Of a stretch of 41,208 nucleotides of DNA, positions 1 through 41,208 are shown piece by piece (the stretch's first letter is position 1; every line of letters starts with the position of its first letter). The notes under the pieces are model-generated. The model was not told the DNA's origin, searched no databases, and saw only the letters and a program-made list of their open reading frames with translations. Location: contig JAIXOF010000080.1 in NCBI GenBank assembly GCA_027486935.1, positions 1 through 41,208 of the forward strand, given 5' to 3'. The position numbers were made by a program, and so were the translations under genes. The DNA comes from Cyanobium sp. C1_MAG_00004. Its GTDB lineage: Bacteria > Cyanobacteriota > Cyanobacteriia > PCC-6307 > Cyanobiaceae.

Positions 1-166
1 GACCCGGCACGAACTGCCCAAAGGGCTGCTCTTCGGGGGCTGGTGGCTTGGGTTTGGGGGTCGCAGGGGCAGCCTGGGCTGGGCTGGGCTGTTGGCCCGC
101 AGGGACGGTGGCGTCAGGGACGGTGGCGTCAGGGACGTCAGGGGCGTCAGAGGCGCTGGCCGGCAC
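1..166 (-). CDS. DUF2996-like protein, N-terminal part (runs off window)
   Basis: An open frame on the minus strand runs from a GTG at 166 off the left edge. The visible 55 residues are a low-complexity Ala/Pro/Asp leader followed by a Lys-Pro-rich stretch and the segment APEEQPFGQFVPG. A disordered Ala/Pro/Lys leader followed by a PFGxF motif is typical of the cyanobacterial DUF2996 family, whose function is unknown. The frame is open from the stop of the upstream gene (218-220) and holds no other ATG or GTG before 166, so GTG is the likely start. No clear Shine-Dalgarno is visible. The leader contains a 15-bp tandem repeat encoding PDATV twice. Family assignment rests on the short motif only. 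Confidence 0.55.
   Translation of the reverse strand, partial: MPASASDAPDVPDATVPDATVPAGQQPSPAQAAPATPKPKPPAPEEQPFGQFVPG
101..149. repeat. 15-bp tandem repeat inside the DUF2996 leader
   Basis: The unit AGGGACGGTGGCGTC occurs at 101-115 and 116-130. Two shortened copies follow (AGGGACGTC at 131-139 and AGGGGCGTC at 140-148). Read on the minus strand it encodes repeated Pro-Asp-Ala-Thr-Val in the disordered N-terminus. A separate GGGCT triplication lies at about 76-90. The unit is a multiple of three, so copy-number change would keep the frame. Confidence 0.8.
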
Positions 167-217
167 GGTGCTGCAGGGCGACTGGCGTGACTCTAGAAGC
201 GCCGCTTCAGACCTGGT

Positions 218-706
218 TCACTCCCAGTTGTCATTGAGAGGTTGATCCCAGCCATCACCCACGGGTTGGGCCTGGGCCGCCTTGGCGGGTGATGGTTCGG
301 CAGGCTCAGCTGGCGGCCGGCGGATCACCCGGTAGGGGACCTCGACGGTCGGGGCTGGCTCGCCCGGTGGGCGGCTGGGGCCCCCCGCCCACCCTCCTGC
401 CTGCGATCGCGGTCGGGGTGCCGCCGCCGGTGCGGTACGGCTACCGGACGCTGGGCCGGGCCGAAAGGGTGTCGGTGGCTGCTCGGAGGACGTGCTCTGC
501 CGCAGGGCCAAGGTTGCGGCTGCCGCGCTCAGCCCCGCGCCAGCGGCGGCGGCGGCGGCGATCCAGGCGCCCAGGGGCAGGGCTGGCGAGGTCCAGACCA
601 GCAGCCTCAGGGCCACCTGTGGTCTGGGGTTGATCGCCCCCAGCAGCAGCACCGCCAGCAGGGGGGCCAGCAGGGGAATCAACAGCAGCTGTTGCAGCAC
701 CGTCAC
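218..706 (-). CDS. small membrane protein with disordered Pro-rich tail
   Basis: This 162-residue protein starts at GTG 706, 18 bp after the ubiX stop. Residues 5-25 form a strongly hydrophobic segment and residues about 30-65 form a second one. The remainder is Pro/Ala/Arg-rich, probably cytoplasmic and unstructured. It ends in a short conserved-looking acidic/aromatic tail (GWDQPLNDNWE), preceded by the segment PTVEVPYRVIRRP. A coding assignment is supported by its place in a tight minus-strand run (ubiX upstream, DUF2996 downstream) and by its hydrophobic pattern. I do not recognise the family. It could be an accessory of a thylakoid or plasma-membrane complex, but nothing in the sequence shows a function. 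Confidence 0.65.
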   Translation of the reverse strand: MTVLQQLLLIPLLAPLLAVLLLGAINPRPQVALRLLVWTSPALPLGAWIAAAAAAGAGLSAAAATLALRQSTSSEQPPTPFRPGPASGSRTAPAAAPRPRSQAGGWAGGPSRPPGEPAPTVEVPYRVIRRPPAEPAEPSPAKAAQAQPVGDGWDQPLNDNWE

Positions 707-723
707 CAGGGATCAGCAGGACA

Positions 724-1347
724 TCAGCGGCTGCCAGACCATCGTCGCAGGGGTGCGAGGTCATCACCGAGCCCATCAAAGATGCGCACCACCAGGAAGT
801 CCACCATCTCCTCCAGGGTCCTGGGCTGGTGGTACCAGGCTGGCACCGGTGGTGCAATGCGGGCTCCCGCCTCGGCCAGGGCGGTCAGATTGCGCAGGTG
901 GATCAGGTTCCATGGGGTCTCCCGCGGGCAGATCACCAGGGGCCTTGATTCCTTGAGATGCACATCGGCGGCCCGCTCGAGCAGATCGGTGGCCACACCG
1001 GAGGCGATCCTGCCGACGCAACCCATGCTGGCCGGCAGGATCACCATGCCCCGGGTGCGGTAGCTGCCACTGGCGATCGACGCCGCCTGGTCATTCCAGC
1101 GGTGGCAGCACAGCTGGCCGGTCGTGCTGCCGGTGCGTTCGCGCCAGAACTGCTCTTGCTGGTCGGGCTCCACGGGGAGTCGCAGCCCGAGTTCGGCCTG
1201 CCAGACCAGCATCGCCCCACGGCTGGTGACCAGATCGACCCGTTCACCGGCATTGAGCAGCAGTTGCAGCGCCCGTTCAGCCAGGGGTTGCCCCGAGGCG
1301 CCCGAGATGGCGAGCACCAGCGGTGGACGCTGCCCATCCATGGTCAC
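724..1347 (-). CDS. ubiX: flavin prenyltransferase UbiX
   Basis: This 207-residue protein matches the UbiX/Pad1 flavoprotein family. The N-terminus has the Rossmann-like LAISGASG loop that binds FMN, and the middle has VILPASMGCVGRIASG, the family's substrate-phosphate region. RPLVICPRETPWN lies towards the C-terminus. UbiX prenylates FMN to make the cofactor for UbiD-type decarboxylases, which in cyanobacteria serve plastoquinone ring biosynthesis. The frame starts at GTG 1347, overlapping the stop of the RNB gene in GTGA; an in-frame ATG at 1341 is equally possible. Length is normal for the family. Confidence 0.93.
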   Translation of the reverse strand: MTMDGQRPPLVLAISGASGQPLAERALQLLLNAGERVDLVTSRGAMLVWQAELGLRLPVEPDQQEQFWRERTGSTTGQLCCHRWNDQAASIASGSYRTRGMVILPASMGCVGRIASGVATDLLERAADVHLKESRPLVICPRETPWNLIHLRNLTALAEAGARIAPPVPAWYHQPRTLEEMVDFLVVRIFDGLGDDLAPLRRWSGSR

Positions 1348-3659
1348 GCGTCGTCGAATGGGGGCTCATCGCCTTCGGGCCGGTCACCCTCGGGCAGGTC
1401 ACTGACTGTCTGGTCGTTGACCGGCTGGTCGTCTTCACCCTCAGGCAGCACCACCGCCAGATCGATCTGATGGCGCAGGGCATCCACCTTCTCGATCACC
1501 ACGTCGACGGTGTCGCCGAGCATGTAGGCGCGACGGTTCTTGCGACCCACCAGCCTGTTCTGGCGGGAGCGGTATTCGTACCAGTCGTCCTTGAGCGAAC
1601 TGACATGAACGAGCCCCTCCACCTGCGATGGGGGCACTTCAACAAAGAAGCCGTAGCTCTGCACGCCGCTGATCACCCCGGGCAAGGTCTGACCCACCAG
1701 AGGCTGGGCCTTGCGGGCTTGGGCCATGGCGACCAGATCGTTGCTCAGTTCCTGGACCAGCCGCTCCCGTTGGTTCAGGCGCTCGGGCAGGCCATGCTCC
1801 AGGTCTTCGCTGTAGGGCACCAACACCCCAGGGGCCAGCAACGGCCAGTCGATGGCCCCATGGCAGCTGTCAGACGCCAGGTCGACACTGGTCTTGTGCC
1901 GCACGCTGGGCCGGTCCTTGCCTTCGAGCAGCAGGGTGAGCAGCAGCTGCTGATTCCAGATGTCGGCGTAATGCAGGGTCGGGCAGCACCAGGGCGCCAG
2001 GGCGAGGGTTTCGCCGGCCAGGGCATGGGCCCCGGCCTCCCGGCTCAACAGCACCGGCCGCAGGGTGCCCCGCAGTTGCTGCTGCAGGGGGCGTCTGCGA
2101 TCCGTCTGGGCGAACTGACGCGCCAGATCGGCAGCACTGGTTTCACCCTCTTCACTGAGCTCAAGCGGGATCTCGAGTGCCAGGGCAGCCTTGGCCACCT
2201 CGTGAAGGTCGGCTGCCGAGGGGGCGTCGTTGACCGCAAACAGCCCCGGTAACGCGAGGGCGGCCAGGTGCCGGCCCAGGGCCCGCTCGGCCACCAGCAC
2301 GCAGTCCCGCAGGATCGCCTGGGGGTGATGCACAGGCAGTTCGACCAGCCAGCCGCCGCCTGCGGCCTCGGGTGCCGGAATCGTCAGATCGGCCAGCCGC
2401 TCCAATGGGGGCAGGGGCAGGTCGAGGTCGATCGATCCGGCGGCGAGCCGCAGCTCCCGCAGCCTGCCACTCAGCTCGACCAGCTGCTCCAGCAGGGGCA
2501 GATGGTCCTTGAGTGGCTTGAGGGCCGCAGGCAGGGTGCGACTTTTGGGCTTGCGTTCAACCAGCGCGTCCAGGGCTGCCGGCGTGGCGCTGCCGTCAAC
2601 CTTGATGCGGCTGCGCATGAAGCGAAAGTGCTGCAGGTCGCCGCGACTGTCCAGTTCGAGGGCCACCGACAGCGCCTCCTGGGTGTCGCCGCTTTTGAAA
2701 CCGCAGGCCTTGCTCAGGGTTGGGCTGAGCAGGGGCAGCCAGTGGTCGCCGAGGCAGATGGCATCGGCCTGATCCCGCAGCCACTGGTCGGTGCTGCTGC
2801 CGGGGGCGACCCGTTCGGCAACGCTCGGAGCATGGACCCACAGGCGCCAGCCCCCGTCCACGGTTTCCAGGGACACCGCCGCTGTCGTGGGGGCTTCCTT
2901 GCCTTCCCAGGCCTGCAGCAACACCGTCGGCAAGGCGGTCAGGTCTTCCCTGCCTTCGTCCTTGGTGGCCCTGGGGGTGGCGCGCGGGGCCGCGGGTCTG
3001 GACTGCAGGTGATGCTTTGTCAGCAGGAGATCAAGGTCGGCGCCATCACCTCCGTTGATCGGCAGGCTGCGGGCCACATGGCCCTGGGCCCGGTGCTGGG
3101 CTACAGGAAAGCGGTCGACCACCACCTCGACCACGGCCGTGTCTGCCTGGGCGAGATGCTGCTGGTCATCGGGCGGCAGCGCGATGCTCGTCAGCAGGCG
3201 GTCGTCCAGCGGGTTGGCGAAAAGCCCACCGTCCTGCTGGTCCAGCTGGGCCAGCAGGCTGGTGGTCTGGCGCTCCAGGATGCATTGCACGCCTCCCTCG
3301 GGGGAGCGGCGGCGGCCACCGTCGCGGGTGATGCGCACCAGCACCCGGTCGCCATTCCAGGCATGGTTGAGTTGGTGATCGCGGATGTAGATGTCCTCCC
3401 CGCCGTCGTCGCGCAGGGCGAAGCAGAAGCCCTTGCTTGAGCAGCGCAACCGCGCCGGCACCAGTTCGTCATTGCTGCGGCGTTGCAGGCCCTCGTCCAG
3501 CTGCTCGACCAGGCCCAGCCTGGCCAGGGCCTCAAGGCCGATGCGCAGTTGTTCTTTCTCGGCTTTCTGGCTCAGGCCCAGGGCTTTCTCGAGCCGGGCC
3601 AGGGACAGGGGTTCGCTGGCGGGAAGCTGGTCGAGCAGGTCGGCGACCGTGAACTTCAT
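1344..3659 (-). CDS. RNB/S1-domain ribonuclease-family protein with degenerate active site
   Basis: The 771-residue product has an N-terminal winged-helix-like region and cold-shock-type beta segments (about 65-115). An RNB-like core spans about 235-640, followed by an S1 domain (about 655-735; PGVISGVQSYGFFVEV) and an acidic low-complexity tail. This is the RNase II/RNase R/Zam layout. However, where active members carry the four catalytic aspartates (IDxxxAxDxDDA), residues 248-260 read LQAWEGKEAPTTA, with no aspartate. The conserved TSPxRRYxD segment is also absent (CPTLHYADIWNQQ instead). Flanking parts such as GGWRLWVHAPSV still align. ATG 3659 is preferred because it gives MKFTVADLLDQLP, although the frame extends to 3725. 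The likely role is RNA binding or a remodelled nuclease rather than standard 3'-5' exonuclease activity. Confidence 0.85.
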   Translation of the reverse strand: MKFTVADLLDQLPASEPLSLARLEKALGLSQKAEKEQLRIGLEALARLGLVEQLDEGLQRRSNDELVPARLRCSSKGFCFALRDDGGEDIYIRDHQLNHAWNGDRVLVRITRDGGRRRSPEGGVQCILERQTTSLLAQLDQQDGGLFANPLDDRLLTSIALPPDDQQHLAQADTAVVEVVVDRFPVAQHRAQGHVARSLPINGGDGADLDLLLTKHHLQSRPAAPRATPRATKDEGREDLTALPTVLLQAWEGKEAPTTAAVSLETVDGGWRLWVHAPSVAERVAPGSSTDQWLRDQADAICLGDHWLPLLSPTLSKACGFKSGDTQEALSVALELDSRGDLQHFRFMRSRIKVDGSATPAALDALVERKPKSRTLPAALKPLKDHLPLLEQLVELSGRLRELRLAAGSIDLDLPLPPLERLADLTIPAPEAAGGGWLVELPVHHPQAILRDCVLVAERALGRHLAALALPGLFAVNDAPSAADLHEVAKAALALEIPLELSEEGETSAADLARQFAQTDRRRPLQQQLRGTLRPVLLSREAGAHALAGETLALAPWCCPTLHYADIWNQQLLLTLLLEGKDRPSVRHKTSVDLASDSCHGAIDWPLLAPGVLVPYSEDLEHGLPERLNQRERLVQELSNDLVAMAQARKAQPLVGQTLPGVISGVQSYGFFVEVPPSQVEGLVHVSSLKDDWYEYRSRQNRLVGRKNRRAYMLGDTVDVVIEKVDALRHQIDLAVVLPEGEDDQPVNDQTVSDLPEGDRPEGDEPPFDDA

Positions 3660-3797
3660 GGTGTTGGCAGGGTTGGAGGCGGGCCTGGGTGCTGACGCTG
3701 CCCATGGCGTGAATCGCACCACCACAGTGGGCTGCAGCCGGTGCTCGAAGCGATGCCCGCGCGCAGCTCTGACGTGTCGTGAAGCGACGGCTTAACC

Positions 3798-4127
3798 CTA
3801 GTCGTCAGCCGCCCCATCGGCTGCGGTCGGGGCCGAACCATCGCCCTGGCCCAGGCTCCTGATCACCAGCCGGCCGCCGATCAACAGAAATCCCAGCGAG
3901 GCCGCCAATTGCAGCAGATCGGTGGGGATCAGGCTCGACAGGGATCCGCCCGCGGCGGCCCCCACCAGGCTGGCCAACACCAGAGCGGAAGCACTGCCGG
4001 CAAACACGGCCCCGGGGCGGCTCGAGGTGCCGCTGATCGTCACGATCGCCAGCTGGGTCTTGTCACCCAGTTCGGCCAGAAACACCGTCGCAAAGCTGGA
4101 GGCCAACAGGCCCAGGTGCAGGGTCAT
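3798..4127 (-). CDS. UPF0016/GDT1-type membrane transporter, half-size subunit 2
   Basis: This 109-residue hydrophobic protein has three predicted membrane helices. Its FLAELGDKTQLA motif is the signature E-x-G-D-[KR]-[TS] of the UPF0016 (TMEM165/GDT1/Mnx) cation exporters. The start is ATG 4127, overlapping the stop of the upstream paralogue in ATGA. Full-length members such as cyanobacterial Mnx carry two such motifs in one chain. Here the two halves are separate adjacent genes, so a heterodimer is expected (hemi-exchanger arrangement). The probable role is manganese (or calcium) export that protects photosynthesis from Mn overload. The C-terminus is short and acidic. Confidence 0.88.
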   Translation of the reverse strand: MTLHLGLLASSFATVFLAELGDKTQLAIVTISGTSSRPGAVFAGSASALVLASLVGAAAGGSLSSLIPTDLLQLAASLGFLLIGGRLVIRSLGQGDGSAPTAADGAADD

Positions 4128-4507
4128 GCGCCTCCGGAAAGTCCTGAACTGAACAAGGGCAGGGTCAGCATCGCCTGGCGGCCCAACCACAGACCCAGCA
4201 CCACCATCAGGATGCCGGCCAGGCGCTCCAGCAGCTCGGGGGCCAGCAGGCGGGCGAGCCAGCGTCCAAGCACCACGCCGACCAGGCTGGAGCTGATCAG
4301 GGCCAGGGACGCTCCGACAAAGACCACCACCGGCTCACCGGACTGGGCCGACAGCAGCAGGGCTGCGAGCTGGGTCTTGTCGCCTAGCTCCGCCAGAAAC
4401 ACCGTGGTGGCGGTGGAAAGGAACACCGCTCCCCAGCCGGCCGCAGCCGCTTCGGAGCTGCGCTCGCCGATCGATGGCGGGACTTCGGGTGGGTGCTGTT
4501 CAGCCAT
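4124..4507 (-). CDS. UPF0016/GDT1-type membrane transporter, half-size subunit 1
   Basis: This 127-residue paralogue of the next gene has three membrane helices. FLAELGDKTQLAALL contains the family motif, and VGVVLGRWLARLL starts the second helix region. An N-terminal hydrophilic extension (about 20 residues) precedes helix 1. The start is ATG 4507, sharing one base with the stop of the YkgJ-type gene (TGATG). A GTG lies one codon upstream. Its 3' end overlaps the second half-gene by four bases, implying coupled translation in equal amounts. It is predicted to pair with the downstream gene product as a Mn2+/Ca2+ exporter in a cell membrane. Confidence 0.88.
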   Translation of the reverse strand: MAEQHPPEVPPSIGERSSEAAAAGWGAVFLSTATTVFLAELGDKTQLAALLLSAQSGEPVVVFVGASLALISSSLVGVVLGRWLARLLAPELLERLAGILMVVLGLWLGRQAMLTLPLFSSGLSGGA

Positions 4508-4872
4508 CACCGCAACCGGATCGCCCGCAGAAACCGCCTCATCACCTTGCCACGGCCTCCGTACTCGCTGCGGATCTGCTGCTTGCAGCAGGCGATCGCC
4601 AGGGCATCGCCATCGGCCGATCCCAGCCGACCTGCCCCGAACAGTGTCACCAGGTTGGCCACCTGGCAGAAGTCAGGCCTGCTGTCGTAGACCCGGCACC
4701 GCCGAGATCCGGTGTCGAAGTGACGGCACCAGCCATCCGGACCGACCATGGCCATGTACTGCTCCTGCTGCGCGGGGCTGAGGGCGTCAATCGCGTCCTG
4801 CCGCAGAGCGGGGTCCAGCCGGCAGCACGCCCCGCAGCCGTCGATGCAGCGCCATTGGTTCGGTTGTGGCAA
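4507..4872 (-). CDS. YkgJ-type cysteine-cluster protein
   Basis: The protein carries the CxxxCGACC cluster (WRCIDGCGACCRL), then CRHFDTGSRRCRVYDSRPDFCQV and a C-terminal ACCKQQI. This is the cysteine pattern of the YkgJ/UPF0153 putative zinc- or iron-binding family. The frame extends up to a GTG at 4917. A TTG at 4872 gives MPQPNQWRC and is preceded by GAGGAG eight bases upstream, which fits the usual short N-terminus. I therefore chose TTG, with moderate confidence. The stop shares a base with the UPF0016 start, so the three genes form one translationally coupled unit. That suggests, but does not show, a link to metal handling. Confidence 0.85.
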   Translation of the reverse strand: MPQPNQWRCIDGCGACCRLDPALRQDAIDALSPAQQEQYMAMVGPDGWCRHFDTGSRRCRVYDSRPDFCQVANLVTLFGAGRLGSADGDALAIACCKQQIRSEYGGRGKVMRRFLRAIRLR

Positions 4873-5045
4873 CGGGCTTGCTCCTCGGCATCCACCTGCA
4901 GCATGACAAGCCGTCACAGGAGCAGGCGGCTGTTAGCACCAGGCGTGGGGTCAACTTCTAGGCTGGGCATCAAGTCAGGTGCAGTACCGGGTCTCCGACC
5001 TGGACGCCGAATCCTGAGCCCGCCCCTGATCTCGACCTGATCCCG

Positions 5046-5147
5046 ATGGATTTCCACCTGATCGCCAACTTTGCGGCCCTGGCCCTGATCACCCTGGCCG
5101 GCCCTGCTGTGATCTTCATCCTTTTCTATCGCCGCGGCGCTCTCTGA
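5046..5147 (+). CDS. psb30: photosystem II reaction centre protein Psb30 (Ycf12)
   Basis: The reading frame encodes 33 residues beginning [17 protein letters not shown]. It is a single membrane helix with a Gly-Pro in its second half ([11 protein letters not shown]) and ends with a basic YRRGAL tail. The GP-hydrophobic-RRG-x-L ending is characteristic of Psb30/Ycf12, a peripheral small subunit of the PSII core in the thylakoid membrane. It lies alone between two minus-strand genes, with its stop only 15 bp from the recJ stop on the other strand. No strong Shine-Dalgarno is visible. PsbM, PetN and PsbX were considered, but they lack this GP/RRG ending. Confidence 0.85.
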
Positions 5148-5161
5148 GCCGTCCGTTTGGC

Positions 5162-7114
5162 TCAGGCGGCCAGTCCTAGGGCCAGGGCTGCATCATCGAG
5201 CAGCCTTTTGACGTAGGGGTGCTGGTTGTCGTCTTCAGGTGTGGCCTCGCCTGAATCGTCGGGGCCGGCCAAGGTTCGGCGCAGTTCTTCGCCGGCCGTG
5301 TTGCTGACCACCAGGTCGTTCCCGTCACGGCGGCACCAGTAGGTGCGGTTCTGGCGCTGCAGCAGCACCGGTTCACTGGCAGCACCGGCCGGGCGCAGAC
5401 CGATCAGGTCCAGTTGCAGACGCTCACGATCCTGCCAGCGGCTGAGCACGACGCGATAGGCCACATCGACGTGCTCGGGCAGATCGGCATCCCCCTGCCA
5501 GCGCCACCCCATCGCCTGCACGCGGGCTTCGTCCTGGCCCAGCAGCAGCTGCAGATGGCCACCCCGCAGCAGGCGTTGTTCGAGCACACGGCAGCTTCGG
5601 CTCCAGAACACCGGCGCGCTGTTCCCGATGCCGAAGGGGGCCAGTTGCTGCAGTTGTTGCCAGAAGGGCCGGTCGATCCGCCCCAGGCGAAGCAGCGCCT
5701 CAGGTTCCACGGGCAGACCGCCACCCTGCTGGCTGCGCCAGAGGGCAGCTTGGGCATTGAGATCGGCATGCAAGGCGGCCAACCGATCGGCACGGACGCT
5801 GAACCCGCCCGCCGCCGGATGACCGCCAAACCGTTCGAGGTGTTGGCTGCAGGCCTGTAGGGCTCTGTCGACGGCAAACCCCCGCGGCGCCCGCACCGAG
5901 GCGCGCAAGCGGCCGTCGCCCTCGCCCGCCAGCAGGGCCACCGGTAGCCCGAAGCGCTCCACCAGCCGGGCGGCAACGATGCCGATCACGCCGTGGTGCC
6001 AGTGGTTCTGGGCCAGCAGCAGAAACGGACTGCGGTGCTCACCGTCGGCCTCGAGCAGGGCCAGGGCCTCGGCTTCGATCGCATCGCACAGATCCCGCCG
6101 GGTGCGGTTCAGGGTTTCGCAGTCCCGCGCCAGTTCGAGGGCGCGGCGGCTGTCGCTGGTGGTCAGCAGCTCGACCACCAAAGTGGGGTCGCCGAGGCGG
6201 CCCACGGCGTTGATGCGCGGAGCCAGCTGAAAGCCCACCGCTTCGGCATCGATCGGCTGTCCTTCGATGCCGGCCAGCTGTTGCAGCGCCCGCAAACCCG
6301 GCAGGCGGGTGGCCGTCAGCCGGGGCAGGCCGTCGCGCAACCAGCTGCGGTTCACCCCCTGCAGTGGGGCCATGTCGGCAATGGTGCCGATGCAGAACAG
6401 GTCGAGGGCGATGGACAGGCCCTGCCGGTCCTGCATCGCCCCGCACAGCGCTGCGGCCAGCACGTAGGCCAGTCCGACCCCGGCCAGGCCGCGATAGGGC
6501 GATTCGGCAGGGGTCACCGCTGGGTGCAGCAGGGCCAGATGGGGCGGCAGCACCTCGGGCAGGGTGTGGTGGTCGGTGAGGATCACCTCCACCTGCAGGG
6601 CTTCGGCGCGGGCCAGGGCCTCGGCGGCGCTGACGCCGTTGTCGACGGTGATCAGCAGCCGGATGCCCGCCGCAGCGAGACGTTCGACCATGCCGGCATT
6701 GAGTCCGTAGCCATCGTCCATGCGGCTGGGTATCGCCGCCGATGGCCGTGCCCCGAGCCGCTCGAGAACCCCTACCAGCAGAGCCGTGCTGGTCATGCCG
6801 TCGGCGTCGTAATCCCCGCAGATCGCCACCGCTTCGCCCTGCCGGCAAGCCAGCTGCAGCCGCGTCACCGCTGTCTGCAGATCGGCGAAGTGTTCTTCGG
6901 GCGGCGGTGGTGCGGGCGGTTGCAGCAGGGCCGCGATCGCGTCAGGGCTGGTCTGGCCGCGGCGCAGCAGTACGGCGACCAGTTCCCCATCCAGCCCGAC
7001 TGTGCGGCCCAGGTCCCGCAGCGCCGCCGCGCTTTCAATCGGCAGACCGGCCGGCAGCTGCCAACGTTGCTCGGCGATGGGGGGCAGCAACCGCTTGCGA
7101 CCAGAAGTCTCCAT
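5162..7114 (-). CDS. recJ: single-stranded-DNA-specific exonuclease RecJ
   Basis: This 650-residue protein carries the DHH-family motifs in order: CGDYDADG (99-106), TVDNG (157-160) and ILTDHH (178-183). The C-terminal DHHA1 part includes GGHPAAGGFSV, followed by an OB-like region. RecJ digests single-stranded DNA 5' to 3' in recombination and repair, using Mn/Mg ions held by these aspartates and histidines. ATG 7114 gives a normal length. It is read away from the plus-strand cbbY-like gene, from which only 71 bp separate it, so the two promoters must be compact and divergent. Confidence 0.95.
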   Translation of the reverse strand: METSGRKRLLPPIAEQRWQLPAGLPIESAAALRDLGRTVGLDGELVAVLLRRGQTSPDAIAALLQPPAPPPPEEHFADLQTAVTRLQLACRQGEAVAICGDYDADGMTSTALLVGVLERLGARPSAAIPSRMDDGYGLNAGMVERLAAAGIRLLITVDNGVSAAEALARAEALQVEVILTDHHTLPEVLPPHLALLHPAVTPAESPYRGLAGVGLAYVLAAALCGAMQDRQGLSIALDLFCIGTIADMAPLQGVNRSWLRDGLPRLTATRLPGLRALQQLAGIEGQPIDAEAVGFQLAPRINAVGRLGDPTLVVELLTTSDSRRALELARDCETLNRTRRDLCDAIEAEALALLEADGEHRSPFLLLAQNHWHHGVIGIVAARLVERFGLPVALLAGEGDGRLRASVRAPRGFAVDRALQACSQHLERFGGHPAAGGFSVRADRLAALHADLNAQAALWRSQQGGGLPVEPEALLRLGRIDRPFWQQLQQLAPFGIGNSAPVFWSRSCRVLEQRLLRGGHLQLLLGQDEARVQAMGWRWQGDADLPEHVDVAYRVVLSRWQDRERLQLDLIGLRPAGAASEPVLLQRQNRTYWCRRDGNDLVVSNTAGEELRRTLAGPDDSGEATPEDDNQHPYVKRLLDDAALALGLAA

Positions 7115-7185
7115 TGTGCGGGTTGCGTGCGGCGGGGCCAGGGCGGCCTGCGTGGCACCCTGGGGACCTGCGCTCCGGTGGCTCC

Positions 7186-7953
7186 GTGGCTCTGCGCGCC
7201 CTGTTGTGGGATGTGGACGGCACCCTTGCCGAAACCGAACGGGACGGTCATCGCGTTGCGTTCAACCGGGCCTTTGCCGGCGCTGACCTGCCGGTCTGCT
7301 GGGATCAGGACACCTACGCCCGCTGGCTGGGCATCAGCGGGGGGCATGAACGGATCCAGGCCCAGCTGGCCTTGCTTGAGGGCACTCCCCCTGAACCGCA
7401 GCGGGTGGCTGACCTGCAGACGGCCAAGCAGCACCACTACCAGCAGCTGCTCGCCGGCGGTGCACTGCAGTTGCGTCCGGGGGTGGCCGACCTGCTTCAG
7501 GAGGCCCATCGGGCCGGTGTGGTGCAGGCGATCGTCACCACCAGTGGTCGCCAGGCGGTGCAGGGTTTGGTGGACCATCTGCTCGGCCCGCTCAATCAGG
7601 CGTTTGCCTTCTGGGTGTGCGGTGAGGACGTCCGCCACAAGAAACCCGATCCCGAGGCCTACGGTCTGGCCTATGAACGCCTCAGCCGCGAAGGGCATGT
7701 CGGCGCCGCCGACGAGCTGCTGGTGATCGAGGACTCCGCCCACGGACTGTCAGCAGCACGGTCAGCTGGTCTGCCCTGCCTGTTGACCCTGAGCCACTAC
7801 GGAGGCAGTGACCGTCAGCTGGACTGGGGCACCGCCAGGGCCGTGGTCAGCGAACTGGGTCCCGCTGCCCAGGTTCTGCAGGGTCCGCCTTGCCATCAGG
7901 GTCAGATCACGCTCTCTTATCTGCAGGCGTTGTTGCGTCCCGCGAGGCCATGA
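7186..7953 (+). CDS. CbbY-like HAD-superfamily sugar phosphatase
   Basis: This 255-residue HAD hydrolase has motif I DVDGTLAETE near the N-terminus (nucleophile Asp9, acid Asp11). Motif II is the Thr-Thr-Ser of IVTTSGR, motif III the Lys in HKKPDPEAY, and motif IV VIEDSAHGLSAA. The cap-domain segment GISGGHERI matches CbbY, the xylulose-1,5-bisphosphate phosphatase that removes a Rubisco misfire inhibitor. The start is GTG 7186, since there is no nearby ATG in frame before the HAD motif. The stop overlaps the DUF565 start (ATGA). Other beta-phosphoglucomutase-type phosphatases remain possible. The neighbouring glycerate kinase supports a Rubisco-side-product theme. Confidence 0.85.
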   Translation: MALRALLWDVDGTLAETERDGHRVAFNRAFAGADLPVCWDQDTYARWLGISGGHERIQAQLALLEGTPPEPQRVADLQTAKQHHYQQLLAGGALQLRPGVADLLQEAHRAGVVQAIVTTSGRQAVQGLVDHLLGPLNQAFAFWVCGEDVRHKKPDPEAYGLAYERLSREGHVGAADELLVIEDSAHGLSAARSAGLPCLLTLSHYGGSDRQLDWGTARAVVSELGPAAQVLQGPPCHQGQITLSYLQALLRPARP

Positions 7954-8297
7954 CCCGCTTGCCCCTGCAGAGCACCCGCTACAACCGACTGCAGGAAAGC
8001 CTGGCCCAGGCCCTGGGGCTGGGGATTCCGGGCAGTTGGCGGGTGCGCAGTTTGCAGATGCTGGCCCTGATGGCTGGCTTCTATCTGGGGGCCAACCTCA
8101 CCACCTATGTCAACGACCAAATCCCGGGCGGCCGACCGAGCGCCGTGCTGTTGATGGTGGTGGTGGTCGAACTGATGATTCGGCTGCGCAGCCGCCTGAT
8201 CCGGGGCCGGCCCCCGCTGGGTTGGGTGCTGTGCGACAACCTGCGCATCGGGGCGGTCTATTCGGTGGTGCTCGAGGCCTTCAAGGTCGGCACATGA
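7950..8297 (+). CDS. DUF565 membrane protein
   Basis: The 115-residue product starts at the ATG overlapping the cbbY-like stop. A hydrophilic N-terminus (RLPLQSTRYNRLQESL) is followed by a membrane helix (about 33-55, ending GANLTTYVND) and a second helix (about 63-80, PSAVLLMVVVVELMIRL). It ends in a basic/aromatic tail. This is the pattern of the DUF565 family of cyanobacteria and plastids, whose function is unknown. Overlap by four bases on both sides (ATGA with the phosphatase and with glycerate kinase) means it is co-translated with both. Confidence 0.85.
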   Translation: MTRLPLQSTRYNRLQESLAQALGLGIPGSWRVRSLQMLALMAGFYLGANLTTYVNDQIPGGRPSAVLLMVVVVELMIRLRSRLIRGRPPLGWVLCDNLRIGAVYSVVLEAFKVGT

Positions 8298-9142
8298 ACG
8301 CCGACCTGGTGCCGGGGCTGGCCCCGCCGATGATCGATCACCTGCAGCAGCGCTGCAGCGAACAACCGGCCCGCCGGCCCGTGCTGGCGTTGCAGGCTCC
8401 GGTTGGAGCCGGTAAGAGCACCCTGGCCACCCAGTTGCAGGCTCTGGCGGCCTCGGTCGGCCTGCGGTTGGCGGTGGCCTCGATTGACGATGCTTACCAC
8501 GGTTGGGCTGAGCGGCAGCGTTGCCTGGCCGGCAACCCGTTCGGGGTCAACCGGGTGCCCCCTGGCAGTCACGATCCAGGTCTTTTGGTGGCCGCGATCA
8601 CCGCCTGGCGCGCGGGTGGGCCGCTGGTGTTGCCCCGCTTTGACAAGACCCTGCGACAGGGTCAGGGAGACCGCAGCGGTTGGCAACGTTGGCCCGATGC
8701 CGACGCCCTGTTACTCGAGGGCTGGTTGGTCGGCTATGAACCGGTGGGGCCGGCGGGGGTCAGCCGATGGCTGGCTGACCATCTCCATGACCTCAACCCG
8801 GCCGAGCAGGCCTGGCTTGCCCATTGGGACCGGGCTCTGACGCAGTACCAGCCGCTCTGGCAGTGCTGTGACAGCTTCTGGATGCTGCAACCGGAACACA
8901 GTTCCAGCGTGCTGCGCTGGCGCCTTCAGGCCGAAGCGCGGCAGCGGCGACGGGGTGGTCAGGTGCTGTCAACCACAGAGATTGGGGCCCTGGTGCGGGC
9001 CAGTCAGGCTTCCTTGCCTGCCGGCCTGTACTCACCAGCTCTGGAAGAGCGGGCCGTGGCCATCGCCCGGCTGGATGGCCGCAGGCGTTGCCGTCAATTG
9101 ACCTGGAATCAGTCCTCGCTCTCGTCTTCGTTGATGGGGTAA
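8294..9142 (+). CDS. D-glycerate 3-kinase (photorespiratory, P-loop type)
   Basis: This 282-residue P-loop kinase has APVGAGKST (35-43) as its Walker A. SIDDAYH comes next, then [14 protein letters not shown] and [14 protein letters not shown]. This is the plant/cyanobacterial glycerate kinase family, which phosphorylates D-glycerate to 3-phosphoglycerate at the end of photorespiration. The start ATG overlaps the DUF565 stop. The C-terminal 11 codons run antisense over the end of rpmF, a convergent overlap of 34 bp. The last residues ([12 protein letters not shown]) are therefore constrained by, or are a by-product of, the L32 sequence. Confidence 0.9.
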
Positions 9143-9282
9143 ACGAAGCCCTGAGCGCGTCCACTGAGCACCGCCTTGCCGATCGACAGGGCTTTCTGAG
9201 CAGCCACCGAGGCCTTGGCCTTCCAATGGGCATGGCGCTGATTGCGCTTGCCTTTGGATGTTTTCTTCTTGGGAACTGCCAT
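9109..9282 (-). CDS. rpmF: 50S ribosomal protein L32
   Basis: The minus-strand frame encodes 57 residues starting [20 protein letters not shown], the classic bL32 N-terminus. The chain is strongly basic in its first half and ends in an acidic tail (NEDESED) typical of cyanobacterial L32. There is no zinc-binding cysteine set, as in other C-minus L32 proteins. It is too short for many ORF cut-offs and overlaps the 3' end of the convergent glycerate kinase gene. A TTGACG/GACAAT promoter lies upstream. Confidence 0.97.
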
Positions 9283-9307
9283 CGCCCGACCTGTTGACCA
9301 AACGGCA

Positions 9308-9337
9308 ATTGTCTTGTGCCAACTCGCCTTTCGTCAA
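9308..9337 (-). promoter_or_regulatory. probable sigma-70-type promoter of rpmF
   Basis: On the minus strand, TTGACG (9337-9332) and GACAAT (9313-9308) are separated by 18 bp and lie about 25 bp upstream of the rpmF start. The match is good at both hexamers. The same 86-bp gap must also hold the divergent ftsH promoter. Confidence 0.5.
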
Positions 9338-9368
9338 ATCGCTAAGCTCGACCTAAACCAGGAACCCT

Positions 9369-11216
9369 GTGGGCGCAAGCCTTCCGGCCGCGGCATCGGC
9401 TCCCGATCAGGCCAAAACCCAGACCCCGCCGCCACAACCGCTGTGGGGATCAAAGACGGCCAGCCCGTCCTACAGCCAGCTGCTGCGCGATCTGCGCGCC
9501 GGCAAGGTCAGCGAACTGGAGCTGTCGCCCCTGCGGCGTGAGGTTCAGGTCAGCTACCGCGACGGGAAGCGGGCCCAGGTCAGTGTGTTCAGCAATGACC
9601 AGCAGCTGCTGCAGACCGCCGAGCAGGCCAAGGTGCCGCTGAGCGTTCGCGATGACCGTCAGGACGGGGCTGTGGCCTCTCTGGTGGCCAACGGCCTGCT
9701 GGTTCTGCTGTTGCTGCTGGGGCTGGGGCTGCTGCTGCGCCGCTCGGCCCAGGTGGCCAACCGGGCCATGGGCTTTGGTCGCTCGCAGCCTCGGCTGCAG
9801 GAAGAACGGGCCACGCCGGTTCACTTTGAGGACGTGGCCGGCATCGCCGAGGCCAAGGAGGAGCTTCAGGAGGTGGTCACCTTCCTGAAGTCCCCCGAGC
9901 GCTACACAGCCGTTGGGGCCAAGATCCCCAAGGGTGTGCTGCTGGTCGGTCCCCCGGGCACCGGCAAAACCCTGCTGGCCCGGGCCATTGCCGGTGAAGC
10001 CGGCGTGCCGTTCTTTTCGATGGCGGCTTCCGAATTCGTCGAGCTGTTCGTCGGTGTCGGTGCCAGCAGGGTGCGGGATCTGTTCCGCAAAGCCAAGGCC
10101 AAGGCCCCTTGCATCATTTTTATTGACGAGATCGATGCGGTCGGCCGTCAGCGCGGTGCCGGCATCGGCGGTGGCAACGATGAGCGCGAGCAGACCCTCA
10201 ACCAGCTGCTCACCGAGATGGATGGCTTCGAGGACAACGGCGGCGTGATCCTGCTGGCGGCCACCAACCGTCCCGATGTGCTCGATGCCGCGTTGATGCG
10301 ACCCGGCCGGTTCGACCGGCGCATCACCGTCGACCTGCCGGACCGGCGGGGCCGCGAGGAGATTCTGGCGGTGCATGCCCGCAGCCGTCCCCTCGCCGGG
10401 ACGGTCAACCTCAGTGACTGGGCCGCACGCACGCCGGGATTTTCCGGAGCCGACCTGGCCAACCTGCTGAACGAGGCCGCGATCCTGACCGCCCGGCGTC
10501 AGCAGCAGCAGATCGATGACGCCGCCCTAACCGATGCGCTCGAGCGGATCACCATGGGTCTTACCGCAGCGCCGTTGCAGGACAGTGCCAAGAAACGGTT
10601 GATCGCCTATCACGAGATCGGCCATGCCCTGGTCACCACCCTGATGCCGGCGGCCGACCAGCTCGACAAGGTCACCCTGCTGCCCCGGGCCGGCGGCGTC
10701 GGCGGATTTGCCCGCACCCTGCCCGATGAGGAGACCCTCGATTCGGGGCTCATCACCCGGGCCTTTCTCAAGGCCCGTTTGGTGGTGGCCCTGGCGGGTC
10801 GCGCTGCCGAGTTGGTGGTCTTCGGTCCCAGCGAGGTCACCCAGGGCGCCGCTGGCGATCTGGACCTGGTGGCGCGCATCTGTCGTGAGATGGTGACCCG
10901 CTACGGCTTCTCCAGCCTGGGTCCGGTGGCGCTCGAAGCCGATGGTGGCGAGGTGTTTCTGGGGCGGGATTGGCTCCGCCAGGACCCGCACTACTCCAAA
11001 CAGACCGGCAACCGCATCGACGCCCAGGTGCGGCAGCTGGCCCAGAACGCCCTCGATCAGGCCGTGAGCCTGCTGCGGCCCCGCCGGGCGTTGCTGGATC
11101 TGCTGGTCGAACGGCTGATCGTGGAGGAAACGATCGAGGGCGATGCGTTCCGCGCCCTGGTCCAGCAGGTCGAGGCCCAGCATCAGCCCTTCCCTGTGAC
11201 CTCCCCGTCGGCCTGA
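9369..11216 (+). CDS. ftsH: FtsH-family ATP-dependent zinc metalloprotease
   Basis: The 615-residue protein has an AAA module with Walker A GPPGTGKT (194-201), Walker B IIFIDEID (249-256) and second region of homology (about 298-317). The zinc protease motif HEIGH (415-419) follows. FtsH hexamers extract and degrade membrane proteins, including photodamaged PSII subunits in cyanobacteria. Start GTG 9369 follows AGGA at a good distance, and an in-frame TAA lies 15 bp upstream, so the N-terminus is fixed. Only one membrane helix is visible (about 104-124), after a 100-residue hydrophilic N-terminus. The first helix found in most FtsH proteins is absent. Several ftsH copies are usual in cyanobacteria, and I cannot say which this is. 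Confidence 0.93.
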
Positions 11217-11274
11217 TCGGCGGGCAGCCTGCTACCTGGCCTCCCAAGGTTGCCCAGCCCCAGCGTGCCCAGCC

Positions 11275-12189
11275 TCAGGTTGCAAAGCGGATGTCCAGGC
11301 TGCGCAGGTGGGTCTGCAGGCCAGCGTCCTGAATCGGAAGCAGATAGGCGGGCTTGCCGCTCTCGTTCACATGGGCGTGCCAGTGCCCCGGGGGGGTGAT
11401 GAACGCGCCGCCCGGCTCCCACGCGATCCGCCTGGGGTTGCGGATCGTGCCGTCGGCATCAAGGTCGGTGCCCACCAGGGTGTGGCAGCCGGGCTGGCAA
11501 TCGATGATCAGATCCAGGGCCACCGATTGATGGCGATGGGGTGCCTGGGTCTCGCCGGCGGGCACCATGCCGTACATCGCCCAGAGCACATGGGTGACGG
11601 TGCGGGTGGCAGGCAGATCGCTGTTGGCCAGCAGCAGGCTCAGACGGTTGCTGCGGGCACTGCTCGGATCGGCGGCCAGGGCCTCCAGCTCCCGTTGCAG
11701 CCAGCTGCCCGGGTAATGGGTGGCCTCAAAGCGCGGACGGGACGGCTCCACCCCCAGGTAGCGCAACAGGGGAGCGTCGTTCACCCAGTACAGAACACTG
11801 GTGCGCTCAGCCTGCAGCAGGGGATCCTCGCCGGCTGGCAATACGAACAGGTCGCCGCTCTGCCAGTCGATCGACGCGCTGCCGCGGCGGCAGCGTCCAC
11901 TGCCGTACAGCACAAAGAACAGGGAACTGGTGGCTCTGGCGGCGGCCTTGACGCCCTCACCGGCGGCGATGCGTACAAAATGGGCCGCCAAACCGGGGCT
12001 GGTGGCGGGGCCTTCGGCACCCAGCTGGGCGCTCAGATCCAATGGGATCACCCCACTGGGACCGCGGGCATGCAGCTCCGGGCTCCACTGGTGGTAGGGG
12101 ATCGGTTCGGTCAGTCCTGGGCGCACCGGGTTGGCCGCCTGGCGGTAATCAAACAGCAGGGCTTTGGTGGCTGCAGGTGCCTGCGTCAT
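11275..12189 (-). CDS. bicupin protein (gentisate-dioxygenase-like fold)
   Basis: This 304-residue protein has two cupin halves. The C-terminal half shows metal-ligand spacing (PHRHQSVALDLIID, then a later GHWHAHVNESG), as in iron-dependent bicupins. The N-terminal half keeps the fold pattern (FVLYGSGRC, GDLFVLPAGE) but lacks the histidine cluster. Family knowledge suggests a dioxygenase-like or sugar-sensing protein, but the substrate cannot be read from the sequence. It lies downstream of the ThiS/MoaD and thrC genes on the same strand, and it ends 58 bp from the convergent ftsH. Confidence 0.75.
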   Translation of the reverse strand: MTQAPAATKALLFDYRQAANPVRPGLTEPIPYHQWSPELHARGPSGVIPLDLSAQLGAEGPATSPGLAAHFVRIAAGEGVKAAARATSSLFFVLYGSGRCRRGSASIDWQSGDLFVLPAGEDPLLQAERTSVLYWVNDAPLLRYLGVEPSRPRFEATHYPGSWLQRELEALAADPSSARSNRLSLLLANSDLPATRTVTHVLWAMYGMVPAGETQAPHRHQSVALDLIIDCQPGCHTLVGTDLDADGTIRNPRRIAWEPGGAFITPPGHWHAHVNESGKPAYLLPIQDAGLQTHLRSLDIRFAT

Positions 12190-12299
12190 CCCGATACCTC
12201 GCTGCTGGAAGAGTCACCCTATTGAGCCGTTGCTCGCAGGTGCTGTCTGCAGCAAGGGCGACGGCCAGGGCGATGCCGTTGTCGTGGTCTGAACGCCGA

Positions 12300-12575
12300 T
12301 CAACCGCCAGCGACGGCGGGCACGATCGATACTTCGTCGCCGTCGTTCAGGGCAGTGGCCTGGTTGTCGAGAAAGCGGATGTCCTCGCTGTTCACATAGA
12401 CGTTGAGGAAGCGGCGCAGTTTGCCGTTCTCGTCGCACAGCCGCGACTTGAGTCCGGGATAACGGCCATCCAGGGCCTCAATCAGCCCGTCCACGCTTGT
12501 GGCCTCGAGCTCCACGCTGGCCTCGTCAGCGGTGAATTTCTGCAGAGGGGTGGGGATCAGGACCTGAACAGCCAT
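12300..12575 (-). CDS. ThiS/MoaD-family sulfur carrier protein
   Basis: This 91-residue beta-grasp protein ends in the Gly-Gly needed for adenylation and thiocarboxylation (IVPAVAGG). VEIVPA-type final strands and [12 protein letters not shown] fit the MoaD/ThiS/CysO family. ATG 12575 is the natural start. It sits 83 bp downstream of threonine synthase on the same strand. That placement recalls carriers used for cysteine, homocysteine or thiamin sulfur delivery, where the partner is a PLP enzyme or a nearby protease. Whether it serves molybdopterin, thiamin or amino-acid sulfuration cannot be decided from the window. Confidence 0.88.
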
Positions 12576-12658
12576 GGCACAGATGGAAACGGAGGTGGAC
12601 TGAGGCGCAGAAGGGGTTGGAGCTCGTGGGATGGGCCGGGAGGGGGCCGGGCCGGGCT

Positions 12659-13939
12659 TCAGCTTTGATGGGTGGCCTGGGCCTGTTGCCAGGCGGCCTT
12701 GAAACTGTCGAGCTGGGCTTCGATCAGGTAAGGCTCTCCGATGGACGACGCGACGGCTTCGGTCGTCTTCAGGCCGTTGCCGGTGATGTAGGCGACGGTG
12801 GTTTCCTCAGGGTTGATCTTGCCCTGTTCGATCAGCTTCTTGAGCACGGCGATGGTGGTGCCGCCGGCGGTCTCGGTGAACACCCCTTCGGTTTCGGCCA
12901 GCAGCTTGATGCCCTCAATGATTTCGGCATCGCTGACGGCTGCGATCGATCCGCCGGTGCGATTGGCGATGTCGATGGCATAGGGACCGTCAGCCGGATT
13001 GCCGATGGCAATTGATTTGGCGATCGTGTTGGGCTTGACCGGGGTGATGAAGTCGCGACCCTCGGCGAAGGCCTGGGCGATTGGGCTGCACCCCTCGGCC
13101 TGGGCACCGCTGAAGCGAACCGCTCTCTCGTCGACCAGTCCGACCTTGATGAATTCGTCGAAACCCTTGCGGATTTTGGTGAACAGGGAACCCGATGCCA
13201 GGGGCGCCACGATGTGGTCCGGAAGCTGCCAGCCGAGCTGCTCGATCACCTCGTAACCCAGGGTCTTGGATCCTTCTGAGTAATAGGGACGCAGATTGAT
13301 GTTGACGAAACCCCAGCCATAGGTGTTGGCCACCTCAGAGCAGAGGCGGTTGACCTGGTCATAGTTCCCCTTCACCGCCATCAGGGTGGGGTTGTAGATG
13401 AGGGTGCCCAGGACCTTGCCCAGCTCCAGGTCGCTGGGAATGAACACGCAGCAATCCAGGCCGGCATGGGCGGCGATGGCGGCGGTCGAGTTGGCCAGGT
13501 TGCCGGTGGAGGCGCAGCTCACCGTGGTGAAGCCCAGCTCGCGGGCGCGGGTCAGGGCAACTGAAACAACCCGGTCTTTGAACGACAGGGTCGGCATGTT
13601 GACGCCGTCGTTCTTGATGTAGAGGTTCTTGAGACCGAGCCGTCTGGCTAGGTTGCCCGCCTTGAGCAGCGGCGTGAAACCCGTCCCCACGTCGATCGGG
13701 TCGCCTTCGATCGGCAGAAAATCGCGGTAGCGCCAGATCGAGGCCGGGCCGGCCTCGATCGTGCTGCGGCTGACGCGGGCTTTGATGGCCTCGTAGTCGT
13801 ACACGACTTCGAGCGGACCAAAGCAGACGTCCTCGCAGACGTGGCGCGCGCCGGCTTCATAAGGGTGGCCGCATTCCTTGCAGCGCAAACCGGTGAAGGT
13901 GGGTCCCGCCAGGGGGGAGCGCGAGAGGGTGGCGGTCAC
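12659..13939 (-). CDS. thrC: threonine synthase
   Basis: This 426-residue PLP enzyme of fold type II has an N-terminal cysteine ribbon (CKECG, then CEDVC). The PLP lysine lies in [11 protein letters not shown], and the phosphate-binding loop is [11 protein letters not shown]. It converts O-phosphohomoserine to threonine. The start is GTG 13939; an ATG is not available in frame at the right place. The residues match the single-domain archaeal/cyanobacterial thrC type. The divergent UPF0182 gene starts 158 bp away, and that gap must contain both promoters. Confidence 0.95.
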
Positions 13940-14097
13940 GGCATCGCTCAGCGTTGGGGCGAGGCTAACAGCGGCGTTCGGGTCTGCGGTTAATAGCCGA
14001 TTTCAGGGGTCGGGTATTTGTTCGCTGCTGACGGCGTGCTCCGGGCTTGCCGCCTGTGCCTGCATTCCTAGCCTCCGGGCATGTTCACGGGTGCTTG

Positions 14098-16908
14098 ATG
14101 CAGCGCCGATCTCTGCCGCAGGCCTTGTGGCTGCTGTTGGGCTGTGGGGCCTTGCTGCTGGTCGCCCCGGTTCTGCTCAGCCGGCTCTGGGTGGAATGGG
14201 CCTGGTTTGGCCAGTTCGGTTGGCAGTCGGTGCTGGCGCGGCGTTGGCTGGTGCAGGTGCTGGGTGCCCTGCTGGGGCTTGCGGGCGGCCTGGGCCTTCA
14301 ACGTTGGTTGCTGGACACCTGGCGTCTGCCCGTGGGCAGGGGCCAGGAGCTGCGGTTTCCCATGGCCGGTCCCCGCTACCTGGCGGCGCTGCTGTGCAGT
14401 GCCGGGCTGCAGGTGCTGCCGTTGCTGCTGATGCTCGAGCTGGCGCGGCGGCTGTGGCTCGATCCGTTTGATTCGCGCCGCCTTCATGGACTGGTGCTGC
14501 TCACTGGAGGTTCGTGGTCCGGCCTGCTGGCGGTGCTCGCCCTGGTTGTGCTGGCGCTGCTGTTGCGCCCGCGCAACGTGGCCCGCCTGCTGGGAGCCAC
14601 CACCGCCTGCGCAGTCAGCGTGGCCCTGGGCAGGGCCTGGGGCATCTGGACCCTGGCTCTGCTGATCCCCGATCAGGGAATCCGTGACCCGATCCTGCAG
14701 GCGGATGTCAGCTTTGCCCTGGCGCGGTTCCCGGCGGTTGCGCTGGCCCTGACCGTGGTGATTGCTCTGTTGAGCGTCCACATCGGGGCAGCCCTGTGGG
14801 GTCTGTTGGCGCGCTCGCCCCAGCTGAGCGACGGCCGTTTTGCCGGTTTCAGTGAACCCCAGCTCCATCACCTGCGGCTGCCGATGGGTTTGCTGGGTCT
14901 GACCATTGCCGCTGCCTTCTGGCTGGGACGTCATCAGCTGATGCTGAGCGGTGAGGGTGCCGTGCCCGGAGCCGGGTGGGTGGATGTACACGTGGCATTG
15001 CCGCTGCGTTCACTCGCTGCCCTGCTGGCGTTGCTGACCGGCCTGGTGCTGCTGCTGCCGTTGCCGCGTCATGGCTGGCGCGCTGCGGCCTGGTTGAGCC
15101 TGGCCGGAGCCACCCTGCTGATGCCCCTGCTCGAGGCGGTCGCCAAGCCGGTGCTGCAGCTGCTGCTGGTCAATCCGCAGGAGCTGAAGCGTGAGCAGCC
15201 CTATTTGGCCCGTTCGATTCGTTACACCCGTCTGGCCTTTCAACTGGATCGCATCAGCAGCCGTGAGCTGAACCCGCAGCCGCGGTTGACCCGCGCCGAT
15301 GTGCAGGCCAGTGCGGCCACCCTGCGCAACATCCGCCTGTGGGACAGCCAGCCGCTGCTGGCCACAAACCGCCAGCTGCAGCAATTGCGCGTTTTTTACC
15401 GGTTCTCGGAACCGGCCGTGGACCGATACAGCCTGGGCACGAATCAGGAGTACGGCCGGCAGCAGGTGATGATCACCGCCCGTGAAATGGACAGCTCGGC
15501 CCTGCCGCTAAGCGCGCGCACCTGGCTCAACCGCCATCTGGTGTTCACCCATGGCCAGGGTTTCACCGTCTCGCCGGTGAACACCAGCGGACCTGACGGC
15601 CTGCCCGATTACTTCATCAGCGATCTGGGCCGCAGCAGCCGCGTTGAGGGCAGCCTGCAACTGGGCATCAGCCGCGACGATGTGCTGCGGGGCATTCCCG
15701 TGGGCAAACCCAGCCTGTATTACGGCGCACTGCCGGCTCCCTATGCCCTGGCCCCGTCGGCGGTTCAGGAGTTCAACTACCCCGAGGGTGATCAGAATTT
15801 CTACAGCCGTTACACGGGGCGCAGCGGCATCCCCCTCGGCACGACCGCAGGACGCCTGGCGGCAGCCCTGTATCTGGGCGAGCCCCGGCTGCTGAGTCAA
15901 GGTGCCATCAGGCCCCAGACCCGTCTGCTGTTACGGCGGGACGTGCGCCAACTGTTGCGCCACCTGGTCCCCTTTGTGCGCTTTGAGGTGGATCCGTATC
16001 TGGTCTCGGTGGCCCTGCCGCCGGGCAACGGGGTGTTCAACGCCAGGGAGCGTCATCAGTACTGGATTGTCGATGGATTGACCACCAGTCGGACCTATCC
16101 CTACAGCGCTCCGGTCAGCGGTGAGCCTGACATTCGTTATCTGCGCGATTCCGTCAAGGCGGTGGTGGATGCCTACGACGGCAGGGTGGCTCTGTATGTC
16201 AGCGATCCGGACGATCCTCTGATCAGGGGGTGGCAGCGTCTGTTTCCCGAGCTGTTCAAGCCGCTGTCGGCCATGCCGCTGCCCCTGATGCAGCACTTGC
16301 GCTATCCCATCCGAAAGTTTGAGATTCAGACCAGACAGCTGCTGCGCTATCACGTCACCGACCCACGGGTGTTCTACAGCGGTGACGATTTCTGGCAGGT
16401 GCCCAAGGAGATCTATGGCAACCAACAGGTGCTGGTGAAGCCGTATCACATCAGTGCCCAGCTCTCCCCTGCCCTGCCGCCTGAGTTCCTGTTGCTACAG
16501 CCCCTGACCCCCCTGGCCAGGCCCAACCTGTCGGCCTGGTTGGCCGCCCGCAGCGATGCCCCCCATTACGGCCAGCTGGTGCTGCTGCGCTTTCCCAGTC
16601 AGACGCCGATCTACGGTCCGGAGCAGATCACGGCCCTGATCAACCAGGATCCGCGCATCAGCCAGCAGTTTGGACTGTGGAGCCAGTCCGGCTCTGAGGT
16701 GATCCAGGGCAACCTGCTGGTGGTGCCGATCGGCAAAGCCCTGTTGTACGTCGAGCCCGTTTATCTCCAGGCCCGTAACGGAGGATTGCCGACCCTGACC
16801 GCTGTGGTGGTCAGTGACGGCAGTCGCATCGTGATGCAACCCACCCTTGCCGCCGGGATCGAAGCCTTGCTCGATCCCAGCCGCTCACAAGACATGAGCC
16901 GCGACTGA
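14098..16908 (+). CDS. UPF0182 large membrane protein
   Basis: This 936-residue protein has about seven hydrophobic helices in the first 370 residues and a long soluble domain after them. That domain contains NPQELKREQPYLARSIRYTR, DYFISDLGRSS and YYVD-like repeats such as IVDGLTTSRTYPYS. The plan is that of UPF0182, a family common to cyanobacteria and actinobacteria with no established function. ATG 14098 is preferred; the frame extends to 14047 through non-conserved codons. The soluble part probably lies outside the cytoplasm. It stands alone, between thrC (divergent) and fba (convergent). Confidence 0.92.
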   Translation: MQRRSLPQALWLLLGCGALLLVAPVLLSRLWVEWAWFGQFGWQSVLARRWLVQVLGALLGLAGGLGLQRWLLDTWRLPVGRGQELRFPMAGPRYLAALLCSAGLQVLPLLLMLELARRLWLDPFDSRRLHGLVLLTGGSWSGLLAVLALVVLALLLRPRNVARLLGATTACAVSVALGRAWGIWTLALLIPDQGIRDPILQADVSFALARFPAVALALTVVIALLSVHIGAALWGLLARSPQLSDGRFAGFSEPQLHHLRLPMGLLGLTIAAAFWLGRHQLMLSGEGAVPGAGWVDVHVALPLRSLAALLALLTGLVLLLPLPRHGWRAAAWLSLAGATLLMPLLEAVAKPVLQLLLVNPQELKREQPYLARSIRYTRLAFQLDRISSRELNPQPRLTRADVQASAATLRNIRLWDSQPLLATNRQLQQLRVFYRFSEPAVDRYSLGTNQEYGRQQVMITAREMDSSALPLSARTWLNRHLVFTHGQGFTVSPVNTSGPDGLPDYFISDLGRSSRVEGSLQLGISRDDVLRGIPVGKPSLYYGALPAPYALAPSAVQEFNYPEGDQNFYSRYTGRSGIPLGTTAGRLAAALYLGEPRLLSQGAIRPQTRLLLRRDVRQLLRHLVPFVRFEVDPYLVSVALPPGNGVFNARERHQYWIVDGLTTSRTYPYSAPVSGEPDIRYLRDSVKAVVDAYDGRVALYVSDPDDPLIRGWQRLFPELFKPLSAMPLPLMQHLRYPIRKFEIQTRQLLRYHVTDPRVFYSGDDFWQVPKEIYGNQQVLVKPYHISAQLSPALPPEFLLLQPLTPLARPNLSAWLAARSDAPHYGQLVLLRFPSQTPIYGPEQITALINQDPRISQQFGLWSQSGSEVIQGNLLVVPIGKALLYVEPVYLQARNGGLPTLTAVVVSDGSRIVMQPTLAAGIEALLDPSRSQDMSRD

Positions 16909-16940
16909 ATCCGCCCCGAGCAGCAGGACCCAGCCCCATC

Positions 16941-16965
16941 AAAAAAGGGGCCCTTGTGGGGCCCC
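16941..16965 (-). terminator. intrinsic terminator after fba
   Basis: Read on the minus strand, the 7-bp GC stem GGGGCCC/GGGCCCC (16959-16965 with 16947-16953, loop 16954-16958) is followed by six thymines (16946-16941). It lies 29 bp after the aldolase stop and faces the end of the UPF0182 gene, about 30 bp away. Confidence 0.88.
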
Positions 16966-16993
16966 TCGGTTCTGCTGAAAGCCTGGGCCTGAA

Positions 16994-18067
16994 TCAGGCG
17001 GCCACAGCGGTCTTGGGATCCAGAGCACCTTTGGCGTACAGACCGGCGTAGTAATTGATGTCGCGCTGCTTGATCTTGCTGGCGTTGCCGGCACACCAGA
17101 ACTGCTGGTAACGATCGAGGCAGACCTGCTTCATGTAGGCGCGGGCCGGCTTGTTGAAGTGGCGGGGGTCGAAGTTGGCGGGGTCCTTGGCGGCGGCTTC
17201 ACGCACAGCAGCGGTGAAGGCCAGGCGGTTGTCGGTGTCGATGTTGACCTTGCGCACGCCGTTGCGGATGCCTTCCTGGATTTCTTCGACCGGCACGCCG
17301 TAGGTCTCGGGGATGGCGCCGCCGAACTTGTTGATCATGTCGAGCCACTCCTGGGGCACCGAGGAGGAGCCGTGCATCACCAGGTGGGTGTTGGGGATGG
17401 CCCTGTGGATTTCGGCGATCCGGCTGATCGCCAGCACTTCACCGGTGGGCTTGCGGGTGAACTTGTAGGCGCCGTGGCTGGTGCCGATGGCGATCGCCAG
17501 GGCATCGACTTTGGTCTTGGCCACGAAGTCGGCCGCCTCGGCGGGATCGGTCAGCAGTTGGCTGTGGTCCAGCTTGCCTTCGAAGCCATGGCCGTCCTCG
17601 GCTTCGCCCATGCCGGTTTCGAGCGAGCCCAGGCAGCCCAGTTCGCCCTCAACGCTCACGCCGATGGCGTGGGCCACGTCCACCACTTCCTTGGTGACGG
17701 CCACGTTGTACTCGTAGCTGGCAGGAGTCTTGGCGTCGTCCATCAGCGAGCCATCCATCATCACCGAGGTGAAGCCGTTGGCGGCAGCACCGAAGCAGGT
17801 GGCGGGGCTGTTGCCGTGGTCCTGGTGCATCACCACCGGGATGTCGGGATAGGTCTCGACAGCGGCCAGGATCAGGTGGCGCAGGAAGTTCTCGCCGGCG
17901 TACTGGCGGGCCCCCCGGGAGGCCTGCAGGATCACCGGGGAGTCGGTCTCATAGGCCGCCTCCATGATCGACTGCACCTGCTCCAGGTTGTTCACGTTGA
18001 ACGCAGGAATGCCGTAGCCATTCTCGGCGGCATGGTCCAGCAGCAGGCGAAGCGGAACGAGCGCCAT
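16994..18067 (-). CDS. fba: fructose-bisphosphate aldolase, class II
   Basis: This 357-residue class II aldolase has the zinc-binding segment [13 protein letters not shown] (81-85 HQDHG). The catalytic and metal region includes [10 protein letters not shown], and GTSHGAYKF and [13 protein letters not shown] follow. It carries out the aldol step of the Calvin cycle and glycolysis, and it also acts on sedoheptulose-1,7-bisphosphate in the Calvin-type family. ATG 18067 has GAGGA upstream, and a TAAACT -10-like element lies at 18137-18142. A strong terminator follows. It is a separate transcription unit from the riboswitch gene, because that gene's terminator lies between them. Confidence 0.96.
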
Positions 18068-18190
18068 GGGGAATCCTCGTGAAGGGGCGAAGGGGGTGCA
18101 GACGGGCAGGCGGGCTTGAAACCCGGTCTGCGGGCGAGTTTACGGGATGCCCACCACAGCACCCGCGCCGGCTGGCCGCAGATCCCCAGC

Positions 18191-18223
18191 AAAAAGCCCC
18201 CGACCGGAACTCCGGTCGGGGGC
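18191..18223 (-). terminator. strong intrinsic terminator after the 37-residue gene
   Basis: On the minus strand a perfect 12-bp stem (GCCCCCGACCGG at 18196-18207 pairing with 18212-18223, 4-base loop) is followed by TTTTT (18195-18191). It begins 30 bp after the small-protein stop. It closes a short, self-contained transcript of about 280 nt. Confidence 0.93.
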
Positions 18224-18252
18224 CTGGCAAAGCCCGGATGCGGGCCTTGAAA

Positions 18253-18366
18253 TCAGTCGATCAGCTGCTGCCGGCGCAGCGACTGAACGGAGTATCCGTT
18301 CTGTTTGGCGGCGCGGCGGGCCTCTGCGGCCTGACGGGCCAGCTGCCTGGCTGTGGTGATGGACAT
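18253..18366 (-). CDS. 37-residue basic protein under glutamine-riboswitch control
   Basis: The frame encodes 37 residues: MSITTARQLARQAAEARR, then AAKQNGYSVQSLRRQQLID. It has six Arg and one Lys against one Asp and one Glu, and the first 22 residues look like an amphipathic helix. ATG 18366 is preceded by GGAGG at good spacing. Upstream are a glutamine-riboswitch-like RNA and an NtcA box, and downstream is a strong terminator, so it is an independent unit. I do not recognise the protein. By genomic context it belongs with the small proteins controlled by glnA/Downstream-peptide RNAs, such as glutamine synthetase inactivating factors. Sequence similarity to known IF7/IF17 is weak, so the function is inferred only. 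Confidence 0.85.
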   Translation of the reverse strand: MSITTARQLARQAAEARRAAKQNGYSVQSLRRQQLID

Positions 18367-18407
18367 GGTGGTGCCTCCAGAAATGATCCGGCGCAGGCCG
18401 GGTGGAT

Positions 18408-18472
18408 GGCGCGTTGCTTCGGGGGCGTCCCTACTTCCACCGCCGGGCGTGAAATCCCGGGGCCAACGTTCC
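18408..18472 (-). promoter_or_regulatory. glutamine riboswitch (glnA / Downstream-peptide class)
   Basis: Read on the minus strand, the leader contains the core GGAAGTAGG (18438-18430) and the 3' element CCGAAGCAACGCGCC. P1 forms by CGTTG (18468-18464) pairing with CAACG (18416-18412). P2 is CCGGG/CCCGG, closed by GCC with GGT, and P3 is GGG/CCC just after the core. From memory the family consensus has CGTTC/GAACG in P1. Here both strands have changed together, a compensatory pair. The RNA ends 41 bases before the start codon of the 37-residue gene. In cyanobacteria this RNA class binds glutamine and, in the known gif case, switches the gene on. Confidence 0.85.
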
Positions 18473-18478
18473 TGAACT

Positions 18479-18492
18479 GTAGTGATTGCTAC
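18479..18492. promoter_or_regulatory. NtcA binding site (GTA-N8-TAC)
   Basis: GTAGTGATTGCTAC (plus strand) is a perfect GTA-N8-TAC palindrome, the NtcA consensus. On the minus strand it lies six bases upstream of the riboswitch, overlaps a TACAG(T) -10-like hexamer (18481-18476), and lies just downstream of TTGACC (18500-18495). This overlap with the core promoter fits repression, as known for gif genes under nitrogen shortage, rather than the activator position at about -41.5. It also overlaps the stop of the upstream oxidoreductase. Confidence 0.75.
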
Positions 18493-19601
18493 GGGGTCAA
18501 GGTGTTCGTTGTGATACCTGCGGCGGTCGTCTGTTGTACGGATTGCCGGGCCTGGTCGCAGCAGCGCTGGCTGCTCAGGGCTTCGAGCAGGCCGGGAACC
18601 ATCGGCCTGCCCTCTCGAATCGCCTGGGCCCACCAACCGTGCAGGCGTTCGACCGGGGCGATGCGACCGTCACCCCAGGTGCGCCTGAACGCCAGCTGGG
18701 GGTCGGGTGCGACAGGGCGCAGGGCTTCGCCGTTGCGGGCCATCCACAGGCCGAACCCGTGCACGTAATCGCTCTGGTTGTCCGAGCCGAGCACCAGGGT
18801 GGCGTCGCTGCCGTACAGCTCGAGCCAGAAGCCACGGCCGGCCCGGGTGACGCTGGCCAGGTTCATCTGGGCTGGCACGGGCCGGCTGGCAGGCCCCTGC
18901 AGTTGCAGCTGTACCAGGGCGATGTCCTCGGCATCGACCGGGCTCATCGATCCGCTGCCTGGGTTGGGCCTGCTGGTGATCGCTGTGCTCAGCCGGGCCG
19001 ATAGATCGGCGGTGGGGCCGATGAACCAATGCAGCAGATCAAACGCGTGGGTGCCCAGGGCCCCCAGCACCCCACCGCCCTCGGCGGCACTGGAGTACCA
19101 GCTCCAGGGGCGTGACGCGTCGGCACGGCTGGCCATCAGCCAGTCGAGCTTCACCAGCCACGGATCCCCCAAGGCGCCCTGTTGCAGCAAGGCGGCCAGC
19201 TGCTGAAACAGCGGGACGGCCCTGTACTCGAAGTCCACGGCAACCGTCAGGCCCCTGCCCAGGGCCAACCGCTGCAGGTCCTCAACCTGCCGGGCGTCGA
19301 GGCCCACCGGTTTTTCGAGCATCAGTTGCTTGCCGGCCTCGAGGGCGGCCGCTGCCAGGCCGTACCGGGGCCCCGGCGGAGTGGCGATCACGATGGCGTC
19401 GATGCCGGGGTCGTCCAGCAGTGCCTCGAACGCGGTCTCACCCCTGAGGCCATGGCTGCGGCAGGCGGTCTCAAGCCGTTCGGCTCGGGGATGCCACAGG
19501 GCCACCGGTTCCCAGTCGGGCGAGGCGCGTAGAGCCTCGAGGTGGACCTTCTCGCCAAAGCCGAGGCCGGCCACGGCCACGCGCAGAGGGGCTGTTGTCA
19601 T
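18489..19601 (-). CDS. Gfo/Idh/MocA-family NAD(P)-dependent oxidoreductase
   Basis: This 370-residue protein has an N-terminal Rossmann fold (VAVAGLGFGEKVHLEAL) and the family's EKP motif (MLEKPVGLD). GTHAFDLLHWFIG supplies the usual catalytic His-containing segment. The C-terminal alpha/beta domain is of normal length. The family oxidises or reduces sugars and cyclitols; the substrate cannot be told. The ATG at 19601 overlaps the stop of the secreted-protein gene by four bases, so it is the last gene of the accD run. Its final codons contain the promoter and NtcA box of the next small gene. Confidence 0.9.
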   Translation of the reverse strand: MTTAPLRVAVAGLGFGEKVHLEALRASPDWEPVALWHPRAERLETACRSHGLRGETAFEALLDDPGIDAIVIATPPGPRYGLAAAALEAGKQLMLEKPVGLDARQVEDLQRLALGRGLTVAVDFEYRAVPLFQQLAALLQQGALGDPWLVKLDWLMASRADASRPWSWYSSAAEGGGVLGALGTHAFDLLHWFIGPTADLSARLSTAITSRPNPGSGSMSPVDAEDIALVQLQLQGPASRPVPAQMNLASVTRAGRGFWLELYGSDATLVLGSDNQSDYVHGFGLWMARNGEALRPVAPDPQLAFRRTWGDGRIAPVERLHGWWAQAIREGRPMVPGLLEALSSQRCCDQARQSVQQTTAAGITTNTLTP

Positions 19602-19972
19602 GTCAGGGACTGCAGGCCGGCGGCCAGACAGCTTTCATCGATCACCGAAGCGATCAGGCCATCGCCACTGACGGGCTGCCATTGGGCTCCCCAGCGGGGT
19701 AGGCCATTGACGGCCGTATCGCGGTAAAGCCGCTGACCGCAGTCGATCTCCATCACGTACAGCTCGCCCTGGTCGCTGTCAGCGGGTTGAAAGCGGCTGA
19801 GCACGCTCAGCATGCCGTTGCGGTTGACCCGCAGGCTGCCGTCATCCCACCACTGGCGCCCGTCAGCCGTGGCCTGGACTTCATGCCAGTCGACCGGTCC
19901 GGCCCAGGCGGCTGGCAAGGGCAGGGACAGCACCAGCAGCAGGCCAGCCAGCACCAGGACAAGGCGGTTCAT
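19598..19972 (-). CDS. small secreted protein of unknown function
   Basis: This 124-residue protein has a clear signal peptide ([19 protein letters not shown], cut after AWA), then a mature domain of about 100 residues. It has two cysteines (EIDCGQ and DESCLA) that could pair. The mature start [20 protein letters not shown] resembles small cyanobacterial periplasmic or lumenal proteins, but I do not recognise a family. ATG 19972 overlaps the accD stop by four bases, and its own stop overlaps the oxidoreductase start. Confidence 0.8.
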
Positions 19973-20844
19973 GCGTGCTGCACCTGGGGGCAACCATGCA
20001 GCTGAAGCAGTCCGGCCAGGGTCTGCCGCAGCTTGGTTCTGGCCACGATCAGATCGACGAAGCCGTGGTCCCTCAGGTATTCGGCGGTCTGGAAGCCTTC
20101 GGGAAGTTTTTCGCGCAGGGTCTGCTCGATCACACGCCTGCCGGCGAAGCCGATCAGGGCCTTGGGCTCGGCCAGGATGAGATCGCCCAACATGGCAAAG
20201 CTGGCCGTGACGCCCCCGGTGGTGGGGTGAGTCAGCAGGGGCAGGTAGAGCAGCCGCGCCTCACGATGGCGTTGCAGGGCCCCTGAGATCTTGGCCATCT
20301 GCATCAGGCTGAGCATCCCTTCCTGCATGCGGGCGCCCCCGGAGGCACAAACGATCAGAACCGGCAGGCGGCGTTCGGTGGCGATCTCGATCATGCGCGT
20401 GAGCTTTTCGCCCACCACCGATCCCATCGAGCCGCCCATGAAGCGGAAATCCATCACCCCCAGCGCCAGAGGGTGGCCCTCGACGCAGCAGAGGCCCGTG
20501 ATCACCGCGTCCTTGAGGCCGGTGCTGCGCTGGGTGTCCCGGATCCGGTCCGCATAACTCCGCCGGTCCTTAAAGGCCAGTGGATCGGTCGGGCTCAGAT
20601 CGTCGTCGAGGGGGGCAAAGCTTCCGGGATCGGCAATCTGGGCGATCCGCTCGTCGCTGAAGATCCGGTGGTGGTAGCCGCAGCCCTTGCAGACGCTGGC
20701 ATTGGCCAACAAATCCTTGCGGTAGGTGACCAGACCGCATTCAGGGCATTTGCTCCACAGACCATCCCCCTCGTCCAGCTCCTGGGTGTTGCGGACGGCC
20801 GGGACCGTTTTGCGGCGATCGGCAAACCAGTCGAACAGCGACAT
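19969..20844 (-). CDS. accD: acetyl-CoA carboxylase carboxyltransferase subunit beta
   Basis: The 291-residue protein has the N-terminal zinc ribbon (Cys33, 36, 52, 55: CPECG and CKGCG). The crotonase-fold carboxyltransferase domain follows, with [31 protein letters not shown] and [17 protein letters not shown]. With AccA it transfers carboxyl from biotin to acetyl-CoA in the cytoplasm, the first step of fatty acid synthesis. ATG 20844 is the usual N-terminus (MSLFDWF). Confidence 0.97.
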
Positions 20845-20896
20845 CGCTCGTCAGGGCAGCCCGGCAGGCGTCAGACCTGACCGGGAAGGCATTCCA

Positions 20897-21736
20897 TTAA
20901 AGGACCCGTGCACCAAGGGCCCGGTGCAGCAGGTCCAGCCAGACCTGGTTGCCCAGCAACCAGACCCCGGCTCCACCGAGGGCCAGATACGGTCCAAAGG
21001 CAAATGGGTCCCGGGGACCGAGGCGCCCGCTGAGTCGACCGACGCCACCGGCCACAGCCCCCGACACCACCGCCAGCAGCACCGCCAGTCCCAGTCCGCC
21101 CAACCCCAGCCAGGCCCCCAGCAGGGCCGCGAGCTTGGCATCGCCCAGGCCTAGGGCCGGCTGGCCCAGCAGCCGTTCGCCCAGGGCGCTGACGGCCTCG
21201 GATCCCAGCAGCCCCACCCCCGCAGCCAGCAGGTGCTGGAAGAGCAGGGCGCGACCGCTGGGATCACCCTGGGCAAAGCCGATCAGGGCGGTGCAGGCCA
21301 GGCCGAGGACCACCCCCCAACGGCACAGCGGCTCGGGCAGCCAGAGGTGATCAAGGTCGATCAGCACCAGTGGAATCAACCAGCTCAGCAGCAGCCAGCC
21401 CGCCAGCCGCAGGGCCATGGCATCGGCCGCTGGGCCCATGGCTGTTGGTGTGGCCCACACAGCCGCCACCCACAGGCCCGCCGTGAGCAGTTCCACCAGC
21501 GGATAGCGGGCTGCGATCGGCGTCCGGCAGCGGCGACAGCGGCCACCCAGCAGCAGCCAGCCGATCACAGGACTGTTGTCGTACCAGGCCAACACCCCAC
21601 CGCAGCGGGTGCAATGGCTGGGGGGCAGCACCACCGACTCCTGCCGGGGCAGCCGCCAGGCGACCACGTTGAGAAAACTGCCGACACAGGCCCCCACCAG
21701 GGCCGCCGCCAGGCTCAGGACAGCGGTGTTGTCCAT
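20897..21736 (-). CDS. pilD: type IV prepilin peptidase
   Basis: This 279-residue membrane protein has about eight helices. A cysteine tetrad lies in the N-terminal cytoplasmic loop (CTRCGG and CRRCRTP). The two catalytic aspartates of the A24 family are in LIDLDHLWLP and GLGDAKLAALLG. It cleaves and N-methylates prepilins for type IV pili, which give motility and DNA uptake. ATG 21736 is the family start (MDNTAVLSL); the frame runs up to 21811. It overlaps the 3' end of the upstream hypothetical gene by 22 bp in another frame. Confidence 0.93.
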   Translation of the reverse strand: MDNTAVLSLAAALVGACVGSFLNVVAWRLPRQESVVLPPSHCTRCGGVLAWYDNSPVIGWLLLGGRCRRCRTPIAARYPLVELLTAGLWVAAVWATPTAMGPAADAMALRLAGWLLLSWLIPLVLIDLDHLWLPEPLCRWGVVLGLACTALIGFAQGDPSGRALLFQHLLAAGVGLLGSEAVSALGERLLGQPALGLGDAKLAALLGAWLGLGGLGLAVLLAVVSGAVAGGVGRLSGRLGPRDPFAFGPYLALGGAGVWLLGNQVWLDLLHRALGARVL

Positions 21737-22050
21737 GGCGCCTGGGTCTCGGGACTGGTGCGGCTCCGCGGCATGCGGCCGGAGGCCTGCAGTCCACGCC
21801 CCTGCAACCATTCGCTGGGGATGAACTGCTCGTCAGGCAAGAGGGTCGGCCAGCCGAAGACCACCCGACCGCTCTGGCCCTGCAACTGCAGGACCACGCC
21901 CCGCGGTGGTGGTGTGGGAGAACCGCCGCCATGCAGATACCGCCAGTACACAAGCCGTGCCTGGCGGATCAGGTGGGCGCTGTTGATCCTGTCCAGGGAT
22001 AGATCGAAGCGCTGGCGTGATCGGCGCGGATCCTGGGCCGCACTGATCAC
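21715..22050 (-). CDS. hypothetical protein upstream of prepilin peptidase
   Basis: The frame encodes 111 residues from GTG 22050, with RFDLSLDRINSAHLIRQARL, YWRYLHGGG, VVLQLQGQSGRVVFGWPTLL and DEQFIPSEWLQGRGL. Its beta-rich core, WxxL segments and lack of low complexity look like a real small soluble protein. The last 22 bp overlap pilD. No Shine-Dalgarno precedes the GTG. A GGAGG lies 46-50 bases further up (22100-22096), followed by in-frame codons without ATG, GTG or TTG, so the true start may be non-canonical. No function can be assigned. Confidence 0.55.
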   Translation of the reverse strand: MISAAQDPRRSRQRFDLSLDRINSAHLIRQARLVYWRYLHGGGSPTPPPRGVVLQLQGQSGRVVFGWPTLLPDEQFIPSEWLQGRGLQASGRMPRSRTSPETQAPWTTPLS

Positions 22051-22159
22051 GAACGACGGTGTGGACGGAGAGCGGGAGGCGCTGGTGATGACAGTCCTCC
22101 CGCACGGGCTTCGCCTAGATTAGTCCTGGCCAGCTTGATGCGGCTTCGAGGACGCCCTG

Positions 22160-23062
22160 TCAGCTGAGCTTTTTCTTCTCTTCGATCATGCGGTGAATGA
22201 TCGGAGTGAGGATCAGCTCCATGGCGAAGCCCATCTTGCCGCCGTTGACCACGATCGACGTGGGGCTCGACATGAAGGAGTCGTGGATCATGTCGAGCAG
22301 GTAGGTGAAGTCGATGCCCCACTTCTCGCGGGCTCCCTTGCGGAAGTGGACGATCACGAACGATTCATCCGGGGTCGGGATGTTCCGGATCATGAACGGG
22401 TTGGAGGTGTCCACGGTCGGCACCCGCTGAAAGTTGATGTCGGTGCGGCTGAACTGGGGGCAGATGTGGTTGATGTAGTCGGGCATCCGCCGCAGGATCG
22501 TGTCGACGGTGGCTTCGGCTGAGTAGCCCCGCTCCGCATTGTCCCGGGCGATCTTCTGGATCCATTCCAGGTTGACGATCGGCACCACGCCGACCAGCAG
22601 GTCGGCCAGTGAGGCCACGTCGTAGCCGTCACCGCTGACACCGCCGTGCAGGCCTTCGTAGAAGAGCAGGTCGGTGCCGGCAGGGATCGGTTCCCAGGGG
22701 GTGAACTGGCCGGGCTCGAGGTTGGTGCCCAGGCGGCCGTTGTGCTCGGCGGCTTCTTCGACCGAGTGCAGGTAGTAGCGCTTCTGGCCGCTGCCGGTTT
22801 CGCCGTAGCTCTTGAACAGCTCGCCGAGCTTGTCGAACAGGTTGGCTTCTGGGCCGAAGTGGGAGAAGTTCTCGCCCTTGGCCAGGGCTGCGGCCATGGC
22901 CTCCTTCATGGAGGGCCGCTCATAGCGGTGGTAGCTGTCGCCCTCGACCACGGCCGGGGTGATGCCTTCGCGCTTAAAAATGTGCTCGAAGGCCCGCTTG
23001 ACGGTGCTGGTCCCTGCGCCAGAGGAACCGGTGACGGAGACGACCGGGTGACGCTTCGACAT
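22160..23062 (-). CDS. prk: phosphoribulokinase, proteobacterial type
   Basis: This 300-residue kinase has P-loop GSSGAGTS (12-19), then VEGDSYHRYER, LLFYEGLHGG, VPIVNLEWIQKIARD and RTDINFQRVPTVDTSNPF. These blocks belong to the bacterial (octameric, class I) PRK group, not the plant/beta-cyanobacterial group with its GDSGCGKST loop and redox cysteines. It makes ribulose-1,5-bisphosphate for Rubisco. The ending MIEEKKKLS is typical for picocyanobacteria. Its presence supports an alpha-cyanobacterial host. It follows leuB on the same strand with a 62-bp gap. Confidence 0.95.
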   Translation of the reverse strand: MSKRHPVVSVTGSSGAGTSTVKRAFEHIFKREGITPAVVEGDSYHRYERPSMKEAMAAALAKGENFSHFGPEANLFDKLGELFKSYGETGSGQKRYYLHSVEEAAEHNGRLGTNLEPGQFTPWEPIPAGTDLLFYEGLHGGVSGDGYDVASLADLLVGVVPIVNLEWIQKIARDNAERGYSAEATVDTILRRMPDYINHICPQFSRTDINFQRVPTVDTSNPFMIRNIPTPDESFVIVHFRKGAREKWGIDFTYLLDMIHDSFMSSPTSIVVNGGKMGFAMELILTPIIHRMIEEKKKLS

Positions 23063-23124
23063 GCGCGGGGAGCAATGAACTGGGGCTGAGTTTGGCAGGT
23101 CGCCGGTCGTACCCCCTGCTCGCT

Positions 23125-24210
<1,086 letters not shown>

Positions 24211-24381
24211 GGTCGGGCCCGACGCGGCTGCAGGGCGCGAGGCTACGGCGCGGGAGGGCTGGTGTTGATGGCTGCCGTGTCGAGACGTTGGATCGACACG
24301 GTTTCGGCAGTGGAGGCGGGCTCCGTGGGAGTGGTGGCCGGCTCCCTGCCCTCGCGGGGAAGCCCACGGGCAGGTTCGGGC

Positions 24382-25434
24382 CTAGGGGTGGCTGGCTTTG
24401 TCAAGCTGGCGCACCGCCTTGGCGAGCTCTGGCAGCTTGTTGAAGACTGCTGAACAACGCAGCCACAGCCGGTTGGGGATCGCCGGGTAGCCGCTCACCA
24501 CCTCGCCGGCGGCCACCTCGCCGTGGATACCCGACTTGGATGAGGCGATCGAGCGGTCGCCCATCACCGCCTTGTTGGCCAGGCCCACCTGGCCCGCCAG
24601 GATCACGCCGTTGCCCAGGCGGGCGCCGCCGGCGATGCCCACCTGGGCCGCCAGGGCGCAGCCCCTGCCGGTGGTGACGCCGTGGCCGATGTGGACCAGG
24701 TTGTCGATCTTGGTGCCGGCACCGATGCGGGTTTCGCCCACCGAGGGCCGATCGATCGTGCTGCCGCAGCCCACCTCGACCTCGTCCTCGAGGACCACCT
24801 GGCCCGTCTGGGGCATCTTGCGCCAACCGCTGGCGGTCGGCACGAAGCCGAAGCCCTCGCTGCCGATCACCGCGTTCGAATGGACCACACAGCCTTTGCC
24901 CAGCCGTGAGCCCGGATGCAGGACAGCGCCGCTGTGGATTTCGCAGCCTTCGCCCAGAACCACATCGTCGTAGAGGGTCGCGTTGGCGTGGATCGTGCAG
25001 TGCTCCGCCACCTGCACGTCGGCTCCGATCACCACATGGGCGCCGATGTGGGCCGATGCGGCCAGCACGGCACTCGGGTCGACCACCGCACTGGCATGGA
25101 TGCCGGCCGCTTTGGGCGCACGCGGGTACAGGGCGTCGAGCGCCTCGGCAAATCCCAGCCGCGGATCGGCCAGGGCGACCCAGGCCAGTCCCCTGGCGCT
25201 GGCCTGCTGCTGCAGGATCAGGGCCTCCTCGCCCTTGGCGGGGATCAGCACGGCGCTGGCGCCGCTGGCCGCCAGGGCGGCCGCCAGGGCATTGCCGGGT
25301 TCCAGAAAGCTCAGCTGTCCGGCCGAAGCCTGATCCAGGGCGTGGGCACCCTGGATCTCAGGATCGTCGGCCAGGTGTCTGGGGGTGGTCTCAGTCACTC
25401 CGCTGAGGCGGCTGAGCAGTGTGCTGAAACGCAT
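24382..25434 (-). CDS. lpxD: UDP-3-O-acylglucosamine N-acyltransferase LpxD
   Basis: This 350-residue acyltransferase has an N-terminal LpxD domain ([20 protein letters not shown]). A left-handed beta-helix of hexapeptide repeats follows (about 110-290; [20 protein letters not shown] and [19 protein letters not shown]), with the catalytic His in [13 protein letters not shown]-terminal helix closes it ([20 protein letters not shown]). It adds the second acyl chain in lipid A synthesis, in keeping with an outer membrane with lipopolysaccharide. It is followed by leuB and preceded by proB. Confidence 0.95.
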
Positions 25435-25469
25435 GCCCCAGTGTTGTTTTGGGCGATCGTAGGGCGCCC

Positions 25470-26552
25470 TTAGGGCGGCGCCAGCACCAGTTCATCGCGG
25501 TGGACGACCGCGACCCCGCTCTGCCCGAGCAACGGCAGCAATTCGTCGCTGCCCAGCCGGCTGATGCCCTGCCCCAGTTCGCGGCCATCACTGGCCAGCA
25601 GCCGTACGGCGTCGTGGCGGGCGAACTGGCCTTCGACGGCGCTGATGCCGACCGCCAGCAGCGAGGCACCTCGCAGCCTCAGGGCCTGCTCGGCGCCGGT
25701 GTCGATGCGCAGGCTGCCGCGGGGTACCAGGGCATGGGCGAGCCAGCCCTTGCGGCCCGGCAGGGGGGTGGCCGCCGGTTGAAACACCGTGCCCGGCAAT
25801 GCGCTCCCGTCGCCCGGGGGGGCCAGCAGCGTCTCGAGCACCGCCGGGTCGCGACCGTCCGCGAGGCGCACGCGGATGCCGCTGGCGGTGGCGATCCGGG
25901 CCGCCGCCAGCTTGGTGGTCATGCCGCCGGTGCCCCACTGGCCGCCGCCGCTGGCACCCCCCGCCAGGCGATTGAGTTCGGCCAGGTCGCGCACCTCGGC
26001 GATCGGTCGGGCCGCGGGGTCTTGGCGCGGATCACCGGAATAGAGGCGATCCACATCGGTCAGCAGGATCAGTTCATCGGCCGCCACGGCCACCGCCACC
26101 AGGGCCGACAGGGTGTCGTTGTCGCCGAAGCGCAGTTCGTCGGTGGCCAGGGTGTCGTTTTCATTGATCACCGGCACCACACCCCAGTCGAGCAGCTGCT
26201 CGAGGGTGTTGCAGGCGTTCTGGTAGCGGCGCCTCGAGGCCAGATCGCCCCGGGTCAGCAGCACCTGGGCAACGCTGAGGCCCCGCAGGCCGAAGGCGTC
26301 CTGGTAGAGGGCCATCAGCTGCCCCTGTCCGATCGCTGCAGCAGCCTGAACCGCCTCCATCGCGGTGGGGCGCCGTTCGAGCCCCAGGGCCTGGCAGCCC
26401 AGGCCAACCGCGCCGCTGGTCACCAGGGCTAGACGCTCACCACGGCGCTGGGCGCGGGCCATGGTGGCGGCCAGGTCCGTGATAACGGCAGCGGTGGCGC
26501 GCTCGGCCGTCCCCCGCAGCAGGCTGGTGCCCACCTTGACGACCCGCCGCAT
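25470..26552 (-). CDS. proB: glutamate 5-kinase
   Basis: This 360-residue protein has an amino-acid-kinase domain with [41 protein letters not shown] and [16 protein letters not shown]-terminal PUA domain follows (about 275-355, from [14 protein letters not shown]). It phosphorylates glutamate in the first step of proline synthesis. ATG 26552 (MRRVVKVG) has GGAAGG upstream and is preferred to ATG 26567. It lies just downstream of the YqeG gene, whose stop is 21 bp before it. Confidence 0.95.
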
Positions 26553-26572
26553 CGGGGTGCCTTCCATCACGG

Positions 26573-27082
26573 TCAACCCAGGGCCGTGCCCACCCAGCGG
26601 GCCAGGCGCAGTTCGAGCCGTTGCATGTGGTCTTGGCGGCAGGGCCGTCCGTCGGGGTCGATCGGCCGCACCAGCACGGTGAACAGGCCCAGACGGTTGC
26701 CGGCGATCACATCGGTGAACAGCCGATCCCCGACCAGTGCCACCTGGTGGTGGGGCAGGTTCAGCTGCTGCAGCACCCGCCGCAGGGCACTGCGCCGGGG
26801 TTTGCCGGCGGCGGTGGTGAAGGGCAGATCCAGATCCCTGGCCACGGCGCCGATGCGCTGGCGCGAGGGATTGTTGCTCAGCAGATGGATCGGCAGCTCG
26901 GCGCGGGCGGCCAATAGCCAGCGCCGCGCGGGTTCCGGCAGCTCAGAGCGGCGTCTGGGCAGCAGGGTGCGATCCACATCGAGCACCAATGCCCGGATCG
27001 GGCGGTCGAGCAGCTGCTGCAACGGCAGTTCGGCCAGGGTGCTGTCCAGCAGCCAGTCCGGGCGCAGCAGCTGCCTGACCAT
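26573..27082 (-). CDS. YqeG-family HAD phosphatase
   Basis: This 169-residue HAD IIIA protein has motif I LDVDRTLLP, Ser-Asn-Asn in LLSNNPSRQR, the conserved Lys in AAGKPRRSALR and motif IV ALVGDRLFTDVIAGNRLG. It is the YqeG group, related to mitochondrial PGP phosphatase GEP4, so phosphatidylglycerophosphate is one candidate substrate. Another minus-strand gene here, pgsA, makes that lipid but lies 12 kb away. The ATG shares a base with the DUF3727 stop (TGATG). Confidence 0.9.
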   Translation of the reverse strand: MVRQLLRPDWLLDSTLAELPLQQLLDRPIRALVLDVDRTLLPRRRSELPEPARRWLLAARAELPIHLLSNNPSRQRIGAVARDLDLPFTTAAGKPRRSALRRVLQQLNLPHHQVALVGDRLFTDVIAGNRLGLFTVLVRPIDPDGRPCRQDHMQRLELRLARWVGTALG

Positions 27083-27666
27083 CAGAGGCTGCCCTCGCGC
27101 TCATCCAGTTCGGCCTCGATTCGGGGTTGGACCCGTTCGAACTCCTCACCTTCGACCAGAACAGCATCGCCACCGTCCATGCGGGCCACCACAAAGAAGG
27201 GGTCGAGGGGGATGTACAGCCCGTAATCCTGATCATCGACCAGGAAGCTGACCAGCAGTTCGTAGGTCTCGGTGTCGTCGTCGGCTTCGTCGTCCTCGTC
27301 GAGCTCTTCGGGCTCCGGTTCGTCGAGCTCGCCGCTGACGGTCAGGGTCACGGCGGAACGCACCAGGGTCAGGTCGTGCTCCTGCAGAACCACATCGGCC
27401 ACCGACAGGATCGGCTCACTGGCTTCGATGGTGTCGATCGGTTCCGGGTCGGCCTCGTCGTCGAGACGGAACAGGCAGACCGGGGTGTCCACGGGGGTCA
27501 ACAACGCGTAGTCGTGGCCATCGAGGGGGATCAGTTGCTCGAGAAAGCAGAGCAGCTGCCGGCCATGCCGGTCACGCACCAGCACCGTCGGCACATCGGG
27601 TGAACTGTCGCCTGGGCCGGCCTTGACGCCGTCTGGTGAGCTCATGGCATTGCGTTGATCTTCCAT
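27082..27666 (-). CDS. DUF3727 protein
   Basis: This 194-residue acidic protein holds two similar beta-rich modules. The first is VLVRDRHGRQLLCFLEQLIP, LLTPVDTPV, and the second YELLVSFLVDDQDYGLYIPLDP, FFVVARMDGGDAVLVEGEEF. They are joined by an Asp/Glu-rich linker (about 115-135). Such duplication, with an acidic linker, is the DUF3727 plan of cyanobacteria and plants; the function is unknown. ATG 27666 shares a base with the ruvX stop; a second ATG 21 bp in is possible. Confidence 0.85.
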   Translation of the reverse strand: MEDQRNAMSSPDGVKAGPGDSSPDVPTVLVRDRHGRQLLCFLEQLIPLDGHDYALLTPVDTPVCLFRLDDEADPEPIDTIEASEPILSVADVVLQEHDLTLVRSAVTLTVSGELDEPEPEELDEDDEADDDTETYELLVSFLVDDQDYGLYIPLDPFFVVARMDGGDAVLVEGEEFERVQPRIEAELDEREGSL

Positions 27667-28157
27667 CAGGATGATGCAGCGTCCGGCCCCTGGCCAGCGT
27701 TGATGGTCTGCCTCTGCACCGGCTGGGGATCGGGACCTTCCTGAAGCCATTGCTCGAGCAGCAGCGCCGCAGCGGCGCTGTCGAGGGCGCCGCTGCGATC
27801 GCCGTGCAGACCGTGGCGTTCGGCCGCCGCCCAAGAGCTGGTGTGTTCGTTGACCCAGGCCAGCGGCAGCTCCAGGGCCCTGGCCAGGCGCTCGCCGTAG
27901 CGGCGGCAATGCAGGGCCTGTTCGGTCGGCAGGCCTTGCCGATCCAGGGGGAGGCCGATCACCAGAGCTTGCACGCCGCGCGCTGCGATCAGGGGTCTCA
28001 GCTGGGCCAGATCGGTTTCAAACCGGCTGCGATGCAGTGCTGGTAGGGGGGTCACGCAGATCCCCATTGGATCGCAGCCGGCCAGGCCGATGCGCCGTCG
28101 CCCCACATCGACCGCCAGGGCCGAGCGGGGTTGGGGCGCCCGACCGGCGGCCCCCAT
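27666..28157 (-). CDS. ruvX: RuvX/YqgF-type RNase H-fold nuclease
   Basis: This 163-residue protein has ALAVDVGRRRIGLAGCD (nucleophile-region Asp) near the start, VIGLPLDRQG in the middle, WVNEHTSSW, then SGALDSAAAALLLEQWL with the last catalytic Asp. It is the YqgF/RuvX family, a Holliday-junction-resolvase-like or 16S rRNA 5'-processing nuclease. ATG 28157 directly follows the stop of the GNAT-like gene. The C-terminal tail after LLEQWLQEG is disordered and Gln-rich. Confidence 0.92.
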   Translation of the reverse strand: MGAAGRAPQPRSALAVDVGRRRIGLAGCDPMGICVTPLPALHRSRFETDLAQLRPLIAARGVQALVIGLPLDRQGLPTEQALHCRRYGERLARALELPLAWVNEHTSSWAAAERHGLHGDRSGALDSAAAALLLEQWLQEGPDPQPVQRQTINAGQGPDAASS

Positions 28158-28158
28158 C

Positions 28159-29208
28159 TCAGCGGCGCACCAGCGGCGTCGGCACCGGGCGACGGCGGGG
28201 CTGCAGCTGGGCAAGGACCGCCTCGATGCCCCGCGATGTCTGGTTGCGGGCATTGGGCAACGGCTGGCGTCGCCAGATGCTGCGGGCCATCAGCACCCGT
28301 TCGGAGCGGGGTTGGGCCTGCAGGGCGAGCAACCAGCGCTGCCGGTCGGTGTCATCGGGGTCACAGCGCAGCCAGAGCGGCTGTTCGGATCCGAGCGACT
28401 GAACCATCTTGTGCAGCAGCAGGGCGCACCAGGGGCCATAGAGGTGGTGCCAACCCGGATCCACGCTCAGTTCAAGATCGTGCCCGCCGCCGGGATGATC
28501 TCCCAGCCAGCGCAGGCCAGCAACTGCGATGCCGCGACTGGTGTCGAGCAGCAACCAACCCTGGCCCTGGCTCTGGTCCAGCAGGTCCTCGACCCGGCGA
28601 TCGAGCACCTGGCGCAGCTGGGCCGGACAGACCGTCTGCTCCAGGTGCCAGAGCTGTCCAGCCGTGCGGCGGTTCAGGGGCCTCAGTTGCAGTTCGCTGC
28701 TGGGGGCTTCGGGTTGGGCCGGCGCCGGGCCGGGCGCCTGCCAGCACCACAGTTGGTCCTGGCGCAACGGTTGGAAACCGAGCTGCCGCAGCACCGCCAG
28801 ACGGACCCGGTCGTCGCAGGCAGCTGCCGCCACCCAACTGCTGGCGTTGACGCGGGCCAGGGCGGTTTTGAGCAGATCGCAGCTGAGCTGTTGACGCACA
28901 TCGGCCCGCGTGGTGCGCAGGTGCTGGACCTGCCAGCAGCTGCCGCTGCGGTTCAGCGGCCGGCTCAGCACCAGGCCCAGGGCCGTCTGGCTGTGTTCGG
29001 CAAAGGCCACCAGCACCTGGGGCGGCAGCCTGCGTTCGCCCCCCAGCCAGCCCAGCATCCGTGCCGGCATCCCCAGCAGGGCAGCCCGCTGCAACTGGGC
29101 CTGCAGCGGTAGAAACGCCGGATCCCCCAGCAGGGGCAGATGCCACCCGGCCAGCGGCTCAATGCGCCAGTGCGGTCGGTTCGGTGCGTGCAACCTCAGG
29201 CCCGGCAA
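28159..29208 (-). CDS. GNAT-like protein, probably two acetyltransferase-type domains
   Basis: The 349-residue protein shows two GNAT-like halves. In the first, VLVAFAEHSQTALGLVLSRP is followed by LLKTALARVNASSWVAAAA and AVLRQLGFQPLRQDQLWCW, the latter like the final GNAT strands. The second has LQLRPLNRRTAGQLWHLEQ, GWLLLDTSRGIAVAGLRW and a conserved ending. The acetyl-CoA loop (QxxGxG/A) is not clear in either half, so enzyme activity is uncertain. The start is TTG 29208 (or a second TTG five codons in). It heads, with ruvX, DUF3727, YqeG and proB, a run of close or overlapping genes. Confidence 0.6.
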   Translation of the reverse strand: MPGLRLHAPNRPHWRIEPLAGWHLPLLGDPAFLPLQAQLQRAALLGMPARMLGWLGGERRLPPQVLVAFAEHSQTALGLVLSRPLNRSGSCWQVQHLRTTRADVRQQLSCDLLKTALARVNASSWVAAAACDDRVRLAVLRQLGFQPLRQDQLWCWQAPGPAPAQPEAPSSELQLRPLNRRTAGQLWHLEQTVCPAQLRQVLDRRVEDLLDQSQGQGWLLLDTSRGIAVAGLRWLGDHPGGGHDLELSVDPGWHHLYGPWCALLLHKMVQSLGSEQPLWLRCDPDDTDRQRWLLALQAQPRSERVLMARSIWRRQPLPNARNQTSRGIEAVLAQLQPRRRPVPTPLVRR

Positions 29209-29232
29209 CCCAGTCCACTGTATTGGGGCCGG

Positions 29233-29262
29233 GGTGAGGCCGGCCTTCAGGCCGGTCTCACC
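29233..29262 (-). terminator. 13-bp hairpin at the 3' end of the CofE-like gene
   Basis: GGTGAGGCCGGCC (29233-29245) pairs with GGCCGGTCTCACC (29250-29262) with a single G-T pair and a 4-base loop. The stop codon of the CofE-like gene (29247-29249) lies in the loop. There is no T-run on either side, so it is not a classic intrinsic terminator. It may block 3' decay or stop transcription with a factor. Confidence 0.6.
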
Positions 29263-30428
29263 AGCACCAGCGGGGTGCGTTCGTCGGCATTGCCGGCAGG
29301 GTTGGGACGCAGCGCCCGTTGCAACAGCCGTTGATCACAACCCTGGCTGGCTGCAAGCACCTTGACGCGGCCGAGGTCGTTGACATCGACCACGGCGACC
29401 CCGATCCCCAGGGCGGCAGCTGCCTGGTCACAGAAGAGCTGAGGCTGGAGGGGACCCAGAACGATCGTCTGGTCATAGGGGGGTGTGGTGCCGGTGACGT
29501 CATCGATCAGACGGGCCTGGTCACCAGCCAGCCGGTAGAACCACCCCTTAAGCCCCACGGCCTTGAGCAGGGTGCCCACCAGCCAGGCGTTGAGGACCCG
29601 GGCCGGCCCTTCAAGATCGATCAGGCTTTGCAGGCCGCAGGCTGTCGCCAGCGAGCTGGTGGGGTGAAAGACCCGACAAAGCAACCGCGCCAGGGCTGAG
29701 GGCTGCACGGTGGCCGGGTGGTGATAGCGGCCCTGCATCACCGCCAGGGGTGTTTCACCGATGGTCAGCACATCACCCCGTTGCAGGTGCTGGCCGCCAT
29801 AGGTCTTCAACACCTCCAGGGGGTTGTCAAGAACACCCAGCAGATGGGTTTTCAACGGCAGCACCCTGCAGCTGTCGCCGGCGCGCCAGTCCGCTTGGCC
29901 GTTGTCCACGGCCGTTGGCTCGACCAGGGGGATCAGGACGCCGTCGCGCCGCCACAGACGGCCAAAGGGGCCGTAGTTGACCCAGTTGATGTCCAGCCAC
30001 AGGGTGTCGAGCAGCGTTCGGGGGTCCCGCTCACCGGTCTCGACCGTCACCTGGATCCGGGCCTGGGTGCTCTTGAGCCCTTTGACGATGTAGGCCGCCC
30101 AGTACCCGTCGGCACGGGCTTCGGCATCGGGATGGACGGCGGTGATGCGGCTGCGCACGGTCACCCCATCCAGGTCGGCCTGGCCCAGCAGGGTGGTGTC
30201 GATCGCCAGCTCGGGAACGAACACCTCCATGCGGCGATGGGGATTGGAGATCGTGATCGTGCCCTCGACCTGTAGACCCTGGGGTTGTGGATTGACGGCA
30301 AAGGGACCGGGCACCAGCTGCAGTGGCGACGCGGGCCTCAGGCGATGGCGCAGTTCCAGGATCAGCAGGGTCAGTCCATAGACCAGCAGGGAGACCGGGA
30401 CGATCAGCCAGGGAGATGACAGGGGCAC
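29247..30428 (-). CDS. CofE-like (F420-0:gamma-glutamyl ligase family) protein
   Basis: This 393-residue protein begins with one membrane helix (about 5-25, LIVPVSLLVYGLTLLIL). A domain of about 120 residues follows (LQVEGTITISNPHRRMEVFV onwards). The C-terminal half has GDVLTIGETPLAVMQGRYHH, LIDDVTGTTPPYDQTIVLG and IGVAVVDVNDLGRVKVLAAS. These blocks match a cyanobacterial branch of the CofE ligase family. CofE adds glutamates to coenzyme F420 elsewhere. No F420 synthesis gene is visible here, so another glutamyl acceptor is possible. The start is GTG 30428. The gene is divergent from the PIN-PhoH gene, 86 bp away. Confidence 0.75.
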   Translation of the reverse strand: MPLSSPWLIVPVSLLVYGLTLLILELRHRLRPASPLQLVPGPFAVNPQPQGLQVEGTITISNPHRRMEVFVPELAIDTTLLGQADLDGVTVRSRITAVHPDAEARADGYWAAYIVKGLKSTQARIQVTVETGERDPRTLLDTLWLDINWVNYGPFGRLWRRDGVLIPLVEPTAVDNGQADWRAGDSCRVLPLKTHLLGVLDNPLEVLKTYGGQHLQRGDVLTIGETPLAVMQGRYHHPATVQPSALARLLCRVFHPTSSLATACGLQSLIDLEGPARVLNAWLVGTLLKAVGLKGWFYRLAGDQARLIDDVTGTTPPYDQTIVLGPLQPQLFCDQAAAALGIGVAVVDVNDLGRVKVLAASQGCDQRLLQRALRPNPAGNADERTPLVLVRPA

Positions 30429-30514
30429 GGCGGGAATGGCGTCAGGCAGGCGCGTTCAGCCGGAGCGTAGTGGGCACTGTGGCGTTAACTTCCGCCCAAA
30501 CCGACCGGAATCGG

Positions 30515-31906
30515 ATGCGCAAGACGTATGTGCTGGACACCAACGTGCTCTTGCATGATCCGGACGCCCTGACCCGATTCGAAGACAACCTCGTCGTGAT
30601 CCCGATTGAGGTGGTGGCAGAAATCGATCGGTTCAAACGCGATCCTTCCGAAAAGGGTCGCAATGCCCGTGCCGTGTCCAGGCTGCTCGACGAGCTCAGG
30701 ACCAAGGGCAATCTGGCCGATGGCGTTCCACTCGACGACCGCCACGGTGGTCAGCTGCGGGTCGTGTTCTGTCGCGCTGAAACCCTCGCCCAGCTGCCAC
30801 CTGAACTGCGGGCCGGCAACGGGGATCACAACATCCTCGCTGTGGCCCTCGAGCAGCGTCTGCAGGATGTGATGGGCAACCAGCCGCCGGTGGTGCTGGT
30901 CACGAAGGACACCAATCTGCGCATCAAGGCTGATGCGGTCGGATTGATCGCCCAGGACTACACCACCGACAAGGTGGCCATCGCCGATCTGTACCGGGGC
31001 TTCCGCGAGTTGTGGGTGTCCGCCGAACTGATGGATCGCATCAAGCAGCCCGAGGGCCTGGCTGCCGATGCCCTGCCTGCGTCAAGCCCTGGTGCAGAGG
31101 CGCTGCTTGCCAACGAAGGGGTGACCCTCGTCAATCAGCTGCAACCGGCGCACACGATGCTGGCCCGTTACAACGCTGCCAGCCAAACACTGCAGCCGTT
31201 GCAGCGTGCCTCCAAGGTGCGTCTGGGCCGGATCCAGTCGCGCAACCGCGAACAGACCTTTGCCCTTGATCTGCTGCTCGATCCGTCGGTGCCACTGGTG
31301 ACCTTGCTGGGCAAGGCGGGGACGGGAAAAACGCTGCTGGCACTGGCGGCAGGCTTGCACCAGGTGGCCGATGAACGGCTCTACGAACGGTTGCTGGTCA
31401 CCCGGCCGGTGATCTCCCTGGGCAAGGAGATCGGTTTTCTGCCGGGTGATGTCGACGAAAAGATGGGGCCGTGGATGCAGCCAATCATCGACAATCTCGA
31501 CTATCTGCTCGGGGGTGCCGATGACATCCAGGGCGGTGGCGGCCGTGCCTCCCAGCGCGGGCCCCGCAGCAGCTGGGCCGACCTCAAGGGGATGGGGCTG
31601 TTGGAGGTCGAGGCCATCAGTTACATCCGTGGCCGTTCCATCCCTCGCCAGTTCATGATCGTGGATGAGTCTCAGAATCTGACACCCCACGAAGTCAAGA
31701 CGATCGTCACCCGGGTGGGCGAGGGAACAAAGATCGTGTTCACCGGTGACCCCTATCAGATCGACAACCCCTATGTCGATGCTGAGAGCAATGGCCTCAC
31801 CTGGCTCGTCGAGCGCTTCAAGGGCCAGAAACTGGCAGGCCATGTGACCCTCTGTCGTGGCGAACGTTCGCCGTTGGCTGAGCTTGCAGCCAACCTGCTG
31901 GAGTAA
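30515..31906 (+). CDS. PIN-domain / PhoH-type ATPase (PhoH2-like)
   Basis: This 463-residue protein has an N-terminal PIN nuclease domain (Asp8 in YVLDTNVLLHD, Glu36, Asp104, and Asp132 in VTKDTNLR). A PhoH ATPase with Walker A GKAGTGKT (266-273) follows, then FMIVDESQNLTPHE (Walker B) and the sensor region IVFTGDPYQID. The combination is that of PhoH2/YlaK proteins, thought to be RNA helicase-nucleases of toxin-antitoxin-like origin. Here there is no antitoxin-type partner just upstream. ATG 30515 with CGGAA upstream is the natural start (MRKTYVLDT); longer in-frame starts lie over the neighbour's promoter. Confidence 0.92.
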   Translation: MRKTYVLDTNVLLHDPDALTRFEDNLVVIPIEVVAEIDRFKRDPSEKGRNARAVSRLLDELRTKGNLADGVPLDDRHGGQLRVVFCRAETLAQLPPELRAGNGDHNILAVALEQRLQDVMGNQPPVVLVTKDTNLRIKADAVGLIAQDYTTDKVAIADLYRGFRELWVSAELMDRIKQPEGLAADALPASSPGAEALLANEGVTLVNQLQPAHTMLARYNAASQTLQPLQRASKVRLGRIQSRNREQTFALDLLLDPSVPLVTLLGKAGTGKTLLALAAGLHQVADERLYERLLVTRPVISLGKEIGFLPGDVDEKMGPWMQPIIDNLDYLLGGADDIQGGGGRASQRGPRSSWADLKGMGLLEVEAISYIRGRSIPRQFMIVDESQNLTPHEVKTIVTRVGEGTKIVFTGDPYQIDNPYVDAESNGLTWLVERFKGQKLAGHVTLCRGERSPLAELAANLLE

Positions 31907-31989
31907 ACAACCGTCTCGGATTTCTGTCCGTTGCCCTTCCCACCCGGACGGTGATCCGTTATCTTCTGAACACCCCCATCTGTTTTTCC

Positions 31990-32352
31990 ATGCTCACGGG
32001 TAGTGAACTTCTCGCCAAGGTCAAGGAACTGGGCGATGTCTCAAAGTCTGAACTGGTTCGCAGCTGCGGCTACGTCAGCGCCAAGAAGGATGGCGCTGAG
32101 CGTCTCAACTTCACGGCTTTTTATGAGGCGCTGCTCGAAGCCAAGGGCCTAAGCCTCGGCGATGGCGGTGGCAAAGGCCGTGGCAAGGGTGGTCGCACCC
32201 TCAGCTATGTCGCCACGGTTCAGGGCAACGGCAACCTGTTGATCGGCAAGGCTTACACCGCCCTGCTTGATCTCAAGCCCGGCGACGAATTTGAAATCAA
32301 GCTGGGTCGCAAGCAGATCAAGCTGATTCCTGCCGGTGGCGAAGAGGAGTGA
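31990..32352 (+). CDS. cyAbrB-family transcriptional regulator
   Basis: This 120-residue protein starts at MLTGSELLAKVKELG (ATG 31990). An N-terminal helical part is followed by a Gly/Lys-rich linker (GDGGGKGRGKGG). The AbrB-like C-terminal domain reads YVATVQGNGNLLIGKAYT, LDLKPGDEFEIKLGRKQIKL. It is the cyanobacterial AbrB group, which controls nitrogen and carbon genes together with NtcA. The upstream 83 bp contain TTATCT as a -10-like element (31959-31964). A terminator follows. Confidence 0.93.
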   Translation: MLTGSELLAKVKELGDVSKSELVRSCGYVSAKKDGAERLNFTAFYEALLEAKGLSLGDGGGKGRGKGGRTLSYVATVQGNGNLLIGKAYTALLDLKPGDEFEIKLGRKQIKLIPAGGEEE

Positions 32353-32390
32353 TCCTCTGATCAGCAGCCGGTGTTGACCGGCATCGATGA

Positions 32391-32415
32391 GCCCGGGCCC
32401 AGGTCCGGGCTTTTT
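32391..32415 (+). terminator. intrinsic terminator after the cyAbrB gene
   Basis: GCCCGGG and TCCGGGC (32391-32397 and 32404-32410) form a GC stem with a 6-base loop. TTTTT (32411-32415) follows on the plus strand. It begins 38 bp after the stop of the regulator. Confidence 0.85.
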
Positions 32416-32539
32416 GCTGCCCATCCTTGGGCGCTTGATTGCCGTTGTGTAGCCGGGATCACAAATCGGAAATCAAATGGTGGCTCTGACAGCAGGCTCT
32501 CCGCCGCTGCCAGGGTCCGGTGAAGGATGAGGTCCAACT

Positions 32540-32725
32540 GTGCAGATCACCCATTGCGACGACGCACACCTGATCCGGCTGTCGGATCGAGAGGCCTCGC
32601 TGCTGGTCGATGCCTGTGTGATGGTGGTGCTGGCGGCCGAGTCGGTGCCCAGGGGGTCTCTCCAGCCCGATCTCACCACCCTGCTGGCGAGCCTGTACGA
32701 GCACCTCAGTCCTGCTGTGCGTTGA
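32540..32725 (+). CDS. small hypothetical protein overlapping fumC 3' end
   Basis: The frame gives 61 residues from GTG 32540, with GAGG eight bases upstream. It contains ITHCDDAHLIRLSDREASLLV, DACVMVVLAAESVPRG and SLQPDLTTLLASLYEHL. Regular alternation of hydrophobic positions and the good ribosome site make it likely to be real. Its last 20 bp overlap fumC in antisense. No family is recognised. Confidence 0.6.
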   Translation: MQITHCDDAHLIRLSDREASLLVDACVMVVLAAESVPRGSLQPDLTTLLASLYEHLSPAVR

Positions 32726-34106
32726 CCATCGCCTCGGGTTGGACCCAGCGGTCGAACGTCTCCGGGCTGATCTCGCCCAGCACCAACGCCGCCTCCCGCA
32801 GGCTGAGCCCATGGGTGTGGGCGTGTTTGGCGATGGCGCAGGCCCGGTCGTAGCCAATTGCCGGGGTCAGGGCCGTGACCAACATCAGGCTGTCGTCGAG
32901 CATCCGTTGGATGCGTTGCTCGTCGGCACGCAGACCGGCGATGCAGTACTGGCGAAAGCCGTCGCAGGACCCCGACAGCAGATCGATGCTTTCGAGCACG
33001 TTGGCGGCGATCAACGGCTTGAACACATTGAGCTCAAAGTTGCCCTGGCTGGCCGCCATCTGCACGGCCGTGTTGTTGCCCATCACCTGCAGGGCCACCA
33101 TGGTCAGGCTTTCGGCCTGGGTCGGGTTCACCTTGCCCGGCATGATCGACGAGCCCGGCTCGTTCTCGGGCAGCACCAGCTCCCCCAGGCCGCAACGGGG
33201 GCCGCTGCCCAGCCAGCGGATGTCATTGGCAATCTTGAACAGGGAGCCGGCGAGCACGGTCAGGGCTCCGTGCAGGGACGCCAGGGCCTCATGGCCCGCC
33301 AGGGCCGCAAACGGGTTGGCGGCGCTGCGGAACGGCAGGCCCAGTCGCTCGCTGAGCCGCTCTGCCACCGCAGCTCCGTATCCCGGCGGAGCGTTGAGGC
33401 CGGTGCCCACCGCCGTGCCCCCGATCGCCAGTTGCAGCACCTGGGGTTGGCTGGCCCTGATGCTGTCCAGGGCCAGATGGAGCTGGGCTGCATAGCCACT
33501 GAACTCCTGACCCAGGGTCAGCGGCACCGCATCCTGCAGATGGGTGCGGCCGATCTTGATGATGCCGCCAAAGCGCTGGACCTTTTCGCTTAATTCGGCC
33601 GCCAGGGCTTCAACCGCTGGAATCAGGCGTCGCTGCAGTTCCAGGGCGACCGCCAGATGCAGGGCTGTGGGAAAAGTGTCGTTGCTGGACTGGCTCAGGT
33701 TGACGTGATCGTTGGGATGGACCGGCTGCTTGCTCCCCAGGGTGCCGCCGAGGGATTCGATCGCCCGGTTGGCGATCACCTCGTTGGCATTCATGTTGGT
33801 CTGGGTGCCTGAGCCGGTCTGCCAGATCTTCAGGGGAAACTCCTGATCGAGCTGGCCATCGGCCACTTGCTCGGCGGCGGAGACGATCGCGGCGCAGCGT
33901 TCGTCATCCAGCAGGCCCATGCGCTGGTTCACCTCAGCGCAGGCGGCCTTGAGCACTCCGAATGCGCGGACCACCGGCAGCGGCATCAGCTGTCCGAAGG
34001 GAAAGTGATGGATCGATCGCTGGGTCTGTGCTCCCCAGTAGTGCTCGGCCGGCACAGCAATCGTGCCCATGCTGTCGCTTTCCAGCCGGGTGCTGCCGTC
34101 ACTCAT
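32706..34106 (-). CDS. fumC: fumarate hydratase class II
   Basis: This 466-residue protein has GSGTQTNMNANEVI, HVNLSQSSNDTFPTA, GRTHLQDAVPLTLGQE and the signature GSSIMPGKVNPTQAE. These are the three active-site blocks of the fumarase/aspartase superfamily, and the length fits class II fumarase. It hydrates fumarate to malate. ATG 34106 overlaps the stop of the upstream PSI accumulation factor (ATGA). Its 3' end overlaps the small plus-strand gene. Confidence 0.96.
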   Translation of the reverse strand: MSDGSTRLESDSMGTIAVPAEHYWGAQTQRSIHHFPFGQLMPLPVVRAFGVLKAACAEVNQRMGLLDDERCAAIVSAAEQVADGQLDQEFPLKIWQTGSGTQTNMNANEVIANRAIESLGGTLGSKQPVHPNDHVNLSQSSNDTFPTALHLAVALELQRRLIPAVEALAAELSEKVQRFGGIIKIGRTHLQDAVPLTLGQEFSGYAAQLHLALDSIRASQPQVLQLAIGGTAVGTGLNAPPGYGAAVAERLSERLGLPFRSAANPFAALAGHEALASLHGALTVLAGSLFKIANDIRWLGSGPRCGLGELVLPENEPGSSIMPGKVNPTQAESLTMVALQVMGNNTAVQMAASQGNFELNVFKPLIAANVLESIDLLSGSCDGFRQYCIAGLRADEQRIQRMLDDSLMLVTALTPAIGYDRACAIAKHAHTHGLSLREAALVLGEISPETFDRWVQPEAMVNAQQD

Positions 34107-34678
34107 CGGCTCACCACCTCGCTGTTGAGTTCGTTGAAGCTCACCGTCGTCTCCTGACCGTCGCCCTGGGGCAGGGGCAGTCCCGTGGACGCACTGATGG
34201 CGGCATTGATCCTGTTCAGCTCGACCGGGCCGTCGGCGTTCAGCCGCACCGTGCCGGTGCCGTCGAGCACCACCACCTGGGGCACCAGGCCGCTCCAGTA
34301 GTGGGCCGGGTCGGTGGGGCCGTTATCGGGGCGGTTCTGCAGGGAGTCGGTCGCCAGCGGCATGAGTTCGACCGCGTTGCCCCAGAGCCGTTGCAGCTCG
34401 GACACCACCGGTGCGTAGCGCTTGCTGGCCGAGGCATCGTCCAGGTAATAGACGATCACAACCGGGCGGCCAGCCGCCATGGCCTGTTCGAGGGTGCTGC
34501 GGGGCGGCACCAGTGAGCCGTTGCCGGCGTAAAGGGAATAAATGTTGCCGTCGTAGCTGTTGGTGGTCAGGGCTGCCCGGGCCGGCAGGGGGGCCAGGCC
34601 AAGCCAGGGCAGTGGCAGCAGCGTCAGCAGCAGCAGGCACAGGGCCGGCAGGGATCGTCGCAGCCAGCAGACCAACAC
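34103..34678 (-). CDS. thylakoid membrane photosystem I accumulation factor-like protein
   Basis: The 191-residue protein has a signal/anchor helix (about 8-30) ending ARAALTTNSYDGNIYSLYAG. A thioredoxin-like domain follows (VVIVYYLDDASASKRYAPVV, GLVPQVVVLDGTGTVR). No CxxC is present: the usual site is YYLDDASASK. It matches the cyanobacterial family annotated as a thylakoid PSI accumulation factor, which is my recollection of the name rather than something visible. It is followed by fumC with a 4-base overlap. The start is GTG 34678. Confidence 0.75.
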   Translation of the reverse strand: MLVCWLRRSLPALCLLLLTLLPLPWLGLAPLPARAALTTNSYDGNIYSLYAGNGSLVPPRSTLEQAMAAGRPVVIVYYLDDASASKRYAPVVSELQRLWGNAVELMPLATDSLQNRPDNGPTDPAHYWSGLVPQVVVLDGTGTVRLNADGPVELNRINAAISASTGLPLPQGDGQETTVSFNELNSEVVSR

Positions 34679-34697
34679 AGGCAGATCGCAAGTGGGC

Positions 34698-36332
34698 TCA
34701 TTGTGACGCCCGGAGGCTGCGGCCCATGCCCTGAACGATGCCCCGCCCCACCAGGCCGATGGCCCGGCCGATCACCTGGGTGAGCAGGATCACCACCAAC
34801 CTGCCGATCGACTGAATCAGGCTGTGCAGCTGGGGTGCCAGGGCATCGCGGGTCTCTAGGGCCAGGGGCACCAGTTGCTGCGCCCAGCTGAGCTGCCGCA
34901 GATCCTGGTCCCTGGGTTCGGTCTGTTGCCTGACGGTGATCGCACCGGCTTCGATCGTCAGCAACTGGCGGCGGCTTTCATAGATCGCCACTGGACGTTG
35001 GAGCCAGCTGCTCCAGCGCTGCTGGGCATTGAGCTGGTTGCGCAGGCGCTCCAGATTGCGGGTCGAGAGCAGCTCTGGCACCAGCAGGTAGCGGCGCAGT
35101 TCCGGCCAGGCGGCGCAGCAGGCCAGCACCTGGGCGCTGAGCTGCTCGGCCGAGCGCACCAACCAGTTGGCGACTAGTTGTTCCAGATGCAGCAGCGCCA
35201 ACGGGGCATCGGGGGCCAACAACTGGCCCCCCACCAGCAGGGGTTGGTCCAGCACCAGCGCTGCCAGCATGGCCTGGGGATCGGGCAGTTCGGGGTCGAT
35301 GCCACTGAGGTCGCAACGGCCCAGCATGGTCTCGGCCACCGGGCGCAGGCTGCCCTCCTGGGGCAGCTGCACATAGGGACTGGCCATGTGGCGCAGGGCC
35401 TGACGGCGCATGTCTTCCTGCAGGCGCAGCCACTGTTCTGCCAGCTGGTCGGGTTGCTGGTGTTCGCGGCGCAACTGCTGCCGCAGCAGGGTCAGATGCT
35501 CCAGCAGGGCCAGCAGCAGGTCGCTGCGCCGTTGCGGTTGCAGTCCCTCGAGGGCGAGCAGCTGGCCGCTGCGGTTGTTCAACTCAGCGCCGATGCGCTG
35601 GCGCAGCCGTTCGCAGATCGCCGCCCAGGTGCCCTCGGCATTGCGCTGGCTCAGGCTGATGACGGTGCCGTCATCGGCCATCTCTGGCTTGCGTTGCGGC
35701 GCAACGGGTACTGGCACGGCTACGGGCCCCCAGGCCAGGCTCAGGGGCCCCCAGAGCAGGTGCAACAGAGCCCGGGCTGCCCGCAGCTCGCGGCGGCGAC
35801 CCAGCAGCAGCAACAGCGCGACCGGGTGGCTGGGCCCGGCCTGCAGCATCCGTTCGCACAACGACAGATCCGCCTCGATCTGCTGCAGTCCGCTGACCAG
35901 CAGCCACTGCCCCAGTCCCAGGGTGGGGCCGGCCGGTGGTTGGTTGGCCTCTGGTTCGGAGCGAGCGCTGAGCTGCACCTCGCGTCCGCCGTTGATGACC
36001 GTGCGCAATGTGGCCAACAGGGTCTCTGCCGTCGGTGCCTGCAGCAGTCCTTCGGCCGGCAGGGTCAGCAGCTGGGCCTGGGGCCATGGCGCCGCCGCGG
36101 GCAGGCTGATCAGCAGCGGCGCCGGCTGCCAGAGGTCGTGAAGCCTGTGGGCTTCGCGCCACAGGGCAGGTGTGTCGAAGGCGCCATCGACACACCACAG
36201 CACCAGCTCGGGGGGGCCATCGAGCCGATCGGGTGCCGTGCCGACCGCGTAGGTCTGATCCGACTGCTCCAGCAGAGGGATCAGGGCCTCGGCCAGCAGC
36301 GGTTCTGCCAACAACAGGATCCGCTGCCCCAC
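34698..36332 (-). CDS. DUF3685 / Ycf55-like protein
   Basis: This 544-residue protein has an N-terminal receiver-like domain (about 1-115; RILLLAEPLLAEALIPLL and ELVLWCVDGA). A long helical middle and a C-terminal domain follow (LSWAQQLVPLALETRDALAPQ), ending with a hydrophobic helix (RLVVILLTQVIGRAIGLVGRG). The receiver lacks the usual acid pocket Asp-Asp pair, so it is probably not phosphorylated. The layout is that of DUF3685, the family of plastid Ycf55. No function is known. It follows Fur on the minus strand with a 92-bp gap. Confidence 0.85.
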   Translation of the reverse strand: MGQRILLLAEPLLAEALIPLLEQSDQTYAVGTAPDRLDGPPELVLWCVDGAFDTPALWREAHRLHDLWQPAPLLISLPAAAPWPQAQLLTLPAEGLLQAPTAETLLATLRTVINGGREVQLSARSEPEANQPPAGPTLGLGQWLLVSGLQQIEADLSLCERMLQAGPSHPVALLLLLGRRRELRAARALLHLLWGPLSLAWGPVAVPVPVAPQRKPEMADDGTVISLSQRNAEGTWAAICERLRQRIGAELNNRSGQLLALEGLQPQRRSDLLLALLEHLTLLRQQLRREHQQPDQLAEQWLRLQEDMRRQALRHMASPYVQLPQEGSLRPVAETMLGRCDLSGIDPELPDPQAMLAALVLDQPLLVGGQLLAPDAPLALLHLEQLVANWLVRSAEQLSAQVLACCAAWPELRRYLLVPELLSTRNLERLRNQLNAQQRWSSWLQRPVAIYESRRQLLTIEAGAITVRQQTEPRDQDLRQLSWAQQLVPLALETRDALAPQLHSLIQSIGRLVVILLTQVIGRAIGLVGRGIVQGMGRSLRASQ

Positions 36333-36391
36333 TGGCGGTTCACAAGCGTCGCGCCAACGGTAACGGCTGCAGGGCTGTTGGCCAGCTTTCA

Positions 36392-36427
36392 GCTGTTGAC
36401 CAGGGTTCGGCTGATGACCAGGGTTCA
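36392..36427. repeat. 18-bp tandem repeat over the Fur stop codon
   Basis: GCTGTTGACCAGGGTTCG (36392-36409) is followed directly by GCTGATGACCAGGGTTCA (36410-36427), two differences. The Fur stop codon (36425-36427) lies at the end of the second copy. The unit is a multiple of three. Confidence 0.8.
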
Positions 36428-36916
36428 GGGGGTTGGGTTCAGCTTTGCTGCAGCCGGTGCACGGCGACCGGTCATCAGCACTGAATAGCTCTCGATCGTG
36501 AAGCCCGTCGTCTGTTCGATCTGGTGGATTAGTTCAGCCGGCAGAACCAGATCAAGATCCTGAATCTCACCCGAGTTCGCACAGACCAGGTGGCTGTGGG
36601 GATCGCTGCGATAGCCGTAGAGCCTGCCGCTGGCCCGGTCGAGGCACTCGATCACACCGGCCGACTGCAGGGCCTCCAGATTTTGATAGACCGAGGTGTG
36701 GCCGATGTTGCGGCCCTGATTGTTCAGCTTTTCAAAGATGTCGCGGGCGCTGAGATGACTGCGCTCGAGCCAGAGCAGATCGAGGACCATCCGCCGCTGG
36801 CGGCTCAGTCGCATGCCAAGTTCACGGCAGCGGCGGTAGACCGCCTCGAGGCGGGGTTGGTGAGCCGCTGGAGGCGTTGGCGACAGGCCCGACGGGGTGG
36901 TGCCCAAGTGATGCAC
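36425..36916 (-). CDS. Fur-family metalloregulator lacking the usual cysteines
   Basis: This 163-residue protein has the winged-helix part (ERSHLSARDIFEKL, GHTSVYQNLEALQSAGVI) and the metal-binding H-x-H-L-x-C motif (107-112). The normal CxxC is CANS here: the second cysteine is Ser115. No C-terminal CxxC is present, and the tail is ITIESYSVLMTGRR-like. So the structural zinc site seems lost, while the regulatory His/Asp/Glu site may remain. Fur, PerR or Zur cannot be chosen. The start is GTG 36916, and a TATAAC -10-like element lies at 36936-36941, right after hisA. Confidence 0.9.
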   Translation of the reverse strand: MHHLGTTPSGLSPTPPAAHQPRLEAVYRRCRELGMRLSRQRRMVLDLLWLERSHLSARDIFEKLNNQGRNIGHTSVYQNLEALQSAGVIECLDRASGRLYGYRSDPHSHLVCANSGEIQDLDLVLPAELIHQIEQTTGFTIESYSVLMTGRRAPAAAKLNPTP

Positions 36917-36957
36917 CGCACAGAGCGATGAATCTGTTATAGGCCAACCCGGAGCGA

Positions 36958-37719
36958 TTACGCGTAGGGGCAGCTGAGGGGATCCTGCAGGCGGCCGTCC
37001 CCGATCGCCTGCAGTGCCTCGGCCAGGTCCACGCGGCCGTCGTACAGGGCCCGCCCGACGATGACCCCCGTGACCCCAAGGGGCACCAGGCTCAGCAACG
37101 ACAGCAGGTGCTCGAGCGTGCCGATGCCGCCCGAGGCGATCACCGGCACGCTGCTGGCTTCGGCCATCGCTCGCAGCGCTTCGAGGTTGGGGCCGGCCAG
37201 GGTGCCGTCGGTGGCGATGTCGGTGCTGATGATCGCCGCAATGGGGCTACGGCTGAACCGTTGGGCCAGATCGGTGGCCAGGGTGCTGCTCTCGGTGATC
37301 CAGCCGCGGGTCGCCACCCGCCCCTCGCGGGCATCGATGCCGACCACGATCTGTCCCGGGTGTTGTTCGGCCAGTTGATCCACCAGCTCGGGATGTTCAA
37401 GGGCCACCGTGCCCAGGATGACCCGATCGAGACCGCAGCCCAACAGCTCTTGAGCCCGCTCGGCGCTGCGCACACCTCCACCCAGCTGGACCGGAATGTC
37501 CAGGGCCGCGGTGATCGCCTTGATGGCGATGTCGTTGACCGGTTGACCGCTGCGGGCTCCGTCAAGATCGACCAGGTGCAGGCGGCGGGCGCCCTGGGAC
37601 TGCCAGCTCAGGGCCTGGGCCACCGGGTCGTCTGAAAAGCGGGTGACCTGGTCGTAGTCGCCCTGGTGCAGACGCACACACTGGCCGTCCAGCAGGTCGA
37701 TCGCGGGAATGATCTCCAT
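36958..37719 (-). CDS. hisA: phosphoribosylformimino-AICAR ribotide isomerase HisA
   Basis: This 253-residue TIM barrel begins MEIIPAIDLLDGQCVRL (catalytic Asp8). QLGGGVRS, LGTVALEHPELV, STDIATDGTLAGPN (second catalytic Asp) and IASGGIGTLEHL follow. It isomerises ProFAR to PRFAR in histidine synthesis. ATG 37719 is the canonical start. The open frame continuing upstream to 38556 is a GC-rich shadow of the epimerase gene. Confidence 0.96.
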   Translation of the reverse strand: MEIIPAIDLLDGQCVRLHQGDYDQVTRFSDDPVAQALSWQSQGARRLHLVDLDGARSGQPVNDIAIKAITAALDIPVQLGGGVRSAERAQELLGCGLDRVILGTVALEHPELVDQLAEQHPGQIVVGIDAREGRVATRGWITESSTLATDLAQRFSRSPIAAIISTDIATDGTLAGPNLEALRAMAEASSVPVIASGGIGTLEHLLSLLSLVPLGVTGVIVGRALYDGRVDLAEALQAIGDGRLQDPLSCPYA

Positions 37720-37791
37720 GGGTTCAGGTTGCCAGAGCCGGTGCGGGTTTGAATGGCCGCCAGTTTCGTGGCCCCGGTGACGGGCAGCGGC

Positions 37792-38709
37792 ATGAACATC
37801 CTGGTGATGGGTGGCACCCGTTTTGTCGGCAAGCCTCTGGTGGCTCAGCTGTTGGACCAGGGCCATGCCCTGACGCTGTTCACCCGTGGCAACAAGCCGG
37901 CCCCCGCAGGTGTCGAGCATCTGGTCGGCGATCGCAGCAGTGCAGATGACCTGGCCCAGTTGGACGGACGCCGCTTTGAGGTGATCGTCGACAGCTCGGG
38001 CCGCACGCTCGAGGACACGCGGGCCGTGCTCGAGCGCACCGGTGCCCCCAGCCACCGCCTGGTTTACGTGAGTTCGGCGGGTGTCTACGCCGACAGCGAG
38101 CTCTGGCCCCTCGATGAGGACAGCCCCACCGACCCGGCCAGCCGTCACGCCGGCAAGCTCGACACCGAAGCCTGGTTGCGGGCCCAGGGGATCCCGTTCA
38201 CCAGCTTCCGGCCCACCTACATCGTTGGACCTGGGAACTACAACCCTGTCGAGAGCTGGTTCTTTGATCGCATCGTGCACGGCCAGCCGGTTCCCCTGCC
38301 GGGCGATGGCAGCACGGTCACCCAGCTGGGGCATGCCCACGATCTGGCCACGGCGATGGCCCGTTGCATCGGCGTTGATGCCGCCGCCAACCGCATCTAC
38401 AACTGCAGCGGCCGTCAGGGCATCACCTTCAGGGGCCTGGTTCACGCCGCAGCGGTGGCGGCCGGCAAGGATCCGGCGAGCGTCGCGATCCGCAGCTTTG
38501 ACCCCGCCGGCCTCGATAAGAAGGCCCGCAAAGCCTTCCCGCTGCGCATGGCCCACTTTTTGACCGACATCACCCGGGTGCGGCGTGAACTGGCCTGGGA
38601 GCCCCAGTTCGATCTGGCCGCCACCCTGGCCGACAGCTACGCCAACGACTACGCCCTGCGCATGCCCACCAGCCCTGACTTCAGCGGTGATGCGGCGTTG
38701 ATCGGGTGA
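37792..38709 (+). CDS. NAD-dependent epimerase/dehydratase, CSP41-like
   Basis: This 305-residue Rossmann protein begins MNILVMGGTRFVGKPL (ATG 37792). FTRGNKPAPAGVEHLVGDR, VYVSSAGVYADSELWPL and TSFRPTYIVGPGNYNPVESW follow. The Tyr-x-x-x-Lys of the extended SDR family is not clearly in place: HAGKLDTE follows the SS-AGVY block. The sequence resembles chloroplast CSP41 RNA-binding proteins, which keep the fold but not the dehydratase activity. It is divergent from hisA (72 bp between). Confidence 0.88.
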   Translation: MNILVMGGTRFVGKPLVAQLLDQGHALTLFTRGNKPAPAGVEHLVGDRSSADDLAQLDGRRFEVIVDSSGRTLEDTRAVLERTGAPSHRLVYVSSAGVYADSELWPLDEDSPTDPASRHAGKLDTEAWLRAQGIPFTSFRPTYIVGPGNYNPVESWFFDRIVHGQPVPLPGDGSTVTQLGHAHDLATAMARCIGVDAAANRIYNCSGRQGITFRGLVHAAAVAAGKDPASVAIRSFDPAGLDKKARKAFPLRMAHFLTDITRVRRELAWEPQFDLAATLADSYANDYALRMPTSPDFSGDAALIG

Positions 38710-38828
38710 TTCTTTGCAGGGCAGGGCTCCAGTGGAAGGCTCCAGTGGAGGGCTTCAGGGCAGGGTGTTCCCCCCCACAGCGGCGTCTCGACATTGTCTC
38801 GACATGTCCTGGGACCTCCTCCTCCCCG

Positions 38829-38888
38829 TCTCCTGTGACCAAATCTCCAGTGACCAAGTCTCCTGGGACTGAGTCTCCTGTGACTAAA
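38829..38888. repeat. four 15-bp tandem repeats at the pgsA stop codon
   Basis: Four consecutive units start at 38829, 38844, 38859 and 38874: TCTCCTGTGACCAAA, TCTCCAGTGACCAAG, TCTCCTGGGACTGAG, TCTCCTGTGACTAAA. The pgsA stop codon (38884-38886) is within the last unit. In another frame on the minus strand they would encode LVTGD repeats. A related short repeat, GGCTCCAGTGGA, occurs twice in the gap upstream (near 38725-38750). Confidence 0.85.
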
Positions 38889-39414
38889 CCTTGCGCAGGT
38901 AACCCAGCGCTGAGCTGAGCGCCAGCAGCAGGGACGGCCAGAACAGCCACCAGCCCAGGCTGTGCAAGGGGCCCACCAGCCCGGCTCCTCCCCAGCCCCC
39001 AGGCCACAACAGCAGCAGCAGGCTGGTGAACTGCAGCACGGTCTTGGCCTTGCCGCCCAGGGAGGCCGGGCCACCGCTGGTTGTGCTGGCGCGCCAGCCG
39101 CTGATCAGTAGCTCGCGGGCCAGCAGCAGCCAGATCGCCCACAGGGGCAGACGCCCCACCGAAGCCAGCCACAGCAGCGGAGCGCTGATCAGGATCTTGT
39201 CGGTGAGCGGATCGAGCCTGGCCCCCCAGACGCTGCCCCCGCCGGCGCGGCGGGCCAGCAGCCCATCGAGCCAGTCGGACAGACCGCCGGCCAGCAACAG
39301 CAGCCAGGCCAGGGGCATCTGTCCCGCTGACAGCGCCACGATCAGCGGCAGGCCCAGCAGGGCCCTGGCCAGGGTGAGTCCGTCGGCCAACTGACGCATG
39401 CGCCTGGGGTTCAT
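38884..39414 (-). CDS. pgsA: CDP-diacylglycerol-glycerol-3-phosphate phosphatidyltransferase
   Basis: This 176-residue membrane protein has the CDP-alcohol phosphotransferase motif SDWLDGLLARRAGGGS, ending at GARLDPLTD (Asp47, 50, 68, 72). It has about five helices. It makes phosphatidylglycerophosphate, the precursor of phosphatidylglycerol, which PSII and PSI require. ATG 39414 or the nearby ATG five codons in are both possible. The gene ends in a tandem repeat. Confidence 0.93.
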   Translation of the reverse strand: MNPRRMRQLADGLTLARALLGLPLIVALSAGQMPLAWLLLLAGGLSDWLDGLLARRAGGGSVWGARLDPLTDKILISAPLLWLASVGRLPLWAIWLLLARELLISGWRASTTSGGPASLGGKAKTVLQFTSLLLLLWPGGWGGAGLVGPLHSLGWWLFWPSLLLALSSALGYLRKV

Positions 39415-39468
39415 CGCTCGGGCCGCCGCACTCGGCCCCAGAATGCCTGCAGTTGATCAGCCCTGCCC

Positions 39469-39933
39469 GTGGTGCAGCAGCCCGTCTCCGCCGTGATGAG
39501 CACGCCGGTGTTCAGCGTCACGCCAGCCACCCCCCTTCAGGAGGCGGTGCAGCTGATGAGCGAGCACCATGTCAGCGGCCTGGCGGTGGTTGACGCCGCC
39601 GGGGTCCTGGTGGGTGAGCTGACCGAACAGGACCTGATGGTGCGCGAAAGCGGCTTTGACGCTGGCCCTTACGTGATGCTGCTCGATGCGGTGATCTATC
39701 TGCGCAACCCCCTCAACTGGGACAAGGAGGTGCACCAGGTGCTTGGAAGCAGCGTTGGCGATGTGATGAGCAGCAATCCCCACAGCTGCAGCGCAGAGCT
39801 GCCCCTGCCTGCAGCGGCCAAGTTGCTGCACGAGCGCGGCACCCAGCGTCTGTTCGTGCTCAATGGCCAGAAGCAGCCGGTCGGCGTGCTTACCCGCGGT
39901 GATGTGGTGCGGGCCCTGGCGGCAGCTGGCTAA
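39469..39933 (+). CDS. CBS-domain pair protein
   Basis: This 154-residue protein consists of two CBS domains. The first runs from VMSTPVFSVTPATPLQEAV to GVLVGELTEQDLM. The second has VGDVMSSNPHSCSAELPLPAAA and GVLTRGDVVRALAAAG. Such pairs bind adenine nucleotides or NAD and regulate partner proteins. The start is one of two adjacent GTG codons (39469 or 39472). The stop is six bases from that of the convergent secreted protein, with a small CCCTG/CAGGG hairpin between. Confidence 0.88.
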   Translation: MVQQPVSAVMSTPVFSVTPATPLQEAVQLMSEHHVSGLAVVDAAGVLVGELTEQDLMVRESGFDAGPYVMLLDAVIYLRNPLNWDKEVHQVLGSSVGDVMSSNPHSCSAELPLPAAAKLLHERGTQRLFVLNGQKQPVGVLTRGDVVRALAAAG

Positions 39934-39939
39934 CCCTGC

Positions 39940-41208
39940 TCAGGGTGGGGGCAGCAGCGGCGGCGGCGGTGCCCCCGGGGGGACCGCAGCAGCGGCCTGG
40001 GGAGCTGCAGGTTCCTGGCTCACGGGCGGCGGTTCTTGCAGAGGCGGCATCCCCTGGGGGGTGGCCGGGTTGGTGGTGGCCCGTCCATCGCCGGGCAGCG
40101 GGGTCCCTTCAGGCAGGACCAGGGGTGGCGGCAGATCGGCCGGCAGGTCGAGCCGCTCGTTGCTGGTCGCCGAGGCTGCGGCGTTGCCGTTGTCTTCGCT
40201 CTGGCGCTGGCGCAGGGCCAGAGGATCGGCGCTGATCGGGGGTTCCCGCAGGGGTGACCCGCGGCGGGCCACCCGGGTGTCAGGGCTCGAACGGGGCGCC
40301 CAGATCAAGCGGGCGATCGGCTCGACACCCTGCTCCATCAGGCGGTTGAACCCCGCCAGGGCCCGGTCGATCAGCTGACTGCCCAGGGTCTGTCCGCAGC
40401 TGAGTGGATTGCTGCAGGGCCCCTCGGCGGCTCTGGCGCTGAGACCGGCCAGCAGGGACCCCTGCAGGGGTGTGTCCCGAGGGCTCAGCCGCAGCATGTA
40501 AGGGACGTGCACAAAGCTGGTGGCGCCGCCGCTGATCCAGTTGGCGTCCTCCTGACTGAAGCCCTTGACCCCTGGGATGATGAAGCGGCTCTTGGAGGCG
40601 TGGTCGGGCATGTAGGCGGCCCGCAACCCCCGCCGCCGGGCCAGGGCGCGGGTCTGCTCGAGGGTGAGCCCGTCGCGGCTCATCAGCACCTCGATCCGCC
40701 CATCGGGGCGCAGGCCGATGAGCATGCGGATCCGCGGCAGGAAATAGCGGATCTGTTGCCCCATGCTGATGCTGTAGGCCCCCTTGTAACTGGCGGGTGG
40801 GCGCTCCAGGTCGTTGTAGACGCTGTGAAGGCCCCCGATGAAGGTGTCGAACCGCTGGGCCCGTTCCTTGGTGAGTTCGCCAAAGCCGAACTCCACCCCG
40901 CCATCGCGGCGGATGCCGACAAAGGCCCGTTGGCGGGCTGCCGTGCGGTTCCGCCCGCGCCAGATGCGATCCCCCAGCTTGAGATCACCGAGGGGAACGG
41001 TGACCTCGCGCCCGCCCACATCGACATGGCGCTCGTACATCGGGCCCGAAACAAAGGCCAGGGCGTTGCGATCGGCGAAGGCCTGCTGCTCCTGGTCCCA
41101 GCCTTCGAACAGATCGAGCCTGACCTTGCGGGGATCGAAATCGAGGGCGTAAGCCTCGCTGTCATCCAGCTGGCGGAACGGCTTGCCATCGCCGCGCACC
41201 ACCAGGTC
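39940..41208 (-). CDS. conserved secreted-type protein with Pro-rich tail, 5' end outside window
   Basis: The minus-strand frame is open to the right edge and codes for at least 422 residues (it runs on past a GTG at 41202). The visible part has ALAFVSGPMYERHVDVGG, VPLGDLKLGDRIW, AYSISMGQQIRYF, GRIEVLMSRDGLTLEQTRAL and AAYMPDHASKSRFIIPGVKG. The last 110 residues are Pro/Ala-rich. Segments such as AFVSGPMYE and GLRAAYMPDH recall a degenerate phosphodiester-glycosidase (NAGPA) fold, a tentative reading. It is convergent with the CBS gene. A signal peptide would lie outside the window. Confidence 0.75.
   Translation of the reverse strand, partial: DLVVRGDGKPFRQLDDSEAYALDFDPRKVRLDLFEGWDQEQQAFADRNALAFVSGPMYERHVDVGGREVTVPLGDLKLGDRIWRGRNRTAARQRAFVGIRRDGGVEFGFGELTKERAQRFDTFIGGLHSVYNDLERPPASYKGAYSISMGQQIRYFLPRIRMLIGLRPDGRIEVLMSRDGLTLEQTRALARRRGLRAAYMPDHASKSRFIIPGVKGFSQEDANWISGGATSFVHVPYMLRLSPRDTPLQGSLLAGLSARAAEGPCSNPLSCGQTLGSQLIDRALAGFNRLMEQGVEPIARLIWAPRSSPDTRVARRGSPLREPPISADPLALRQRQSEDNGNAAASATSNERLDLPADLPPPLVLPEGTPLPGDGRATTNPATPQGMPPLQEPPPVSQEPAAPQAAAAVPPGAPPPPLLPPP

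Follow-up and report, generated by a model that had tools for sequence, protein, structure and literature searches.

When a gene of only 37 codons stands behind an RNA that resembles a glutamine riboswitch, which class does the RNA belong to, what else controls the gene, and what might so small a protein do? We address these questions for a locus in the window, a 41,208-nucleotide stretch (G000:C204) of a 2.98-Mb picocyanobacterial genome. An earlier note on this DNA had named an aptamer core, a 3' element, a five-base P1, a Shine-Dalgarno (SD) sequence and a tiny gene, and we found all of these elements on the minus strand (Table 1). Our reading, which we hold with a probability of roughly 0.72, is that the locus is the control unit of a glutamine-switched, NtcA-repressed microprotein. 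This reading draws on the homology and structure of the aptamer, a conserved operator at a conserved spacing, a peptide under selection and the absence of the glutamine synthetase inactivating factors IF7 and IF17 from the 34 family genomes searched.

Table 1. The control unit and its two neighbors, in the order of transcription (window positions)
Feature	Sequence	Positions	Strand	Basis
Gfo/Idh-type oxidoreductase ORF, upstream neighbor		18489-19601	-	name inferred from sequence
Second, weaker NtcA-like box, not a perfect GTA-N8-TAC, centred near -41.5 relative to the inferred start	GTATCACAACGAAC	18504-18517	-	sequence
NtcA-type operator, perfect GTA-N8-TAC, centre about -16.5	GTAGCAATCACTAC	18479-18492	-	conservation across loci
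-10 box (inferred)	TACAGT	18476-18481	-	TACNNT after the operator in nearly all loci
Type-1 glutamine riboswitch aptamer		18408-18470	-	RF01739; fold of variable hairpins; covariation in P1 pair 5 and P2
P1 5' strand	CGTTG	18468-18464	-	sequence
Aptamer core	GGAAGTAGG	18438-18430	-	sequence
P1 3' strand	CAACG	18416-18412	-	sequence
3' element	CCGAAGCAACGCGCC	ends at 18408	-	sequence
Putative anti-SD strand, overlapping the aptamer 3' end	GCGCCATCC	18404-18412	-	predicted pairing, inferred
SD sequence	GGAGG	18374-18378	-	sequence; also in homologous loci
ORF of the 37-aa basic protein, plus stop	MSITTARQLARQAAEARRAAKQNGYSVQSLRRQQLID	18253-18366	-	homologues, selection
Intrinsic-terminator-like hairpin and T run, closing a one-gene transcript		18196-18226	-	sequence
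Presumed class II fructose-bisphosphate aldolase, downstream neighbor with its own promoter, outside the switch unit		16994-18067	-	syntenic marker

A conserved 37-residue protein

A translated search recovered the peptide from 38 of 400 family genomes in six genera, and in two of these (G004 and G099) it is degraded. Named carriers include Cyanobium spp. CH-040, T1B-Tous, FACHB-13342 and FGCU52 as well as Synechococcus sp. GFB01. The ORF is 37 codons long in nearly all loci over a range of 65-92% identity (one could start two codons earlier), T4, A6, Q8, Q12, A13, R17, R18, L30, R31, L35 and I36 are invariant or nearly so, and the median dN/dS of 0.33 over 617 pairs indicates purifying selection. 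The net charge of the peptide is mostly +3 to +5. The earlier note had not recognized the tiny gene and had thought it probably undescribed, and our results agree: the gene is conserved, and we found no Pfam, NCBIfam or PHROGs match for its product. The RNA adds a member to a class already known; the 37-aa protein family appears undescribed.

The peptide had no match to DUF4278 (PF14105) in the same Pfam search in which the protein encoded at L001, elsewhere in this genome, matched that domain at 5e-14. AlphaFold2 predicts a single helix over residues 3-32 (pLDDT 75), and since the model is one plain helix, it is too plain for fold searching. A PDB sequence search returned only designed helical proteins with E above 0.09, which we regard as meaningless, and a phage origin was rejected because relatives were absent from the viral contigs and phage records searched.

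The aldolase, which we take to be such from its sequence and from prior knowledge, is the same neighbor of the unit in divergent genera, and a G+C-rich hairpin with a T run comparable to that of the window follows most homologous ORFs. Rfam matches such as P15 and SNORA77 at about 18190-18300 fall on this terminator hairpin and were dismissed as chance.

Identity and structure of the aptamer

With the threshold lifted, a covariance-model search matched RF01739 over the full length of the model (34.0 bits, E 1.1e-5). Since the gathering score of RF01739 is 35 bits and the aptamer in the window falls one bit short of it, a default Rfam scan at the gathering score reported no match for the window. 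RF01739 scored above 35 bits in 9 of the 17 homologous peptide loci scored, with a best score of 42.0, and the whole genome yielded only two RF01739 matches at any E up to 10. On the other hand, a covariance-model search with RF01704, the model of the Downstream-peptide (Glutamine-II) class, gave no match at this site. We also found the features that define type 1, namely a three-way junction of P1, P2 and P3 with the GGAAGUAGG core and the CCGAAGxAACGC 3' element. The earlier note had described the locus as a glnA / Downstream-peptide design and had proposed a check against both Rfam models; the glnA half of that description is supported by the RF01739 score, below gathering as it is, and by comparative structure, while the Downstream-peptide half fell away. 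Judged from its sequence, the RNA is a type-1 (glnA) glutamine riboswitch aptamer with a predicted response to its ligand. Because the protein is short for routine annotation and the aptamer lies under the Rfam cut-off, both halves of the unit are easily overlooked. A 2018 NAR study reportedly mapped glutamine riboswitches and may already list some of these aptamers.

Folding of the leader as a single sequence was no better than that of shuffled sequences, probably because G+C-rich sequence offers many rival folds, and we therefore used comparative tests. P1 is kept in all 22 aligned aptamers, 19 of which have G-C and 3 of which have C-G as pair five, and compensatory changes are found in P2 of the same alignment too; since the loci are phylogenetically related, these counts and the others across loci are not independent trials. 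The compensatory change in P1 had previously been read as evidence of selection on structure. We confirm that the swap is real, but it is a signature of the whole lineage, shared with a locus in another family (L017), and better structural evidence therefore comes from the P2, P3 and P4 hairpins, which vary independently. The sequences and lengths of P2 and P3 are unlike between the 33 loci with an intact aptamer, yet these hairpins fold, with mean z scores against shuffles of -2.6 for P2, -2.1 for P3 and -2.9 for the inner P4 hairpin.

An NtcA-type operator at the core promoter

Absent from the earlier note is a perfect GTA-N8-TAC site of the NtcA type, which lies 10-12 nt before aptamer P1 in all 33 intact loci. 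All 37 peptide loci, including four in which the aptamer is wholly or partly lost, keep the GTA...TAC of this operator unchanged, and so do 9 of the 10 loci of a sister genus, g9; the eight inner bases vary, and the distance from the operator to CGTTG is fixed at 10-12 nt. The site overlaps the core promoter and the NtcA protein is encoded in the window's genome, as would be expected of an NtcA-repressed promoter, at which binding and repression are predicted. Since the TAC of the operator forms the first half of the -10 box, its position is suited to repression. Transcription would be expected to start at the aptamer's 5' edge, near 18470-18469, and most g9 loci have a TTGNCA-like -35 element at standard spacing. 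The NtcA sites through which gifA and gifB of Synechocystis are repressed lie at -30.5 and -7.5 (PMC6316151), which makes repression by NtcA the natural reading of the operator in the window.

The second box (GTATC-N6-AAC) lies 25 bp upstream of the main operator, and about 22 of the 37 peptide loci have GTATC at this distance; a regulatory role is conceivable. Two NtcA sites are likewise described at Anabaena gifA (PMC6316151) and at Synechocystis pirA (PMC8092223). The ORF of the upstream oxidoreductase extends across the GTATC box and ends within the NtcA operator, whose GTAGC supplies the TAG stop (window 18489-18517), so that in this genome the operator overlaps a coding sequence.

Sister branch and natural losses

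Promoter and aptamer are arranged in the same way in ten genomes of genus g9, where P2 is very short and the peptide is 39 aa long (MSIITVHYLQRHREEAARRAKELAYRRRVDLHE...). Since the profiles of the 37-aa and 39-aa peptides align without a gap over residues 1-26 (probability 89.6%, E 1.9e-6), they probably belong to a single family whose C-termini have diverged. A search of the 400 family genomes for the type-1 core pattern found, besides the peptide loci and those of g9, scattered matches that resemble chance hits; the real-looking aptamers were those before the 37-aa or g9 peptides, with one of the scattered matches inspected.

Three loci (L046, L060 and L064) have lost the 3' half of the aptamer and keep both the NtcA operator and an intact peptide, and in L068 the aptamer is lost and the peptide is decaying, with the operator kept. 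These losses fall in two genera. In G004, which belongs to the window's genus, all that is left of the peptide upstream of the aldolase is a broken remnant (L125). Another fourteen relatives carry the aldolase with no unit upstream of it, and within genus g6 the gene is present in about 18 of 42 genomes. The four loci with whole or partial loss of the aptamer suggest that some lineages can do without glutamine sensing. Together, the pattern of losses indicates that the gene is patchy, that the peptide can outlive its aptamer and that, of the two layers of control, NtcA appears the more essential.

A predicted switch with two inputs

In the predicted folds of most of the 33 loci, an anti-SD strand (GCGCC-A-UCC) downstream of P1 pairs with the SD (GGAGGC) round a variable hairpin. 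When P1 was enforced in ViennaRNA, release of the SD was not seen (P = 0.97), and since this thermodynamic modelling produced no switch, the relief of SD masking by glutamine is a step that we infer. ON-switch behavior has been reported for both types of glutamine riboswitch (PMC6316151; type 2 also PMC6698751).

We propose that when nitrogen is scarce, NtcA with 2-oxoglutarate would occupy the -10 region and block transcription, as the position of the operator suggests, and that when nitrogen is plentiful, NtcA would be off and the transcript would begin at the 5' edge of the aptamer. In the absence of glutamine, the 3' tail of the aptamer would then pair with the SD and hold translation down, while binding of glutamine would hold the tail in the aptamer and turn translation on, by analogy to gifB as an ON switch. 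The product, an Arg-rich and probably single-helix protein of 37 residues, would accumulate only when both nitrogen and glutamine are high. Its likeliest job would be to bind and slow a nitrogen-assimilation protein, for which glutamine synthetase is the leading single candidate, and the peptide could act as a functional stand-in for IF7/IF17, which the family lacks.

Function of the peptide and alternative explanations

In 34 family genomes, profiles of IF7/IF17 produced no convincing match (best E 0.012); the same profiles matched strongly in 4 of 4 outgroups. From the regulatory wiring of the unit in this IF-less group, we predict that the peptide is probably a brake on nitrogen assimilation. 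The wiring of gifA and gifB combines NtcA repression at the core promoter with, for gifB, a glutamine ON switch, and Arg residues are essential in IF7 (PMC6316151); R17, R18 and R31 are invariant in the 37-aa peptide. Comparison of the peptide with the IF C-terminal domain gave an hhalign probability of 0.1%, and with no sequence homology to IF7, it is wiring and charge that speak for a shared target. We regard glutamine synthetase as a tentative target, at odds well below even. It is a similarly speculative possibility that freshwater and brackish picocyanobacteria replaced a lost IF7/IF17 with an unrelated helical microprotein of 37-39 residues while keeping the unit of NtcA and glutamine riboswitch.

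The same wiring may instead serve another target, with the peptide binding PII, PipX, NtcA or another enzyme, as PirA binds PII, and we consider these other targets, taken together, a serious contender at somewhat less than even odds. The peptide has no homology to IF7, and PirA is described as likewise small, positively charged, NtcA-repressed and absent from marine picocyanobacteria (PMC8092223). Nothing specific argues against this alternative, but since the type-1 switch is most firmly linked to a glutamine synthetase inhibitor (gifB), glutamine synthetase is slightly favored as the target.

Less plausibly, the aptamer could be a relic that no longer senses glutamine, so that only control by NtcA matters. 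Its sub-threshold RF01739 score, the whole or partial loss of the aptamer in four relatives and the decayed remnant in G004 would all fit, but the window's aptamer has kept its core and P1 nucleotides, which are also conserved across the 33 loci, and the hairpins drift under structural constraint, which makes this explanation improbable. Harder still to credit is a transcript that acts mainly as a small RNA or leader, with the ORF being incidental or a regulatory uORF: although the transcript is short, structured and terminated, and cyanobacteria have many nitrogen-stress RNAs (PMC6316151), the codons are under purifying selection (dN/dS 0.33), the ORF length is fixed in nearly all loci and the SD is kept, three genomes retain the peptide after partial loss of the aptamer, and a terminator-like hairpin separates the ORF from the next gene in most loci. 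It is very improbable that the peptide is truly homologous to IF7/IF17 and has merely shrunk, since the shared regulatory inputs, the basic helical character and a loose likeness around the RQQ and AR-L residues are set against the hhalign probability of 0.1%, on which we rejected IF7 homology, no Pfam match and a peptide that lacks the invariant W, QGKV, P and F of the IF C-terminus.

If the reading as a glutamine-switched, NtcA-repressed microprotein is true, the peptide may be a missing nitrogen-assimilation brake in a group without the brakes known from other cyanobacteria. Reviews describe the regulation of glutamine synthetase in marine picocyanobacteria as unclear and the IFs and PirA as missing there (PMC6316151, PMC8092223). 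The locus comes from the freshwater and brackish branch of the family that includes these marine forms, and it offers a short conserved candidate with 2-oxoglutarate as an input through NtcA and glutamine as an input through RNA, and at 37 residues, the peptide can be synthesized and assayed directly.

Other glutamine switches

A third glutamine switch in the window's genome is a Glutamine-II riboswitch with 52 bits (L115, G000:C28:58527-58587), which precedes a 59-aa ORF (MNTLELIRSRILKTKHLAEAQMVMAKSYGG...) matching the phage family phrog_545 (E 3.8e-8) and has an NtcA-type site, GTAGCAACTGCTAC, centred near -30.5 of its inferred start. Glutamine switches before DUF4278 proteins were found at L001 (G000:C209:556-627), L018, L020, L021, L023 and L025-L028, where the NtcA site is replaced by a shared palindrome (about TGTTCAC-N-ATGAACA) roughly 12 nt before a -10-like box. 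The window's genome has just three copies of the exact form TGTTCA-N3-TGAACA (control 0), and two of these share a contig. The 2018 study, as summarized in PMC6316151, associates glutamine riboswitches in available genomes mainly with DUF4278 genes. In a cyanobacterium of another family, three RF01739 aptamers lie about 300 bp apart (G047:C2:1066802-1067466), which suggests tandem or triplicated glutamine-switched small genes.

Comparison with known systems

The gifB (IF17) leader of Synechocystis PCC 6803 is like the present locus in its type-1 aptamer, its NtcA site at the core promoter, its small basic product and its logic of nitrogen excess (PMC6316151). Unlike gifB, the locus encodes a product of 37 aa without a DUF4278 or IF domain, and its operator is centred at about -16.5, as opposed to -30.5 and -7.5 at gifA and gifB. 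Compared with type-1 loci of other families, P1 in the window closes with a G-C instead of a C-G pair, and its putative SD helix pairs GCGCC-A-UCC with GGAGGC, where those loci have GCGCCUC/GAGGCG.

The Downstream-peptide or Glutamine-II class (RF01704) also has a glutamine aptamer before a short picocyanobacterial ORF and shares the core, and Weinberg et al. in 2010 remarked that Downstream-peptide RNAs are followed by short unknown ORFs and glnA RNAs by nitrogen genes (PMC2864571). However, RF01704 has its genuine match elsewhere in this genome, at L115, before an unrelated ORF, and none at the window's site. PMM1846 of Prochlorococcus MED4 is likewise a small protein linked to a riboswitch and to NtcA, and has been proposed to regulate glutamine synthetase (PMC6316151), but it is a DUF4278 protein, which the window peptide is not, and DUF4278 is encoded in the window's genome by another gene, under a switch of its own (L001). 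Lastly, the PII-interacting regulator PirA (Ssr0692) is small, basic and NtcA-repressed like the window peptide, whereas it is 51 aa long and the parts of PMC8092223 that describe it mention no glutamine aptamer of its own; the likeness between the two is one of description.
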